Assembly (NCBI GenBank): GCA_027622655.1
Contig: JAQBYI010000006.1
Coordinates: 1 to 64,000 of the forward strand
DNA length: 64,000 bases
Direction: 5' to 3'
DNA from: Gemmatimonadota bacterium
Lineage (GTDB): Bacteria; Gemmatimonadota; Gemmatimonadetes; Gemmatimonadales; Gemmatimonadaceae
A program made the position numbers and the translations under genes. Numbering within the stretch: the first letter of the stretch is position 1; every line of letters begins with the position of its first letter. Below are positions 1 to 64,000 of this stretch, piece after piece. Under the pieces are notes generated by a model, which worked only from the letters and a program-made list of their open reading frames with translations, had not been told where the DNA came from and searched no databases.

Positions 1-1350
1 TGCGGCAGCAGCCGCGGCCGCAGCTGCCTCGCGCGCCCGGATGATCGGATCCTTCGCCACCGCCGGAAACGGGATCGTCCCGTCGTTCAGATATGGCGAG
101 ACCATGAAATCGAACGCGGCCGCGCTTTCCGCGCCGAGCGCCGATGGATTTGTCTGCGGCCTCGCCGGCATTGGCCTCGGATCGGCGCCCATTGCACGGA
201 GCTTTGCGACGAACTCCTGAGGAGAGTTCGAGTCATATCCGATACGGAGTTTGCTCAGATCGATGTTCTGGTTGAACTCGAACGGCATCGTTATGGTCGA
301 CGGGTCCTTCTCGTCGGAACCGTGGAAGACCGAAAACACGAGCGCGGCGTCCTCGACGCTGCGACATATCGGCCCGACCTTGTCCTGGGTCCAGGAAAGG
401 AACATCCCGCCATGCCGACTCGTCCGCCCAAACGTCGGTCGCAATGCCGAAAGGCCGCATTCCGTGGCCGGCGAAACGATTGACCCTTGCGTCTCGGTAC
501 CGATGCCGAACGCAACACATCCGGCCGCGGTGGCGCTCGCCGGACCGGCCGACGAGCCGCTCGAGCCTCGCGCCAGATTCCACGGATTGTTGGTCCGGCC
601 GCGGAACCACTGATCGCCTTGCGCGAACAATCCGGTCGAAAGCTTCGCGATCAGCACGGCGCCGGCATCACGCAAACGGACGTGCACTTCCGAGTCCATG
701 TCGATGACGCGTGTCTCGAAGTCCTTGCATCCCCACGTGGTCGGCGTCCCCTTCACCGCAAAGAGATCCTTGATGCCGTAGGGGATCCCGTGCAGAGGTC
801 CGCGACTCCTGCCGGCAGCAAGTTCGCGATCACGTTCCACCGCCTCGCGGCGGGCGCTGTCCTCCAGGATCGTCACGGCGCACAGGAGCTTGGGGTTCAG
901 CTCCTTGAGGCGCGTGAGGTAGATGTCGGTCAGTCGCGCCGAAGTGATTTGCTTGGCGTGAATGAGCGCAGACAGTCGGTGAACTGGAAGAAACGCGATG
1001 TCTTCATCGCTGGCCGGCACAGTTCCCGTCCACCCGGCTGGCTCGTGAACCGTCCGCTTGAACGCGTTCGCGCCGCGCTCACGAACGAGCTTCTCCATAA
1101 GCGTGCCGGTGCCGCCCGGATAGGGCGAAAAGTTCATCGCAGTCATTTCACCGTTGCCGAGAACCGGCACCGGCGCCTGCGCCTGCTGGAATGGCGGCAC
1201 AGCGGCCCCGGTCTCCGGTGGCGCCAGCACTCCGGGGTCAGCAGCAGCCCCCTCGGCGAGCCCGAACGATGCTGCCGTGACGGCCGCCGTCGTGAGAAAG
1301 GCACGCCTATCGAGTCGTCTTTCCGGAAATCTTTCGGGGGAGTCCGTCAT
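1..1350 (-). CDS. Tat-exported amidase-signature family hydrolase (partial, 3' end beyond window)
   Basis: About 450 codons are visible; the C-terminus lies beyond position 1. The N-terminus has a twin-arginine export signal (DRRAFLTTAAVTAASFG, residues 14-30), so the enzyme probably acts outside the cytoplasm. The amidase-signature core follows: catalytic Lys in GIPYGIKDLF (about K194), the Gly/Ser cis-serine segment GSSGSSAGPAS (262-272) and the nucleophile in GTETQGSIVSPA (about S290). The family hydrolyses amide bonds; the substrate cannot be read here, and the signal argues against the tRNA amidotransferase GatA. The ATG lies 2 bases after the xerD stop, with GAGAGG upstream as ribosome-binding site, so it is probably the last visible gene of the long transcript from 12.5 kb. 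Confidence 0.88.
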   Translation of the reverse strand, partial: MTDSPERFPERRLDRRAFLTTAAVTAASFGLAEGAAADPGVLAPPETGAAVPPFQQAQAPVPVLGNGEMTAMNFSPYPGGTGTLMEKLVRERGANAFKRTVHEPAGWTGTVPASDEDIAFLPVHRLSALIHAKQITSARLTDIYLTRLKELNPKLLCAVTILEDSARREAVERDRELAAGRSRGPLHGIPYGIKDLFAVKGTPTTWGCKDFETRVIDMDSEVHVRLRDAGAVLIAKLSTGLFAQGDQWFRGRTNNPWNLARGSSGSSAGPASATAAGCVAFGIGTETQGSIVSPATECGLSALRPTFGRTSRHGGMFLSWTQDKVGPICRSVEDAALVFSVFHGSDEKDPSTITMPFEFNQNIDLSKLRIGYDSNSPQEFVAKLRAMGADPRPMPARPQTNPSALGAESAAAFDFMVSPYLNDGTIPFPAVAKDPIIRAREAAAAAAAAA

Positions 1351-1352
1351 GG

Positions 1353-2258
1353 TTATCCTCTCGGGTGAAACTGCCGATGAACCGATCGCAGGTACTCACG
1401 GTCAACGTGGGTATAGATCTGTGTGGTCGAAATGTCAGCGTGGCCAAGCATTTCCTGCACAGCGCGTAGATCCGCACCGCCTTCGAGCAAATGAGTCGCA
1501 AACGAATGTCGCAAAGTGTGGGGTGTCACGCGAGTACCTATTCCGGCTTTCTTCACGTACTTCCTGAGAATCTGCCATGCGCCCATCCTGCTGAGCGGAC
1601 GGCCCCTCGCGTTGAGGAACAGTCGCCCCTTTCCCTCGCCCCGCTCGATTACAGGTCGGAGCTCGCGCAAATAGATGCCTACCGCTCCGATTGCGGCGCG
1701 ACCAACCGGTACCAGCCGCTCCTTGGATCCCTTGCCGAAAACACGAACAGTGCCCTCGTCGAACTGAAGGTCGCGCATGTCGATGCCGATCCACTCGCTT
1801 ACGCGAAGCCCGGCGCCGTAGGCGAGTTCGAGCATCGCACGATCTCGAAATGCCAGAGGTTCATCTAGTGAAATCGCGTCTATCAGGCGCCGAACGTCGT
1901 CGGCTGAAAGCACCTTCGGAAGCGTGCGCCATTTCTTGGGCGTCTCGAGCCGCTGCGACGGATCTTTGGAGATCACGCCCTCAGCCACCAGGAATCGGAA
2001 GTACGTCTTCATAGCACTGACGCAACGCCTTATGCTGGAAGGTGCTAGGCCAATATCCTTCAAGTGATACACGAAGGCTCGTAGTTGCGGAGGAGCCAGA
2101 TTGTCCGGCTTGACCACGCCCTGCGCTTCTGCCCACTCCGAGAGGCGCGAAAGGTCGCGCGCATATGCTTCAACGGTACGAGGACTGGCGCCGTCTTCAA
2201 GCGTCAGATACTCGCTGAAGCGGTCAATCATGAACGCGCGCTGACTGGCTCGGGCCAC
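1353..2258 (-). CDS. xerD: Tyrosine recombinase XerC/XerD
   Basis: 301 residues, the usual Xer length. The N-terminal SAM-like domain (DRFSEYLTLEDGASPRTVEAY) is followed by the catalytic domain with Arg in AGLRVSEW, HTLRHSFATHLL (H-x-x-R), GHADIS and the nucleophile Tyr in STTQIYTHVD near the C-terminus. By family it resolves chromosome dimers at dif together with a second Xer recombinase and FtsK; no dif site or partner gene is visible, so XerC versus XerD is not settled by sequence alone. The annotated start is GTG at 2258; an in-frame ATG at 2231 is a credible alternative, and neither has a strong Shine-Dalgarno. It follows dedA after 33 bases and precedes the amidase by 2. Confidence 0.93.
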   Translation of the reverse strand: MARASQRAFMIDRFSEYLTLEDGASPRTVEAYARDLSRLSEWAEAQGVVKPDNLAPPQLRAFVYHLKDIGLAPSSIRRCVSAMKTYFRFLVAEGVISKDPSQRLETPKKWRTLPKVLSADDVRRLIDAISLDEPLAFRDRAMLELAYGAGLRVSEWIGIDMRDLQFDEGTVRVFGKGSKERLVPVGRAAIGAVGIYLRELRPVIERGEGKGRLFLNARGRPLSRMGAWQILRKYVKKAGIGTRVTPHTLRHSFATHLLEGGADLRAVQEMLGHADISTTQIYTHVDREYLRSVHRQFHPRG

Positions 2259-2291
2259 GGAAAGAAGCTATGCGATGACCGGTAGGTGAAG

Positions 2292-2951
2292 CTACGGTGG
2301 GCCGGGACGTTCAGCCGTGTTCTTCGCGTCACGCGTCTGCTTTCGGAATCGGCGCTGTCTCCACAGACCCCACACCACCAGGGTCGCCAGGGCAAGAAAG
2401 GCCGCCGCCGTGATCCCCACGCGGGCAAGCAGGCGTTCGATCGAAAAGCGAAACATCTCCCAATCGCTCCCAACCCGAAACGCCAGTGCGGCAATGAGTC
2501 CATACCAGATCAGCGACGCGAGGGTGATGACCGCGATGGACGCCGCAAACGGGACGCGGAGCATTCCCGCTACGGGTGGCACAAACATCCTGAGCCCTGG
2601 CACAAATCGGCCGACGAACAGTGCGGCGAGACCATATCGGCCATATAGCGCTTCGAGTTGCCGTTCCGCGGTGTCGACTCCGAAGCGTTTGAGCTGGGTG
2701 TGCATCCACACCGATCCAAACCGCCGGGCAACCCAATACATCACCGCCGATCCCGCCGACATCCCGCCGACGATGACTGCGATGGTTACGTAAAGATTGG
2801 CTCCATTTCGGGCGGCGAGAAAAGCGCCGAGCGCCACAACCACGTCGGCCGGAAGAGGCGGGAAAATCGCCTCGACAAACGCCACGAGTCCGAGAATCGC
2901 GTACAGCGTCTGGGAGGAAACTTCGGCAAAGAACTGCGTCAGCCGATCCAC
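2292..2951 (-). CDS. DedA/SNARE-associated family membrane protein
   Basis: A 219-residue integral membrane protein of the DedA family, whose members transport lipids or support envelope homeostasis. The family features visible are the FVEAIFPPLPADVVVALGAF segment near the N-terminus and the GRFVPGLRMFVPPVAG motif at mid-length, where the conserved Gly-x-x-x-Pro-Gly and Arg residues lie, plus about five hydrophobic segments and a basic C-terminal tail. A longer open frame reaches 3017 but would overlap ispF by 60 bases; the GTG at 2951 comes 5 bases after the ispF stop and has GGAG at good spacing, so I chose it. Its place behind isoprenoid and menaquinone genes suggests a membrane-lipid role, but that is inference. 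Confidence 0.85.
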   Translation of the reverse strand: MDRLTQFFAEVSSQTLYAILGLVAFVEAIFPPLPADVVVALGAFLAARNGANLYVTIAVIVGGMSAGSAVMYWVARRFGSVWMHTQLKRFGVDTAERQLEALYGRYGLAALFVGRFVPGLRMFVPPVAGMLRVPFAASIAVITLASLIWYGLIAALAFRVGSDWEMFRFSIERLLARVGITAAAFLALATLVVWGLWRQRRFRKQTRDAKNTAERPGPP

Positions 2952-2956
2952 CGCGT

Positions 2957-3454
2957 CTATCCGCTCCGCACGGCTGCAACCGCGATCACGGCGATCCCTT
3001 CGCCACGGCCGATCCAACCCATGCGCTCATTGGTCTTTCCCTTGATCCACACGCCATCGTCGGGAACGTCGAGTGCAGTCGCGATGTTATGTCGCATCGC
3101 GTCGCGATGAGGACCGATCTTGGGCTCCTCGCACACGACTGTGACGTCCACGTTCTCGATCACCCAGCCGGCGTCGTTCAACCGGCGGCGCGCTGCCGAC
3201 AGCATGGCGAGTGAATCTCTGTCCTTGTTGGCAGGATCGGAATCGGGATACAGAGCGCCGATGTCGCCGAGCGCCGCTGCGCCGAGTATCGCGTCAGTCA
3301 CTGCGTGAGCCACAGCATCGGCGTCGGAATGACCAACAAGCGACAGCGCTCCGGGAATCCTCACTCCGCCTAGCAAGACGCCGTCGCCAGCGCCAAGGCG
3401 ATGCGAATCGTACCCAATCCCCACCCGTGTCACGTTCGCTACCCTCCCGGGCAT
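2957..3454 (-). CDS. ispF: 2-C-methyl-D-erythritol 2,4-cyclodiphosphate synthase
   Basis: 165 residues. The enzyme converts CDP-methylerythritol 2-phosphate to MEcPP in the non-mevalonate isoprenoid pathway. Family motifs are present: GIGYDSHRLG near residue 13 (metal-binding Asp/His), GHSDADAVAHAVTDAILGA (41-59) and the C-terminal KTNERMGWIGRGEGIAVIA. It lies between mqnC and dedA on the same strand, 15 bases after mqnC; the pathway supplies the prenyl side chain of menaquinone, so the neighbourhood makes biochemical sense. The other MEP gene in the window, ispD, lies about 50 kb away beside radA, so the common ispD-ispF pairing is broken here. Confidence 0.96.
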   Translation of the reverse strand: MPGRVANVTRVGIGYDSHRLGAGDGVLLGGVRIPGALSLVGHSDADAVAHAVTDAILGAAALGDIGALYPDSDPANKDRDSLAMLSAARRRLNDAGWVIENVDVTVVCEEPKIGPHRDAMRHNIATALDVPDDGVWIKGKTNERMGWIGRGEGIAVIAVAAVRSG

Positions 3455-3469
3455 TGGCGCCTGAGCGTG

Positions 3470-4507
3470 TTACGCAGCCGCAGTCTTTTCGATCAGCGCG
3501 TAGTTCTGGCGCCGACGGCGCGGCTCAAATCCTGCGCCCCGAATCAACTGCTCGATTTCTTCCACCGTGGTCCGGTGCGTCGTGTTCGCCGCGGAAACGA
3601 CGTTCTCCTCAAGCATCAGCGACCCAAAGTCGTTGCATCCGTAATGGAGGGCGATCTGGCCGACCTTCATCCCCATCGTGACCCAACTTGCCTGAATGTT
3701 CGGAATGTTGTCGAGCACAACGCGCGCGAATGCTGTCGTGCGCAAATAGTCAGTCGCGTCCGTCTTCGGCATGTGACTCATGGTCGGCGTGTTCTCCGGC
3801 TGCAGCGGCCAGCAGATGAACGCAGTGAACCCGCCGGTTCTCGCCTGAAGGTCTCGGAGGCGCGTCAAGTGCTCCAGCCGTTCAGCCGGAGTCTCGCCGA
3901 TGCCATACATCATTGTGCAACTGGTCTTGAGCCCCTCGGAGTGCGCAATCTCCATCACCTCGAGCCATCGATCGGCGCCGGCCTTCTTCTTGGCCACATC
4001 GTCACGCACGCGCTGCACCAGGATCTCGCCGCCACCGCCGGGAATCGAGTCAAGGCCAGCCTTGACCAGCTCGCGGATGACATCGCGCGCGTCCATACGG
4101 TAGAGCGTGCTCCAGAAGTCCACTTCACTCGGGCTGAACCCGTGCACATGGATCGGGTGGTGCGTCTTGATGTACCGTAGCAGATCGAGGTACCACTGGA
4201 ACGGGATGTACGGATTATGCCCGCCCTGGATCAGGATCTGAACGCCGCCAAGCGCCCTCACTTCGTCGATCTTGGCACCGATCTGCTCATATGACAGCGT
4301 CCAACCTTCGTTGTCTTGAGGACGCCGGTAGAACGCGCAAAATCCGCAATCGGCAATGCAGACGTTCGTGTAGTTGATGTTTCGGTCAACGATATACGTG
4401 ACCACATCAGTCGGGTGCAGTTCCTTTCGCACGCGATTCGCTTCCGCGCCAAGCTCAAGCAAGGGCGCGTTCTGGTAGAAGTCGAGCAGGTCTCGTATCA
4501 TGGTCAC
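3470..4507 (-). CDS. mqnC: Cyclic dehypoxanthine futalosine synthase MqnC (radical SAM)
   Basis: 345 residues. MqnC cyclises dehypoxanthine futalosine in the futalosine route to menaquinone. The radical-SAM triad is canonical: NYTNVCIADCGFCAFYR places Cys at about 50, 54 and 57 (C-x3-C-x2-C). Downstream, ILIQGGHNPYIPFQWYLDLL and GLDSIPGGGGEILVQRVR are typical of the MqnC/MqnE/CofH group, and the C-terminal ASWVTMGMKVGQIALHYGCND fits MqnC. The start is GTG, overlapping the mqnA stop as GTGA; an ATG follows two codons later. It ends a three-gene mqnE-mqnA-mqnC run. mqnB and mqnD are not in the window. Confidence 0.95.
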   Translation of the reverse strand: MTMIRDLLDFYQNAPLLELGAEANRVRKELHPTDVVTYIVDRNINYTNVCIADCGFCAFYRRPQDNEGWTLSYEQIGAKIDEVRALGGVQILIQGGHNPYIPFQWYLDLLRYIKTHHPIHVHGFSPSEVDFWSTLYRMDARDVIRELVKAGLDSIPGGGGEILVQRVRDDVAKKKAGADRWLEVMEIAHSEGLKTSCTMMYGIGETPAERLEHLTRLRDLQARTGGFTAFICWPLQPENTPTMSHMPKTDATDYLRTTAFARVVLDNIPNIQASWVTMGMKVGQIALHYGCNDFGSLMLEENVVSAANTTHRTTVEEIEQLIRGAGFEPRRRRQNYALIEKTAAA

Positions 4508-5403
4508 GCCGGAATGAACGAAAGGCGGTTAGGTGCAACGCGACCCGCCACCGTGAGACGGCGATAGAACTCGGTGAGCCCACCTAGATGGGGATAGCTG
4601 AGCCCGTAATCGAGGCCACCGAGGTACTCCGCGCACGCGCCTACGCGCACGCCAGTGCTGGCTGACGCCTGCACGGCCAACGTGTCGAGATTGGCCAGAC
4701 CCCAGTTGCGACTCTCAATCAGCGACGCATGCACACCCAACACTTCGGCAGTCGCCGCGGTTCGATTCGCGACCCAAACGGCGAAGACGAATGGCAGGCC
4801 GGTCCAGTCCTTCCATACCGTTCCTAGGTCGTACATGTGGGCAAACGGCGTTGCAAGCGTGCCAGACGACAACATCAAGGCAGCGTCTCCAATCACCAGA
4901 CGAGCGGCCACGGTTTCTCCAGCCGCGTCGCGCAGCTGCGCTTCGGGCGCACGATCGGCGAGGTCGATCGCCTCGGCCTCTCCTTTGACAAACACCGGCT
5001 TGGCTCGCCACACCTGTTCGAACAGAAGCTCGAGGAGGTACACGCTCGTCATCGAACTGCTGCTGACGACAACCCGCTGGCCGCCAAGTTCAGGCGCAGG
5101 CCGATCAGTGAATAGCAGCACACTGCGTACGGCCCCGTCGCAGCTGATGGCGAGATCCGGCAGCAGCAGATAGCGCTCCCAGTCGCGTGCATACTCCACG
5201 GCCGAGACCACGCTCACGTCGAGCGATCCGTCGGCCATCATGCCGTTCAGGGCAGTCGGGACTCCGTCAACGATGTCGGCGTTCATGCTCACGATGCCGC
5301 GATCCACGCCACCGTACACCGGATAGCAGTTCACGTACGGAATCCGGCCTACGCGCAACCGCTGCGATGGAGCGCCAACGTAAGGATCTTCGTGCGCCGT
5401 CAC
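4504..5403 (-). CDS. mqnA: Chorismate dehydratase MqnA
   Basis: 299 residues with a periplasmic-binding-protein-like fold. MqnA dehydrates chorismate to 3-[(1-carboxyvinyl)oxy]benzoate, the first committed step of the futalosine pathway. Supporting motifs are RVGRIPYVNCYPVYGG near the N-terminus, DVSVVSAVEYARD and the VVSSSSMTSVYLLELL segment at mid-protein, then LVIGDAALM and YDLGTVWKDWTGLPFVFAVW. Both ends are four-base GTGA overlaps with mqnE upstream and mqnC downstream, indicating translational coupling of the three enzymes. The start codon is GTG. No signal peptide is present, consistent with a cytosolic enzyme rather than a transport protein. Confidence 0.93.
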   Translation of the reverse strand: MTAHEDPYVGAPSQRLRVGRIPYVNCYPVYGGVDRGIVSMNADIVDGVPTALNGMMADGSLDVSVVSAVEYARDWERYLLLPDLAISCDGAVRSVLLFTDRPAPELGGQRVVVSSSSMTSVYLLELLFEQVWRAKPVFVKGEAEAIDLADRAPEAQLRDAAGETVAARLVIGDAALMLSSGTLATPFAHMYDLGTVWKDWTGLPFVFAVWVANRTAATAEVLGVHASLIESRNWGLANLDTLAVQASASTGVRVGACAEYLGGLDYGLSYPHLGGLTEFYRRLTVAGRVAPNRLSFIPA

Positions 5404-6620
5404 GCAACCGATTCCGTCGCTGTACTGTCGAACGTGCGCAGCACGCGATAAAACGAGTCGCGTTCGGCCGGAACCTTCCCTGCACCGCGGATGAGGCTCA
5501 GCACAGCATCGAGCGTCATTCCCTGCGGCGTGCCGGCGCCCACCGCGTGGTAAATCTTCTCGCGAACGACCGTTCCTTCGATGTCATTTACGCCATAGTG
5601 AAGCGCGATCTGCGACAGGAACGGCGTGACCATGATCCAGTGCGACTTGATGTGCTGAAAGTTGTCGAGGAAGAGCCTGCCCACGGCGACCATCTTCAGG
5701 TCGTCAACTCCCTGGCTCGACACACCCTGGCGACCGAGTTCCTTGCCCAACTCGTTGTCGTCGGGATGGTAAGCGAGCGGAATGAACGCCAAAAATCCTT
5801 TGGTCTCGTCCTGCAACTCGCGCAGGGTCGCGAGATGTGCCACACGGTCGCTCATCGTTTCGACGTGTCCGTAGAGCAGCGTGCAGTTGGTGCGAATTCC
5901 CAACTCGTGTGCCGCCCTATGGACGCCGATGTAGTCAGCGCCGGCAAGTTTTTTCTTCGCGATCTTCTCGCGCACGGCGGCGCTGAACGTCTCGGCACCG
6001 CCGCCGGGCATGGTGTCGAGCCCGGCATCGCGGAGCGCGACGAGGACATCGCGCCACGTCATCTTCTCGATCCGGGCGATGTGCGCGATCTCCACCGCCG
6101 TGAGCGCCTTGATGTGGACGTGCGGAAAGTTCTCTTTGAGCGCGCGAAACATCGACGTGTAGTACGCCAGCCCGGCCTTCATGTCGAGCCCGCCCACAAT
6201 ATGGAACTCTCGAGTCAATCCGTCCGCCGCGTGGGCGGCCTCGGCGAGCACCTGATCCAAAGTGTAGCGGTAGGCTCCGTCTTCTTTGGGGAGCCGCGCG
6301 TAGCCGCAAAACGTGCATGTCGTGCGGAGCACGCATACGTTCGTCGGATTGATGTGCTGGTTTGCCGCAAACGTGACGATGTCTCCGTTGCTGGCCCGGT
6401 TGACCGCATCGGCAAGATGCCCAAGCCCGGTCAGGTCTGATGTCTCGAACAGCGCCAGCGCGTCATCGGCGGTGAGTCGCGTCCCCGCCTGCAATGCTCC
6501 GGCTATCGTGCGGAGTCGGGGATCATCAATCCGCCCGAGATCAATCACGGGCCGGGCACGATCGCTGCTGCCCACCATCTTGCCGTTCGCCGTCACCCTG
6601 GCGTCCTCGCCTCCGGCCAT
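5400..6620 (-). CDS. mqnE: Aminofutalosine synthase MqnE (radical SAM) with unusual Cys spacing
   Basis: 406 residues. MqnE joins the MqnA product to S-adenosylmethionine-derived adenosine, giving aminofutalosine. Family features are HINPTNVC leading into the cluster motif, FHIVGGLDMKAGLAYYTSM, GLDTMPGGGAETFSAAVR, and HWIMVTPFLSQIALHYGVND. The iron-sulfur motif reads CVLRTTCTFC, that is Cys 96, 102 and 105 (C-x5-C-x2-C), two residues longer than the usual C-x3-C-x2-C that MqnC and MoaA in this same window keep. The reading frame is continuous, so the spacing is real if the base calls are. The ATG shares one base with the fabF stop (TGATG) and the stop overlaps mqnA (GTGA). Confidence 0.92.
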   Translation of the reverse strand: MAGGEDARVTANGKMVGSSDRARPVIDLGRIDDPRLRTIAGALQAGTRLTADDALALFETSDLTGLGHLADAVNRASNGDIVTFAANQHINPTNVCVLRTTCTFCGYARLPKEDGAYRYTLDQVLAEAAHAADGLTREFHIVGGLDMKAGLAYYTSMFRALKENFPHVHIKALTAVEIAHIARIEKMTWRDVLVALRDAGLDTMPGGGAETFSAAVREKIAKKKLAGADYIGVHRAAHELGIRTNCTLLYGHVETMSDRVAHLATLRELQDETKGFLAFIPLAYHPDDNELGKELGRQGVSSQGVDDLKMVAVGRLFLDNFQHIKSHWIMVTPFLSQIALHYGVNDIEGTVVREKIYHAVGAGTPQGMTLDAVLSLIRGAGKVPAERDSFYRVLRTFDSTATESVA

Positions 6621-7861
6621 CAGTCGACCAGCCGGCGCACCGCCAGCGAAGCGTTGTGCCCGCCAAAACCACTGGAATTCGACAGCGCGGCGGTCACTTC
6701 ACGCGTGACCGGCTTAAGCGGTGTGCAATTGAGATCGCACTCCGGATCCTGCGAGGTCAGGTTGATGGTCGGTGGAATCACGCCATCGGTGATCGCCATG
6801 AGGCAAAAAATCGTCTCGACAGCTCCGGCGGCGCCCAGCATGTGACCCGTCGCCGACTTGGTCGAACTGACGTTCAGCGCGGCCGCATGCTCGCCAAATA
6901 CCGTGCGAATCGCACGAATCTCGTTGGCATCGTTCATCGGCGTGCTCGTCCCGTGCGCGTTGACGTACTGCACTTCATCGAGCTTCAGGCCCGCATCAGC
7001 GATGGCGGCGCGCATCGAACGCTGCAGTCCCTCGTGGTTCTCGGGCTGTCCCGTGAGATGGTAAGCATCGCCGGTCAGACCGTACCCGACGAGCTCGCCG
7101 TAGATACGCGTTCCTCGGGCCTTGGCGTGTCCGAGTTCCTCGAGGATGACGATTCCTGACCCCTCACCCAACACGAAACCGTCGCGCGTAATATCGAACG
7201 GCCGGCTGGCTGTTTCGGGCGAGTCGTGGCGCTCTGACAGCGCCTGCATGTTCGCGAAGCCGCCCATAGCCATCGGGCTCACTGCCGCCTCCGACCCTCC
7301 GGCGATCATCACGTCGGCATCTCCGTACTGGATGTGCCGAAACGCAGTTCCGATTGCATGCGCGCTCGTGGCACATGCTGACTGCGTAGCGAAATTCGGC
7401 CCCTTGGCGCCGAATCGCATGGACACTACGCCTGCGGCAATGTCCCCGATGAACATCGGGACGAAGAACGCAGAGATGCGATTCGGGCCCGAATCGCGCA
7501 GCACATTGTGCTGCGTCTCGAAGGTCCCGATTCCGCCTATTCCGCTTCCGACGATCACACCGGTCCGAAGCGGGTCGTAGCCGCCGGATTCGAGGCCTGC
7601 GTCGCGCATCGCCTGCACCGCGCCTGCGACCGCAAATTGAGTGTACAGGTCAGATCGCTTCACTTCCTTGCGATCCATGTACGCACTCGGGTCGAACCCC
7701 TTCGCCTCACACGCGAACTTCACCCTGTGAGCCGATGCGTCGAACCGAGTGATTGCCGCTCCGCCCGACTTGCCGTCGAGCAGCGCTTGCCATGTGCTCG
7801 CCACGTCGTTGCCGACGGGCGTCACGCATCCGAGGCCCGTGACGACAACGCGCCTGCGCAC
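6620..7861 (-). CDS. fabF: Beta-ketoacyl-ACP synthase II
   Basis: 413 residues, the usual KAS II length. It elongates acyl-ACP with malonyl-ACP in type II fatty acid synthesis. The Cys-His-His active site is visible: C163 in ATQSACATSAHAIG, His in YVNAHGTSTPMND and His in STKSATGHMLGAAG. The start is GTG, 2 bases after the acpP stop. The stop overlaps the mqnE start by one base, tying fatty acid and menaquinone genes into one translationally coupled series. It closes the fab part of the cluster plsX-fabH-fabD-fabG-acpP-fabF. Confidence 0.97.
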   Translation of the reverse strand: MRRRVVVTGLGCVTPVGNDVASTWQALLDGKSGGAAITRFDASAHRVKFACEAKGFDPSAYMDRKEVKRSDLYTQFAVAGAVQAMRDAGLESGGYDPLRTGVIVGSGIGGIGTFETQHNVLRDSGPNRISAFFVPMFIGDIAAGVVSMRFGAKGPNFATQSACATSAHAIGTAFRHIQYGDADVMIAGGSEAAVSPMAMGGFANMQALSERHDSPETASRPFDITRDGFVLGEGSGIVILEELGHAKARGTRIYGELVGYGLTGDAYHLTGQPENHEGLQRSMRAAIADAGLKLDEVQYVNAHGTSTPMNDANEIRAIRTVFGEHAAALNVSSTKSATGHMLGAAGAVETIFCLMAITDGVIPPTINLTSQDPECDLNCTPLKPVTREVTAALSNSSGFGGHNASLAVRRLVD

Positions 7862-7863
7862 TG

Positions 7864-8103
7864 CTACGCTCCGATCTTTTGGTTCAGATACGTCATAGCG
7901 TCACCGACGGTGCGGAGCTTCTCAGCATCCTCGTCCGGGATGTCGATATTGAATTCCTTCTCGAACTCCATGACAAGCTCGACGATGTCGAGGCTGTCGG
8001 CGCCAAGATCTTCGATGAAACTGGCTTCGTCAGTGAGCTTTTCTCGCTCAACGCCGAGTTCCTTTTCGATGATGTCCTTGACCTTCGCGGAATGATCGGC
8101 CAC
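7864..8103 (-). CDS. acpP: Acyl carrier protein
   Basis: 79 acidic residues. The 4'-phosphopantetheine attachment site is Ser37 in [18 protein letters not shown], followed by the standard helix II and [19 protein letters not shown]. It carries acyl intermediates among the Fab enzymes encoded around it. The start codon is GTG, preceded by GAGG at about 7 bases. The 65-base gap between fabG and acpP is the largest inside the fab run and holds a possible extra promoter, consistent with the high expression that acpP usually needs. Confidence 0.97.
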
Positions 8104-8171
8104 AGGTAAACCTCAGTCTCGGAGAGGGTGGGAAATATTCGGTGAAATATAGTCGTGAGGCGTGTACCGGG
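8104..8171 (-). promoter_or_regulatory. acpP leader with candidate promoter
   Basis: In the fabG-acpP gap the minus strand carries a good -10-like hexamer TATATT, with a weak -35-like GTGACC about 18 bases upstream that lies at or just inside the fabG end. An ATATT/AATAT inverted repeat surrounds a 6-base spacer beside it. This would allow acpP and downstream fabF-mqn genes to be transcribed above the level of the upstream operon. Hexamers of this quality occur by chance, so this is tentative. Confidence 0.35.
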
Positions 8172-8906
8172 TCACATGGCAAGCCCGCCGTCCACGACGA
8201 TGACCTGACCGGTCACGTAGGCGGCCAAATCGCTGGCCAGCCAGGCCACCGCCCCGGAAACATCGGCGGGCTGGCCGAGCCGGTCCATCGGAATCACGCC
8301 CGTGAGCGCCGTGCGCGCATCAGGCGTCATCGCGGCGGTCATCTCGGTCTCGATGAATCCAGGGGCGATCGCGTTGCAAAGGACGTTTCGCGAGGCCAGT
8401 TCCTTGGCAACCGACTTCGTCAGCCCGATCAGGCCGGCTTTGCTCGCTGCGTAGTTCGCCTGCCCCTTGTTGCCCATGATTCCAACGACGCTCGCCATGT
8501 TCACGATGCGTCCCCATCGCCGCTTCATCATGCCCCGGCTCGCGGCGCGAGTCGTCAGGAACGCCGAACGGAGATTGGTCGCAAGGACAGCATCCCAATC
8601 CTCGTCCTTCATGCGCACGAGCAACCCGTCGCGCGTGATCCCGGCATTGTTCACCAGAATGTCGCAGGAGCCGAGTTCCTTCTCGACCTGATCCACAAGC
8701 GCCACAACGTCGGCTGCGATGGTCACGTCGCAAACGTACGCGCGCGCGCCGGCGATCTCGCCTGCCACGGCCTCGGCGTTCGTCATGTTAATGTCGACGA
8801 CTGCCACCGTGGCCCCGCACGCACCGAGTGTCGTTGCGATCGAGCGGCCAATTCCGCGGCCACCGCCGGTAACGAGCGCCACCTTTCCGGTCAGATCGAT
8901 TTTCAT
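8172..8906 (-). CDS. fabG: 3-oxoacyl-ACP reductase
   Basis: 244 residues, a classical short-chain dehydrogenase that reduces 3-ketoacyl-ACP with NADPH. The nucleotide-binding motif TGGGRGIG is at 13-20, NNAG at 86-89, and the catalytic Ser139, Tyr152 and Lys156 lie in NMASVVGIMGNKGQANYAASKAG. The open frame extends 16 codons further upstream, but the ATG at 8906 begins the family-like MKIDLTGKVALVTGG and lies one base after the fabD stop, so it is preferred. It sits between fabD and acpP, the usual place. Confidence 0.96.
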   Translation of the reverse strand: MKIDLTGKVALVTGGGRGIGRSIATTLGACGATVAVVDINMTNAEAVAGEIAGARAYVCDVTIAADVVALVDQVEKELGSCDILVNNAGITRDGLLVRMKDEDWDAVLATNLRSAFLTTRAASRGMMKRRWGRIVNMASVVGIMGNKGQANYAASKAGLIGLTKSVAKELASRNVLCNAIAPGFIETEMTAAMTPDARTALTGVIPMDRLGQPADVSGAVAWLASDLAAYVTGQVIVVDGGLAM

Positions 8907-8907
8907 G

Positions 8908-9846
8908 TCACGATTCCTGATTGAGGAGAGACTCGACTTCTGCAGCAGTGCCACACGTCACGGCGAAATGGCTCGGAGCGAGGCGCTTCAGGAGTCCGGT
9001 CAACACGTTCCCCGGACCCATCTCCACGAACGTCGCATTCGGATGCGCCGCAGCCATGGCGCGTATCACATCGACCCAGCGCACGGGGCTCGTCAACTGA
9101 CGGAGCAGCAGCTCTCGAGCCATAGTTGCTTGCGCAACAGGCGCGGCCGTGACGTTGCTGTAAACCGGCCACGACGGATCACGCCATGTTGCCGCATCGA
9201 GCGCGCTGGACAGCCCTGCTGCGGCCGACTCCATGAGCGGTGAATGGAATGCTCCGCTCACGTTCAGCCGGATCGCGCGCTTTGCGCCCGCGGCCTTGGC
9301 GAGTTGCATAGCCTGTTCAACGCCGGCCACTTCACCTGAAATCACGGTCTGCGCCGCCGCGTTGTAATTGGCTGGCACTACCATGCCCACGGTGGACGCT
9401 TCTTGGCAGATTTCGTCGATCGGCCGGTCGAGGTCGCCCAGGATTGCCGCCATGGCGCCGGGGCGATCGGTACCACTTTCGAGCATGAGTTCCCCACGGC
9501 GCCGAACGAGCCGCACCGCGTCGGCCAGGTCGAGCGCACCCGCAGCGTGGAATGCGCTGAACTCACCAAGCGAATGCCCCGCCGCCGCGACGACGCTACT
9601 CCCCACCGCGTCTCTCACAGAAGCCCACACCGAGGCGCCATGCGCAAGTAGCGCCGGCTGCGCGTTGTGCGTGAGCGTCAGCTCGTCGGCGGGGCCGTCA
9701 AACGCGATCCTCGAGAGCTGAACGCCGAGGGCGTCGTCAACCGCATCCCACACAGCCTGCGCGGAGGGAAAGGCCTCAACGAGGTCCTTCGCCATGCCCG
9801 GCTTCTGGGAACCCTGGCCGGGAAAAAGGAGAAGCAGCTCGGTCAT
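8908..9846 (-). CDS. fabD: Malonyl-CoA:ACP transacylase
   Basis: 312 residues. FabD loads malonate onto ACP. Motifs: LLFPGQGSQKPGM at the N-terminus, the nucleophile elbow GHSLGEFSAF (Ser92), an Arg in VRRRGELM, and the catalytic His in SGAFHSPLM. It lies between fabH and fabG on the same strand, 17 bases after fabH and one base before fabG. Length and order are ordinary for a bacterial type II cluster. Confidence 0.96.
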   Translation of the reverse strand: MTELLLLFPGQGSQKPGMAKDLVEAFPSAQAVWDAVDDALGVQLSRIAFDGPADELTLTHNAQPALLAHGASVWASVRDAVGSSVVAAAGHSLGEFSAFHAAGALDLADAVRLVRRRGELMLESGTDRPGAMAAILGDLDRPIDEICQEASTVGMVVPANYNAAAQTVISGEVAGVEQAMQLAKAAGAKRAIRLNVSGAFHSPLMESAAAGLSSALDAATWRDPSWPVYSNVTAAPVAQATMARELLLRQLTSPVRWVDVIRAMAAAHPNATFVEMGPGNVLTGLLKRLAPSHFAVTCGTAAEVESLLNQES

Positions 9847-9863
9847 TGGTCGAACGGGCCGCG

Positions 9864-10853
9864 CTAAAACCGCGCGATCACCGACCCCCAGGTGAAGCCG
9901 GCGCCGAAGCCAACGAACATCACGGTGGAGCCTTCGGTTATGCGTCCGTTCCCGAGCGCCTCGTCGAGAGCGATCGGGATTGAGCCAGCCGATGTGTTCC
10001 CGTACCGATCGACGTTCACGTAAACCTTGTCCATCGATACGTTCGCATGCTTGGCAGTGGCCTCGATAATCCTGATGTTGGCCTGATGCGGGATCACGAG
10101 GTCAATGTCGTCCGCCGAGAGCTTTGCCGCGTCGAGTGCCCGATCAACGGCGTCGGCCATGGAGCGGACGGCGTGCTTGAACACATCGCGTCCCTGCATC
10201 TGAATAAAGAACGATCCGTCGGTAAGCATGTCGGCCGTCACGGTTTTGGCACCTCCGCCGCTCGGACGCCACAGGAGCTTCGCCAGCGTGCCATCACTAC
10301 GCAGGTACGACGCGAGCACTCCGCGGCCTTTCGTCGACTTCTTGAGGATGGTCGCACCTGCGCCGTCGCCGAACAGGACACAGGTATTGCGGTCCTTCCA
10401 GTCCATGATGCGCGTCAGCACTTCACCGCCGATGACGAGCACCGTTTCGGCCGTGCCAGTGGCAATGAGTCCCTCGGCCACGGTCACGCCGTAGATCCAC
10501 CCGGTACACGCGGCGTCCACATCGAACGCGGCGGCGCGGGTCGCGCCGATTGCCGCCTGCACTTCCACAGCTGCAGCGGGCAGAAGGTGATCGGGCGAGA
10601 CGGTGGCCATGACGATGGAATCAATTTCGCCCGGCGTCACGCCCGCGGCCGTCATCGCAATGCGCGCCGCCTCAGCCGACAGCGACGTGAGCGTTTCACC
10701 CGGTCCAGCCACGTGCCGGGATTTGATGCCGGTACGCTCGCGGATCCACTCGTCATTGGTATCGATGCCGATCGCAGCGAATTCGTCGTTCGTCATTACG
10801 CGCTTGGGAACGGCGCGCCCAGTCCCTGCAATCATCGCAATCGGTCGCTTCAC
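9864..10853 (-). CDS. fabH: Beta-ketoacyl-ACP synthase III
   Basis: 329 residues. FabH starts fatty acid synthesis by condensing an acyl-CoA with malonyl-ACP. The catalytic triad is visible: Cys116 in DVDAACTGWIYG, His in VIPHQANIRI and Asn in YGNTSAGSIPIAL, with the C-terminal GFGAGFTWGS. The start is GTG, overlapping the plsX stop as GTGA; an in-frame ATG six codons later is less likely because it would break the coupling and remove the first strand. The plsX-fabH pair is a widely conserved arrangement. Confidence 0.96.
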   Translation of the reverse strand: MKRPIAMIAGTGRAVPKRVMTNDEFAAIGIDTNDEWIRERTGIKSRHVAGPGETLTSLSAEAARIAMTAAGVTPGEIDSIVMATVSPDHLLPAAAVEVQAAIGATRAAAFDVDAACTGWIYGVTVAEGLIATGTAETVLVIGGEVLTRIMDWKDRNTCVLFGDGAGATILKKSTKGRGVLASYLRSDGTLAKLLWRPSGGGAKTVTADMLTDGSFFIQMQGRDVFKHAVRSMADAVDRALDAAKLSADDIDLVIPHQANIRIIEATAKHANVSMDKVYVNVDRYGNTSAGSIPIALDEALGNGRITEGSTVMFVGFGAGFTWGSVIARF

Positions 10854-11863
10854 TGCGTGCCCTCCACTGGCGTTGCGCGCAAACTCCTACCGATGTGTGC
10901 ACTCATTCCGTGCTGCACTGCCAACGCGGCGACCTGAATGGCGTTCTTGATCGCCTCCGGCAACGACTTTCCGTGGCAGATGATCGATACACCGCGCACA
11001 CCGAGGAGCGGCGCTCCGCCATATTGCGCATAGTCGAACATGTGCGCCACCGCGTCAACCGCAGACTTGGGCGCTCCATGCTTCAACAACAATCCGAAAA
11101 TCATCGGCGCGACCGCTTCGTAGAACTTCAGCACCGTGTTGCCGGCGAACCCATCACATACGACGACGTCGAGGGGGCCGCGCGCAGTCGCCCCGTGTGG
11201 TAAATCGCCACCTTCAACGTTTCCGACGAAGTTCAGCCCGCTCGCAAGCAGCAATGGGTGCGCTTCCTTGACGGCCAGACTCCCCTTCTCCGGTTCTTCG
11301 CCGATTGACAGGAGGCCAATGGCGGGCCGAGGACGTCCTAGAATGTCTTCGGCGTATACGGCGCCCAGACGGGCGAACTGCAGAAGTTCCAACGGGGAGC
11401 AATCGACGTTTGCCCCCGCGTCGAGGAGTACGATGGGAGCGCCACGGTCCGTCGGGAATAGCGTCGCGATCGCCGGTCGGGTGAGCCCTTCGTGCAGGCG
11501 CAATACGATTGTGGAGGCCGCCATCTGCGCGCCCGTGTTTCCGGCAGAGACAAATGCGTCTGACTTGCCGTCCGCCTGGAGCTTCAGTCCAATGACCATC
11601 GAGCTGTCGCGCTTGCCACGTACCGCAGCCGACGGCTTGTCGTTCATCTCGATTACTTGCGTGGCCGGCACAATCTCCAGGCGCGCCGCGTTCGCCTCGG
11701 GCACGCCACCCTGCTTAGCCAGTTCACTCAGAATGACGCTTTCCTGACCTACGAGCTGAATCTGGACGTCAACTGTTGAATCGCTCAGAGCAAGCAACGC
11801 GCCCGCGATAGTAGCCGCGGGCGCGTGGTCACCGCCCATCGCGTCAACAGCGATGCGCGGCAT
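10850..11863 (-). CDS. plsX: Phosphate acyltransferase PlsX
   Basis: 337 residues. PlsX makes acyl-phosphate from acyl-ACP for phospholipid synthesis and is a peripheral membrane enzyme. It opens with MPRIAVDAMGGDHAP, the family signature, and contains GNTGAQMAAS, LLDAGANVDC, LLSIGEEPEKG and VVCDGFAGNTVLK. A longer open frame continues upstream through rpmF, but the ATG at 11863 gives the conserved N-terminus and lies 7 bases after the rpmF stop. It is coupled to fabH by a GTGA overlap. Confidence 0.96.
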   Translation of the reverse strand: MPRIAVDAMGGDHAPAATIAGALLALSDSTVDVQIQLVGQESVILSELAKQGGVPEANAARLEIVPATQVIEMNDKPSAAVRGKRDSSMVIGLKLQADGKSDAFVSAGNTGAQMAASTIVLRLHEGLTRPAIATLFPTDRGAPIVLLDAGANVDCSPLELLQFARLGAVYAEDILGRPRPAIGLLSIGEEPEKGSLAVKEAHPLLLASGLNFVGNVEGGDLPHGATARGPLDVVVCDGFAGNTVLKFYEAVAPMIFGLLLKHGAPKSAVDAVAHMFDYAQYGGAPLLGVRGVSIICHGKSLPEAIKNAIQVAALAVQHGMSAHIGRSLRATPVEGTQ

Positions 11864-11870
11864 GACGGAA

Positions 11871-12053
11871 TCAGGCTTCTCGTGCCGCGACAGCTTGTCG
11901 GCCGGCGTAGTAGCCGCACTCGCCGCAGACGCGGTGCGAACGGCGTGGCGCACCGCACTTCGGGCACGCCTGCAAGACGACCGGCGCTGCCTTTTTGTGC
12001 GTGTTTCGCGCGCGCTTCTTACGCTTGGATGTCCTTCTCTTCGGTACGGCCAT
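11871..12053 (-). CDS. rpmF: 50S ribosomal protein L32
   Basis: 60 residues, very basic. It begins MAVPKRRTSKRKKRARNTHK, the L32 signature, and keeps a four-cysteine zinc site (CPKCG and CGECG), so this is the zinc-bound form of L32. It lies between yceD and plsX, a conserved order in many bacteria, and links ribosome production to lipid synthesis. The gap to yceD is 6 bases and to plsX 7 bases. Confidence 0.97.
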   Translation of the reverse strand: MAVPKRRTSKRKKRARNTHKKAAPVVLQACPKCGAPRRSHRVCGECGYYAGRQAVAAREA

Positions 12054-12059
12054 GGATTC

Positions 12060-12545
12060 TCACTCTTCAGGCTTCCGGGCACATGTGCATGGGCCCTGGT
12101 TCAAATTGGTACCGCACGTCGGGCATAACCCCCTGCACTCGGGGCTGCATACCGCGACTACGGGCACTTCAAGCAACCATCCTTCGCGTACCGCCCGGCG
12201 AACGTCCACTTCTGATCCACTGCGTCCCTGAACCAGTGGGAACACATCGGGATCAGATTCATCTTCGTGCGCGCCGTCCGCGAACAACACATGAACTTCT
12301 GCCGCCACCGCCGCACTACACACAGAGAGGCAGCGACCACATTCCTGCGTCACCTCACCGGCAATTGAGCCGCTGAAGTAATAGCGTCCGGAACCGGCCT
12401 CGGAGATACGGCCCGCGACTTCAACGCCTGGCCCGTTGGGACGCGTGTCCCCTTCCAGCCAAGCCTTGTCATCAGGATCGAGCATCCCTTGAACCTGCAC
12501 CGCCCCGGCGCTGACGGATTGCGTCGGAAACGACAGCATAGCCAC
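12060..12545 (-). CDS. yceD: DUF177/YceD family protein
   Basis: 161 residues if read from GTG at 12545; an ATG at 12539 gives 159. The family (DUF177) is linked to 23S rRNA accumulation in plants and bacteria, and its gene regularly precedes rpmF, as here. Visible features are GSIAGEVTQECGRCLSVCSA at mid-protein, an acidic stretch (ADGAHEDESDPDVFPL), and a Cys-rich end (CSPECRGLCPTCG and CTC) that may bind zinc. It is the first gene of the rpmF-plsX-fab run. The molecular activity is not established for the family. Confidence 0.88.
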   Translation of the reverse strand: MAMLSFPTQSVSAGAVQVQGMLDPDDKAWLEGDTRPNGPGVEVAGRISEAGSGRYYFSGSIAGEVTQECGRCLSVCSAAVAAEVHVLFADGAHEDESDPDVFPLVQGRSGSEVDVRRAVREGWLLEVPVVAVCSPECRGLCPTCGTNLNQGPCTCARKPEE

Positions 12546-12547
12546 TA

Positions 12548-12576
12548 AATGTGCCGGATTGTGTGACGGCGGTCAA
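12548..12576 (-). promoter_or_regulatory. Candidate promoter of the yceD-rpmF-plsX-fab operon
   Basis: On the minus strand TTGACC (12576-12571) is followed after exactly 17 bases by CACATT (12553-12548). The ATG at 12539 lies only 8 bases further on, so transcription from here would give a leaderless or nearly leaderless message starting at that ATG rather than at the GTG at 12545. The -10 match is only three of six. Upstream, at 12585-12595, sits GTTGCGGCAAC, a five-base-arm palindrome that could be an operator. Confidence 0.35.
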
Positions 12577-12634
12577 GTTACTGTGTTGCGGCAACTTACG
12601 GCCGGCCGCCATACTCATTTGCGTTTACTGCGAC

Positions 12635-13060
12635 CTATCCGCGGATCGCCTCGGACTCAGCGAAGAAGAAGCGCGACTCGCGTTCAGCATTCTCGTCTGA
12701 ATCGGAGGCGTGAATGGCATTTCGCCCCTTCGATTCGGCATACAGCTTGCGGACGGTTCCGGCGTCCGCTTCGGCCGGATCCGTCGCACCGATCGCTTCC
12801 CGAAGTGCCGCGACAGCTCCGTCCTTTTCAAGGATCATCGGCATGCATTCGCCGCTGGTCATGAACTCGACTAATTCGGAGTAAAACGGCCTACCCTTGT
12901 GGATGGCGTAAAACTCACCGGCCTGCGCACCGGACAATTGCATTACGCGCGCCGCGACGAGGCGAAAACCACCCTGCTCAAGGTGTGCGATGATCTTGCC
13001 GGCCTTCCCGGCGCCAAAGGCGTCGGGCTTGATGATCGTAAGTGTTCTGTTCGAAGGCAT
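12635..13060 (-). CDS. ndk: Nucleoside diphosphate kinase
   Basis: 141 residues. Ndk transfers the gamma phosphate between nucleoside triphosphates and diphosphates through a phosphohistidine. The start MPSNRTLTIIKPDAFGAGK gives the conserved first strand; upstream codons in the same frame are not family-like. Active-site His117 lies in GRNAIHASD, where the usual Gly after His is Ala. It is 14 bases downstream of sucD on the same strand, and the 89-base gap after it begins the yceD promoter region. Succinyl-CoA synthetase and Ndk are known functional partners in nucleotide balance. Confidence 0.95.
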   Translation of the reverse strand: MPSNRTLTIIKPDAFGAGKAGKIIAHLEQGGFRLVAARVMQLSGAQAGEFYAIHKGRPFYSELVEFMTSGECMPMILEKDGAVAALREAIGATDPAEADAGTVRKLYAESKGRNAIHASDSDENAERESRFFFAESEAIRG

Positions 13061-13074
13061 GTTGGAATGAGTTC

Positions 13075-13974
13075 TCAGTTCATGGAAAGACGGGCGCGAA
13101 TAAGCTCGACAAAATCGAGCGGTCGTTTCGCGACCCCGATACCGCACTGCTCGAACGCTTCAATTTTCTCGGCTGCCGTGCCGGACGACCCGGAGATGAT
13201 CGCCCCGGCGTGTCCCATTCGGCGCCCGGGTGGTGCCGTTTGGCCGGCGATAAAGCCGACGACGGGCTTCTTCATGTGGTCGCGGACGAATTCTGCTGCT
13301 TCCTGCTCGTCCGTACCTCCAATCTCACCCATCAGCGCAACGGCCTTGGTGTCCGGATCGGCTTCGAATGCTGCGAGGCAGTCGATGAAATTCGTGCCGT
13401 TGATAGGATCGCCGCCGATTCCGACGCAGCTGGTCTGACCAATACCGGCTCGGGTAAGTTGATAGACGATCTCGTACGTCAACGTACCGGAGCGGCTTAC
13501 GACACCGACAGGGCCTTCAGCACAGATCCGTCCGGGAATGATTCCAACTTTTGCGCGGCCAGGCGAGATGAGCCCCGGGCAGTTCGGTCCGATGAGGCGC
13601 GCGCCTCGCTCCTTTACGAACGGATAGACACGTGTCATGTCGAGCACGGGGACGCCCTCAGTAATGCAGACCACGAGGGGCACGCTGGACGCCGCTTCAA
13701 AAATCGCGTCGGCGGCATACGGAGGCGGAACGTAGATGACAGAAGTGTTCGCGCCGGTGGCCTTCACGGCCTCGGACACCGTGTTGAAGATCGGCACAGC
13801 CACCGGCTTCCCCTCCGGTGACACCGCTTCGAACGTCTGGCCGCCCTTGCCGGGTGTTACTCCGGCAACGACCTGAGTCCCGTACTCAACCATTTGCCTC
13901 GTGTGAAACGATCCATCGCGGCCGGTGATACCCTGCACGACGAGGCGGGTGGTGTTGTCGATGAAGATGCTCAT
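13075..13974 (-). CDS. sucD: Succinyl-CoA synthetase alpha subunit
   Basis: 299 residues. With SucC it makes ATP or GTP from succinyl-CoA in the TCA cycle. It starts [24 protein letters not shown] (CoA-binding Rossmann domain); the phosphorylated His lies in [13 protein letters not shown] near residue 250. The ATG overlaps the sucC stop (ATGA), giving equal translation of the two subunits. Length and motifs are ordinary. Confidence 0.97.
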
Positions 13975-15116
13975 GCCGCGACACCTCCGGCGGCGACCTT
14001 TACTGCCGCCTTCACCGCTTCGTCCATGTCGGCTGACGCCGTGAGGCCGTTTTCGGTGAGAATCTTCATCGCCAATTCTTCATTCGTTCCGGTAAGCCGG
14101 ATTACGAGCGGCACCGTCAGCGGATTGGCTTTGATGGCTGTCACGATTCCGTTGGCAACGTCATCGGTGCGCGTAATCCCACCGAAAATATTGAACAGAA
14201 TCGCCTTGACGTTCTTGTCTGTCGTAATGATGCGTAGCGCGTTTACTACTTTCTCAGGATTCGACGATCCGCCGATGTCGAGAAAGTTGGCCGGCTCACC
14301 GCCGTAGTATTTCACGAGATCCATCGTGGCCATTGCAAGGCCGGCTCCGTTGACGACGCATCCGACGTTGCCATCAAGCTTGATGAAGGTGAGGTTGTGC
14401 TCTCTGGCGTCGACCTCGGCTGGGTCTTCGTTGTCCGCGTCGCGCAGCGCTTCGAGGTCCGGACGTCGGTCAACTTCATTGTCGTCGATCACCATCTTCC
14501 CGTCGAGCGCGACAACCTCACCAGCCGGCGTCACGACGAGCGGGTTGATCTCGGCGAGCGAACAGCCGGTCGCCATGAACGCCGCGTACAACTGCTGCAT
14601 GACCTTCGCCGCAGAGCGCGCCAGCTTGGCATCGGTGTACAGGAAGAACCCTAGTTCGAGCGCCTCGAACGGCATCAGGCCGTAACGGACGTCCACCGCG
14701 TGATAGCGGATCTTCTCCGGAGTTGTTGCCGCGACTTCTTCGATGTCTATGCCACCAGCCGCGCTTACCATGAATACCGGTTTCTTTCGCTCGCGGTCGA
14801 CGATGATGCCGACATACGCCTCGCTCGCGATGTCGGCGGCCGGCGCAATGAGCACCTTCTTCACCGTCAGGCCCTTGATGGTCATGCCAAGGATCGCCGC
14901 TGCCTTCTCACGGGCTTCATCCGGAGTCTTGCAGAACTTCACGCCGCCGGCCTTTCCACGGCCGCCAACGTGGACCTGCGCTTTGACCATTACGGGCCCG
15001 CCAAACTTGCGCGCAGATTCGGCGGCCGCTTCGGGCATCGTCACCACGTCGCCTGCCGGCGTAGCAATGCCGTGGCTGCGCATGATGTCCTTCGCCTGAT
15101 ATTCGTGAAGGTTCAT
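13971..15116 (-). CDS. sucC: Succinyl-CoA synthetase beta subunit
   Basis: 381 residues. The N-terminal ATP-grasp domain begins [20 protein letters not shown] and includes [37 protein letters not shown] and GGSSNPEKV follow, with the C-terminal [17 protein letters not shown]. It catalyses the nucleotide-linked half of succinyl-CoA synthesis or cleavage. It follows the UPF0182 gene after a 71-base gap that probably carries its promoter, and is coupled to sucD. Confidence 0.97.
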
Positions 15117-15187
15117 TTCCTGTCGTTGCGTTAGGGAGTTTTAGTGTCGATCAGAGTGAAATTAGCACCGGTGCGATGAATACGGGC
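15117..15187 (-). promoter_or_regulatory. sucC leader region
   Basis: This 71-base gap precedes sucC. It holds a perfect 10-base palindrome GCACCGGTGC (15165-15174), followed on the minus strand by an AT-rich stretch (TAATTTCACTC) that could contain a -10 element. The palindrome has no room for an RNA loop, so an operator is a better reading than a terminator. No confident -35/-10 pair is seen. Confidence 0.25.
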
Positions 15188-17644
15188 TCATGGTCCCGGT
15201 GCCCGCAGCAGCCGCTCGAGCGCTGTGAATGCCGCCCCGAAAGCCGTCCAGTCTCCTTGCCGAAGTGCCTGCTGCATACGCCTATGCAGCACGTCCACGG
15301 CCGAGCGGAATCCGGAGCCAGTAGCACCGTCAGGCGCGGCCGGCAGGCCGAGCGCTTCACGCAACGATCCGCCGGCAGTTGCCAACCCTCCGCGCACGGC
15401 GGCCACACCGGCCAGCGACGGGGCACCATCGGTGCCCCATTCGTAGTGCGACTGAACGTACATCAGCCCCGTGGCGAGCGGCACGGTGACCACCCGTCCC
15501 CTGCGAGGATTCCTTCGCTGCCGCCCAATACCGGCACTATCGGCACTCCGCTGGAGTGCGTCGAGCAGTTCGGTCCACTTGTCGCCTTCGTCGGACTTGA
15601 CCCAACTCGTCGCTCCAGAGCTTCCACCGGTTGCGAGCACAGAGCCTACCACGACTCCGGAGGCGTCTACGAGCGGTGCCGACCAGGCAAGCTGAAGCCC
15701 CGGCAGCGCGAAAAGCGTCGCGCTCCCGCCGATGAGGTCGGCGTCGGCGTTGTCGGTACCTACGGCAGCCCGTGCTCCGGCCGCGATGCCGATCCCCGTC
15801 TGCGCCATGGCGGTGGCCTGCAGCGAGGCCCAGTCTGTCGCTGGCGGTTGGCGCTGCACAATCTCTGGCGCGAGTTCTCCGGGCTGCACGAACATTTCAG
15901 GAAAGCGCCGAACCCACGTCCTCATGATCGCGTCGGCGCCGCTGCTGATAGCGAACGTTACACGGCCTGTTCCGGCGTGCACAAATGCCGTGGCAGCCCT
16001 GTGCACGTACGGCCTCAGTTGCCCGGCAAACATCAGGCGTTCCGAAAGTGGATAGGCGCGCGCGATGGTAAAGAGGTCCACAACCCAGTACAACGAGTCG
16101 CCGCGGATTAGTGGCGATAACGTCGGGCCGACGGTAAGGAACGGCACCAGGGCGGAAATGCGATCTCTGACATCGCGTCGAAATACGATTCGCGGCCGGA
16201 CCGCCGGATGTTCCGCAAACGCGAGTCTGGGCGAGCGGGCGTTCCAGGCGTGTGCAATCCGCTCGGCAAAGGCGTCGAATGACGGGGCCGGAATGTGCCC
16301 AGCCGTGTCGCCAATCACGACCGGGCGATCGGCGCCGGGATACACAAGGAGTTCCGGCCATCCCGTTCCCGCCGCCGTCGGTCGCTCCGCGGGAAGCGCC
16401 GGAAGCGCCGGAACCGGCCGGCCACGATCGTCCGTGGCTGTTCCCTCGATCTCTGCCAACCCCCAAGCCCGGTCACCCGCGCCGGGTGGCACGATCGCAG
16501 CCGCGCGGATGCCATCGTCAGCGCCTCGCCATGCAAATCTCAATCGGCCTGCCGTCAGACCTCCGGTCCCGACCGGTGCCACCGATCGTGCAATCGCGGC
16601 AGGGTCCCATACCGAGATTCCTGCAAGCGCCTCTCCCGGAGAGGCGGGCAGGCCCCCTCGCGGCGCCTGAGATTCTATCTCATCAACGCCGAATGCCCTG
16701 CGCGTGAACAGGCGCCGCGTGGAGGCGTAGGGCCGGTCAGTCGCGCTCAATTCGGCGGGGGCGAACGATCGACCTGTAAGGAGCGGAAGCGAGAGTTCCA
16801 CAACCGGTCCCCCGATCGCCACGGCCAGCGTCGAAAAGACGGCCAGTCTTGAATGGCCGTTCCAGCCAGCCCAGAGCACGAGCAAGGCGGCGACGAACGT
16901 GATGACCGACAACCAGAGTAGAAGCGGTCCACCGACGTGATGCTCGTAGGCCCCGTAGGTGTTGCCGCCCTGTGAACCGATGGAGGTCAACGCGAGCGCG
17001 TCGAGGCGGCTGCGCCACGCCAATAGCAGCAACCCAAGCGACGCCAGAACTGCGAAATGGCGCCGGCAATAGACCGAGACATAGAAGTCGCCGCGGCTGA
17101 GCCGCAGACTTGGCGTCAGCGTGTACAGTACGACGATCACTCCGGAGACGACTACCATCGCCCGAGCCGCCCATTCCTGGAGGTCAAGCGCAAACGGCAG
17201 CCACGCCACGACATACGAAATATCCCGATCGAGATAAGGGTCCATCTCGCGGAACGGCCCAGCGATTCGCGCCAGCGCGAACGTTGTCCAGTCACTCACC
17301 GGTGCTGACAGCAAGAGCGAAACGACGACCGACACGGCGACGACGAACGCCAACAGATTTCTCGGGGAAACCGCTTCCCCGATTTCGATGTTACCGAGCC
17401 GGCGCGGCAGGACGAGCGATACGATGGATCGACGAAGCGCGTAGAAGTTCAGAAATGCGAAGACGAGTGCGGCCGCGAACCCGCCAACCCGCAGGGCAGT
17501 TCCGTGCATGAGCGCGCTGCGCCACACTGATTCGGCGCCATGCGCGGTGTACCAGGCCCAATCGGCATACATCCCTGACAGCCAACGCCCTGCCAGGAGC
17601 GTAAGGGCGGCCGAAATAGCGAGCACGACTACCCATCGGCGCAT
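15188..17644 (-). CDS. UPF0182 family large membrane protein
   Basis: 818 residues from the ATG at 17644 (MRRWVVVLAISAALTLLAG). The N-terminal third has about seven transmembrane segments, including FAAALVFAFLNFYALRR and FVVAVSVVVSLLLSAPVSD, and the conserved DRDISYVVAWLPF stretch; a large, probably extracytoplasmic soluble domain follows, with GDSLYWVVDLFTIARAYPLS and the family-like LMYVQSHYEW near the end. The family is common in actinobacteria, cyanobacteria and other groups and has no established function. The upstream extension of the frame overlaps the phosphomutase gene and is rejected. It begins 8 bases after that gene. Confidence 0.85.
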   Translation of the reverse strand: MRRWVVVLAISAALTLLAGRWLSGMYADWAWYTAHGAESVWRSALMHGTALRVGGFAAALVFAFLNFYALRRSIVSLVLPRRLGNIEIGEAVSPRNLLAFVVAVSVVVSLLLSAPVSDWTTFALARIAGPFREMDPYLDRDISYVVAWLPFALDLQEWAARAMVVVSGVIVVLYTLTPSLRLSRGDFYVSVYCRRHFAVLASLGLLLLAWRSRLDALALTSIGSQGGNTYGAYEHHVGGPLLLWLSVITFVAALLVLWAGWNGHSRLAVFSTLAVAIGGPVVELSLPLLTGRSFAPAELSATDRPYASTRRLFTRRAFGVDEIESQAPRGGLPASPGEALAGISVWDPAAIARSVAPVGTGGLTAGRLRFAWRGADDGIRAAAIVPPGAGDRAWGLAEIEGTATDDRGRPVPALPALPAERPTAAGTGWPELLVYPGADRPVVIGDTAGHIPAPSFDAFAERIAHAWNARSPRLAFAEHPAVRPRIVFRRDVRDRISALVPFLTVGPTLSPLIRGDSLYWVVDLFTIARAYPLSERLMFAGQLRPYVHRAATAFVHAGTGRVTFAISSGADAIMRTWVRRFPEMFVQPGELAPEIVQRQPPATDWASLQATAMAQTGIGIAAGARAAVGTDNADADLIGGSATLFALPGLQLAWSAPLVDASGVVVGSVLATGGSSGATSWVKSDEGDKWTELLDALQRSADSAGIGRQRRNPRRGRVVTVPLATGLMYVQSHYEWGTDGAPSLAGVAAVRGGLATAGGSLREALGLPAAPDGATGSGFRSAVDVLHRRMQQALRQGDWTAFGAAFTALERLLRAPGP

Positions 17645-17652
17645 CGCGCGAC

Positions 17653-19026
17653 CTACGTGGCGCTGAGGGCGATTCCCTGCGTAGCCAGCCACACCGCAAA
17701 CTCGGACCGAATTTCTGCTACGCGTTCCGAGGTGCGCGCCTCGAATCTGAGAACCAGAATCGGCTGCGTGTTCGACGCACGGATTAGTCCCCACCCGTCT
17801 CCATACAGGACCCTTACGCCATCAACGTCAATGATTTCGTGCCGCGCACGAAACCAGGCCTTTGCTGCAGCCACCACGGCGAACTTCTTATCGTCGGCGC
17901 AGTCGACCCGTAGCTCGGGTGTGGAAACAAATCGCGGAATATCTGCCAGAATCTCGTGCACAGGCTGGTCTGCGTCGGCAACTATCCGGAGCAACCGCGC
18001 TGCAGCGTACAAGGCATCGTCGTGCCCGTAGAAGCCTTCGGTGAAGAACATGTGGCCCGACATCTCGCCGGCAATCGGAGCGTTCAGCTCCTTCATCTTT
18101 TCCTTGATGAGGGAATGCCCGGTCTTCCACATCACTGGCACCCCGCCCGCGCGCTCGATCGCGTCTGGCAACGCCTGCGAGCACTTGACGTCGAAAATGA
18201 TCGACTGTCCGCGTCCTACTCGCGCGAGCACATCGCGCGCGTACAGCACCAGGAGATAGTCGCCCCACACGACCGTGCCGCGCGCATCCACGAGTCCAAT
18301 ACGGTCAGCATCACCGTCGAAGGCGATTCCGAGGTCAGCGCCTCCGGCCTTCACGGCCTTGATCAGGTCCTGCAGATTCTCCACAACTGTCGGATCCGGG
18401 TGATGATTCGGAAACGTCCCATCGCTTTCCGCGAACAGCATCGTCGCCTTGGCGCCAATGCGCTTGAGCAGGCGCGCAGCAACGAGCGATGCTACCCCGT
18501 TTCCGCAATCCGCGACCACTTTGAGCGGGCGACTGAGCGTGCCTGTTCGCGCAACGAGGTCGTCGACGTACCCGTCCAGGACAGAACTTTCGGTAAGCGA
18601 CCCTTCGCCGGACGGAAACGAATCGCCCGACGCGAGTGCGTAGAGGCGCTGGATCCCTTCGCCGTGCAGCGATGACGTCCCGACGCAGAGCTTGAGACCG
18701 TTGAATTCGGGCGGGTTGTGAGACCCGGTCACCTGGATGCCCGCCGTGACGTCGAGATGATGGAGACACCAGTACATCGTCGGGGTCGGCACTATGCCGA
18801 TATCGATCACATCGACGCCACTCTCGCGGAGTCCGCTGACGAGAGCATCGCGAAGCGCTGAGCCGCTTGGCCGATTGTCACGGCCCACCACCACTCGTGG
18901 CGCAATCCCCTGCTCCGCAAGCAGCGCCACAAAGGCGCGGCCGGTGGCACGCACGGCCTCTTCAGTGAGCTCGGTGCCGACCACGCCGCGAATGTCGTAC
19001 TGTCTGAAAATTCCTTTGTCGATCAT
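17653..19026 (-). CDS. Phosphomannomutase/phosphoglucomutase
   Basis: 457 residues of the alpha-D-phosphohexomutase superfamily. It interconverts 6-phospho and 1-phospho hexoses for sugar-nucleotide and envelope glycan synthesis. The four domain signatures are in order: FRQYDIRGVVGTEL, phosphoserine loop GIQVTGSHNPPEFNGLK, metal loop FDGDADRIGLVD, sugar loop GEMSGHMFFTE and the C-terminal phosphate loop YGDGWGLIRASNTQP. The sugar loop GEMSGH is typical of the AlgC/PMM-PGM subgroup rather than GlmM. It lies 52 bases after nuoN and directly before the UPF0182 gene. Confidence 0.93.
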   Translation of the reverse strand: MIDKGIFRQYDIRGVVGTELTEEAVRATGRAFVALLAEQGIAPRVVVGRDNRPSGSALRDALVSGLRESGVDVIDIGIVPTPTMYWCLHHLDVTAGIQVTGSHNPPEFNGLKLCVGTSSLHGEGIQRLYALASGDSFPSGEGSLTESSVLDGYVDDLVARTGTLSRPLKVVADCGNGVASLVAARLLKRIGAKATMLFAESDGTFPNHHPDPTVVENLQDLIKAVKAGGADLGIAFDGDADRIGLVDARGTVVWGDYLLVLYARDVLARVGRGQSIIFDVKCSQALPDAIERAGGVPVMWKTGHSLIKEKMKELNAPIAGEMSGHMFFTEGFYGHDDALYAAARLLRIVADADQPVHEILADIPRFVSTPELRVDCADDKKFAVVAAAKAWFRARHEIIDVDGVRVLYGDGWGLIRASNTQPILVLRFEARTSERVAEIRSEFAVWLATQGIALSAT

Positions 19027-19078
19027 GATTGGGAGGATAACGCCGATACTCGGGCGCCGTCACTGTGCCGGGAGGCGC

Positions 19079-20602
19079 CTAACGGAGAGTCGGCGCTATC
19101 GGGAACGGGTCGCGCGCCTCGGGCGCAGTCACAGCAGCGTTCGTGCGCGCCCAACTGATGAGTGGTTGCGGGAACAGGCCCAGCGCCAGCAGAAGAGTTA
19201 CGCTCCCGACTAGGACGATACGCGTGAGGGGGGCAAGTGGCGCAGGCTCCGGTGCATTCTCCGGACGCGGACGCATGAACATCACCCGGACCACGTGCAG
19301 GTAGTAACCCGCAGACACGAGCGAGGTCAGTACAAGAATCACGGCCAGCGGCAGGAGATCGTTGTTAGACGCGATCGCCGCCTGAAGCACGTACCACTTG
19401 GCGAAGAACCCGGCGCCGCCAAAGATCGGGAAGCCGAGGAGAGCCAGCATGCAAACCCCGAACCCGACCGCCAGCCAGGGGCGCGTGGTCCACAGTCCGT
19501 CGTAGTCGGAGATCAGCGTGGCGTGGACGCCCGGCCGGGTCATCGCGGACACGACGGCAAAGGCGCCAAACGTGGCAAGGGAATACGCCACGGCATAGAA
19601 CAGAAATGCGGCAGATCCGAGCGACGTCCCCGCAACAACGGCGACCAGCAGATAGCCGCCATGCACAATGCTCGAGTACGCGAGCATGCGTTTGATGTTG
19701 CGCTGGGCAATCGCGATCACGTTACCGGCAACCATCGTCGCCGCGGCGATCCACCAGATTGGCGCCAGCCAGGCCCCATCGATCAGCGTGAACGACTCGA
19801 TCCACAGCCGGAAGAACATGGCAAACGCGGCCGCCTTCACCGCAGCAGCCATGTACGCCGTGATTGGGGTGGGCGCGCCTTCGTACACATCCGGCGCCCA
19901 CATATGAAATGGCACGGCGGCAATCTTGAACGCGAAACCGACCAACAGCAATCCGACACCGATCAGAAGCATCCCGTGCCCGCCGAGCGCGAAGTGCGCG
20001 ATGCGTTCGCCGATCACCGGGAGGCTGGTGGTTCCGGTCGCGCCGTAAATCAGCGCGATTCCGTAAAGCAGGAACCCGGTCGAAAACGCTCCGAGCAGGA
20101 AATACTTCAGTGCGGCTTCGGCCGACCGAACGCTCGACCTGTTGATTCCGACCAGAACATACACGGCGATCGACATGAGCTCGACGCCCAGAAATACGAT
20201 CATCAGATCGCGCGCAGCGGCGAGAATCATCATGCCCGCCGTCGCGAACAACACGAGCACGTGCGACTCGGCGCTCAAGAAGCGGTCGCGCGGGTTCGAC
20301 TCAATGCCAATGCCGATCGTCGCCGCCGCGCCTATGAGGAAGACGAGGTCGGACGCCCAGCGGAATCCGTCTACCGCAATGATTCCCGGGCCAGCCGTGG
20401 CTCCCTGACCAGCGTACACGAGAACAGCGATAATCGTGACGGCCAGTACCGCGAGACTGCCGAAACCGACCGTGCGCTGCCTGCTCGCCGATTCGGGACC
20501 CCACGCCGCCACGAGCATCAACACCATGGCGCCGACCATCAGGATGATGTCCGGAACCAACGCGCCCATCAAACCGCCCGGAACCGACAGATCGAAAATC
20601 AT
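19079..20602 (-). CDS. nuoN: NADH-quinone oxidoreductase subunit N
   Basis: 507 residues with about 14 transmembrane helices, one of three antiporter-like proton-pumping subunits of Complex I. Characteristic stretches are MIVFLGVELMSIAVYVLVG, the conserved Lys in LLVGFAFKIAAVPFHMWAPDVYEGAPTP, and KRMLAYSSIVHGGYLL. It is the last gene of a complete nuoA-N operon and overlaps nuoM by ATGA. The next gene follows after 52 bases. Confidence 0.96.
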   Translation of the reverse strand: MIFDLSVPGGLMGALVPDIILMVGAMVLMLVAAWGPESASRQRTVGFGSLAVLAVTIIAVLVYAGQGATAGPGIIAVDGFRWASDLVFLIGAAATIGIGIESNPRDRFLSAESHVLVLFATAGMMILAAARDLMIVFLGVELMSIAVYVLVGINRSSVRSAEAALKYFLLGAFSTGFLLYGIALIYGATGTTSLPVIGERIAHFALGGHGMLLIGVGLLLVGFAFKIAAVPFHMWAPDVYEGAPTPITAYMAAAVKAAAFAMFFRLWIESFTLIDGAWLAPIWWIAAATMVAGNVIAIAQRNIKRMLAYSSIVHGGYLLVAVVAGTSLGSAAFLFYAVAYSLATFGAFAVVSAMTRPGVHATLISDYDGLWTTRPWLAVGFGVCMLALLGFPIFGGAGFFAKWYVLQAAIASNNDLLPLAVILVLTSLVSAGYYLHVVRVMFMRPRPENAPEPAPLAPLTRIVLVGSVTLLLALGLFPQPLISWARTNAAVTAPEARDPFPIAPTLR

Positions 20603-22179
20603 CGGCGCTCCGGGACTACCGTAATGTTCGCTTCAGGCATTCCGCCCATGCGCTCGACCAATCGGTTTGCCGCGGCGTGCGTGCGATTCAACACGGGGGC
20701 TGGGTAGAGCCCGAGCCAAAAAATCGCGGCTATGAGCGGAACGAGGAGTCCGATCTCGCGCCAGTTCAGGTCCTTCAGCGCGGCGTTCTCCGGCTTCGAC
20801 AGCGGGTTGTAGATGATCCGCTGCAGCGCCCAGAGGAGATAGACAGCCGCAAATATGATCACGGTCGCCGCGATTACCGCCGCAATCGGCTCGGTACGGA
20901 ACGCACCAATCAGTACGAGGAACTCTCCCACAAAGCCGTTTGTACCCGGAACGCCGATCGAACTCAGCGCTACGATCGTGAGCATCACAGCGAATATCGG
21001 CATCACCTTCGCAATGCCGCCGAAATCGGCGATCATGCGCGTATGTCGCCGCTCATAGATCATCCCGATCAGGAGAAAGAGCGCGCCCGTGGATATGCCG
21101 TGATTGATGTTCACCATCAACGCACCCTGTACGGACTGAGTGGTGAAGGCGAAAATGCCGAGAATCACGAAACCCATGTGACTGACGGAGCTGTAGGCAA
21201 CGAGCTTCTTGAAGTCAGGTTGAACCATCGACACCAGCGCGCCGTACACGATTCCGACCACGGCCAGCGTGATCACCGCCGACTTCACCGCTGGGTGCGT
21301 CGCCGCATAGGGAAAGAGCGGCAACGCGAACCGCACGAATCCGAACGTTCCCATCTTCAGCATGATCGACGCCAGTACCACGGAGCCGGCCGTTGGCGCC
21401 TCCACGTGCGCGTCGGGAAGCCACGTATGGAACGGAAACATCGGAACTTTGACTGCAAATGCCAGGAAGAAGGCGCCAAACAGCCAGAGCGCTGTGTTGT
21501 ACGAGTAGGCGCCCGTGGTAGTCACCACGTCGTAGTCGAATATCGGAGGTCCGTTGAGGCCTCCGGCCTCGATACCGATATACACGATGGCGACAAGCAT
21601 CAGGAGCGAGCCCAGCATCGTGAAGAGAAAGAACTTGAGGCTGGCGTAGAGGCGCCGCTTCCCGCCCCAGATGCCGATGATGAGATACATCGGCACCAGC
21701 ATCAGCTCCCAGAACACGTAGAAGAGCACGAGGTCGAGCGACATGAACACGCCGAGCATGCCGGTGGTGAGCACGAGCAGCAATGCGTAGAACGCGTGGG
21801 GCTTCTCGCGAATACTCGTCCAGCTCCCGAGAACCGTGAGCGGCATCAGGCACGTCGTCAACAAGATCAGCACGACGGCGATACCGTCCACGCCGATCCT
21901 GAAAAAGATTCCCCACGACTCAATCCACGGTAACGTGACGGCGGCTTGCCACGCGGTGCTCTCGTAGTCCACCGACCACCAGAGACCAATCGATACCAGG
22001 CACTCGACACCAAAAAACAGGAGTGCCGTTCGTCGCGCGCTGGACATCGTGGCAGCGCCGTCGGAGCTGCTGTGGCGCTGCGCCTGGGCGATCAGCACGC
22101 CGGCACCAACGATCGGCAGCACCAGCAGCAGCGTCAGAATCCAGCTGTTGTAACCGATGGCGTCAAATATCGATTGCAT
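20599..22179 (-). CDS. nuoM: NADH-quinone oxidoreductase subunit M
   Basis: 526 residues, about 14 transmembrane helices. Motifs include VLFYVFWELMLVPMYLIIGIWG (Glu needed for pumping), FAVKVPMFPFHTWLPDAHVEAP with the TM7 Lys, and KKLVAYSSVSHMGFVILG. It is the middle antiporter-like subunit of the Complex I membrane arm. The start is 12 bases after nuoL and the end overlaps nuoN by four bases. Confidence 0.97.
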   Translation of the reverse strand: MQSIFDAIGYNSWILTLLLVLPIVGAGVLIAQAQRHSSSDGAATMSSARRTALLFFGVECLVSIGLWWSVDYESTAWQAAVTLPWIESWGIFFRIGVDGIAVVLILLTTCLMPLTVLGSWTSIREKPHAFYALLLVLTTGMLGVFMSLDLVLFYVFWELMLVPMYLIIGIWGGKRRLYASLKFFLFTMLGSLLMLVAIVYIGIEAGGLNGPPIFDYDVVTTTGAYSYNTALWLFGAFFLAFAVKVPMFPFHTWLPDAHVEAPTAGSVVLASIMLKMGTFGFVRFALPLFPYAATHPAVKSAVITLAVVGIVYGALVSMVQPDFKKLVAYSSVSHMGFVILGIFAFTTQSVQGALMVNINHGISTGALFLLIGMIYERRHTRMIADFGGIAKVMPIFAVMLTIVALSSIGVPGTNGFVGEFLVLIGAFRTEPIAAVIAATVIIFAAVYLLWALQRIIYNPLSKPENAALKDLNWREIGLLVPLIAAIFWLGLYPAPVLNRTHAAANRLVERMGGMPEANITVVPERR

Positions 22180-22191
22180 GGGCGGCCTCGT

Positions 22192-24402
22192 TTATGCAAC
22201 GCGCGCGAAAGCGCGCAGCAGGAGAACCGCACCAATGACGATCAACCACGCATACGTCCCGACCCGTCCCGACTGAAGTTGGCTTCCCATCCAACCGAAG
22301 AACCGGGTGAGTGCAGCGGATCCGTTCACCAGCAGCGTGTCAATGAGCCCGACGTCAACGCCGCCCCACAGGACCGATTTCGAAACGGCGAAGGTCGGCT
22401 TCACGATTGCCGCGTCGTAGGCCTCGTCCACATACCACTTGTTCTCCAGCACGCGCTGGATTCCCGTTGCCGGAGCCGCGGCCGACTTGGCCACCAGCGC
22501 AGAAGGCTTGAGGCGTGCCCACGCGATCGCCATGCCGGCGATCGCAATGGCCACAGCGAGCCCGATCAGCAGTGCCTCCGTTGACACTGCCACGTGCGCT
22601 CCGCCACCCGCTACCCGGGCTGTTGCTTCACCGACAACCGGTTCGAGCCAGTGCTCAAGGCTGGCGGTGGGCCCGATCGGCGCCAAATCCGTAATCACGC
22701 CTGGCAAGTTCAGCCAACCTCCGATTGCGCTCAGCACGCCGAGCACGAGCAGTGGCCCAGTCATGACCCACGGGGCCTCGGCAAGATGCGGGCGCGCGTC
22801 GTCGCCAGTCCGGTTTGGGCCGTGGAACGTGTACAGCATCATGCGCGTCATGTAGATCGCCGTGAGCAGCGCCGCCGCCAGGCCGAACACCCAGACGATA
22901 TAGAGCACGGTGCTGCCGGACATTCCGAGCAGCGAGGCATCGGCCAACGTCGATCCGTGTGCACGCGCGAACGTCGCACCAAGGATCTCGTCCTTCGAGA
23001 AGAAACCGGCGAACGGCGGAACGCCCGCGATGGCGAGCGTGGCAATCCACATCAGCGTCCACGTGACGGGCATGAACTTCTTGAGCCCGCCCATGTTGCG
23101 CATATCCTGCGCGTCATCCGAATGGTTGCGTGTAGCGTGATACGCCTTGTGCATCGCGTAAATCACCGAACCAGCGCCAAGGAATAGCAACGCCTTGAAG
23201 AAGGCGTGGGTCACGAGGTGAAAAATGCCCGCCGTGTACGCCCCCACCCCCACGCCAACGAACATGTAACCGAGCTGCGAGATGGTCGAATACGCGAGGA
23301 CCTTCTTGATGTCCCACTGCTTGAGGCCAATGGTGGCGGCAAAGAGGGCCGTCACCCCGCCGACAAGCGCTACGGTAAGCGACGCGACCGGAGCGAGCGA
23401 GAAGAGCGACGCGCTGCGGGCGATCAGGAAAACGCCCGCGGTGACCATCGTCGCGGCGTGGATAAGTGCTGAGACCGGCGTCGGGCCCGCCATGGCGTCC
23501 GGCAGCCAGACGAAGAGCGGAATCTGTGCGCTCTTTCCCACGCAGCCGAGAAACAGAAAGAGGCAGATCGCCGTTACCACCACACCGCCCGGCGCAAACT
23601 GGCCGGCCCGTTCGGCGATGGTCGCGTAGTCGAGAGTGCCGAGATGCGCGAAGAGCATGAACATCGCGACCATGAAGCCAAAGTCGCCGATGCGATTCAC
23701 CACGAAGGCCTTCTTGCCGGCGTCTGCGTTTGCCTTTTCGCTGAACCAGAATCCGATGAGCAGGTACGAACAGAGCCCCACGCCCTCCCAGCCGACGAAC
23801 GTGACTACGTAGTTCGCGCCGAGAACCAGTAAAAGCATGAAGAACACGAACAAGTTCAGGTACGCGAAATACCGCGGGTACCCCGCATCGTCCTGCATGT
23901 AGCCCACGCTGAACACGTGGATGAGCATGCCGACTCCAGTGATCACCAGCACCATCACCATCGAGAGTCCGTCGAGCTGGAGCGCTGCGTTGATGTGCAG
24001 GTCCCCTACCGGCATCCAGGCAAAGAGCGTGCTCACAAACGGCTCGTGCATCTCCACACCGCGCATGGCGACAAAGAGTGCAATGGCGAGCCCGAATGTC
24101 AGAACGAGGACGCCGGGGCCGACGATGCTTGTGATACCGGCAAACCGATGACGCGGAGTCGGGGCGTGGTCATCGTGTCCATCTCCGTCGTCGTGTCCGT
24201 GATTCCCCTCGTCCGTCGCGTGACTTCCGTGGCCAATGTTGCTTCCGTCGTGTCCATTGGCCGACGGATCCGCCGGGCCCGGCTTGGCACTCGCATAGAT
24301 CGACAACGCGCCGTTGATCACGAATCCGATCAACGGAAGCGCCGGCAGCCACCATACGAATCGGGCGACTGTTTCGGCGAGAGGGTGAACGGATTGCATC
24401 AT
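22192..24402 (-). CDS. nuoL: NADH-quinone oxidoreductase subunit L with a His/Asp-rich loop
   Basis: 736 residues, longer than the roughly 610-residue norm. It is the distal antiporter-like subunit of Complex I, with GWEGVGLCSYLLIGFWF, SAQIPLFVWLPDAMAGPTPVSALIHAATMV and KKVLAYSTISQLGYMF, and a long C-terminal lateral helix region. Between the first two membrane helices (about residues 41-86) is a hydrophilic insert with eight histidines and many aspartates (GHGSHATDEGNHGHDDGDGH), absent from textbook NuoL. The start is ATG at 24402, or the adjacent one at 24399; the frame extends upstream across nuoK but that part is not NuoL-like. Confidence 0.95.
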   Translation of the reverse strand: MMQSVHPLAETVARFVWWLPALPLIGFVINGALSIYASAKPGPADPSANGHDGSNIGHGSHATDEGNHGHDDGDGHDDHAPTPRHRFAGITSIVGPGVLVLTFGLAIALFVAMRGVEMHEPFVSTLFAWMPVGDLHINAALQLDGLSMVMVLVITGVGMLIHVFSVGYMQDDAGYPRYFAYLNLFVFFMLLLVLGANYVVTFVGWEGVGLCSYLLIGFWFSEKANADAGKKAFVVNRIGDFGFMVAMFMLFAHLGTLDYATIAERAGQFAPGGVVVTAICLFLFLGCVGKSAQIPLFVWLPDAMAGPTPVSALIHAATMVTAGVFLIARSASLFSLAPVASLTVALVGGVTALFAATIGLKQWDIKKVLAYSTISQLGYMFVGVGVGAYTAGIFHLVTHAFFKALLFLGAGSVIYAMHKAYHATRNHSDDAQDMRNMGGLKKFMPVTWTLMWIATLAIAGVPPFAGFFSKDEILGATFARAHGSTLADASLLGMSGSTVLYIVWVFGLAAALLTAIYMTRMMLYTFHGPNRTGDDARPHLAEAPWVMTGPLLVLGVLSAIGGWLNLPGVITDLAPIGPTASLEHWLEPVVGEATARVAGGGAHVAVSTEALLIGLAVAIAIAGMAIAWARLKPSALVAKSAAAPATGIQRVLENKWYVDEAYDAAIVKPTFAVSKSVLWGGVDVGLIDTLLVNGSAALTRFFGWMGSQLQSGRVGTYAWLIVIGAVLLLRAFARVA

Positions 24403-24410
24403 CTGAATGG

Positions 24411-24704
24411 TCAACCGCGCAGCAAGTTGATGTCCTCGAGATTGACCGACTTCTTGTGCCGGAAGATCGAAATAATGATCGCGAGCCCAACCGCCGCTTC
24501 GGCGGCCGCGACAGTCATCACGAAAATCACGAATACCTGACCCGTCGCGCCGTACACCCGCGACAATGCGACGAAACTCAGGTTGACCGCGTTGAGCATT
24601 AGCTCGACGCACATGAAGACGATGATTGCGTTTCGACGTGTCAACACGCCGATCACGCCGATCGTGAAGAGCGCAGCCGAGAGAGCGAGGGATTCGGCGA
24701 GCAT
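24411..24704 (-). CDS. nuoK: NADH-quinone oxidoreductase subunit K
   Basis: 97 residues with three transmembrane helices, the standard NuoK size. The conserved buried glutamates lie in [26 protein letters not shown] and [20 protein letters not shown], ending DINLLRG as in most NuoK proteins. The ATG at 24704 gives [19 protein letters not shown]; codons upstream in this frame are out of family. It starts 4 bases after nuoJ. Confidence 0.96.
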
Positions 24705-24708
24705 GGGT

Positions 24709-25257
24709 CTATGCGCTCCGCTTCTTGGCAAGGACAACCGCGCCGATAATCGCCACGAGGAGCAGGATGCTCGTGAGCTCAAATGCAAGCAGGTATTCGT
24801 TGAACAGCGGGTCCGCGATGGACCCGATGACCCCGCCGGGAGAAGCAATGACATCGGCCGGCGGCCGTGCGGGCAGCGTTACGCTGAGTGTCACGGCAGA
24901 GCGCGAGAGCGCCATCAGCTCGGCCACGAGGGCCAGCCCGATGAGCCCGGCCGCGAGGCGTCCCCACTTGCCACGAATGTCGTTCAGCTCTGACGGATGC
25001 CCGAGGTTGAGCAACATGACGACGAAGAGAAAGACGACCATGATCGCGCCGGCATATACGAGGATTTGCATCATCCCCACGAACTCTGCGCCGAGCAGCA
25101 CGTAGAGCGCGGCAAGCGCCGCCATCACCACCACGAGCCAAAGCGCCGCGGCCACCGGGCTCTTTCGCGTGATGAACACGATCGCGCCGACCAGCGCCAC
25201 CAACCCGAAGAGGTAGAAGTGGAAGGTGTAGAAGAGCGGGAAAAACTCGTTCGCCAT
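24709..25257 (-). CDS. nuoJ: NADH-quinone oxidoreductase subunit J
   Basis: 182 residues with five transmembrane helices. The TM3 pi-bulge region reads [28 protein letters not shown], the family hallmark where the active/deactive rearrangement occurs. A periplasmic loop of about 45 residues ([23 protein letters not shown]) precedes the last helix. It sits between nuoI and nuoK with 5- and 4-base gaps. Confidence 0.96.
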
Positions 25258-25262
25258 CGCGG

Positions 25263-25760
25263 CTACGCTCCCTTCTCGTCTTCAGGATCCCACATCTCGC
25301 ACACCGGGTGCTGCTGCTCGGTAAGCCGCTTCAGGTCGTAGACGAACGCATCCCGCGTGTACTCTGAGTTCTCGTAGTGCCGTCCCATGTGGATGGCCTC
25401 CTCGGGGCACACTTCCTGGCAGTAGCCGCAGAAAATGCACCGAAACTCGTCGATCTCGAACACAAGGGGATAGCGGTTCCCTTCCTCGTCCTCACCGGGC
25501 ACGAGTTTGATGCAATTGGCAGGGCAGACGGTCGGGCAAAGCCCACACGCCACGCATTTGGCCTTGCCATCCTCAGTTGTGAGCATTCGGTGCGTGCCGC
25601 GCCAACGCGGCGAAATATCCCACCGCTCGTCGGGGTACTGTACCGTGACCTTGTGGGGATCAATAAGATGCTTGAATGTCAGGCCGAGCCCCTTCACTGT
25701 CGCACGAACGTAGCTGACGTCCTCGATCGGCCGCTCCATGACCTTCACTTTGATCGTCAT
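25263..25760 (-). CDS. nuoI: NADH-quinone oxidoreductase subunit I
   Basis: 165 residues, the peripheral-arm ferredoxin-type subunit that carries clusters N6a and N6b. Both four-iron motifs are complete: CVACGLCPTVCP and CIFCGYCQEVCPEEAI. The C-terminal ENSEYTRDAFVYDLKRL is typical. It lies 3 bases after nuoH and 5 before nuoJ. Confidence 0.97.
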   Translation of the reverse strand: MTIKVKVMERPIEDVSYVRATVKGLGLTFKHLIDPHKVTVQYPDERWDISPRWRGTHRMLTTEDGKAKCVACGLCPTVCPANCIKLVPGEDEEGNRYPLVFEIDEFRCIFCGYCQEVCPEEAIHMGRHYENSEYTRDAFVYDLKRLTEQQHPVCEMWDPEDEKGA

Positions 25761-25763
25761 CCG

Positions 25764-27041
25764 TCAGGTTCCTTTGCGGGCGAGTTTGATGCGGTCGCGG
25801 CTAACCGAGCGCAGCTGATCAACACCGGACGCATCAAGCCGCGAGTGCGCCGGGCTGATCAGGCGGCCTCGATCGAGGATGAACAGGATCACACCCATGA
25901 GCACCACGTTGATGGCGAACAACGCTCCGCCGAAGAGCGGCCCGCGTGTGACGCCGGCCATGTCGAGCGCCAGCACCGCCGTTGCGACGATGACCACGTA
26001 GATCAGCGTCATTGGCAGAAGAAGCTTCCAACCAAGCGACATAAGCTGATCGTAGCGGAAACGCGGGAGCGTCCAGCGAATCCAGATGTAGAAGAAGATG
26101 AAGAACAGCACTTTGCTCGCGAACGCACCGAAGGTCAGGACGCTCTTGAGCACCGTCCACGGCCCGGCGTTATCCCACTGCGTGAACGGAATGTCCCATC
26201 CGCCGAAAAAGAGCGTCGCCATCAGGGCGCTCGCCGTGATCATGTTGGCGTATTCGGCAATCGGAAACATGGAGAACTTCATCGCGCTGTATTCGGTATG
26301 GTATCCGGCGATGAGTTCCGATTCGGCTTCGGGAAGGTCAAACGGCACTCGGTTCGTTTCCGCGAAGGCCGAGATCAAAAAGACGAATGCTGCGACCGTC
26401 AACAGGAACGCGTTCCATCCCATCTGTGATTGCTGCGCGACCACCTGATTGAGTGACACGTTGCCGGCAAGCAGAAGGACGCAAACCGTGCTCATGCCCA
26501 TTGCGATCTCGTAACTCACCATCTGCGCGCTCGCACGGAGTCCGCCGAGGAGCGCGTACTTGTTGTTGGAACTCCAGCCGGCGAGCACGATGCCGTACAC
26601 GCCGATGGACGAGATCGCGAGGGTGAACAGAAAACCCACTGGGAGGTCCGCGACGACGAGGTCGATCCGGCCCCAGGGTGTGGGCAACGGGCTCCCGAAC
26701 GGAATGACCGCCCACGTGATCATGGCAGGAACGAAGACGAGACCCGGCGCGAGAATGAAGATTGCCTTGCTCGCGAAATTCGGATACGTCTCTTCCTTCA
26801 TGATGTTCTTGATGCCGTCGGCAGCGACCTGCAGGATACCCTGCGGGCCAACGCGATTCGGGCCGTGCCGGTCCTGGATCCAAGCCGATACCCGTCGTTC
26901 GGCAAAGGTGGTGTAGGCGACGCCCACCATATAGATGGTGAAGATCGCGACCATCTTGACCACCGTTCCGATGACAAACACCACGAGCGACGGATCGCCC
27001 TGCGGGTTCGCGACCTGCAGAAAAAGGTCAGGCGTGATCAT
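25764..27041 (-). CDS. nuoH: NADH-quinone oxidoreductase subunit H
   Basis: 425 residues with eight or more transmembrane helices. NuoH forms the quinone-binding heel of Complex I. Motifs: AERRVSAWIQDRHGPNRVGP near the N-terminus, the acidic loop AETNRVPFDLPEAESELIAGYHTEYS, and IWIRWTLPRFRYDQLM. It is coupled to nuoG by an ATGA overlap. The tail after the last helix (about 35 basic residues) is a little longer than usual. Confidence 0.97.
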   Translation of the reverse strand: MITPDLFLQVANPQGDPSLVVFVIGTVVKMVAIFTIYMVGVAYTTFAERRVSAWIQDRHGPNRVGPQGILQVAADGIKNIMKEETYPNFASKAIFILAPGLVFVPAMITWAVIPFGSPLPTPWGRIDLVVADLPVGFLFTLAISSIGVYGIVLAGWSSNNKYALLGGLRASAQMVSYEIAMGMSTVCVLLLAGNVSLNQVVAQQSQMGWNAFLLTVAAFVFLISAFAETNRVPFDLPEAESELIAGYHTEYSAMKFSMFPIAEYANMITASALMATLFFGGWDIPFTQWDNAGPWTVLKSVLTFGAFASKVLFFIFFYIWIRWTLPRFRYDQLMSLGWKLLLPMTLIYVVIVATAVLALDMAGVTRGPLFGGALFAINVVLMGVILFILDRGRLISPAHSRLDASGVDQLRSVSRDRIKLARKGT

Positions 27042-28591
27042 CTGTTCGCTCCGGCCATCGCACCGGCCACAGTAGCGCCCTTCAACCCGAGCGCGTCATA
27101 CGACATGCCCGCGAACGCGGGTGTTGTCTTGGCCAACGCAGCGAATGCATCCGACGCAGTCATGTACGGGGCCTGCTCGCCCATGGCGATCAGCACGTCG
27201 GCGAGCACGAACCATGCGGGCCGTGCATGACCCGGAGCGGACTTCGCCTGCAGAAAACGCTGAACTCGCCCGCGCAGGTTCGTCAGCGTTCCATCGCTTT
27301 CGGCAACATTCGAAATCGGCAGCGCTGCCGCGAGTTTCTGCATGCCGGTCGGTGCAACCGTCCCAACGAAGACGACACTGCCGGCCGCGGCAATCGCACC
27401 GGCGGGCACCGTAGCCGGATCGATATCGGCCAGCACCAGCACGTCGCCAGATCCAAGCCCGGCGTACGGGTCGTCCGAACGCGTTGCGCCAAGCAACTCC
27501 GCGCCAGTCGCGTTCGCGACCCTGTCCGCGCGCAATGCAAGATCCTCAACGCCGCTCAGTGGTGCCTCTTCGCCCTGCGGAACCGCGAATCGTACCGAGC
27601 CGCCGGTCTTCGCGGCAATGCGGGAAAGCAAATGGAACGCTTCGTTGCTGAGCGAGCCGTTCGCAACGACGCGCGCCTTCTTCCCCTTGAGGGCCGTGGC
27701 GGCGGCAGCGACCGCAGTGCCCCATTCAACTTCGGAAGAGCCGACCATCGGTGCCACACAGCGATCCTGTCGGTTCAGCCAGCGGTAGTTCAGACGCCCT
27801 TCATCGCACATGAAGAACGCGTTGACTTCTTCGTTGGAACGCGGCTTGAGACGCACGACTGCGTCGTCGCGCATTTCCATCATGATGTTGCATCCCTGCG
27901 AGCATCCTGTGCACACCGATGCCGCACGGTCGAGCTCCCAGGCACGGGCCTTGTTCAGAAAGTCCTTCGAGAGCAGCGCGCCAACGGGACACAGATCCAC
28001 CACATTTCCGGCCCACGGCTGCGTGAGGTCCGCGTCCGGCGCCTTGCTGATCACCGCGCGATCGCCGCGCTCGCTCACATTCAGGACCGCCTCTCCGTGC
28101 ACATCGTCCATGAACCGGACGCAGCGCGTGCACAGAATGCAGCGGTTTGGGACGTACAGCACGTCGCCCCCGAAATCTTCGACGGGATTGAAACGCTTTG
28201 GTTCGCGGTACCGCGAATCAGCGCGCCCTTCATGGAACGTATAGTCCTGCAGCTCGCACTCACCTGACTGATCGCAAATCGGGCAGTCGAGCGGATGATT
28301 GATGAGCAGCATTTCGAGTACGCCCTTGCGCGCGTCGAGCGACTTCTCGTTGTGCACGTGCACCACCTGCCCCTCGGCAACGGCGGTCGCGCACGACGGC
28401 ATAAGCTTGGGCGACTTCTCGACGTCCACTAGGCACATGCGGCAGACGCCCACCACTGGAAGACCGGGGTGATAGCAGTAGTGCGGAATCAGCACGCCTG
28501 CGACCTTGGCGGCCTCGAGAATTGAGGTCCCGGCCGGCACCGAAATTTGCCGGCCTTCGACGGTGAGGTTTACCAGCGGCGCATCGGCCAT
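27038..28591 (-). CDS. nuoG: NADH-quinone oxidoreductase subunit G (short form)
   Basis: 517 residues. The N-terminal 220 residues are conventional: [2Fe-2S] ligands in CYHPGLPVVGVCRMC, the His-ligated cluster in HPLDCPICDQSGECELQDY, CILCTRCVRF and CTGCSQGCNIMME. The rest is a shortened molybdopterin-oxidoreductase-like domain with little beyond the first subdomain, against about 900 residues in E. coli NuoG. The stop shows it ends naturally before nuoH (ATGA overlap), so this is a lineage form rather than a truncation. The start shares one base with the nuoF stop (TGATG). Confidence 0.95.
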   Translation of the reverse strand: MADAPLVNLTVEGRQISVPAGTSILEAAKVAGVLIPHYCYHPGLPVVGVCRMCLVDVEKSPKLMPSCATAVAEGQVVHVHNEKSLDARKGVLEMLLINHPLDCPICDQSGECELQDYTFHEGRADSRYREPKRFNPVEDFGGDVLYVPNRCILCTRCVRFMDDVHGEAVLNVSERGDRAVISKAPDADLTQPWAGNVVDLCPVGALLSKDFLNKARAWELDRAASVCTGCSQGCNIMMEMRDDAVVRLKPRSNEEVNAFFMCDEGRLNYRWLNRQDRCVAPMVGSSEVEWGTAVAAAATALKGKKARVVANGSLSNEAFHLLSRIAAKTGGSVRFAVPQGEEAPLSGVEDLALRADRVANATGAELLGATRSDDPYAGLGSGDVLVLADIDPATVPAGAIAAAGSVVFVGTVAPTGMQKLAAALPISNVAESDGTLTNLRGRVQRFLQAKSAPGHARPAWFVLADVLIAMGEQAPYMTASDAFAALAKTTPAFAGMSYDALGLKGATVAGAMAGANR

Positions 28592-29928
28592 CAGGCCCCC
28601 GCTCCCACCGGCAGCTGGAACCCTGAACCGGCGACCTTGCTGGTACGCTTGCCGGAAATCAACGACTCGAACTCATGGCGGAACTTCAGCAGTCCGCTTA
28701 CGACGGGCGCTGCGCACGAGTCACTCAGCACGCAAATCGTCTTCCCGGTCATGTTGTCCGCGATTTCAAGCAGAGTGTCGAGATCTTCGAACGTTCCCTG
28801 CCCGTCCACAATTCGCTCGAGGATCTTGGTCGTCCACGCCGTCCCTTCACGGCACTGCGTGCATTGCCCGCAACTCTCGTGGGCAAAAAACCGCGCGAGC
28901 CGTGCAATCATCCGCGGCATCGACTGGGAATCGTCAAACACAATCACACCACCCGAGCCGAGCATCGTGCCCTGCGCGACGAACCCTTCGTAGTCCATAA
29001 GGGTCGCCTCGGCTTCGGTCATCGTCTGGATCGGAACCGACGCGCCGCCTGGAATGACGGCCTTGAACTTCCGGCCGGCAGGCGGTCCGCCGCAGAGATC
29101 GTACAGAAAATCCTTGAACGGAAAGCCCATCACAACTTCGTAGTTGCCCGGCCTGGCAACGTTCCCGCACACGGAGAAGAGTTTGCTCCCCGTGCTCCTG
29201 GGATTCGACAGCGACATCGCCTTGTACCACTCGGCGCCGTTCGTGAGGATCTGCGGTACGGCCGCGAGAGTTTCTACGTTGTTGATTGTCGTCGGTTGCG
29301 AGAACAGGCCCGAGACTGCCGGGAACGGCGGCTTGATGCGCGGATTGCCACGCTTGCCCTCGAGAGACTCCATCATGGCCGTCTCTTCGCCGCAGATGTA
29401 CGCGCCCGCGCCCTTGTGGACGTGCACGTCAATCCGCTGGCCGCTCCCCATTGCGTTCGGGCCGATTATCCCGGCTGCGTACGCCTCGGCGACCGCGCGC
29501 TCCATCTGCTCGATGGACTCGGTGAACTCGCCCCTGATATAGACGTAGGCCGTCTCGGCTCCAATCGCATAGGCAGCGATCGCGCACCCTTCAACGAGGG
29601 CGTGCGGCGTCCAGCGCATGATCTCGCGGTCTTTGAACGTTCCCGGCTCCGACTCGTCTGCGTTGCAGCAGAGGTAATGCGGCTTGCCGTCGCCGGGCTT
29701 CATGAACGACCATTTCATGCCCGTTGGGAACCCGGCGCCGCCGCGTCCGCGGAGTCCGGAGGCCTTGACGATGTCAACGATGGCCGCCGGCGTCATGGCA
29801 AGCGCCTGCTCGAGGGCGCGATACCCGCCGCGCTTTTTCCATCCCTCAAGCGAACGCGCGTCCGGTTCCCCAAAATGCTTGGAGAGGATCGCCGTTTCGC
29901 GAGGGTGACTTCTGTGCGGATATCCCAT
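28591..29928 (-). CDS. nuoF: NADH-quinone oxidoreductase subunit F
   Basis: 445 residues. NuoF binds NADH and FMN. The motifs are GLRGRGGAGFPTGMKWSFM (nucleotide/FMN), CNADESEPGTFKDREIM, YICGEETAMMESLEGKRG and the cluster N3 ligands in ESCGQCTQCREGTAW plus the later Cys in SDSCAAPV. It begins TAATG, sharing one base with the nuoE stop. It follows the standard order and length. Confidence 0.97.
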   Translation of the reverse strand: MGYPHRSHPRETAILSKHFGEPDARSLEGWKKRGGYRALEQALAMTPAAIVDIVKASGLRGRGGAGFPTGMKWSFMKPGDGKPHYLCCNADESEPGTFKDREIMRWTPHALVEGCAIAAYAIGAETAYVYIRGEFTESIEQMERAVAEAYAAGIIGPNAMGSGQRIDVHVHKGAGAYICGEETAMMESLEGKRGNPRIKPPFPAVSGLFSQPTTINNVETLAAVPQILTNGAEWYKAMSLSNPRSTGSKLFSVCGNVARPGNYEVVMGFPFKDFLYDLCGGPPAGRKFKAVIPGGASVPIQTMTEAEATLMDYEGFVAQGTMLGSGGVIVFDDSQSMPRMIARLARFFAHESCGQCTQCREGTAWTTKILERIVDGQGTFEDLDTLLEIADNMTGKTICVLSDSCAAPVVSGLLKFRHEFESLISGKRTSKVAGSGFQLPVGAGA

Positions 29929-30425
29929 TACTTCAAGCCCGCCAGGATCTGCGGCACCTTGTCGGCACTCACGTTTTCAATCGTATCGGCGTTGATCTGA
30001 ACGGGCGTGGCGAACCCACACGCCCCGAGGCATTCGACTTCAATCACCGTGTATTTCCCGTCGGGCGACGTCACGCCGAGTTCATTGCAGCCGGTGTGCT
30101 TTAGAAACGCTTCCGTCACTTTGTCGGCACCGGCGCAGAGGCACGGCGATGTGGTGCATATCTGAACGAAGTATTTCCCAACCGGATGCTGGTGGTACAT
30201 CGTGTAAAACGTCACCACGCCCTTCACGTACGCCGGCGTGATGTCGAGCGCCCCGGCGACTTCCGTCATCGCCTCTTCGCCCACCCAGCCGCGCTCTTCC
30301 TGCACGATCCAGAGCGCGGGGAGCAAAGCGGCCTGCTTGGTCGGATACCGGAGCAGGATTGCATCGAGGTCTTTCATACGCTTGCCGACAAAAACCTTTT
30401 CGTACGGCGCGTGTGTGGTGCTCAT
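29928..30425 (-). CDS. nuoE: NADH-quinone oxidoreductase subunit E
   Basis: 165 residues with a thioredoxin-like fold binding the off-pathway [2Fe-2S] cluster N1a. Ligands are in CTTSPCLCAGAD and ECLGACGFATPVQIN. The N-terminal helical part has LPALWIVQEERGWVGEEAM, usual for the family. It follows nuoD after a 28-base gap, one of the larger ones in the operon, and is coupled to nuoF. Confidence 0.96.
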   Translation of the reverse strand: MSTTHAPYEKVFVGKRMKDLDAILLRYPTKQAALLPALWIVQEERGWVGEEAMTEVAGALDITPAYVKGVVTFYTMYHQHPVGKYFVQICTTSPCLCAGADKVTEAFLKHTGCNELGVTSPDGKYTVIEVECLGACGFATPVQINADTIENVSADKVPQILAGLK

Positions 30426-30453
30426 GTGACCGCCCGCGTGTTATCGGTCGAGA

Positions 30454-31764
30454 TCATCTGTCAATCTCCCCCATCACAATATCAATGGAGGCGTTGATCG
30501 CGATCACGTCCGAGAGCAGATGCCCTTCGACCATCTTCGGGATCGCCGACAAGTTCACGAAACTCGGCGGGCGGATCCGCCAGCGCGACGGCTTCGACGT
30601 TCCGTCCGAGACCATGTAGTAGCCCTTTTCGCCCTTCGGGCTTTCGACCGCGACGTAGCACTCGCCTGCCGGCGGCCGTGGCCCTTCCATCACGTTCTTG
30701 AAGTGATGGATCATCGATTCCATCTCGCTGGTCGCCTTGCTCTTGGGCGGAAGGATGATGCGCACGTCGTCCACGTTCACCGGGCCGTCCGGGAGACGCT
30801 TGACGGCCTGATCGAGAATCCTGATCGACTGCCGCATTTCTTCAACCCGCACCAGGAACCGATCATACACGTCGCCCGCCGAACCAACAGGCACGTCGAA
30901 GTCGTACGTCTCATAGTCGAGGTACGGAAAATCCTTGCGCACGTCGTACGCGACGCCCGACGCGCGCACCATGGGACCGGAAAGGCCGTAGTTGACCGCC
31001 TCTACAGGCGACATGACGCCGAGTCCAACCGTGCGGCCCACCCAGATCGCGTTCTTGGTGAGCATTCGCTCACATTCGTCGATCGTCTTGGGGAAGGTGC
31101 GAATGAAACCCTGCAGTCCCTCGAGCCACTTGTCCGGAATGTCCGCGGCCATGCCGCCCACGCGAGTCGCGCTGGTCGTGAGCCGCGCTCCCACCCATCC
31201 TTCGAGCAGGTTGTAAATGTTCTCGCGTTCCTGAAACGACCATAGGAACGGCGTGAACGCGCCGATGTCGATGCACGTTGTTCCCAGCCAGACCAGGTGC
31301 GACGCGATGCGCGACAACTCCATTGCGATGACCCGCAACACCTTGCAGCGTTCGGTGATCTCGATGCCGAAGATTCGCTCGGCGCCCAACGCAAAGGCGC
31401 AGTTGTTGCCGATCGAGTTGAGGTAGTCCTCGCGATCCGTCCACGGCACGATCTGATTGTACTGCCGGTATTCGCCGATCTTCTCGAATCCGCAGTGCAG
31501 GTAGCCCACGTGCGGAATGCACCGAACCACCGTCTCGCCATCGAGCTCGAGCACCAGGCGGAGTACACCGTGTGTTGCCGGATGCTGCGGTCCGATGTTG
31601 ATGAGCATGTGCTCACCTTCGAATTCCGGCTCCATCGCCGGCGGCGCTTCCAGCGCAACAGCACCTCCGTCACCGCCTACAACGAGCGGAACGCGCTGCG
31701 GCTTTCCGTCCGGGGACAGACCCGTGGTCGAAAGTTCGACCTCAAGCGTGCGCTTGGTGCCCAT
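30454..31764 (-). CDS. nuoD: NADH-quinone oxidoreductase subunit D
   Basis: 436 residues, the 49-kDa-type subunit that forms the quinone site with NuoB. Motifs: INIGPQHPATHGVLRLVLELDGE, HVGYLHCGFEKIGEYRQYNQ, CKVLRVIAMELSRIASHL and the C-terminal MVSDGTSKPSRWRIRPPSF. An N-terminal extension of about 50 residues (GLSPDGKPQRVPLVVGGDGG) precedes the conserved core. It follows nuoC with a 2-base gap; C and D are separate, unlike the fused form in E. coli. Confidence 0.97.
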   Translation of the reverse strand: MGTKRTLEVELSTTGLSPDGKPQRVPLVVGGDGGAVALEAPPAMEPEFEGEHMLINIGPQHPATHGVLRLVLELDGETVVRCIPHVGYLHCGFEKIGEYRQYNQIVPWTDREDYLNSIGNNCAFALGAERIFGIEITERCKVLRVIAMELSRIASHLVWLGTTCIDIGAFTPFLWSFQERENIYNLLEGWVGARLTTSATRVGGMAADIPDKWLEGLQGFIRTFPKTIDECERMLTKNAIWVGRTVGLGVMSPVEAVNYGLSGPMVRASGVAYDVRKDFPYLDYETYDFDVPVGSAGDVYDRFLVRVEEMRQSIRILDQAVKRLPDGPVNVDDVRIILPPKSKATSEMESMIHHFKNVMEGPRPPAGECYVAVESPKGEKGYYMVSDGTSKPSRWRIRPPSFVNLSAIPKMVEGHLLSDVIAINASIDIVMGEIDR

Positions 31765-31766
31765 CG

Positions 31767-32462
31767 CTACTCGCCCACCTTCTCGCCTTCACTCAAGCGG
31801 CGGCGCATATCGAGCGGAAGTTCCTCAAAGGCGTCTGCGATGGAGAGCTCTTCCATCGAATAGCGAGCTTCAGGATTGGCAGCAAGCGCGTTCTTGAGTT
31901 GTTCCGACCGGCTGAAGCGCCCCCGCAGCGGAAAGTCCTTCCGAAGTGGGAACCCTTCCTTGTACTGCTCCCACATCAGGATGCGGCGCAGATCAGGGTG
32001 CCCCGCGAACTTGACGCCGAACATGTCGTAGCACTCGCGCTCTAGCCAATCGGCACCCTTGTAGATGTCCATCACGCTAGGCACTTCGAGCGGCGCGCCC
32101 TTGGCGATGAGCACCTTCACGCGAATGAAGCGGCGATACCGCAGCGACCGAAGATGCCACACCACTTCCAACGGCAGCGACAGGTCACGGTGCTCAACGG
32201 CGGTGACGTCGGATAGATAGTCGTACGATTGCTGCGCGTCATCGTGCAGCCAGAGAATCACGTCGTGCACTCGCGCGCCGTCCACGATGATCGTCGTCTC
32301 GCCGCGCGAAACAACCGTGCGCGATATCACACCAGGAAACTGCGCGCCCACCGCCTCGGCAGTTGGGCTAACAGGGCCTCCGCTCACCGGCACGTTTTTC
32401 GGCGTGACCGGCGTGGCATTGCTGCCTGTTCCCGGATGGACGATCGTGAATGACGGACTCAT
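31767..32462 (-). CDS. nuoC: NADH-quinone oxidoreductase subunit C
   Basis: 231 residues from the ATG at 32462 (MSPSFTIVHPGTG), 7 bases after the nuoB stop. The 30-kDa-type core is recognised by YDYLSDVTAVEHRD and the signature ERECYDMFGVKFAGHPDLRRI, then EGFPLRKDFPLRGRF. An extra C-terminal tail of about 40 residues (SMEELSIADAFEELPLDMRRR) follows. The N-terminus carries a Pro/Thr-rich 35-residue lead that is poorly conserved. The longer frame upstream runs into nuoB and is not used. Confidence 0.95.
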   Translation of the reverse strand: MSPSFTIVHPGTGSNATPVTPKNVPVSGGPVSPTAEAVGAQFPGVISRTVVSRGETTIIVDGARVHDVILWLHDDAQQSYDYLSDVTAVEHRDLSLPLEVVWHLRSLRYRRFIRVKVLIAKGAPLEVPSVMDIYKGADWLERECYDMFGVKFAGHPDLRRILMWEQYKEGFPLRKDFPLRGRFSRSEQLKNALAANPEARYSMEELSIADAFEELPLDMRRRLSEGEKVGE

Positions 32463-32469
32463 CGGCGAC

Positions 32470-33114
32470 TCAGGGCGCGGAGCGGGTCTGGTGCACCGAG
32501 TTGCCGAACGGCTCGGAAAGTTCGTCAATGCGCGACGCCGGGATATAGAGCTTGCTCGTCGGGTCCGGGCTCATCTCATCGCGGATTCCCTGCTGTGCGT
32601 TGCGTTCGTTCATGATCTTCTTCTGCAGCATCATGATGCCGTAGATGAGTCCCTCGGGCCGCGGCGGACAACCGGGGACGTATACGTCTACGGGAATGAT
32701 CGTGTCGATCCCCTGCACGACGGCGTAGTTGTCGAACATTCCGCCCGTTGAGGCGCAAGCGCCCATCGAGATTGACCACTTGGGCTGCGTCATCTGCTGC
32801 CAGATGCGCCGGATGATCGGGGCAAGCTTGTAGGGCACCCGACCGGCGCAGATGAGTACATCGCTCTGCCTTGGCGAGAACGCCATGCGCTCCATGCCGA
32901 ATCGCGCGAGATCGTACTTGCTGGCAAACGAAGCCATCATCTCAATGGCGCAGCACGCCGTTCCGAATGGCATTGGCCATAGGGAGTTCGCGCGGCCCCA
33001 ATTCACGAGGAAATCGAGCTTCGTGGTCACCCACGCTTCGCCTGGACGGGCATCGAACCGAACCAGCTCGGTTGCCGCACCGTGGCCGGCGAGATCAGCG
33101 TCGCTCAGTCCCAC
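32470..33114 (-). CDS. nuoB: NADH-quinone oxidoreductase subunit B
   Basis: 214 residues if translation begins at the GTG at 33114, which overlaps the nuoA end by 10 bases and has AAGGGGG 5-8 bases upstream; the open frame goes on to 33537 through nuoA but is not family-like there. The N2 cluster ligands are the paired Cys in [13 protein letters not shown], the Cys in [15 protein letters not shown] and the one in [16 protein letters not shown] 35-residue C-terminal tail follows the core. It couples the Fe-S chain to quinone. Confidence 0.95.
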
Positions 33115-33509
33115 TCCAGTGCCCCCTTCTTCCAGACGTAGATGAACCCGACGAACAGAATGACCATGAATACGACCATCTCCGCGAGCCCAAAGAACGA
33201 GAGCTGGCCTGCGGGGCATGCGCCGCCGGCAAGCGGAACCGCGCACGAGAGCTGACGGTAGTACGCGCCCCACGGAATCATGAATACGGTTTCGATGTCG
33301 AACACGATGAACAGCATCGCAACCATATAGAACTTGACGCTGAACCGCTCGCGGGCGTCGCCGAGCGGCGTGATGCCCGACTCGTACGGCGTCTGCTTTT
33401 CCGGCGTCGATCGTGAGCGCATCGTGAAGTGCGAGAGGGCAAGCATGCCAATCGCGTTCACGACCACGAAACCGACGAGGAGTAGTACCGGGAGGTAAGT
33501 GCGGTCCAT
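33105..33509 (-). CDS. nuoA: NADH-quinone oxidoreductase subunit A
   Basis: 134 residues with three transmembrane helices. The family core is [40 protein letters not shown], split here by description: KQTPYESGI, then [19 protein letters not shown], then VFMIPWG. A 20-residue Cys-containing loop ([15 protein letters not shown]) lies between helices two and three. It is the first gene of the 14-gene nuo operon; its leader holds the promoter and the Rex-like palindrome. No strong Shine-Dalgarno is seen before the ATG. Confidence 0.96.
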
Positions 33510-33526
33510 TCGTTAGATGGGGGCGC

Positions 33527-33544
33527 TCGTGAAACATTTCACGA
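33527..33544. promoter_or_regulatory. Rex-like 18-bp palindrome in the nuo leader
   Basis: TCGTGAAACATTTCACGA is a perfect inverted repeat with 7-base arms and a 4-base spacer. The published Rex consensus is TTGTGAA-N4-TTCACAA; this site has the same length and spacing and differs by one symmetrical base per arm. It lies about 17 bases upstream of the nuoA start and just downstream of the predicted -10, a usual repressor position. Rex senses the NADH/NAD+ ratio and controls nuo in some bacteria, so the role fits; assignment to Rex is inference and no rex gene is in the window. Confidence 0.6.
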
Positions 33545-33555
33545 ACTGCACCTAA

Positions 33556-33583
33556 GTTATTTGGCTGGACGAAGTAGTGTCAA
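33556..33583 (-). promoter_or_regulatory. sigma70-like promoter of the nuo operon
   Basis: The minus strand reads a consensus -35 TTGACA (33583-33578), a 16-base spacer and AATAAC (33561-33556) as -10, four of six matching. Transcription would start near 33549, about 40 bases before nuoA, placing the 33527-33544 palindrome in the earliest transcribed region. This is the best promoter match I see in the window, and it lies at the head of the largest operon. Confidence 0.6.
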
Positions 33584-33721
33584 CAATGGACGCGACGCGG
33601 AACGCAGAAGATTTGGGCCCGTGAGCCGGCGCCGGGTTTGGGGCCCTCGCGTCCGCTTTGTACCTTCCCCCTCGCACCTCACGCCTCACGTTCGCCTCAC
33701 CCCATCACCCGCGCTCCTCGC
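33584..33721 (+). promoter_or_regulatory. dcd upstream region, pyrimidine-rich leader
   Basis: The rest of the divergent nuoA-dcd spacer. The last 60 bases before the dcd ATG are strongly C/T-rich and contain three copies of CCTCAC (33677-33682, 33684-33689, 33695-33700). There is no Shine-Dalgarno. I find no convincing -35/-10 pair facing dcd. A GGGCCC...GGGCCC pair (about 33615 and 33640) flanks GTGAGCCGGCGCCGGG and could fold. Confidence 0.35.
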
Positions 33722-34270
33722 ATGTCCATCAAAAACGACCGCTGGATCATTGAACACGCCAAACTCGGCATGATCGAGCCCTTTGAGAGCTCGCAGATGC
33801 GCGACGGCGTGATTTCCTACGGCGTCAGCTCGTTCGGTTACGACATGCGCGTCGCGGCCGAGTTCAAGATCTTCACGAACGTGCTGAGTTCGATCGTGGA
33901 TCCCAAGAACTTCGATCCCAAGTCGTTCGTTGAGTTCTCCGGCGATGTCTGCGTCGTACCGCCCAACTCATTCGCGCTGGCGCGGAGCGTCGAGTACTTC
34001 CGGATCCCACGGAATGTCGTGACCATTACGGTCGGCAAGAGCACGTACGCCCGGTGCGGAATCATCACGAACGTCACGCCGTTCGAGCCGGAGTGGGAGG
34101 GCCACGTAACGCTCGAGATTTCGAACACCACTCCCCTTCCGGCGAAGATCTATGCCAATGAAGGGATAGCCCAGGTGCTCTTCTTCGAGGGTGAGGAACC
34201 GATCACGTCGTACAAGGACAAGAAGGGCAAGTACCAGGGGCAACGTGGAGTGACGCTGCCGAAGATCTAG
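33722..34270 (+). CDS. dcd: dCTP deaminase
   Basis: 182 residues. Dcd deaminates dCTP to dUTP, feeding dTMP synthesis. It belongs to the dUTPase-like trimeric fold; motifs are [65 protein letters not shown] (with the catalytic Glu) and [12 protein letters not shown]. The C-terminus [19 protein letters not shown] closes over substrate. The start ATG at 33722 is chosen over upstream codons because the conserved MSIKNDRWI begins there. It is divergent from nuo and isolated on the plus strand. Confidence 0.95.
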
Positions 34271-34416
34271 CTGCTCAGGGCCGGCGCCTCGGCCAGATCG
34301 ATCGGCGATAAGGTGTACGTGATCGCGATGGACGCCGAATGACGCAGCGTGTTGACCACCTGACATCCGAGGCCGGCGATCGTGACTATTTTCAACGTCG
34401 CGCGTGCGGCCGCATC
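34267..34416 (-). pseudogene. Possible remnant of a small-protein C-terminus (OsmC-like?)
   Basis: Between dcd and the DoxX-like gene the minus strand holds an open stretch of 49 codons, from just after an in-frame TGA to a TAG at 34269-34267 that overlaps the dcd stop. Its product includes IAGLGCQVVNTLRHSASIA and ITYTLSPIDL, with GC-rich third positions as in the real genes nearby. It loosely recalls the end of OsmC-type proteins (Cys followed by a final beta strand). No ATG or GTG opens it at a sensible place. It may be a decayed gene tail; the match is weak. Confidence 0.25.
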
Positions 34417-34427
34417 TCACCTCCCGC

Positions 34428-35435
34428 CTAGGCAGGCTGGGCAGTCTCCCGTGTCACAGCCGCCATGGCGGGCTCCACAGCCGGCCTCCCGGAGCCTCTC
34501 AATATCAGCACCACGGCGATCCCCACCAGAGGGGCGTGGCCGAGAAGCTCGACGGGTCCCAGCAGGATGAGCGTGGTCACAAAGAACACCGTAACGGTTG
34601 CCACCGCGAATCGAGTGGCCACGCCGAACAGGATCAGCAAGCCCAGCGTCAGCTCAGCAATGCCTGCAGCAAAGGCGAAGTGGAGGTCCGAGAAGCCAGC
34701 AAAGCCAATCATCGGCATGAAGTTGAAGTGGTATTCCTCCAGGAACGCGAGCATGAGGCCTGGACTCAGAAGTTTGTTGTGCACCGCGAGAGTGGCGAGC
34801 GTCAGGCCAACGCCCACACGGATGACCGGCACCGCCAACTGGGACATTTTCTCCGAGTCCCAGCCCCTCGCTCCACAGATACGTCGGTCGATCTTGGTCA
34901 GCGACGGTCCAACCAGAATGAGGGCCACGGCTAACGCCACGAACTCGAACACGTAGTCCATCATGATCCATGGCGACACAACCCCCAGTGTGAGTACCGC
35001 GACCACCAATACCAGGGCCCCGCTCACGCTGTAGGTGATCTGAAGGAGGAGGAGAATACCGACCAACACCTGGGCCACGGCGCCCACGGTCACCAGAGAG
35101 ACGAAGGGAAGCTCGATGTTCGGAGCCAAGTAGACTCCCGTCATCGCATTGCCGATCAACATCATGCCGGTAAGTACCCCCACAAGCCGCCAGTCCAGAC
35201 CGTTCCCCGCACTAGCCCAGCCGGCGAGGCGGGCTGATATCCCCTCGAACCGCGCCGAACGGTGCACATGAAGAGCCAGCATGGCGTAGGCCGCGGCGCC
35301 GATCGCAACCAGAGCTGTGGACACGTCCATGAGGAATTCCGCGTTGGCAAATCGTCCGACATCCACAAACCAGCGAACGTGAGCGAGGACCGGAGAGGGC
35401 AGCACGGCCAGCAGAGGCAGTGGCATCGTCATCAT
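34428..35435 (-). CDS. DoxX-like multi-pass membrane protein
   Basis: 335 residues from the ATG at 35435 (MMTMPLPLLAVLPS), which has TTGAGG upstream. About nine hydrophobic segments are present. The C-terminal half resembles DoxX proteins: LHFAFAAGIAELTLGLLILFGVATRFAVATV is the family's TM region with a buried Glu. The N-terminal half has HVRWFVDVGRFANAEFLMD, LTGMMLIGNAMTGVYLAP and several helices of no family I can name. It is divergently arranged with the Ser/Thr kinase across a 280-base spacer. A membrane redox or respiratory accessory role is possible but unproven. Confidence 0.7.
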   Translation of the reverse strand: MMTMPLPLLAVLPSPVLAHVRWFVDVGRFANAEFLMDVSTALVAIGAAAYAMLALHVHRSARFEGISARLAGWASAGNGLDWRLVGVLTGMMLIGNAMTGVYLAPNIELPFVSLVTVGAVAQVLVGILLLLQITYSVSGALVLVVAVLTLGVVSPWIMMDYVFEFVALAVALILVGPSLTKIDRRICGARGWDSEKMSQLAVPVIRVGVGLTLATLAVHNKLLSPGLMLAFLEEYHFNFMPMIGFAGFSDLHFAFAAGIAELTLGLLILFGVATRFAVATVTVFFVTTLILLGPVELLGHAPLVGIAVVLILRGSGRPAVEPAMAAVTRETAQPA

Positions 35436-35715
35436 AGGAACCTCAAAGAGGCGGGATTCGAATTGCGACGAAGAATAGTCAAGCCCCCGGGTCACGAGGG
35501 AACCAGTAACCCGTCTCACGTCCCCGTCCCCGTCACCACGCGGCTTCCGGCCCGACGGGCGACGTTCGTGACGTGGCCGTCCATGACACCGCGCGGTTGA
35601 CGGCGGCCTTCTGCCGCGCCATGCTCCGGCAGCATGTCCAGCACGATGCGCCACCGTTCTGTGGCGGCTCAAGATTGACCCCCGTACGTTGGAGACATTG
35701 AGATCTGAACTTCTA
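35436..35715. promoter_or_regulatory. Divergent spacer between DoxX-like gene and kinase gene, with hairpins
   Basis: This 280-base region holds no gene I can support. It contains several GC-rich inverted repeats on the kinase side: CATGCT-CCGGC-AGCATG (35620-35636, nested with CTGCCG/CGGCAG at 35611-35632) and CGCCAC-CGTTCT-GTGGCG (35649-35666). These could fold in the kinase 5' leader. A short C-rich repeat CCCCGTCCCCGTC occurs near 35521-35533. Promoters for both genes must lie here but I cannot place them with confidence. Confidence 0.4.
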
Positions 35716-37701
35716 ATGACCGACTGGCCACTCTCGCCGAGTCTGCAGGCGTACCTCAACGTCCAGTACGAACTTCGTCGAGTGCTCGGCGAAGGAGGGA
35801 TGGGCGTCGTGTTGCTCGCCAATGAGCGCGTTCTCGATCGTCTCGTCGCGATCAAGACATTGCGTCGTCATGCATCCGAAGACCCGGAACTCCGCAAGCG
35901 ATTTCGGCGCGAAGCCCGATTGGCCGCTCAGCTGCAGCATCCCAACATCGTTCCCCTTCACACGTTCGGCGAAGTTGACGGCGAGATGTTCTTTGTCATG
36001 GGCTACGTCGAAGGCGAAACGCTGGCAGAACGGCTGCACCGCGGCGGAACCATCCCATCAGCTGAAGCGCTGCGGATATTACGCGAAGTGTGTGACGCGC
36101 TCGGCATGGCACACGAGCGAGGGATCATCCACCGCGATGTGAAGCCCGAGAACGTACTCCTCGAAGCGCGAACGGGTCGCGCGCTTCTCGCCGACTTCGG
36201 TATTGCGCGCGAAGATGCGTCGACCTCCGCGCTGACCGGTACCGGCGTCGCGCTCGGTACGCCGCACTATATGTCGCCCGAACAGGTGGCACCTGGTTCA
36301 CCCGTGGACCATCGCGCCGACATCTATTCCGTCGGTGTGCTGGGATACCGACTGTTGTCTGGGCGCCTTCCGTTCGATTCCACGAACGTGCGCGATCTGT
36401 TGGCTCAACAGGTTTCGGCACGGCCGCGAAGCCTCGCTCTCGCGGCACCCGCCGCATCCCCGCGGGCTGCAGCCGCCATCATGCGGAGTCTGGAGAAGGA
36501 TCCTGACGCTCGGTGGCCGGATGCGGCGTCGCTCCGCACGGCGTTGGGCGTTGAGGATGGCGAGGAGGATTTGCCCGAGGAGTTGATCGGCATTGATGGC
36601 ATCGGGACGACGATGACGGCAGTGAGCGCTATTGCGGCGGGAGCGTGGGTGCTCAATCGGTTCGGCTGGCGCAATGATTTGCTCGCCGACCTGCTCCCGA
36701 TGGCCATCGCGGCGCCAGCGCTCGGCGCAGTTCTCGTAGCGACACTGATGGGTTTCCGTCACGGGTTTCGCCGAGTCTTTCCAATCGCGCTCCGCCCCCC
36801 GAGGTACTGGCCGCTCTGGTGGCCTCGCTTCGCACGCAGACCCGGCGACGTCTGGGATCGGCTGCCGCGGATGGTCCGCTGGGCACGATGGTTGATGTGG
36901 GGCGCGTCCGGTGTTCTTACAATGCTCGGCATTCCGCTGGTGCTAATGATCGTGACAACCCCGATGGATCGGCTGAACGAGTTCTTCATGAATCCGTACG
37001 TGCTTCGCGGCCTCCCCATCACCATTTATCTGGCGGCAAGCGGGCTTCTCGGATCCGGCGTTCTGATGTACGCTTGGTGGCGGCGCGTCGGCGGTGGCTC
37101 CATGATGATTGCGAGGCCGCCGTGGATCGGTGAACCGGTCGCCAGCCCGCGGTGGAAGCGTGCAGAACTCGAGCGGTATCTTTTGCCCGCCGAGTTGGCG
37201 CGCAACAATGCGCCCGATTCCCCAGTCGAGCTTGGCGAAGCGATCAGCGAACGGGTGCGCGCACTGATCGGCACGGGCGTGATTCCATCACCCGAGGCGT
37301 CCGACGTTGCACGCGACGTGGTTGATGCGATCGCAGCCATCGATCTGGAACTCGCGATGTTGGTGAAGGGCGGCGACACCGTGGAACTGAAGCGCGTGGA
37401 GGCCCGTCTTGCCGGTGTCGCACCGGGTGGTCTCACTCGTGACGTCGCCGAGATCCTGACAAGGCAACGCGATGCATTACGCGAGATGGTTCGTCGGCGT
37501 GAAACTCAGCAGATGCGCAGGGAGCGGCTCCTTCATCGGCTGCGCGAGCTCTTTCTTGCTCTCGACGTGGTGCGGGACCACGCCGCTGCGGCCGACGGGA
37601 CGAGCCTGAGTGGACGCGTGCAGGTCGTGTGCGACGACCTACGCCGACTCGCGGCCGGTTACGACGATGTGCGCGACAGCGCGCCGCCACCGCTGAACTG
37701 A
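35716..37701 (+). CDS. Membrane-anchored serine/threonine protein kinase (PknB/Hanks type)
   Basis: 661 residues from the ATG at 35716 (a TTG at 35689 is the alternative). The kinase domain (about 17-285) is intact: glycine loop GEGGMG (25-30), Lys47 in VAIK, HRDVKPEN (139-146) with catalytic Asp141, DFG (160-162) and MSPEQ (186-190). From about 303 to 435 there are four or so transmembrane segments, then a 220-residue soluble C-terminal region rich in Arg, Glu and Leu (REMVRRRETQQMRRERLLHR) that looks helical or coiled-coil. No PASTA, TPR or propeller sensor is seen. The substrate is unknown; the cytosolic C-terminal region is unusual, since many such kinases end in an extracellular sensor. 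Confidence 0.93.
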   Translation: MTDWPLSPSLQAYLNVQYELRRVLGEGGMGVVLLANERVLDRLVAIKTLRRHASEDPELRKRFRREARLAAQLQHPNIVPLHTFGEVDGEMFFVMGYVEGETLAERLHRGGTIPSAEALRILREVCDALGMAHERGIIHRDVKPENVLLEARTGRALLADFGIAREDASTSALTGTGVALGTPHYMSPEQVAPGSPVDHRADIYSVGVLGYRLLSGRLPFDSTNVRDLLAQQVSARPRSLALAAPAASPRAAAAIMRSLEKDPDARWPDAASLRTALGVEDGEEDLPEELIGIDGIGTTMTAVSAIAAGAWVLNRFGWRNDLLADLLPMAIAAPALGAVLVATLMGFRHGFRRVFPIALRPPRYWPLWWPRFARRPGDVWDRLPRMVRWARWLMWGASGVLTMLGIPLVLMIVTTPMDRLNEFFMNPYVLRGLPITIYLAASGLLGSGVLMYAWWRRVGGGSMMIARPPWIGEPVASPRWKRAELERYLLPAELARNNAPDSPVELGEAISERVRALIGTGVIPSPEASDVARDVVDAIAAIDLELAMLVKGGDTVELKRVEARLAGVAPGGLTRDVAEILTRQRDALREMVRRRETQQMRRERLLHRLRELFLALDVVRDHAAAADGTSLSGRVQVVCDDLRRLAAGYDDVRDSAPPPLN

Positions 37702-37719
37702 CTGGTCGTCCTTCAGCTC

Positions 37720-37748
37720 AGCGGCACCACCTCGAAGCTCGTGCCGCT
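37720..37748. terminator. Inverted repeat between convergent genes
   Basis: AGCGGCAC (37720-37727) and GTGCCGCT (37741-37748) form perfect 8-base arms around a 13-base loop, exactly between the converging kinase and radical-SAM genes. It has no T-tract, so it may stop transcription in both directions with help from Rho or act mainly as an RNA 3' end barrier. Confidence 0.5.
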
Positions 37749-38721
37749 ACGCGATGCGCAACTGCACCACGCGCCGAAAATGGTAACCGTATATCGCCAG
37801 CGTCACCGCACGCGGTAGCAGGCGGGGCCGTACGAATGCCGTCCAGGCGAGGAGCCGCCAGTATTGGAATCGTTCGCGCCCGAGGATTCCAAGCCGGAAC
37901 GCTGAACGGCCGAGTGCGAGCAGGCGCTGGAGGTCGAGGCGTTGGCGTACGTCGGGCACCTTGAACTCTCGAAGGAACGTCCGTACGCGTCTGTAGTACT
38001 GCTTCGGCGCATAGATATGCTCGAGAAGCGCCCGATGGTTTTCGCGCAGTGCATCGAGTCCCATGCACGGGACCAGATTCGTGCTGCCGTCCACGTTGTC
38101 GCCCGTCATCTCGCCCAGCAACCGGCCTTCGCGACGCATCCGGTCGTAGAGCCGCGTGCCGGCCGGCGCCTGAAGCATTCCCACCATCGCGGTTGCGATG
38201 CCGCTCTTCTGGATGAATTCGATCTGCCGGCGAAACGTGGATGTCGTGTCGGAGTCGAATCCCACGATGAAACCTGCATTGACCTCGATGCCCGCGCGCT
38301 GGATGCGCTTGACGTCGTCGATGAGGTTGCGCCCGACGTTCTGCTTCTTGTTGCAGGCGGCGAGCGCGTCGTCGTCCGGCGTTTCGATGCCTACGAACAC
38401 GTTGTCGAAGCCCGCATCTGCCATCAGGCGAATCAGCTCGTCGTCGTCCGCCAGGTTCATCGACACCTGCGAGTTGAACGGAATGTGCCGCCGTCGGCGC
38501 TGCCACGCGACGAGCGCGGGAAGCAGCTCCGACTTAAAGAGCCGCTTGTTGCCGATGAGGTTGTCGTCCACAAAGAACACGGAACCACGCCAACCGCGTT
38601 CGTAGAGTCCGTCGAGCTCGGCGATCATCTGCGCCGTCACCTTCGTACGCGGGCGGTGGCCAAGCATTGCCGTCACGTTGCAGAAGTCGCAGTCGTACGG
38701 GCAGCCACGGCAGAACTGCAT
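37747..38721 (-). CDS. Radical SAM protein of the B12-binding type, N-terminal domain missing
   Basis: 324 residues beginning MQFCRGCPYDCDFCNVT, with the radical-SAM cysteines at 7, 11 and 14 right at the N-terminus. The rest, including SVFFVDDNLIGNKR, FVGIETPDDDALAACNKKQN, AGFIVGFDSDT and the C-terminal DUF4070-like region, matches proteins of about 470-500 residues that carry a cobalamin-binding domain of about 150 residues first. Reading upstream in frame, only about 33 unrelated codons precede the motif before a TGA at 38814. The gene therefore looks 5'-truncated; a radical-SAM domain with all its ligands remains, so activity is not excluded. Its physiological substrate is unknown. Confidence 0.8.
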   Translation of the reverse strand: MQFCRGCPYDCDFCNVTAMLGHRPRTKVTAQMIAELDGLYERGWRGSVFFVDDNLIGNKRLFKSELLPALVAWQRRRRHIPFNSQVSMNLADDDELIRLMADAGFDNVFVGIETPDDDALAACNKKQNVGRNLIDDVKRIQRAGIEVNAGFIVGFDSDTTSTFRRQIEFIQKSGIATAMVGMLQAPAGTRLYDRMRREGRLLGEMTGDNVDGSTNLVPCMGLDALRENHRALLEHIYAPKQYYRRVRTFLREFKVPDVRQRLDLQRLLALGRSAFRLGILGRERFQYWRLLAWTAFVRPRLLPRAVTLAIYGYHFRRVVQLRIA

Positions 38722-38830
38722 TGAAAGATCGGTGCGCCGCGCCGTGTCGGCGCCGGCGACGAGGGGAGTACTGGTCTTCGATATCCACGGATCAAACGCG
38801 GTTTTTGTAAATCAAGGGTTCGCGTTCGAG

Positions 38831-39199
38831 ATGAAGGATGCCGGAATTCGCCAAGCGCTCGTTTCGCTGCGGCCGATCGCTGGGTCGCCAGCCGCGTGCG
38901 AGCTGACGGTCAGCGGCCCCGTGACTGCCCATCGCGTTGGCTTCAGCGTCGGAATGATCGTGTCTGCCATTGGCGGAGGCACAGGCTTAATGGCCGGGCT
39001 CGGCATAGCCGTGGTAATCGGGAGCGCGCCGTTGCTGCCGTTCATTGCCGCCGGCGGAGCGCTGGTCGGCGGCGGCACCGGGCTGAAGTTGTTTCGCGGC
39101 TTGTACGCTCGCTCGATGCGCAAGGCCCGCTCCGCACTCGAAGGACTCGTCGGCGCCGTTGCGGCGCGCGCCAAGGGTGTCTGGCGCGGAACTGCGTAG
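38831..39199 (+). CDS. Small glycine-rich membrane protein or gene remnant
   Basis: 122 residues from the ATG at 38831; the open frame extends upstream to about 38678, over the radical-SAM gene. It has two hydrophobic, glycine-rich segments (GMIVSAIGGGTGLMAGLGIA and LPFIAAGGALVGGGTG) forming a likely membrane hairpin, then a basic amphipathic tail (LYARSMRKARSALEGLVGAV). I do not recognise the family. It reads like the C-terminal end of a longer protein, and there is no Shine-Dalgarno before the ATG. Head-to-head contact with another shortened gene suggests both lost 5' parts in one rearrangement. Confidence 0.45.
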   Translation: MKDAGIRQALVSLRPIAGSPAACELTVSGPVTAHRVGFSVGMIVSAIGGGTGLMAGLGIAVVIGSAPLLPFIAAGGALVGGGTGLKLFRGLYARSMRKARSALEGLVGAVAARAKGVWRGTA

Positions 39200-39309
39200 C
39201 GCCCGTTCCGCGGGGAGGCCACCGACGGTGCGGCCTGTGGCGACTCCACACGGCGCGGGCTACCTTCGCTCCGCTAACTGAGTCAACAGATCACTGCGGA
39301 GATCGTTCA

Positions 39310-40683
39310 ATGACAACCATCCGATCAACCCGCGTCGCGCTACGCTGCGCGGCACTTGCTCTCGCCTGCACCGTTACGACGATCGCCCACGCTCAGCGTG
39401 CCACGGCCGCGCCCGTTGCAGCGCTCAACGGTATCCCGCAGTTCCAGGCTGATCCGACGTGGCCGCAGCTCGCTGCGAACTTTCGTTGGGGTCAGGTGAT
39501 TGGCATCTTCGCCGATTCGCGCGGCCACGTCTGGACCTCTACGTCGAACCGCATCATTGAATGGGACCCGCAGGGAAAACTCCTGCAGTCGTGGGACGCA
39601 CGTGGGCCGAACGGCAACTGGAGCACGATTCACGGCATGTTTGTTGACCACAACGGTTTCGTGTGGACGAACGCCCGGGAGAGCAATCTCACCGTCAAGT
39701 TCACGCAGTCGGGACAGGTTGTGATGACGATCGGCCGCTACAACGAAACGGGCGGCAGCAACGATACGACGCTGATGGGGCGTCCATCGGAAATCTGGGT
39801 GGACCCAACGGACAACGAAGTCTTCATCGCCGACGGGTACGGGAATCGGCGCATCGTCGTGTTCGACGGAGCAACCGGGAAGTATCTCCGGCACTGGGGA
39901 GCATACGGACGGCGTCCTGTCGATCCGGCGGGACGTGGTGGTCGTGCAGGCGGTCCCGCGGGCGGTCCCGCGGGCGGGCGCGCAGCTGGCGGCGCCGCAG
40001 CTGGTAGCGCAGCAGCTGGTGGCGGAGCAGCCGGTGGCCGCGCTGGCGGCGGTCGTGGCGCAGCTGGAACTGTCGGCGCGGATCCGCTGGGCAGCGCTGG
40101 ACGGGGACGTGGAGGTCCGCCCGGGCAGGCCCTCGCACCGCAGCGCGGGAGCCCGCTCGCCCCAGACACCACAACTGCGGCGACCGAGCCGCCCAGCCAG
40201 TTCTCGATTCCACACGGCATCGTTGGCTCGCGCGACGGCCTCGTTTACCTGGCAGACAGGGCCAACAACAGGATTCAGGTGTTTCGGCAGAACGGAGAAT
40301 TTGTGCGTGAAAAGATTCTCCGCCCCCGATGCGGCTCGCAGGAGCGCGCATCGTGGACACCTGAGCGCCCGTGCGGAACAGAAGCGACGTTCTCGCTCGG
40401 ACTCTCACACGACTCCCCGCAGAGCTACCTGTACAGCTCAGACGGTGGAACGCACGTGATTACGGTGCTGAGGCGCTCCGATCTAGAGGTTGTTGGCGAG
40501 TTCGGCGGCCCCGGCGTCGGCCCCGGACAGCTTGGACGGCCGCACAACATCACCGTGGACCCCTGGGGCAATATCTACGTCGCCGAAGCCGCCGGGCCGC
40601 TCATCCGGAACGCCGCGACTGGCGACAGCGTTGCCGCAGGTTTCCGCGCGCAGAAGTTCACGTTCACGGGAACGAGGCCGTAA
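39310..40683 (+). CDS. Secreted NHL-repeat beta-propeller protein with a Gly/Ala-rich insert
   Basis: 457 residues. An N-terminal signal peptide (ALRCAALALACTVTTIAHAQ, about residues 10-29) directs export. Propeller blades are recognised by repeats such as VIGIFADSRGHVWTSTSNRI, IWVDPTDNEVFIADGYGNRRIVVFD, VYLADRANNRIQVFRQNGEF and ITVDPWGNIYVAE. Between blades, about residues 207-277, lies a low-complexity Gly/Ala/Arg/Pro segment. NHL propellers of this kind bind ligands or act as lyases (peptidyl-alpha-hydroxyglycine type), but no catalytic set can be assigned. The ATG at 39310 is chosen because the signal peptide follows; the upstream frame is out of context. Confidence 0.85.
   Translation: MTTIRSTRVALRCAALALACTVTTIAHAQRATAAPVAALNGIPQFQADPTWPQLAANFRWGQVIGIFADSRGHVWTSTSNRIIEWDPQGKLLQSWDARGPNGNWSTIHGMFVDHNGFVWTNARESNLTVKFTQSGQVVMTIGRYNETGGSNDTTLMGRPSEIWVDPTDNEVFIADGYGNRRIVVFDGATGKYLRHWGAYGRRPVDPAGRGGRAGGPAGGPAGGRAAGGAAAGSAAAGGGAAGGRAGGGRGAAGTVGADPLGSAGRGRGGPPGQALAPQRGSPLAPDTTTAATEPPSQFSIPHGIVGSRDGLVYLADRANNRIQVFRQNGEFVREKILRPRCGSQERASWTPERPCGTEATFSLGLSHDSPQSYLYSSDGGTHVITVLRRSDLEVVGEFGGPGVGPGQLGRPHNITVDPWGNIYVAEAAGPLIRNAATGDSVAAGFRAQKFTFTGTRP
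39930..40140 (+). repeat. GC-rich low-complexity repeat inside the propeller gene
   Basis: Short imperfect repeats of GCGGGCGGTCCC, CAGCTGGCGG and GCAGCTGGTGGC-type units encode GGPAGGPAGG, AAGGAAAGSAAAGGG and similar. The reading frame stays open throughout. Such arrays change length by slippage, so this segment may vary between strains or be mis-assembled from short reads. Confidence 0.75.
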
Positions 40684-40684
40684 C

Positions 40685-40703
40685 GGGCCGCCGCTTGCGG
40701 CTC
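40685..40703 (+). terminator. Hairpin after the propeller gene
   Basis: GGGCCGC-CGCTT-GCGGCTC forms a 7-pair stem (one G-T) starting one base after the TAA stop. It lacks a T-run. It separates the propeller gene from the converging tyrosine phenol-lyase gene. Confidence 0.4.
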
Positions 40704-40723
40704 GGCTCCGGGGGACTTCAGGA

Positions 40724-42154
40724 CTACACCGCTGCGCCAGCGGTCTCCTCTTCGGCCGCAACCCTCGCCGAAACAACTGGCAGTGGCTCGAACCGCGCCT
40801 GAAAGAAGCGCAGATACTCAGGTTCCGAAACAAACCGTAGTCCGCGTATGCTGTCGCGAAACTCCCACACTGCCTGCACGGACTCCGTAACCACGTCCAT
40901 GTGTGCCTGCGTGTACACACGGCGAGGAATCGTGAGTCGCACCAGCTCAAGTGGCGGTGTTCGATTCTTGCCGGTCGCCGGATCACGCCCCGCCGACACC
41001 GTTCCCCGCTCCATCGCCCGGATTCCGCTCTCCAGGAACAACTCGCACGTCAGTGCCTGCGCTGGCAGCGCCTCGCGATCGAGATGCGGCAGGAACGCAG
41101 CGGCATCCAGAAAAACAGCGTGCCCGCCGATGGGTAGCACGATAGGAATCCCAGCGTCGATCAGTGCGTTGCCGAGGTAGTGCACCTGCCCGATTCTGGC
41201 GCGAATGTAGTCCTCCTGCACGGACTCTTCGATCCCGATCGCCATCGCCTCCATGTCGCGTCCAGCGAGGCCCCCGTAGGTATGCAGCCCCTCGAACAGT
41301 ACGACAAGATTCCGGGCCCGCTCGGCGAGCGAATCATCGCGCAGCCCGAGCCAGCCGCCGATATTCACAAGACTGTCCTTCTTTCCCGACATCGTGGCGC
41401 CGTCGGCGCAGTCGCACATCGCGAACAGTATCTCGGCTATGGACTCCGACCGATGGCCAGGCTCGCGCTGCTGAATGAACCAAGCGTTCTCGACTGCGCG
41501 CGTGGCGTCCAGGATCACTCGAATGCCACGGCTCTGTGTGTATGCCCGGAGCGCACGCAGGTTGGCGAGACTGATTGGCTGACCGCCGGCCATGTTGACC
41601 GTTGCGGCTACGCTCACGTACGGAATCCACTCGGCGCCAACGTCGCGAACGATAGCGTCGAGCTTGGCGAGATCAACGTCGCCCTTGAACGGATGCTCCG
41701 ACGTCGGGTCGTGCGCCTCGTCGATGATCACGTCACGAAACGCGCCGCCCGCCAGTTCCTGATGCGCACGGGTCGTTGTGAAGTACATGTTGCCGGGTAC
41801 CACGTGGCCGTCGGCAATCAGTAGCCGCGAAAGAATGTGCTCAGCGCCGCGGCCCTGGTGCGTTGGAATGACGTGAGGGAATCCGTAGTGCTGTTGCACC
41901 GCCGCTTCCAGGCGATAGAAGTTCCGCGACCCCGCGTACGCTTCATCGCCGAGCATCATTCCGGCCCACTGCCTGTCGCTCATCGCGCTCGTGCCCGAAT
42001 CGGTGAGCAGGTCGATATACACGTCGTCCGACCGCAGCAGAAACGTGTTGTACCCTGCTGCACGGATTGCCACTTCTCGCTCGGCGCGAGTTGTCATCCG
42101 AAGTGGCTCGACCATCTTGATTCGCCACGGCTCGGCCCACGACCGGTGCTTCAT
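40724..42154 (-). CDS. tpl: Tyrosine phenol-lyase (beta-eliminating lyase)
   Basis: 476 residues, PLP-dependent. The family splits L-tyrosine into phenol, pyruvate and ammonia. Near-identity to known tyrosine phenol-lyase motifs is visible: YNTFLLRSDDVYIDLLTDSG, PTHQGRGAEH, GNMYFTTTRAHQE, DATRAVENAWFI and the PLP lysine in TMSGKKDSLVNIGG (about K259). The specificity marker MERGTVSAGR places Arg383 where tyrosine phenol-lyase has its phenol-contacting Arg; tryptophanase has VEIGS there. A 20-residue N-terminal lead makes it slightly longer than the usual 456. An inverted repeat spans the region just upstream of the start. Confidence 0.92.
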   Translation of the reverse strand: MKHRSWAEPWRIKMVEPLRMTTRAEREVAIRAAGYNTFLLRSDDVYIDLLTDSGTSAMSDRQWAGMMLGDEAYAGSRNFYRLEAAVQQHYGFPHVIPTHQGRGAEHILSRLLIADGHVVPGNMYFTTTRAHQELAGGAFRDVIIDEAHDPTSEHPFKGDVDLAKLDAIVRDVGAEWIPYVSVAATVNMAGGQPISLANLRALRAYTQSRGIRVILDATRAVENAWFIQQREPGHRSESIAEILFAMCDCADGATMSGKKDSLVNIGGWLGLRDDSLAERARNLVVLFEGLHTYGGLAGRDMEAMAIGIEESVQEDYIRARIGQVHYLGNALIDAGIPIVLPIGGHAVFLDAAAFLPHLDREALPAQALTCELFLESGIRAMERGTVSAGRDPATGKNRTPPLELVRLTIPRRVYTQAHMDVVTESVQAVWEFRDSIRGLRFVSEPEYLRFFQARFEPLPVVSARVAAEEETAGAAV

Positions 42155-42162
42155 CGTTCTCT

Positions 42163-42190
42163 CCCTCGAGTCAGGTAACCTGATCGAGGG
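42163..42190 (-). promoter_or_regulatory. 28-base inverted repeat upstream of tpl, abutting the ribosome-binding site
   Basis: On the plus strand CCCTCGAGTCAGGT, a central A, and ACCTGATCGAGGG give a near-perfect inverted repeat (13 pairs, one unpaired base). It ends 8 bases before the tpl start codon. In the mRNA the 3' arm ends in GAGGG and runs straight into AGAGAACG then ATG, so the stem takes in part of the likely Shine-Dalgarno GAGGGAGAG. It could be a repressor operator or a translation-controlling hairpin. A second pair, GGTAAC/GTTACC (42174-42198), partly overlaps and would compete with it. Confidence 0.6.
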
Positions 42191-42229
42191 ACGTTACCGA
42201 TATCGCAGGGACAGTTCTGTGGGGCACCA

Positions 42230-42247
42230 GCCTACGGCGTGTAGGGC
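42230..42247 (-). terminator. Weak hairpin between mdh and tpl
   Basis: CCTAC (42231-42235), a 5-base loop and GTAGG (42241-42245), extendable by a G-C pair across a bulge, lie about 25 bases after the mdh stop. No T-run follows. It may end the mdh transcript. Confidence 0.3.
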
Positions 42248-42270
42248 ATCCGAGAATCCAGGTCCGATTT

Positions 42271-43296
<1,026 letters not shown>

Positions 43297-43303
43297 CTCG
43301 CGG

Positions 43304-44290
43304 CTAACCGCCGACCTGCGAGAGCGCCTTGAGCCCGCCGACCTTCATCTGCAGGAGCTGATGCTCCTTCGGCTTCTCTGCGAGTGCCTTCTCGAACAGT
43401 GGAGCCATTGGCTGCCCGGCTCGCAGCGGATCCCTCAGGTTCACCTCGTGGTCACCGTACAGGCAGGTCCGCAACCGCCCGTCGGCGGTGAGGCGTACGC
43501 GATTACAGGTTCCGCAATACGTGTGCGACATCGGCGTGATCACGCCGATCGTGCCGGCTGCGCCGGATGCGGCGTAATATTTTGCCGGCCCGTTGCCCAT
43601 GGCCGGCCCGCCGACCGGATTGAGCGCGCCAATCGCTTCGCCCGAGCGCTCCAGCACTTCAGGACTCGGCACCACATGCTCCCACGTGAGCCCGGCCATG
43701 TCGCCTACCGGCATGAGTTCGATGAAACGGACGTGCACCTCATGCTCAAGCGTCAGGCGCGCAAAATCACCGATCTCATCGTCGTTCAAGCCTCGCATGA
43801 CAACCACGTTGAACTTGACCGGCTTGAGCCCGGCATCGAGTGCGGCCCGGAGTGCCGCCACCGGCTCGAACCCGAGATTCCGACGGGCGATCTTGCTGAT
43901 GCGATCAGGACGAAGGGAATCCGCGCTGATATTCACGCGATCGAGACCGGCCGCTGCGAGCGTGGCAGCCATCGCGGGAAGCTTGACTCCGTTGGTCGAC
44001 AGCGCGATGTCTTCAATCTCTGGCACGGCCCGGAGCTGCTCAAGCAGTCTGTCCAGATTTGGACGAATCGTCGGCTCACCACCCGTGATTCGCAGGCGGC
44101 GCAATCCGAGCGGCGCGAGCTGTCGGACGATGTCGGTGATTTCTTCGTACGACAGAACGTCAGCCTTCGGGAGCCAGTCGAGGCCCTCGAGCGGCATGCA
44201 ATAGACGCAGCGGAAGTTGCACCGGTCGGTCACAGAAATTCGGAGATACTCGATCTTCCGTCCGAATTGATCAAGAGATTCGCGAATCAC
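43304..44290 (-). CDS. moaA: GTP 3',8-cyclase MoaA (radical SAM)
   Basis: 328 residues. MoaA starts molybdenum cofactor synthesis by converting GTP to 3',8-cyclo-7,8-dihydro-GTP. The radical-SAM motif is canonical, Cys 24, 28 and 31 in TDRCNFRCVYCMP. The second cluster uses Cys residues in YCGTCNRVRLTADGRLRTC (C-x2-C-x13-C form), and the C-terminal pair of glycines that activates the enzyme is present (SQVGG). The start is GTG, overlapping moaE by GTGA. MoaC and MoeA/MogA are not in the window. Confidence 0.96.
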   Translation of the reverse strand: MIRESLDQFGRKIEYLRISVTDRCNFRCVYCMPLEGLDWLPKADVLSYEEITDIVRQLAPLGLRRLRITGGEPTIRPNLDRLLEQLRAVPEIEDIALSTNGVKLPAMAATLAAAGLDRVNISADSLRPDRISKIARRNLGFEPVAALRAALDAGLKPVKFNVVVMRGLNDDEIGDFARLTLEHEVHVRFIELMPVGDMAGLTWEHVVPSPEVLERSGEAIGALNPVGGPAMGNGPAKYYAASGAAGTIGVITPMSHTYCGTCNRVRLTADGRLRTCLYGDHEVNLRDPLRAGQPMAPLFEKALAEKPKEHQLLQMKVGGLKALSQVGG

Positions 44291-44760
44291 GAGCGCCCCT
44301 CAACACCTGCAGCGCCCGCATGCTGAGCGGCCAGAGGCGCTGACGACGACGCGTGAACCCACTCTCTCGTTCCGTCCGTATACATCTCGCGCTTCCAAAT
44401 CGGCACCCGACGCTTGAGTTCTTCGATGACGAACGACGTTGCGGCGAGGGCCTCAGCGCGATGCGCGTGCGAAAGTGCGATTACTACACTGGCTTCCCCG
44501 ACGGCAAGCGCTCCGATTCGGTGCTCCACAACCAGACTGGCCACGCCCGTTCGCTCTGTCGCCTCCGTGGCAATCGCCGCGAGTTCCCGTTCGGCCATCG
44601 TGGTGTACGCGGAGTACTCGATTCCCGTGACAGACCGCCCGGCGTGCGAGTCGCGAACCGTCCCGATGAAAACTGAGGTCGCGCCCGAACCCGGGTCGGC
44701 AACTTCGGCTTCGAGCGCGGCAGGATTGAGCGCGCGGTCGACGACGGCGACGCGGATCAC
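44287..44760 (-). CDS. moaE: Molybdopterin synthase catalytic subunit MoaE
   Basis: 157 residues. With MoaD it inserts sulfur into precursor Z. Motifs: GATSVFIGTVRDSHAGRSV, LEYSAYTTMAER in the variant IEYSAYTTMAERELA, VEHRIGALAVGEASVVIALS and VPIWKREMYTDGTREWV with the active-site Lys. It is coupled by GTGA overlaps to moaD before it and moaA after it, so the three proteins are made together. Confidence 0.95.
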   Translation of the reverse strand: MIRVAVVDRALNPAALEAEVADPGSGATSVFIGTVRDSHAGRSVTGIEYSAYTTMAERELAAIATEATERTGVASLVVEHRIGALAVGEASVVIALSHAHRAEALAATSFVIEELKRRVPIWKREMYTDGTREWVHASSSAPLAAQHAGAAGVEGRS

Positions 44761-44984
44761 CCGCCGGCGACCGGTGGAATGATTGCCACCTCGTCCGAGC
44801 CTGATAGAAGCCGTGAGGGTGGCGCATACTCGTGATTCACGGCGACCATCGCCGGCGGGAGCGAACCTGGTGGAGCAAGATCTCTCACGGTCGCGAGCAG
44901 ATCGCTGACAGCTGCGCCCTCGTCGAGCGTGACGCGAACGGACGATCCGCCGAGCGCTTCAGCGTACGAAGCGAAGAGCAACAC
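44757..44984 (-). CDS. moaD: Molybdopterin synthase sulfur carrier MoaD
   Basis: 75 residues from the GTG at 44984, which has GGAG six bases upstream. It is a ubiquitin-like fold: VLLFASYAEALGGSSVRVTL, LLATVRDLAPP, MVAVNHEYA and the end DEVAIIPPVAGG, where the final Gly-Gly is thiocarboxylated. Codons upstream in the frame are not MoaD-like. It begins the moaD-moaE-moaA set; 128 bases separate it from the HU-type gene. Confidence 0.9.
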   Translation of the reverse strand: MLLFASYAEALGGSSVRVTLDEGAAVSDLLATVRDLAPPGSLPPAMVAVNHEYAPPSRLLSGSDEVAIIPPVAGG

Positions 44985-45112
44985 GTTTAGCTCCAAGCGT
45001 TTGTCCCCCGCAACTAGGTCCGGCGCGGGATATTCCGCGCGATCGATCCTGTAAACTAGCACGGGCCCCGTGCCGGATTGGCGCGGAGCCCGATCCACGT
45101 GCCCGTATCTCG
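44985..45112 (-). promoter_or_regulatory. Spacer upstream of moaD
   Basis: 128 bases between the HU-type gene and moaD. The minus strand holds TTGACA-poor, GC-rich sequence; I see no confident promoter or molybdenum-cofactor riboswitch fold. The nearer half stays open in the moaD frame but without homology. Confidence 0.25.
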
Positions 45113-45439
45113 TTACGCGTCCGCGAGTTCCGACTCGTCCACCCCGGAAACCAGGGCGCGAAGTTCCTTTGACGGCTTGAACACCGGCACGGGACGCGCG
45201 CTGACCTCCACGGGTGCCCCGGTGCGGGGATTGCGCGCCATCCGCGTTTTGCGCTGGCGGATTTTGAAGGTACCGAACCCGCGCACCTCGATGTTCTTCT
45301 GTTCCCTGAGTGCATCCTTGATCGCGTCGAGGAAGGAATCCACGACCCGCGCGCAGTCCTTCTTCGAGATCATTGGTCCCGAAGTCCGGGCGATTGCATC
45401 GGTGACGTGCTCGACCAGATCTGCCTTGGTCATCGACAT
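45113..45439 (-). CDS. HU/IHF-type DNA-binding protein
   Basis: 108 residues. It bends DNA and organises the nucleoid. The HU fold is recognised by MTKADLVEHVTDAIART, VVDSFLDAIKDALREQKN, the signature IEVRGFGTFKIRQRKTRMARNPRTG and VPVFKPSKELRALV. The arm has the Pro-containing RNPRTGAPV tip that intercalates DNA. It is on its own between carA and moaD, with 66 bases upstream. Whether it is HU or an IHF subunit cannot be told from one copy. Start ATG at 45439, or the second Met two codons later. Confidence 0.93.
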   Translation of the reverse strand: MSMTKADLVEHVTDAIARTSGPMISKKDCARVVDSFLDAIKDALREQKNIEVRGFGTFKIRQRKTRMARNPRTGAPVEVSARPVPVFKPSKELRALVSGVDESELADA

Positions 45440-45505
45440 CCTCTGCTTGAGGCGACGAGCTAAACCGCTAAGTGCCTAGAGTTTAGGCCTCGATGCGGCC
45501 CACTG

Positions 45506-46627
45506 TCAAGCGCTCTGGCTTTTTGCCACGTTCGACATGAACTCGTCGAACAGGCTCCGGGCGTCGTGCGGGCCGGGGGCGGCCTCAGGGTGATACTGCA
45601 CGCCGAACACAGCCAGGGAGCGGTGTTTCAGCCCCTCGACCGACCCGTCATTGAGGTTCACATTTGTGACTTCCAGATCAGGCGCCCCGGGAATCCCGGC
45701 TTCCGTGCCCTCGACGGCGAAGCCGTGGTTCTGGGAGGTGATTAGCACGCGGCCCGTCGCAAGATCCTTGACCGGGTGATTACCGCCCCGATGCCCGTAC
45801 GGCAGCTTGAACGTCTTTCCGCCGAACGTGAGGCCAAGGATCTGATGCCCAAGACATATCCCGAACACTGGCACGCCCTGCTCCGCAATCTCACGAACCG
45901 CCACCGGCGCATAGTCTACGGCCTCCGGGTCGCCCGGGCCGTTCGAAAGGAATACGCCGTCGGGCTTCATTGCGAGCACGTCCGAGGCGCTGGTCTTCGA
46001 CGGCACCACGGTCGTTCGGCATCCCCGCTCAGCGAACAACCGCAGAATGTTGTGCTTGATTCCAAAGTCGTAGGCCACGATGTGGCGCGATGATCCGCCC
46101 TCACCCCAGGAATAGGCAGTTTTTGTCGAAACAACCGTCGCCAGATCGAGCCCAGCCATCGACGGGCAGGCGGCGAGTTGCTCCCGACAGGTAGAGTCGG
46201 GCTCAACTCCGGCTCCGATCGCGCCACGCATCACGCCCGCAGTTCTCAAGTGACGCGTTAGACGACGGGTGTCAACACCTTGCAATATTTGGATTTGAGC
46301 CTGCGCCAGATACGCAGCCAGGCTGCCAGTGGCACGCCAGTTAGAGTGCGACTGGGACAGTTCGCGTACCACGACTCCAGACACTTGGGGAGCCAACGAC
46401 TCAGAGTCCTCGTCATTCGTGCCGTAGTTTCCGATCATTGGCGATGTCATCGCGACGATCTGGCCGCGATATGACGGATCAGTGAAGACTTCCTGATACC
46501 CGCTCATGTTCGTGGTAAACACCACTTCCGCTACGGCGGGAACACCCGCAGGCGCGTCGAGCTGACCACGAAAAAGGGTTCCATCCTCAAGGAGGAGGAA
46601 CCCTGGATTCGGACGAAGTAGACTCAC
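45506..46627 (-). CDS. carA: Carbamoyl-phosphate synthase small subunit
   Basis: 373 residues. CarA hydrolyses glutamine and passes ammonia to CarB for arginine and pyrimidine synthesis. The N-terminal domain has [32 protein letters not shown] and [10 protein letters not shown]; the class I glutaminase part has [13 protein letters not shown], the nucleophile Cys258 in [12 protein letters not shown], and His/Glu in [11 protein letters not shown]. The start is GTG at 46627, 4 bases after the secG stop; a longer open frame over secG is rejected. carB is not adjacent, at least downstream. Confidence 0.95.
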
Positions 46628-46631
46628 CGCG

Positions 46632-47069
46632 TCAGGGCTGCTTCTTGGTCGGGTCGGGCTGCTTTGCGCCAGTCGGAGGCGGGGTGGCCGGCGGTGTCGC
46701 CGGCGGTGTCGCCGGCGGCGCGGTTGGCAGCGCCTGGAGCGGCGAAAGCGGTGCGTCCCCTGCTCCGATCGGTGGCACCGCTGACGCCGGCGGTGTGCTG
46801 AACGACTGATCAAGCACTGACGTCGGGCCGCCGATTCGCGAGGAGAACATCTGCATGATGAACGCAATGAACAGGAAAATGCCCCCCGTCCACCACGTGA
46901 GCTTGGTGAGCAGGTTGCCGGCCTGATGTGCGCCGAACAGCGAATCTCCGGCGGAACCTCCACCGAAACTCGCGGCAAGGCCGCCGCCCTTTCCTGACTG
47001 CAGCAGAACCGCTGCCATCAGAACAAAAGCGTCGATCAGCAACACAGTCATCATGATCTTGACGAACAT
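46632..47069 (-). CDS. secG: Preprotein translocase subunit SecG with a proline-rich tail
   Basis: 145 residues. The first 75 are a typical SecG: two transmembrane helices separated by the conserved loop [24 protein letters not shown]. After the second helix ([13 protein letters not shown]) comes a 60-residue Pro/Ala/Thr tail ([19 protein letters not shown]) absent from most SecG. It is placed after tpiA in a gap-pgk-tpiA-secG arrangement that is common across bacteria. The start ATG is followed by the expected hydrophobic segment. Confidence 0.94.
46670..46735 (-). repeat. Tandem 12-bp repeat in the secG tail
   Basis: The unit GCCGGCGGTGTC recurs in tandem with small variations, coding for PPAT repeats in frame. 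A multiple of three preserves the frame if copy number changes. Confidence 0.7.
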
Positions 47070-47133
47070 CCGCGAATCCCTTTGGAACGAAAGTGAGGTA
47101 AGCCTTGAAGAATACGCGACTTATCGCGCGATC

Positions 47134-47883
47134 TCAAGTGCGGGCGATTGCCGACCATGCCTCGGCGTCGAGGCTCGCCCCTCCCACGAGAACGCCGTCG
47201 ATCTCGGCCTCCGCCAGCAGCGAGGCGGCGTTACCGCGATTGACGCTGCCGCCGTACAGGACCGGGACAGCTTCCGACCGGTCACCGGCAAGCGTACGCA
47301 ACTCCTGCCGAATGGCCGAATGCACGGAATTCGCGTCAGCCGGGCTCGCCGTTTTCCCAGTCCCGATGGCCCAGACTGGCTCGTAGGCCACGAGGCACGA
47401 CGCGACCTGCGCGATTTCGGCCTTGCCGAGCCCTTCGCGAAGTTGCCGCACCACGACAGCAATCGTGTCGCCGCGCTCACGCTCGGCGAGTGTCTCGCCA
47501 ACGCAGAGCAGTGGCGTCAGCCCCGCACGAATTGCCGCCGCCACCTTGAGGCCGGCCTGTTCGTCAGTTTCGCCGAACACGTGACGTCGTTCCGAATGGC
47601 CTACGAGCGCGTACTTGGCCCCCGTGCCACGGGCGATAGTAGCCGAGTTTTCTCCGGTGAACGCGCCGTGATCTTCCCAATGAATGTTCTGCACACCGAC
47701 TTTGATGTCAGTGCGGTCCTTGAGGGCCAAGCGCAGCGTATGCAGCGTAAGAGCCGACGGAAAGAAAATCACGGTACGATCCTGCGTTCGCGGATAGTAC
47801 GCGAGGAACTGGCGCATGAACGCCTCGGCGTCGGCCGGGGCGTGATTCATCTTCCAGTTGGCCGCGAACACTGGATGCCTCAT
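47134..47883 (-). CDS. tpiA: Triosephosphate isomerase
   Basis: 249 residues. It interconverts dihydroxyacetone phosphate and glyceraldehyde 3-phosphate. Active-site residues are visible: Lys11 in FAANWKMN, His in YALVGHSERR, Glu in VAYEPVWAIGTG, and the phosphate loop YGGSVNRGN with VGGASL near the end. The ATG overlaps the pgk stop (ATGA). It is the third gene of gap-pgk-tpiA-secG. Confidence 0.97.
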   Translation of the reverse strand: MRHPVFAANWKMNHAPADAEAFMRQFLAYYPRTQDRTVIFFPSALTLHTLRLALKDRTDIKVGVQNIHWEDHGAFTGENSATIARGTGAKYALVGHSERRHVFGETDEQAGLKVAAAIRAGLTPLLCVGETLAERERGDTIAVVVRQLREGLGKAEIAQVASCLVAYEPVWAIGTGKTASPADANSVHSAIRQELRTLAGDRSEAVPVLYGGSVNRGNAASLLAEAEIDGVLVGGASLDAEAWSAIART

Positions 47884-49085
47884 TCGGCACCACGCTTGTC
47901 GAGGCATTCGACCCCGGGGAGCAGCTTGCCCTCGAGAAACTCAAGCGCTGCCCCGCCGCCCGTGGACACGTGGCTCATCTTGTGCGCGAGCCCGGCGCGT
48001 TCGACGGCCGCCGCAGAATCCCCGCCGCCAACAATCGTCGTAGCGCCGGCTTCAGTCGCGTCCGCCATGGCTTGGGCAACAGCCAGAGTCCCTGCGTCAA
48101 ACGGCGGCGTTTCGAACACTCCCATTGGTCCATTCCAGATGATTGTCTTTGCGGTAGAGATCGCGCGGGCGTAGGACTCACGCGTCGCCGCTCCAATATC
48201 GTACATCGCGACGTTCGCACCGATGGCGTCGCGTTTCACATTCCTCACAGTCTTCGGGGCATCGAGCGCGGCGGCCACGGTCGCATCGTGTGGCAAGGTC
48301 AGCCGAAACGCGGCCCGATCGATGAGTCCACGAGCAAGCTCAACGCGCTCGGGTTCGATGAGCGATTTCCCGGTCTCGAATCCCATGACTTTGTAGAACG
48401 TGCACGCCATTGCGCCGCCGACAAGCAGTCCATCCACTTTCGGCAGGAGCGCCTCGATGACGTCGATCTTGCCGGAGATTTTGCTGCCACCAAGTATTGC
48501 GATAAACGGACGGCGCGGCCCGTCGAGCGCTCCGCCCAGATACGTCAGCTCGCGCTCCATCAGGAGGCCGGCGACGGCGGGGCTCAGAAAAGCCGCGACG
48601 CCGGCAGTTGACGCGTGCGCACGGTGCGCCGCGCCAAAAGCATCATTGACGTAATAGTCTCCAAGTTTGGCGAAATCACGTGAGAGCGCCTGGTCATTCA
48701 CTTCTTCACCAGGCAAGAACCGCGTGTTCTCCAGCAATAGAATTCCGCCGTCGACGAGCGCATTCGTGGCGGCCACCGCCGCAGTACCGGTGGTCTCCCC
48801 GCACCAGGCCACGGAAGCTCCGGTCAACGCTGCAACGACCGGAACAATCGGCTTCAGCGAGTACTTCGCGTCGATCTTCCCCTTCGGGCGGCCTAGATGC
48901 GAAACAAGGACGACCCGCGCTCCGCGCTCCCTCAGGAATGCGATTGTCGGCAGCGCCGCCCTGATGCGGGTATCGTCTGCGACCTCGGACCCCGCGAGCG
49001 GAACATTGAAGTCCACACGGACAAGCGCCCGGCGACCACGGATCTCACCGGGAGCCAGATCGCCGACGGTCTTCCGTTCCGTCAC
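47880..49085 (-). CDS. pgk: Phosphoglycerate kinase
   Basis: 401 residues. Pgk makes ATP from 1,3-bisphosphoglycerate. It shows RRALVRVDFNVPL, the substrate-binding SHLGRPKG, LENTRFLPGEE, AILGGSKISGKIDVIEAL and the nucleotide loop IIWNGPMGVFE with TIVGGGDSAAAVE. The start is GTG, 6 bases after the gap stop and without a clear Shine-Dalgarno. It is coupled to tpiA. Confidence 0.97.
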   Translation of the reverse strand: MTERKTVGDLAPGEIRGRRALVRVDFNVPLAGSEVADDTRIRAALPTIAFLRERGARVVLVSHLGRPKGKIDAKYSLKPIVPVVAALTGASVAWCGETTGTAAVAATNALVDGGILLLENTRFLPGEEVNDQALSRDFAKLGDYYVNDAFGAAHRAHASTAGVAAFLSPAVAGLLMERELTYLGGALDGPRRPFIAILGGSKISGKIDVIEALLPKVDGLLVGGAMACTFYKVMGFETGKSLIEPERVELARGLIDRAAFRLTLPHDATVAAALDAPKTVRNVKRDAIGANVAMYDIGAATRESYARAISTAKTIIWNGPMGVFETPPFDAGTLAVAQAMADATEAGATTIVGGGDSAAAVERAGLAHKMSHVSTGGGAALEFLEGKLLPGVECLDKRGAE

Positions 49086-49091
49086 GGGAGC

Positions 49092-50099
49092 CTAGAGTCG
49101 CGCGCCGATGAACTGCATCAGATCCACGCAGCGGCAAGCGTAGCCCCATTCGTTGTCGTACCAGCCGGACACCTTCACCATCGTGCCATCAATGACGTTT
49201 GTGTTCTTCGAGTCCAGGATGCACGAATGCGGATTGCCGATGTAATCGCTCGAGACCAACTCCTCTTCGGTGTACTGGAGAATGCCCGTCAGCGCCCCAT
49301 CCGCAGCTGCCTTGAACGCCGCGTTGACGTCCGCGATCGTCGTCGCCCTTTCGACCTCAACGGTGAGTTCGGTGAGCGACACGTCCGGCGTGGGCACCCG
49401 AATCGCGATGCCGTCGATCTTCCCCTTCACTTCCGGAATCACCAGCGCCGTTGCCTTCGCAGCCCCGGTCGTGGTCGGGATGATCGAAAGCGCGGCAGCG
49501 CGCGCCCGCCGCAGATCCTTGTGCGGAAGATCGAGGATACTCTGGTCATTCGTGTAACTGTGAATGGTGACCATCGACGCGTGGCGAAAACCAAACGCGT
49601 CGCGAATCACCTTCACCATCGGGACGAGGCAGTTCGTGGTGCACGAGGCGTTCGAGATGATATGGTGTGACTTGGCGTCGTACTTGCCCTGGTTGACCCC
49701 AAGGACAACGGTGAGGTCTTCGCCCTTGGCCGGCGCCGAAATGATCACCTTCTTCGCACCACCGACGATATGCTTGCGCGCATCGTCCGCCTTGGTGAAG
49801 CGGCCGGTGGATTCGAGTACGATGTCTACCCCGAGAGACTTCCACGCGAGTGCTGCCGGATCCTTCTCCTTGAACACCTGGATTCGGTCACCATCGATCG
49901 TGATGGCGTCATCCTCGGCGCTTACCGTCCCCTTGTACGCGCGGTGGACAGAATCGTACTTGAAAAGGTGTGCGAGAGTTTTCGTGTCGGTCAGATCGTT
50001 GACCGCAACAAAATCGATCGGGGCTGCAGATTCCTTGGCAGCGCGAATGACCTGCCGGCCAATGCGGCCAAATCCGTTGATGCCAACTCGGAGTGACAT
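49092..50099 (-). CDS. gap: Glyceraldehyde-3-phosphate dehydrogenase
   Basis: 335 residues. It begins [20 protein letters not shown] (NAD-binding); catalytic Cys153 is in SNASCTTNC and His in [13 protein letters not shown], with the C-terminal [15 protein letters not shown]. The ATG at 50099 is preceded by a C/T-rich leader with no Shine-Dalgarno. It heads the glycolytic set gap-pgk-tpiA and follows comF after 61 bases. Confidence 0.97.
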
Positions 50100-50160
50100 G
50101 CTGGTTTTAAGAAGGAAGAAGTTGTGAAAACAAAGGTAGAGAAGGTGGAGAAGCGGACCT
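50100..50160 (-). promoter_or_regulatory. Pyrimidine-rich leader of gap
   Basis: The sense strand just upstream of the gap ATG is nearly all C and T (CTTCTCCACCTTCTCTACC, then AACTTCTTCCTTCTT), broken by an AAAA run close to the start. No Shine-Dalgarno is present. Such tracts can bind ribosomal protein S1 and favour translation of strongly expressed genes; that function is inferred. Confidence 0.4.
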
Positions 50161-50883
50161 TCAATCGGCCGCCGACCGGGCACGGCCAAACGTGACGTAG
50201 CTGACAATACGAGCGCCGGAGTCAAACACCGCCTGCGCGACGGCGTTAAGCGTCGAACCTGTGGTCAGTACATCATCCACGAGGACCACGTGCGCTCCGA
50301 CGAGGCGCGATTGATCAACAGGCGCCGCGGCATTTGCGCTGAACGCATGATGAACGTTCGTTGAACGTTCTGATGGAGTCAACTGCGTTTGCGTAGGTGT
50401 GTTCCGTTCGCGGACGACGGCATCTTCCCAACACGGGATTTGCCAGTACACAGAGAGTTCCCGCGCAATGAGCGTCGCCTGGTTGTAACCTCGTTCTCGA
50501 AGCCGTCCGCGCGATAATGGAACCGGAATGAGGGCCGTGCGCTCTTCAAGAACGTCGCGAGGCCAGCTCAGGCGCGCCATTCGCGCAGCCATGCCACCGG
50601 CAACCGCTGTCCAGCCGTCGTACTTCAGTGCCCGTACTGCGGCGCTCGCGACCGGATCGGGTACCCAACAGACAGAGCGCGCCGCCCGCACGAAAGGCGG
50701 CAAGATCAGACAGTACGGGCACGTGGCCGCCCGGTTCGGATGGCCGCAGCGCTCACACCGCGGCGCCGAAAGTACCGGGAGTCGCGACCAGCACAGTTCG
50801 CACAGAATTCATTCTCCCATTTCCCGATCGCACGAGACGCAAACGCGCGGGAGAAGAAGGTCGAGAATCGCGGCCGCGGTCAT
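50161..50883 (-). pseudogene. comF: comF-type phosphoribosyltransferase gene interrupted by an in-frame TGA
   Basis: The ComF frame opens at the ATG at 50883 (ATGA overlap with aroE) with MTAAAILDLLLPRVCVSC, the start of the zinc ribbon. At codon 25 (50811-50809) there is a TGA, after which the same frame goes on with ILCELCWSRLPVLSAPRCERCG, completing the zinc-binding Cys set, then ALKYDGWTAV, LIPVPLSRGRLRERGYNQA and the PRPP site [15 protein letters not shown]. Everything but the stop matches a normal 240-residue ComF, which supports DNA uptake and recombination. It could be a nonsense mutant, a base-call error, or a gene that needs readthrough or restart; a start at the TTG at 50703 would give the PRT domain alone. 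Confidence 0.8.
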
Positions 50884-51686
50884 CGACATGCCTCGAGCAT
50901 GACCGTTCGATCCGGGCGCGCGCCGAACCATCGCTCGAAAGCCAGCGCGCCTTGTTCGACGAGCATGGGCATACCATCGCTGGCCCGCATGCCGTGCGCG
51001 CGACACGCATGCACCCATGGAGTCTCGCCCCGCCGATAGGCGAGGTCGAACACGGCTGCCGCAGAATCGAGCATGGCCGGGTCAACCGGGAGATCCTGGG
51101 AAGTCGCGCCGAGCGGCGTGGCGTTCACCACCAGATGCGCACCGCGAACCGCTCCCTCGAGGGACCATTCTGCGACGGCGATGCGCGAGTATCTCTCTGC
51201 CAGACGCTCCGCTCGAGCGCTCGTTCGTGCGTAGATCCGCGCGGTGGCGCCCTCCCACCGTTCAACTGCCGCCAGTACCGCGCTTGCGCCTCCACCCGCT
51301 CCAATCACAGCGACCGTGAACGGGCCGGCTGGAAACCCGACGGTCGCGCGCACCGCAGAATCGAACCCGCCCACATCCGTGTTATCACCGACGAGCGCGC
51401 CGTCCTCCGTCCAGAACGTGTTCACCGCCCCTGTTCTCCGCGCAACCGGACTCAGAGTTCCACAACACTCGGCAAACGCTTCCTTGTGCGGCACAGTGAC
51501 GTTCCCGGCGCCGCGCGCTTCGGCGAGCAACCGCGCCATCGCGGCCAAGCCGTTCGAATCAACATCGATGGCCTCGTACCCGATCGAAAATCCAGCTGCC
51601 CGAATCGCTGCGTTCTGGAAACGTGGAGACAGCGAATGAGCCACGGGGTGCCCCAAGAGCACGAGACGACCCGGAAGGTCGGTCAC
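50880..51686 (-). CDS. aroE: Shikimate dehydrogenase
   Basis: 268 residues. AroE reduces 3-dehydroshikimate with NADPH in chorismate synthesis, so it also feeds MqnA. Motifs: HPVAHSLSPRFQNAAI (shikimate binding), NVTVPHKEAF with the catalytic Lys, GDNTDVGGFDSAV with Asn and Asp, the nucleotide loop VIGAGGGASAV and VVNATPLGATSQD. The start is GTG, overlapping the phosphatase stop (GTGA), and the stop overlaps the comF start (ATGA). Confidence 0.95.
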   Translation of the reverse strand: MTDLPGRLVLLGHPVAHSLSPRFQNAAIRAAGFSIGYEAIDVDSNGLAAMARLLAEARGAGNVTVPHKEAFAECCGTLSPVARRTGAVNTFWTEDGALVGDNTDVGGFDSAVRATVGFPAGPFTVAVIGAGGGASAVLAAVERWEGATARIYARTSARAERLAERYSRIAVAEWSLEGAVRGAHLVVNATPLGATSQDLPVDPAMLDSAAAVFDLAYRRGETPWVHACRAHGMRASDGMPMLVEQGALAFERWFGARPDRTVMLEACR

Positions 51687-52147
51687 GTCGCCCCCGACTC
51701 CCGCGCGATGCGATCCAAACTGCCCTCGATCAGCCGCTCAAGTTCGTCAGCGGTAGCTCGGTAGAGATCAAGGTCGCCGCCAAACGGGTCGGCAACAGAG
51801 TGTCCGTCAGCCGACGCGGCGGCATAGTCAGCCAGGAGATGCGTCTTCCCGTCCCCGCCGAGTACGAGCGTCCTCTCAACATGATGTCCACCCATTCCAA
51901 GCACTACGTCGGCCTCGGCGACGATCTCGCGGGCCAACGCCCGCGCTCGATGTGAGTTCAGGTCGAGTTTGCGCTCGAGTCCCACGAGTAGGGCACCGTC
52001 CGACGCCGGCGCACCATCCCACGCGCTTGTGCCCGCGCTCGAGAACGTCACCGACCGAAGCCCGCGGCGCTCAGCCGCCGTGCGCGCAATGCCTTCGGCC
52101 ATCGCGCTCCGGCACGTATTTCCCGTGCATACGAAAAGCACATGCAT
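51683..52147 (-). CDS. Low-molecular-weight phosphatase, probable protein-arginine phosphatase (YwlE-like)
   Basis: 154 residues. The phosphatase loop is CTGNTCRS at residues 7-14 (C7, R13) and the general acid Asp lies in ADPFGGDLDLYRATADEL. In this family Thr at position 11 is the residue that sets B. subtilis YwlE to phospho-arginine, whereas tyrosine phosphatases carry Ile or similar there; the DPFGG loop also follows YwlE. It directly follows tsaC (ywlC in B. subtilis), an arrangement shared with the ywl locus. The protein-arginine kinase McsB is not in the window. Arginine specificity is inference from the one residue and the context. Confidence 0.85.
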   Translation of the reverse strand: MHVLFVCTGNTCRSAMAEGIARTAAERRGLRSVTFSSAGTSAWDGAPASDGALLVGLERKLDLNSHRARALAREIVAEADVVLGMGGHHVERTLVLGGDGKTHLLADYAAASADGHSVADPFGGDLDLYRATADELERLIEGSLDRIARESGAT

Positions 52148-52148
52148 G

Positions 52149-52820
52149 CTACTGATCACCTACCAGATTCGGCACCGCCGCCCGCAGTTGAGCTGCAGAT
52201 ATGGCGCCGGGACGGATGACTCTGGGAACCCGACCGGTGCAATCGACGACCGTCGAGGGTGGCGACGCGGCGAGTGTTCCCGCATCGAGCACCAGAAGCT
52301 TCCCGCCTGCCACCGCGTCAGCCCAGTGACTGACGATCTGGGCGGCGTTCTCGGCCGGAGGATGGCCCGGCTGGTTCGCGCTCGTTGACGTGATGGCGTC
52401 GCCGTAACTCGATATCAGGCGCTGAAGCGCTGGATGCGGCGTCCAGCGCACCGCCACGCCGCCCTCCGGCCCTCGCAGTTGGTCCGGCACCCGCCGTTCT
52501 CCTCCCGGAAGCACGAGCGTGAGCGGACCAGGCCAAAACCGTGCCGCCAGCAAGCCGGCAGCGTGGGTAAGCCGGAGGCCGAGCCGGTCGATCATCTCAC
52601 TTGCCGTCACCAGGATGAGAAACGGTTTCCCGGGCCGGCGGTGCTTCATCGCCATTAGCGCCTCGACAGACGCCCGATCAATCGCTCCACCGAGTCCATA
52701 GACAGTCTCCGTCGGGTACGCGATCACTTGGTGAGCCTGCAAGTGAGCGATCGTGCCTGGAATCGCGGCATCCACTTCGGCAGGCGACCAGAACGGAACG
52801 GCGGAAACGCGGCCGATCAC
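52149..52820 (-). CDS. tsaC: L-threonylcarbamoyladenylate synthase
   Basis: 223 residues from the GTG at 52820 (GTGA with ispD). TsaC makes threonylcarbamoyl-AMP for the t6A37 tRNA modification. The Sua5/YrdC/YciO core shows VIAYPTETVYGLGG, KHRRPGKPF (Lys/Arg for ATP), WPGPLTLVLP, VAVRWTPHP and TSTSANQPGHPPAE. It has no C-terminal Sua5 domain, so TsaC type fits. The neighbouring ywlE-like gene starts one base after its stop. Confidence 0.93.
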   Translation of the reverse strand: MIGRVSAVPFWSPAEVDAAIPGTIAHLQAHQVIAYPTETVYGLGGAIDRASVEALMAMKHRRPGKPFLILVTASEMIDRLGLRLTHAAGLLAARFWPGPLTLVLPGGERRVPDQLRGPEGGVAVRWTPHPALQRLISSYGDAITSTSANQPGHPPAENAAQIVSHWADAVAGGKLLVLDAGTLAASPPSTVVDCTGRVPRVIRPGAISAAQLRAAVPNLVGDQ

Positions 52821-53554
52821 TCGTCGACCCCCTGCCACGCGTCGAGCAGAGCCAGGTCGCTTTCTTCAGTCACTTTCATAGCCCGCTCCGCACCGCGCAC
52901 GATCACCACTTCAAGTCCGAGCGCCTCACAGAGTGACGCATCATCGGTTCCGTCCTGTCCAGTCGCGACGGCATGCTCGTGCGCCTGGATGATCATGTCG
53001 CGCGGGAATCCCTGAGGTGTTTGCGCACGCCAGAGACCGGCTCGGGTAACGGTCGCTGAAATGAGTCCATCGTCTCCTGCCGTCTTCAACGTATCCACCA
53101 CCGGGAGCGCCGGCACCACGCCCCTTCCTGTCCGCATTTTGGCCACCACCCGCTCCACTGTCGCCGCGGTCGCGAGTGGTCGTGCGGCGTCATGAATCAG
53201 CACGTAGCGGCACGTTCCTGGCAGATCCTCGAGTCCATTCCGTACCGACTCGGCCCGTGTCGCTCCGCCCGGAGCGACCAACAGGCGTTCGGTATCGCTC
53301 TGGAAGAGCCACGGAGGCGGATCACCCGCGACTTGCTTCGGCAGCACACAAACGACCATGGCAACATCATCGCGCTGCTGGAACAACTGGACAGAATGGA
53401 GAAGCATGGGCTTCCCGGCGACCCAGCGAAACTGCTTCAGTTCGCCCGAACCACCGCCCACACGCGTGCCGGCGCCCGCTGCGACGATCACGACGCCAAT
53501 GTCACGTACGACGTGCTTGGCAACGTCGGGTACGGCCGGCAGTTCAGCACTCAC
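52817..53554 (-). CDS. ispD: 2-C-methyl-D-erythritol 4-phosphate cytidylyltransferase
   Basis: 245 residues. IspD makes CDP-methylerythritol in the MEP isoprenoid pathway. Recognised by VVIVAAGAGTRVGGGSGELK with the CTP-binding loop, LKQFRWVAGKPMLLHSV, YVLIHDAARPLA and AQTPQGFPRDMI. The GTG start overlaps the radA stop (GTGA). It carries about 17 extra N-terminal residues. ispF, its usual partner, lies near 3.2 kb. Confidence 0.95.
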   Translation of the reverse strand: MSAELPAVPDVAKHVVRDIGVVIVAAGAGTRVGGGSGELKQFRWVAGKPMLLHSVQLFQQRDDVAMVVCVLPKQVAGDPPPWLFQSDTERLLVAPGGATRAESVRNGLEDLPGTCRYVLIHDAARPLATAATVERVVAKMRTGRGVVPALPVVDTLKTAGDDGLISATVTRAGLWRAQTPQGFPRDMIIQAHEHAVATGQDGTDDASLCEALGLEVVIVRGAERAMKVTEESDLALLDAWQGVDE

Positions 53555-54945
53555 GACGCGATCACGCTGAAGACGTCCTGCACGGTATCCACTCCATGAA
53601 CACGGAGGTTGCGCGGGGTTCGCGCGGGAACAGAGCGCTTGGAAACAAACGCGGACGTCATACCCATCTTCGCAGCCTCAGCCAATCGGCGTTCGACCTG
53701 CGACACCGGACGTACTTCTCCGCCCAATCCGATCTCGCCGACAAAAACAGCGTCTTGGTCGAGCGGCCGGTCGTGGACACTCGATGCCAGCGCAGCAGCT
53801 ATAGCGAGGTCGCCGGCCGGTTCCTGTAACCGCGCGCCCCCAACAACGTTCAGGAAGACGTCCAGCGCGGAACACGTCAGCCCTGCCCGGCGTTCGAGCA
53901 CGGCGAGCAGCATGGCGAGCCGCCTGGCGTCGAACCCGTTCGAAACACGTTGCGGGGTACCGAACCCGGCCTTCGCGGCGAGTGCCTGCACTTCAACCAG
54001 CAATGGTCGCGTGCCTTCGATGAGCGCGGTAACAGCGCTCCCGGAAGCTGTGGGCCCACCGCGGTGAGCGAGGAACAGCTCGGACGGATTCGCGACGGCA
54101 ACCAGGCCGGCTTCCGTCATCCTGAATACGCCGATCTCGTCGACCGAACCGAACCGATTCTTCGTCGCGCGCAGCACGCGATGGTCGAGCGAACTTTCGC
54201 CCTCGAAATACAGAACCGTGTCGACGATGTGTTCGAGCGTTTTCGGACCTGCGATTCCACCCCCTTTCGTGACGTGGCCGATCAGGAGGACGGCGACGCC
54301 GCGTTCTTTCGCAAAACGCATCAAGCGAGCCGCACATTCACGCACCTGCCCCACATTTCCGGGCGCCCCTTCGAGATCGCCGGTAAAGACAGTCTGGATT
54401 GAATCGATGATCAGAACGGACGGCGGATGATGCGCCGTCGTCGCGAGGATTGTCTCGAGCGAAGTCTCGGCGAGCAACGATACCTGCGCAGCGTGTCCGC
54501 CCAGTCGATCGGCGCGCAACTTGACCTGCAGCGCCGACTCCTCGCCTGAGACGTAAAGCGTGGGCGCGCCCAGGCGCTCTAGTTCAGCGGCGACCTGAAG
54601 GAGAATCGTGCTCTTTCCGATTCCGGGTTCTCCGCCTACGAGGACCAGCGACCCGGGAACGATGCCCCCGCCAAGCACAAAGTCGAACTCAGCGATGCCG
54701 GTGCGGATTCGTGACGACTCTGCACCGGACACGTCGCCCACTCGCTGTGGCTCGACCACGCGCCCACCGGTTCCGAGCGCGGATGAGCCTCCGCGGCGGC
54801 GCGCAGCAGAACCTGCCACGGACGCCGCGACAGGCTCCTCAACCAGCGTGTTCCACTCGGCGCACGTGTCGCACCGGCCAGCCCACTTCGGGTGCTCGGC
54901 GCCACAATCCGTGCAGCGGTACACGGTCCTTGCCCGCGCAGCCAT
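53551..54945 (-). CDS. radA: DNA repair protein RadA
   Basis: 464 residues. RadA branch-migrates recombination intermediates. The zinc finger uses Cys 11, 14, 25 and 28 (YRCTDCGAEHPKWAGRCDTC), the RecA-like domain has Walker A GGEPGIGKST (104-113) and the hallmark ATKNRFGSVDEIG, and the Lon-like C-terminal domain has GFDARRLAMLLAVLERRAG and VFVGEIGLGGEVRPV. It starts 5 bases after the dnaB stop and overlaps ispD by four. Confidence 0.97.
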   Translation of the reverse strand: MAARARTVYRCTDCGAEHPKWAGRCDTCAEWNTLVEEPVAASVAGSAARRRGGSSALGTGGRVVEPQRVGDVSGAESSRIRTGIAEFDFVLGGGIVPGSLVLVGGEPGIGKSTILLQVAAELERLGAPTLYVSGEESALQVKLRADRLGGHAAQVSLLAETSLETILATTAHHPPSVLIIDSIQTVFTGDLEGAPGNVGQVRECAARLMRFAKERGVAVLLIGHVTKGGGIAGPKTLEHIVDTVLYFEGESSLDHRVLRATKNRFGSVDEIGVFRMTEAGLVAVANPSELFLAHRGGPTASGSAVTALIEGTRPLLVEVQALAAKAGFGTPQRVSNGFDARRLAMLLAVLERRAGLTCSALDVFLNVVGGARLQEPAGDLAIAAALASSVHDRPLDQDAVFVGEIGLGGEVRPVSQVERRLAEAAKMGMTSAFVSKRSVPARTPRNLRVHGVDTVQDVFSVIAS

Positions 54946-54950
54946 GCCGG

Positions 54951-56372
54951 TTACGCCGGCGGGCGAGCTGTCCAGTTCTCGAAGCGCGTGAACTGCTTTC
55001 GAAACGACAGGCGAACATCGCCGGTCGGCCCGTTGCGTTGCTTGCGCACAAGAACTTCGGCGAGGCCTTCAATCGGCACGCCGTCCCTGGTCTTGTTCGC
55101 GTTGCCGTGCTCGTCAACCGCGCGCTCGTACATCTCTTCACGATAAATGAACATCACCACGTCCGCGTCCTGCTCAATCGCTCCGGACTCACGAAGATCT
55201 GAGAGCTGCGGCTTGCGGTTGTCGCCTGTACGCTGCTCGGGCGCGCGGGAGAGTTGCGACAAGGCGACCACAGGGAGCGATAGCTCCTTAGCCAGAATCT
55301 TCAAGGATCTGGAGATCATACTGATCTCCTGCTGCCGGTTTTCGCTCGACGGGCCCTGAAGGAGCTGCAGATAGTCCACAATGACCATCTGGATGCCGTT
55401 CTGTGCCTTGAGCCGACGCGCGCGAGAACGAAGTTCGAGCAGCGTGAGGCCCGGCGTGTCGTCAATCCAGATTGGCGCCTGGCTGAGGAACGCGGCGGCC
55501 TTTGCCAGATTGGTATGGTCCTGCTGATTGAGGCGACCGGAACGAAGTTTCTGGGCATCAATGAATCCCTCGGAAGCGAGCATACGCTGCACGAGAGAAT
55601 CCTTACTCATTTCCAGCGAGAATATCGCCGTCGGAACATTGCATTCGGCAGCAGCGTATTGCGCCACATTCAGCACAAAAGCGGTTTTGCCCATGGAGGG
55701 GCGTGCCGCGATGATCACCAGATCAGACGGCTGAAAGCCGAGCGTGATCGCGTCGAGGTCCTTGAACCCGCTTGGCACCCCAGTGAGAGGCCCGCCGTCC
55801 TTCAGCTGTTCGATTCGCTCCATCGCGGGCCAGAGCAGCTCCTTGAGGCGAACGAATCCTTCGCCGCCGCGCTGCTGGCTGACCTGGAAAACCTTGTGCT
55901 CGGCGAGGTCGATCAGCTCGTTCGCTTCGGACGGAGACTCGTGGGCTTCGACCACGATCTCCTGCGCAACCGTAATCAGGCGCCGGCGGAGCGCCTTTTC
56001 CCGGACGATTTGTGCGTGGTACTCGACGTTTGCGGCCGTCGGCACGTCATAGAGGAGAACACCGAGGTACTCCCGGCCACCGGCCGCCTGCAACGCGCTC
56101 TGGCGGTCGAGTTCTTCGGCCAGCGTAACCGGATCGACGACGGCGCCGTTTTGATGGAGCGCGAGCGCGGCGCGGAAAATCCGGCGATGCCCCTCGCGGT
56201 AGAACATCGACTCATCGAGGATTTCGACTGACCGCACCACGGCATCGGCGTCCTGCAGCATGGCTGACAGCACCGCTCGCTCAGCGTCTTCCGAATACGG
56301 AGGACGCCGATCACGCGACGTGTCACGCGACGCCAGAGGCGTTATCGAAAACTCTACGGGCGAGCTGGACAT
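54951..56372 (-). CDS. dnaB: Replicative DNA helicase
   Basis: 473 residues. DnaB unwinds DNA at the replication fork. The N-terminal domain (EDAERAVLSAMLQDADAV) is followed by the RecA-like motor with Walker A ARPSMGKTAF (223-232), FSLEMSKDSLVQRM, VIVDYLQLLQGP and SQLSRAPEQR. No intein is present. The start at 56372 overlaps the uracil-DNA glycosylase end by 50 bases; a later GTG at 56357 is possible, since conservation begins near residue 25. Confidence 0.96.
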   Translation of the reverse strand: MSSSPVEFSITPLASRDTSRDRRPPYSEDAERAVLSAMLQDADAVVRSVEILDESMFYREGHRRIFRAALALHQNGAVVDPVTLAEELDRQSALQAAGGREYLGVLLYDVPTAANVEYHAQIVREKALRRRLITVAQEIVVEAHESPSEANELIDLAEHKVFQVSQQRGGEGFVRLKELLWPAMERIEQLKDGGPLTGVPSGFKDLDAITLGFQPSDLVIIAARPSMGKTAFVLNVAQYAAAECNVPTAIFSLEMSKDSLVQRMLASEGFIDAQKLRSGRLNQQDHTNLAKAAAFLSQAPIWIDDTPGLTLLELRSRARRLKAQNGIQMVIVDYLQLLQGPSSENRQQEISMISRSLKILAKELSLPVVALSQLSRAPEQRTGDNRKPQLSDLRESGAIEQDADVVMFIYREEMYERAVDEHGNANKTRDGVPIEGLAEVLVRKQRNGPTGDVRLSFRKQFTRFENWTARPPA

Positions 56373-57243
56373 CTTCCCACGTCGGGCGCTTCCAGTTGGG
56401 GTTTCGCAGAAGCGCCGCGGGGTGGTAGGTCACGACCAGTGGCACCCCGTAAAACCGGTGAGTCTGCCCGCGTAATTTACTGAGTGGCAGCGAGGTCTGC
56501 AGAAGAGTCTGGGCCGCGAAGGTCCCGAGGGCAAGGATGACCCGAGGTTTGAGCAGGGCAAGCTGTTGCAGCAGATACGGGCTGCACGCCGCAATCTCGT
56601 CCGGCGCAGGATTCCGATTCCCCGGCGGACGGTGCTTGAGCACGTTGCAGATGAACACATCCTCGCGGCGGAACTTGATCGCATCGAGGATCTTTGTGAG
56701 GAGCTGACCTGCGGCGCCAACAAAGGGGCGCCCGGTTTCGTCCTCAGTAGCGCCAGGGGCCTCGCCGACGCAGACGAACTTCGCGTCGGGACTTCCTTCG
56801 CCCGGCACGGGGTTCGTAGCCGTCGCGTGGAGGCCGCACAGTTTGCACGCGGCGACCGCAGCCGCCAAGGCATCGAGCGAATCGATCTTGGCGGCAAAAG
56901 TCGCTCGGGCGGCGTCCGATACCGAGGCACCAATCGTGATTGGCCCGGATGGTTGTGGCGGCAGACGCGGGCCGGCCTTGGCCTCGGACGGGTGCGGCAC
57001 CGGCGGCGGGGCACTAGTCGCCGGCTCTGGCTGCGCGTACCGGCCGGGGAATGCGTAACGTCCCGTCTCGACCGGCGGTGATGGCTCTGCCGGCGCTGAT
57101 GCCCTTGCTCGAGGTGATGCTTTTACGGGCGCTCCGAGAAGCTTCATCGTGTCCTCAACGGTCAGTCCGTCGAGAACGAGATCCTGCTCACCGAGTTCCT
57201 TGCGCTGCTCCAGGTATTGCCTGAGGCGATCCTTAGCGTCCAC
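56323..57243 (-). CDS. Family-4-type uracil-DNA glycosylase
   Basis: 306 residues, with a 110-residue disordered Pro/Ala-rich lead. The core has VGEAPGATEDETGRPFVGAAG (active site), NVLKHRPPGNRNP and the end VVTYHPAALLRNP. The family removes uracil from DNA and carries a [4Fe-4S] cluster held by C-x2-C plus two later Cys. Here C133 and C136 are present, and C220 in AACSP, but the usual third ligand in NVxKCRPP is His (H204); a Cys five residues earlier (C199 in FICN) might replace it. The GTG start overlaps the coaBC stop by 11 bases. The first 40 residues resemble a helical DNA-polymerase-associated N-terminus seen in this family. Confidence 0.87.
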   Translation of the reverse strand: MDAKDRLRQYLEQRKELGEQDLVLDGLTVEDTMKLLGAPVKASPRARASAPAEPSPPVETGRYAFPGRYAQPEPATSAPPPVPHPSEAKAGPRLPPQPSGPITIGASVSDAARATFAAKIDSLDALAAAVAACKLCGLHATATNPVPGEGSPDAKFVCVGEAPGATEDETGRPFVGAAGQLLTKILDAIKFRREDVFICNVLKHRPPGNRNPAPDEIAACSPYLLQQLALLKPRVILALGTFAAQTLLQTSLPLSKLRGQTHRFYGVPLVVTYHPAALLRNPNWKRPTWEDVQLARRVFDNASGVA

Positions 57244-58444
57244 TCAGCAGCCCCTCAACGCGGTCGAGAATTGCGTCGGCGACCGCGTCCTTGGTCATGA
57301 GCGGAAGCGCCGCTGTGACGCCGTCGGGCCCGATAATTGTGACGCGATTCGTGTCGGTGCCGAAGCCTGCTCCAGGCTCAGTAGCGTCATTGGCAACCAC
57401 CAGATCCAGCTTCTTCGCCGTGCGCTTCGACTCGGCGTTGGCGAGCAGGTCGTCGGTTTCCAAAGCGAACCCGACCACGATGCAGTTCGCATTTCGAGCG
57501 TCCATCGTGCTCGCCAGAACGTCCGGAGTCGGCTCGAGATCAATCGCACCAGGGCCGGTCGGGCCTTTTTTGATCTTCGACGCAGGAACGCTCTTGGGGC
57601 GAAAATCGGCCGGTGCTGCTGCCATGACGAGCACATCGGCATTGGCGAGCGCGGATCGAACCGCACCCGCCAGTTCCTCGGTCGTGCCTACGCGTACCAC
57701 GTCACAACCGTCCGGCAGCGGAACAGAGATTGCGCCTGCAATGAGCGTCACGTGGGCACCCCGGCGAAGGGCTGCCCGCGCGACCGCGGTTCCCATCTTG
57801 CCGCTCGAGTGATTCGAGATGAAACGCACCGGGTCGATTGGCTCGCGCGTCGCGCCAGCTGTTACGACGACCCGCAGTCCTCCCAGAGCGGACCCCGTTC
57901 CGAGCAGTGCCGCGGCGGCGGCCAGTATCTCGTCTGGTTCGCGCATCCGGCCGGGCCCCGAGCCTTCGTCCGGTGAGGCCAGCGCCCCGCTTGCCGGGTC
58001 GACCACGACATACCCCAGCGAACGGAGGCGCGAAACGTTTGTGATGGTCTGCTGATGCGCCCACATCCGATCGTTCATCGCCGGAGCGAGCAGGACCGGA
58101 GCGTCGGTTGCGAGCAGGCAGGCCGTGAGGAGGTCGTCGGCACGCCCTGCTGCGGCTCTAGCAATGAAATCGGCGGTCGCCGGTGCCACAATGATCAACT
58201 CGTTTTGTCGCGCGAGCGCGATATGATCGAGAGCGTGGCCCTCAGCAACCAGCTCGGTGTGAACAGGCCGGCCAGTCAGCGCCTCGAACGTCAGGCCTCC
58301 AACGAAATCCCGGGCCGATCTCGTCATCACCACGTCGACGAGCGCGCCCTGTTGCGCGAGCGCACGCGCGAGAGACACCGTCTTGTAGCTCGCTATCCCC
58401 CCAGTAACTCCCAGGAGAACGCGCCGTCCGTCGAACGGCCGCAT
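57233..58444 (-). CDS. coaBC: Bifunctional phosphopantothenoylcysteine synthetase/decarboxylase
   Basis: 403 residues. It makes 4'-phosphopantetheine for CoA in two steps. The N-terminal CoaC half binds FMN (LLGVTGGIASYKTVSL) and has the His in DHIALARQN and the PAMNDRMW substrate motif with a Cys-bearing flap; the CoaB half starts at about residue 190 with VVVTAGATREPIDPVRFISN, the Ser/Gly SSGKMG loop and KIKKGP. It follows rpoZ after 44 bases, the usual gmk-rpoZ-coaBC order. Confidence 0.95.
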   Translation of the reverse strand: MRPFDGRRVLLGVTGGIASYKTVSLARALAQQGALVDVVMTRSARDFVGGLTFEALTGRPVHTELVAEGHALDHIALARQNELIIVAPATADFIARAAAGRADDLLTACLLATDAPVLLAPAMNDRMWAHQQTITNVSRLRSLGYVVVDPASGALASPDEGSGPGRMREPDEILAAAAALLGTGSALGGLRVVVTAGATREPIDPVRFISNHSSGKMGTAVARAALRRGAHVTLIAGAISVPLPDGCDVVRVGTTEELAGAVRSALANADVLVMAAAPADFRPKSVPASKIKKGPTGPGAIDLEPTPDVLASTMDARNANCIVVGFALETDDLLANAESKRTAKKLDLVVANDATEPGAGFGTDTNRVTIIGPDGVTAALPLMTKDAVADAILDRVEGLLSGR

Positions 58445-58488
58445 CGCGAGGCTCGCGGTCTTTCCAGGGGAGGCCGGCGGTACGTGCC

Positions 58489-58701
58489 CTACTCGCTCGG
58501 GCGGCGGCGCGGAACGACGCGATATTCGATGTCGCCGCTCGACAAGTCCTCGAGCGCCCGCGTGGTCAACTTCTTTTCGCCGATCGCAGACCGATCGCGA
58601 GGAAATTCGTTCAGCACGCGGGAAAATTTCGCGGCGACCAGTACCGCGAGGTACTTGTTGGCCGCATGAGCCGTGGCTTCGGCGGGAGTAAAAACGCGCA
58701 T
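58489..58701 (-). CDS. rpoZ: RNA polymerase omega subunit
   Basis: 70 residues. The product resembles the omega fold: AANKYLAVLVAAKFSRVLNE with the basic GEKKLTTRALEDLSSGDIEYRV, ending in a short Arg-rich tail. Its position between gmk and coaBC is the standard one, which strengthens a call that sequence alone would leave moderate. Omega helps assemble and stabilise RNA polymerase. Confidence 0.9.
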   Translation of the reverse strand: MRVFTPAEATAHAANKYLAVLVAAKFSRVLNEFPRDRSAIGEKKLTTRALEDLSSGDIEYRVVPRRRPSE

Positions 58702-58736
58702 GGTTCGGATCCGATCAAGGTGAATGGCTATTCAAT

Positions 58737-59378
58737 CTACAACTGGTAACTGGCAATCTGTTCTTCGAGGCGTTCGAGGAGCCCCGACACCTGGGCGTCC
58801 AGAGCGTGCACCCGACTCCGATTCAGGCCCTCAACGTCAATAATGGCAGAGACCTGACCTACTGCCGTGTCGAGGTCATCGTTCACAACCACATGGTGAT
58901 AGCGCTCGACCTGCTTCAGCTCTGCGTGGGCATTCCGGAGTCGCTCCGCCAGCTGGGCGTCTGTCTCGGTCTTGCGCTGCCTGAGGCGCTCCACCAAGGC
59001 GTCGACAGAGGGAGGAAGCACAAAAATGAGCACCGAATCGGTGAAACTCGATGCGAACTGCGCCGCTCCCTGCACGTCGATGTCCATGAGGACGTGCCGG
59101 CCAGTGCTGAGTACCTGGCTGACCTCGCTGCGAAGGGTTCCGTAATGCTTGCCGTGCACGAGCGCCCACTCGGCGAACTCCCCCGCATCCTTGCGCCGGA
59201 GAAACTCGTCTTCTGCCAGGAAGTGATAGTCCACGCCGTTTGTCTCGCCGGGGCGCGCAGCCCGGGTGGTACACGACACCGAGTAGCCGACGTCGTCGCG
59301 CTGACCCATCAGGCGACGCGCGATCGTCGTCTTCCCGACCCCAGATGGGGCCGAGAGCACGACCGGGAAGCTGGTCAT
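58737..59378 (-). CDS. gmk: Guanylate kinase
   Basis: 213 residues. Gmk phosphorylates GMP. The P-loop is SAPSGVGKTTIARR (residues 8-21), followed by VSCTTRAARPGETNGVDYHF (GMP binding), EFAEWALVHGKHYGT and VLMDIDVQGAAQF. It overlaps yicC by ATGA. The yicC-gmk-rpoZ-coaBC order is widely conserved. Confidence 0.97.
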   Translation of the reverse strand: MTSFPVVLSAPSGVGKTTIARRLMGQRDDVGYSVSCTTRAARPGETNGVDYHFLAEDEFLRRKDAGEFAEWALVHGKHYGTLRSEVSQVLSTGRHVLMDIDVQGAAQFASSFTDSVLIFVLPPSVDALVERLRQRKTETDAQLAERLRNAHAELKQVERYHHVVVNDDLDTAVGQVSAIIDVEGLNRSRVHALDAQVSGLLERLEEQIASYQL

Positions 59379-60253
59379 TCGAGGTTCTCCACCTGCTCGC
59401 GGATCCGCTCGAGTTCTTCTTTCAGCGACACAACTTCGGCCTGCATTGACGCGTCGTTACCCTTGCTGCCGACGGTATTGGCCTCGCGCAAGAGTTCCTG
59501 CAGCAGAAATCCGAGCCGCTTGCCCACGCCTGCATGGCCGGGAGCGGCAAGCGTTTCGCGGAACGCGGTGAGGTGGGCACGGAACCGGTCAATCTCCTCG
59601 CCAACATCCAGACGCTCTGCAATCAACGCTACTTCCTGGGCAAGCCGCTGTTCATCCAACACGCGACCTTCGAGGAGCGCGGTCACGTTCTCGCGCAACT
59701 TGTCCCGGTGCGCCACCACGCGCTCCGGGGCTCGCACCGCGATCCGGTTCAGCGTCGCCTCGAGCAACGCCAACCGATCGCGGACGATTCCGGCCAACTT
59801 CTCACCTTCGGCCTCGCGAGCAGCCAACAATGCCGTGGTCGCAGCGGCGACAATCGCTACCAGCTCGTCAGCGCTCCCTTGCTGTTCGTCCTCCGGGCTG
59901 GCCGTGCGGATGACATCGGGCATGCGCAGAACTGTTGCCACGTCGACAGCGCCGCCCAACGAATGCCGCTTCTGAAGCTCCGAAAGCACGGCCGCGCGTT
60001 CGGCGAAGGCCGCCTCGTCGATCAGCGAGCGCGCGCCGCCTGCCTGCTCTATGCGGCCGCTCACGGTCACGTGCCCACGAGACACGCGCTGACGCACGGC
60101 TTCGCGGACCTCGGCTTCCCAACGCGCCAGCTGCGACGGCAGCTTGATGCTTGGATTGAAAAACCGATGATTCACCGAGCGAAGTTCGACGCTGACGCGG
60201 GCTGACCCGACGAGTCCGTCGGCTGCCCCGAAACCGGTCATGCTGCGTATCAT
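59375..60253 (-). CDS. yicC: YicC-type endoribonuclease
   Basis: 292 residues. YicC proteins cut structured RNA and have been tied to small-RNA decay. It begins MIRSMTGFGAADG, the family signature, then VELRSVNHRFFNPSIKLPS and ends with the DUF1732 region GKRLGFLLQELLREANTVGSK and DASMQAEVVSLKEELERIREQVENLE. Its own promoter candidate lies just upstream. It overlaps gmk by four bases. Confidence 0.94.
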   Translation of the reverse strand: MIRSMTGFGAADGLVGSARVSVELRSVNHRFFNPSIKLPSQLARWEAEVREAVRQRVSRGHVTVSGRIEQAGGARSLIDEAAFAERAAVLSELQKRHSLGGAVDVATVLRMPDVIRTASPEDEQQGSADELVAIVAAATTALLAAREAEGEKLAGIVRDRLALLEATLNRIAVRAPERVVAHRDKLRENVTALLEGRVLDEQRLAQEVALIAERLDVGEEIDRFRAHLTAFRETLAAPGHAGVGKRLGFLLQELLREANTVGSKGNDASMQAEVVSLKEELERIREQVENLE

Positions 60254-60265
60254 AAGAAGCCGCGT

Positions 60266-60294
60266 AAGTTACTGCAGCATAACGCTTTTGTAAA
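60266..60294 (-). promoter_or_regulatory. Candidate yicC promoter
   Basis: Minus strand: TTTACA (60294-60289, five of six), a 17-base spacer, TAACTT (60271-60266, three of six). The ATG at 60253 lies 12 bases further on, giving a very short leader. The 52-base gap upstream of yicC is AT-richer than its surroundings, consistent with a promoter. Confidence 0.35.
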
Positions 60295-60305
60295 GCAGCG
60301 ACGCC

Positions 60306-62102
60306 CTAATTCCAGAACTGCCACCGAATGCCGTAAACGCTGGCAATCTTCGGCATTACGTAGCCTGGGAAGGTCTCGTAGTTGAGCCCTACCATGTTCC
60401 GGTAATCCCACGAAATGACGGCGCTGGCGATGCGAATCTCGAGCAACGTCCCGAAGACGCTGTACGCTTTGCTTACTTGGCCGATGGGGTCCGTGCCGTT
60501 CGGCACGAACAGGCGACTACGGAATTCGTGGTTGAGGGCAGCCATCACCTCGAACGTCGAGTTCGGAAACCGTTCGCGAAAGTCGGACGCAAACCAGAAC
60601 TTCGTGCGGACCTCAGTCTGAGGGCGAAACGGCGTTGCAGCGTCCCACTGTACCACGTTTGTTTGCACATTCCAGTTGCGCCACACGGGCCCGCCGGCGG
60701 AGACGGTCAGGGCACTCCCCTTGGGGATATCCACTGCCTGAGCGGCCGAATCGAACTCAACCGGCCCGCTCACGCGGCCAGCATCAACCCTTCGGACGCC
60801 GCCACCGATCCAACGGCCACGGACACGAACTGATGCGTCGATCGATGACGCCATGCGAGTAGCGCTGGCACCGGACGGCTTGTACGTGCCCGTGGTAGCC
60901 GCAACTCGAAACCAATTTCGGGGAGCTGCCTGAGCGCGAACATCCCAGACCGACTCACCGGAGAATCGCTTCCCCGCTGACGCGGACACCGAGGCCTTGG
61001 GTACGACAAACTCGGCGCGACCAAGAGGCGCAACGTCTGTGGTACCGCCGAGGGATCGGACGCGCGTGACCGCATTGAGCCGAAGCCGGCCGCGGTTCAC
61101 GCCGGCCTGCGCCACGTACTGCGCCTGCGATGCCGTTGTATCCCCCGAATCGGCGGCTACTCCGCTTACGCCAGCTGGCTGCTTGAGCGCTGAACCAAGC
61201 GTCGCGGCGACGAACTGGGCCCACGCACCTGGGCTCTGCGGGTTCTTCCACCCGATTCGTAGGTACGACGTCGATGTCGAGCCCTCATATGCCGGAAGAG
61301 CGTTTCCGTTGGGCGAATCGGTGAGGAGGAAACGGGCACCGACATTTCGCTTTAATCCCTGGCGCAGCACCGTGCCGTCGACACTCCATGAACCGCCGGC
61401 CCAGCCAATCCGTCCCATCGCTCCAAGCGCGTCGCCGTCCAGTCCCGGCACGGAAATCGTACTTACCTGCTGCGCCGCGAGTTGAATGACGGCGCCGTTG
61501 GACGCTCGGCGTCCGAAATATCCGCGGAAGAGGTTGAGATTCTCGCTACCGGTGAGAACGTCCGTGCGCGTTGACGGCGTCGTGCGGTCGACTCGCCACG
61601 TCACCGCATGCACGCGTAACTCGCCGGCGGCTTCCTCAAGCGAGATTTCTTCGAGTGCCCAGACCGGGATGAGCGCGTAGTCGGTTACCCCCGCGTTTCG
61701 AATCGTCATCTCTTCCCGTTCGATACCGTCGAGAAATATCCGCACCCCAGCCGGGTCCCCGTGCCACGCGACTATCGACGGCGCGAGCAGGAAGCCGGTT
61801 GTCATCAGGGTCACCCCTGGAACGTGGCTGAGCAACTCACCAAGCGTGAGCGCTCCGGCCGCGAAAAGCTCATCGCGGTTCCAGTGCGACGCTCCATTGC
61901 GGGCGCTGATCACGAGCGGCACAGGCGGCGCGGCCAGCGGCGCCTTGATCGTGTCCGCCTCGGTCAACGGGCGTCGGCCGGTCACAGCCGTATCGCCCGC
62001 TGTTGAGTCCGCTGGTGGCCGTGCGGGAGGTGCCTGTTGCGCCGCGATCGGCGCGCCGACGATGCCGGCCGCCAACGCGAGCGATCCGACGAGACGGATC
62101 AG
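60306..62102 (-). CDS. Outer-membrane protein with a TonB-plug-like N-terminal domain
   Basis: 598 residues if translation starts at the CTG at 62102, giving a signal peptide ([21 protein letters not shown]). That codon overlaps the pepA stop as CTGA and has GGGGGCG at about 6 bases upstream; no ATG or GTG is well placed. After a Pro-rich linker comes a plug-like domain: ELFAAGALTLGELLSHVPGV, IVAWHGDPAGVRIFLDGIER and ALEEISLEEAAGELRVHAV. The C-terminal 350 residues alternate in the manner of beta strands and end SVYGIRWQFWN with an aromatic last residues pattern, as in outer-membrane barrels. No complete TonB box or siderophore motif is seen, so the ligand is unknown. Confidence 0.75.
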   Translation of the reverse strand: MIRLVGSLALAAGIVGAPIAAQQAPPARPPADSTAGDTAVTGRRPLTEADTIKAPLAAPPVPLVISARNGASHWNRDELFAAGALTLGELLSHVPGVTLMTTGFLLAPSIVAWHGDPAGVRIFLDGIEREEMTIRNAGVTDYALIPVWALEEISLEEAAGELRVHAVTWRVDRTTPSTRTDVLTGSENLNLFRGYFGRRASNGAVIQLAAQQVSTISVPGLDGDALGAMGRIGWAGGSWSVDGTVLRQGLKRNVGARFLLTDSPNGNALPAYEGSTSTSYLRIGWKNPQSPGAWAQFVAATLGSALKQPAGVSGVAADSGDTTASQAQYVAQAGVNRGRLRLNAVTRVRSLGGTTDVAPLGRAEFVVPKASVSASAGKRFSGESVWDVRAQAAPRNWFRVAATTGTYKPSGASATRMASSIDASVRVRGRWIGGGVRRVDAGRVSGPVEFDSAAQAVDIPKGSALTVSAGGPVWRNWNVQTNVVQWDAATPFRPQTEVRTKFWFASDFRERFPNSTFEVMAALNHEFRSRLFVPNGTDPIGQVSKAYSVFGTLLEIRIASAVISWDYRNMVGLNYETFPGYVMPKIASVYGIRWQFWN

Positions 62103-63580
62103 CGTGCACGCCCCCGCACAAACTCCACCAGCGTGCGTACAGGCACTCCGGTCGGGCCGCGGCCGATCGTTCCGAGATCCGTTTCCGTGTATGCCGTGCC
62201 TGCGATGTCGAGGTGCGCCCACGGTGCTCCCTCGATAAAATCTGCGAGGAACATGGCTGCCGTGATCGATCCGGCGCCACGTCCGCCGATGTTCTTGATG
62301 TCCGCAACGTCGGACTTCAACTGATCTCGGTATTCAGGCCAGGCCGGCAGTTGCCAGCTTGGCTCACCAGCGCGCTGCCCTGCGGCAAGTAGTTCATCGA
62401 CCACCTTAGAGTCGGTGCCCAACACGCCGGTCGCGGTGTGCCCCAAAGCCACGACGACCGCACCAGTAAGCGTGGCGGCATCGACCATCGCTTGCGGTTT
62501 GAACGTGCGCGCGGCGTAGCTGAGTACGTCTGCGAGCACGAGTCGGCCTTCCGCATCGGTGTTGATGATCTCGATAGTCTTGCCGTTGTAGGCCTTCACG
62601 ACGTCGCCGGGGTTCATCGCTGTTCCGCTCGGCATGTTCGTCGTGGATCCGATGAGGCAGACCACATTGATGGGCAGTTTCATCCGGGCAATCGCCTCCA
62701 TTGCACCGATCACGCCAGCTGCGCCACTCATGTCGAACTTCATCTGTTCCATTGAAGCAGCAGGCTTGATGGAAATGCCGCCCGAGTCGAAACAGAGCCC
62801 CTTCCCCACGAGGCACACGGGCCGTTCACTTCGCTTTCCGCCCTTGTATTCGATGACGATGAGTTTCGGATCCTGCGGCGTTCCCTGTGCCACCGCGAGA
62901 AACGAGTTCATCCCCATCGCCTGCATTTCCTTCCGGCCCCTCACAACGCAGCGCAACTTGTGGCGCTTGGCAATGTCGCGCGCTGTTGCGGCCAAAAACT
63001 CCGGCGTGCACAGATTGCCCGGCATCATGGCCAGCGTTCGCGCGATCTGTTGACCTGCGGCAATCGCCCGGCCGGCGGAGAGCGCCGCCTTTGCCGCGGC
63101 ATCTGCCGCTGGTACCACGAACGCAATCGACGCCAACGTCGCGTTCCGCTCTGATTCCGGCGGCAGCGTCCGGAGTGCCGTGTATTCCCAGGCACCCAGT
63201 GATCCACCCGCGATGGCGCTCTCCAGCATGCTGCCGTCGGACCCCGAAAACCAGAATGCAGCGCTCCCAACACCCATTGCGTTGGCGCGCCGGCCAACTA
63301 TGGCGGCGGCGCGACCTACGGACGCCGGTGTCAGTGCCGGCCCAACCCCGACGAGGAGAACGCGTTCAGGCCCCCTGCCGCTCGCATAGAGAAGCAGCGT
63401 TTCGTCCTTGTTTCCCTTGAAGTCCTTTGCGCGCCGGGCGCGTGTGATCTCTCCACCCGTGGCGCGGTCAAGACGCGCCAGAGCGCGAGGCATCGCCTTG
63501 CCTGACTGAAGCGCGACACCGATGAGCGGAACGGGAATCGTTGCGGGGTCGCCGGCGCGGATTGAGGACAACAGGCTCAT
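62099..63580 (-). CDS. pepA: Leucyl aminopeptidase (M17)
   Basis: 493 residues. PepA removes N-terminal residues from peptides, using two metal ions. Metal and catalytic motifs are present: [16 protein letters not shown] (Lys, Asp), [14 protein letters not shown] and the signature [14 protein letters not shown] with Arg. The N-terminal macro-like domain is normal. The ATG at 63580 overlaps the icd stop (ATGA); the longer frame upstream overlaps icd and is rejected. Its stop overlaps the next gene's CTG start. Confidence 0.96.
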
Positions 63581-64000
63581 GCGGTGCCTCGCATTCCTGC
63601 GATCACAACATCTCCGAATTTCGACGTGGAAACCTCGGTGGAGCCAGGCATCTGCCGCGCCAAATCGTACGTCACTGTCTTGGACGCGATTGCCTTCTCC
63701 ACGCCCGCCACAATCAGATCCGCGGCTTCCTGCCATCCCATCTGCTCAAACATCATCACGCCCGAGAGGATGACGCTTCCCGGATTGATCTTGTCGAGTC
63801 CGGCATACTTGGGCGCCGTACCGTGCGTTGCCTCGAACACGGCTGCTTCGTCACCGACGTTGCCTCCCGGCGCGATCCCCAGTCCGCCCACCTGAGCGGC
63901 GGCTGCATCGCTCACGTAGTCGCCATTCAGATTTGGTGTCGCGATGACGTCGTACTCCTCCGGCCGGAGCAGCAGTTGCTGGAACATGGAGTCGGCGATC
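63577..64000 (-). CDS. icd: Isocitrate dehydrogenase (partial, 5' end beyond window)
   Basis: The last 140 codons are visible; the gene begins to the right of the window. The fragment has [21 protein letters not shown] (metal and substrate Asp), [21 protein letters not shown] (nucleotide binding) and ends with [22 protein letters not shown], in the manner of NADP-dependent Icd. The HGTAPKYAG loop is the coenzyme-specificity region. It is coupled to pepA by ATGA and completes the TCA set with sucCD and mdh in the same window. Confidence 0.93.

Follow-up and report, generated by a model that had tools for sequence, protein, structure and literature searches.

The palindrome that precedes nuoA, the first gene of the Complex I (nuo) operon, in a Gemmatimonadota bacterium is very probably, as judged from its sequence, conservation, and loss together with rex, the binding site from which the NAD(H)-sensing regulator Rex would control this operon. 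Rex is a known NADH-sensing repressor. The palindrome lies in the window, i.e., the whole stretch of 64,000 nucleotides that was analysed, which belongs to a genome of 3.14 Mb (G000; 115 contigs, 99.7% complete) with Gemmatimonadaceae as its nearest named relatives. The features of the locus are as follows.

27038..33104, minus strand: nuoB to a nuoG-like ORF, presumed to be co-transcribed (ORF list; names read from translations).
33105..33509, minus strand: nuoA, gene 1 of the Complex I operon (PF00507, E 3.4e-34; NCBIfam subunit A models).
33527..33544, minus strand: predicted Rex operator of the nuo operon, TCGTGAAATGTTTCACGA in the nuo sense.
33545..33548, minus strand: expected transcription start region, directly before the operator, placed from the position of the -10 element.
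33554..33559, minus strand: likely -10 element TAACTT, spacer 18 nt (commonest hexamer type in relatives).
33578..33583, minus strand: -35 element TTGACA, perfect (sequence; TTGAC/TTGA recurs in relatives).
33722..34270, plus strand: divergent dCTP deaminase gene (TIGR02274, E 7.1e-46), 177 nt from the operator and not thought to be a Rex target.

The palindrome reported upstream of nuoA in an earlier note on this DNA is present exactly at 33527-33544 and ends 17 nt before the nuoA ATG. Its arms, described there as perfect over seven bases, are indeed perfect, but their true length is eight bases (TCGTGAAA-CA-TTTCACGA; whole palindrome, TCGTGAAACATTTCACGA). Inside the 18 bp lies an exact GTGAA-N4-TTCAC, the core of Rex operators (ROPs), and the site agrees with the consensus TTGTGAA-N4-TTCACAA at 12 of 14 bases, the departure being the one symmetric change already noticed (T2 to C, A17 to G). 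When the entire 3.14-Mb genome is scanned for TCGTGAA-N4-TTCACGA, as the earlier note had proposed, a single exact copy is found, the one at nuoA. With up to two mismatches the pattern occurs three times in the window, versus a mean of 0.24 in shuffled windows; the weak matches, at 42534 and 55126, carry two mismatches each. A chance origin of the palindrome was rejected in view of the unique exact pattern in the genome and the conserved core. A phage search using the intergenic DNA gave no match.

The genome contains one rex gene (G000:C31:9169-9792; PF06971, E 1.5e-17), and its product scores above the cut-off of five NCBIfam Rex models. By sequence, the nearest solved chains are those of Thermus Rex; as in the Thermus and T. 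maritima proteins, for which Rex–DNA complexes have been solved, the recognition helix QVRKDLS and the RG wing (GTRGLGY) are intact. The rex promoter itself carries TTGTGAAATCATTCACAA, a perfect TTGTGAA-N4-TTCACAA, and the same perfect operator is found in 30/30 same-family genomes read, the source genome included, located 6-41 nt upstream of where the matched protein begins. For the rex operators of 19 relatives from the order and class, the score is 12-14 of 14. An altered Rex specificity in this lineage was considered and rejected, since rex operators are canonical and the recognition residues unchanged.

The nuo promoter had been described as a consensus promoter, TTGACA-N16-AATAAC. While TTGACA is perfect, AATAAC (33561-33556) is a weak -10 element that matches TATAAT at 4/6 bases, and a simple sigma-70 scan called no promoter here. 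A better -10 candidate, two bases away, is TAACTT at 33559-33554, because relatives with a recognisable promoter read TTGAC-N17-18-TAACTT/TAAGTT or similar, these being the commonest hexamers at that distance; of 105 same-family sequences, about half have TTGAC in the 60 nt that precede the site, and 83 have TTGA there. The palindrome starts 9 nt after TAACTT and therefore lies at the expected transcription start. From this arrangement and from what known Rex proteins do, a mechanism can be proposed in which an NADH-free Rex dimer would sit on 33527-33544, at the expected start, and block initiation or early elongation. A rise in NADH would lead Rex to bind NADH and to leave the DNA, whereupon nuo would be transcribed and NADH oxidation restored. 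It is well supported that the nuo operator adds one more case to a known type of switch and does not represent a novel type of system.

To assess conservation of the site, the DNA upstream of nuoA was read in 107 same-family genomes, which gave 108 regions. The GTGAA-N4-TTCAC core is near-invariant before nuoA, being kept in 105/108 regions, and it recurs across the class in most class relatives. The palindrome is absent in G025 and G073 and degenerate in G045. Together with the rex gene, this persistence supports the Rex-site reading of the earlier note, which would have abandoned it had the genome lacked a Rex homologue and relatives the palindrome. Alignment of 105 sites shows no change in GTG or CAC and retention of the AA/TT positions in at least 103; positions 1-2 and the spacer are variable. 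In the T. maritima Rex–DNA complex, major-groove contacts to the core G, G, and A are made by Arg48 and Lys49, and the wing residues Arg60/Gly61 reach the two outer T's through the minor groove (PMC8836258). With positions mapped across, the invariant bases of the nuoA site would fit those that Rex reads in that complex (PMC8836258). T. maritima Rex was crystallised on a site with T/A-rich outer bases; the structure lacks the C-G pair that occupies position 2 at nuoA.

The site also tends to disappear with its presumed regulator. PF06971 searches found no Rex in genera g25 (3 genomes), g67 (4), g48, g65, and g86, so that absence is backed by several genomes in two of the five genera; an additional Rex protein search in g25 was likewise without match. 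The nuoA palindrome is absent in all five genera wherever nuoA is readable, and in g25 promoter-like TTGACC and TACCTT persist upstream of nuoA despite its loss. Exact canonical Rex sites number zero in genomes of these genera, while 33/35 rex-bearing genomes have 1-17. The association was counted over 149 nuoA upstream regions, comprising every one sampled outside the family and, within it, those of genomes at least 85% complete. Of these regions, 126 have the site and 10 lack it where rex is present, compared with 5 and 8 where rex was not found (Fisher p 8e-6, only a guide because the genomes are related and not independent). The site is thus conserved at orthologous genes and lost with the regulator, with exceptions in both directions. 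Against the association stand nine rex-bearing genomes from families f2, f3, and f8 without a nuoA site—nuo is therefore not an obligatory Rex target—and the degenerate site of the same-family, rex-bearing G045. Within families f2/f3, genomes with rex and no palindrome before nuoA are G129, G140, G143, G165, G174, G185, G195, and G211. Conversely, five rex-less drafts at least 85% complete (G012, G069, G082, G104, G208) keep the site, perhaps owing to assembly gaps or recent loss. G069 retains the Rex-type site TTGTGATAATTTTCACAA before atpA and two canonical sites, and its missing rex probably reflects a gap in the assembly. In G012 the nuoA core carries a base change and the act site is missing, a pattern that a recent loss of rex would produce.

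Against the Rex reading also stands the difference between the nuoA site and the perfect operator at rex in the same lineage. The right half reads TTCACGA, with G in 95/105 same-family sites and in nearly all sites of sister family f2; sites in families f4 to f7 mostly have TTCACAA instead. Different operators coexist within one genome: the rex operator is perfect, the T at position 7 is fixed at atpA, and TTCACGA is found at nuoA; rex, act, and atpA sites keep TTCACAA in genomes whose nuoA has TTCACGA. The deviation therefore belongs to each promoter and not to the Rex of the lineage. The slightly altered half-site suggested in the earlier note is accordingly real at the nuoA promoter but not lineage-wide, given the perfect rex operator and the TTCACAA kept at atpA and actA. 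Published footprinted ROPs also depart from the full consensus, among them the S. avermitilis atpI operator TTGTGATACGGTTCACGA, which has a TTCACGA half and is footprinted by Rex (PMC5355995); TTCACGA is hence compatible with Rex binding. A second, non-Rex repressor preferring TTCACGA might instead bind at nuoA, and within the order the contrast between TTCACGA at nuoA (95/105 in the family) and TTCACAA at rex and atpA would suit such a protein. However, the nuoA site is TTCACAA in families f4 to f7, it is gone where rex is not found, and TTCACGA occurs inside a Streptomyces Rex footprint (PMC5355995), so that this reading is very unlikely and a second repressor is not needed.

Binding of the palindrome by a CRP/FNR-family regulator, as CGTGA-N6-TCACG, is a highly improbable explanation. 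The CRP site is TGTGA-N6-TCACA; the arms and spacing of the palindrome do resemble it, and CGTGA-N6-TCACG would be a symmetric variant. Yet an HTH_Crp_2 (PF13545) search of the source genome returned none, genomes of genus g25 have HTH_Crp_2 proteins and nevertheless lost the palindrome, and A7/T12, which lie outside the CRP core but inside the Rex core, are kept in at least 103/105 sites. An RNA hairpin in the nuoA 5′ leader acting on translation or mRNA stability has hardly any probability either: although the palindrome can be expected to lie in the leader and does fold as RNA (z-score -2.6), 52/105 relatives do not pair at 2/17 and show no compensating change, the varying pairs 1/18 and 2/17 are broken while the core pairs are fixed, the distance to the start codon varies, and the site vanishes together with rex.

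Returning to Rex as the regulator of nuo, further candidate targets were sought as sites with at most one mismatch from the canonical operator. The following predicted Rex sites were obtained in the source genome.

C31: TTGTGAAATCATTCACAA, before rex.
C45: TTGTGATATTTTTCACAA, before atpAGDC.
C61: TTGTGAAATATTTCGCAA, before the F0 genes, the first of which encodes an ATPase_gene1 protein.
C52: before a plastocyanin-like cupredoxin gene.
C98 (L360:1520-9345; G000:C98): TTGTGAACATTTTCACAT, before the alternative complex III operon.

Both ATP synthase operons are thus preceded by Rex-type sites, and the C98 operon, in which a multiheme cytochrome gene is followed by genes for molybdopterin, NrfD, and ActD proteins, encodes alternative complex III. 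The atpA site reads TTGTGAT-N4-TTCACAA in 22/22 rex-bearing relatives read; it was not found in the rex-less G025, G052, and G148, and in G012 the upstream region ends at the contig end and could not be read. This atpA variant is asymmetric, with GC directly after it, and the rex operator is perfect in the same genomes. At act, a site with at most one mismatch from the canonical operator is present in 20/24 rex-bearing relatives, the exceptions being G001, which has an exact site inside an over-long match, and G022, G098, and G126, which have none; no act site was found in G012, G025, G052, G073, G148, or G069. Judged from these sites, the same Rex would repress its own gene and those for alternative complex III, ATP synthase, and the cupredoxin, and its reach seems to extend to most of the respiratory chain in the source bacterium.

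Several of these features recall known Rex systems. S. avermitilis Rex footprints lie at nuoA1, atpI, rex, and cydA1, the cydA1 site spanning -3 to +25 (PMC5355995). In both bacteria the promoters of rex, nuo, and atp genes carry Rex operators, predicted ones in the present case, and the TTCACGA half-site of S. avermitilis atpI (PMC5355995) is found here at nuoA. The nuoA operator, like that of S. avermitilis cydA1, lies over and downstream of the expected start, whereas S. avermitilis nuoA1 and atpI operators cover the -35 region; the nuoA site here follows the -10 element (PMC5355995). S. avermitilis targets include cytochrome bd and hem genes, while alternative complex III and the cupredoxin carry sites here (PMC5355995). 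The operator consensus TTGTGAAWWWWTTCACAA is shared with Gram-positive fermenters, e.g., Staphylococcus aureus, in which Rex targets are anaerobically induced genes rather than the respiratory-chain genes seen here (PMC2883068).

Taken together, the sites suggest that in Gemmatimonadota NADH feeds back on Complex I and probably on the larger part of oxidative phosphorylation. In the open-access literature, no paper on Rex regulation in this phylum was found (the comparative Rex-regulon study of Ravcheev and colleagues lies outside that scope), nor one joining Rex and alternative complex III. It is plausible, if speculative, that Rex binds TTCACGA less tightly and that nuo thereby has an NADH threshold of its own, with release at lower NADH than at rex. 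A broader and tentative idea, more likely wrong than right, is that nearly the entire respiratory chain of Gemmatimonadota (Complex I, alternative complex III, cupredoxin, ATP synthase) is governed by Rex via family-fixed operator variants, and that these set a conserved order of switch-on as NADH rises. The variants are TTCACGA as the right half at nuoA, TTGTGAT-N4-TTCACAA at atpA, and the perfect operator at rex and in most cases at act. The fixed promoter-specific variants constitute a natural series for asking whether operator strength sets the order of NADH induction, and lineages that lost both rex and the sites provide a natural control.

Two observations concern exact matches to the consensus. 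A perfect TTGTGAA-N4-TTCACAA between clpP and clpX (C3:6564-6581; L005:1501-1518) lies within GGGCTTGTGAATCCCTTCACAAGCCCGTTTT and was left out of the candidate targets since that sequence looks like an intrinsic terminator stem; an exact consensus match can therefore be a false Rex site. The class neighbour G130 (family f5, genus g62) has 17 exact canonical Rex sites, versus 1-3 in most relatives, and may have an expanded Rex regulon.
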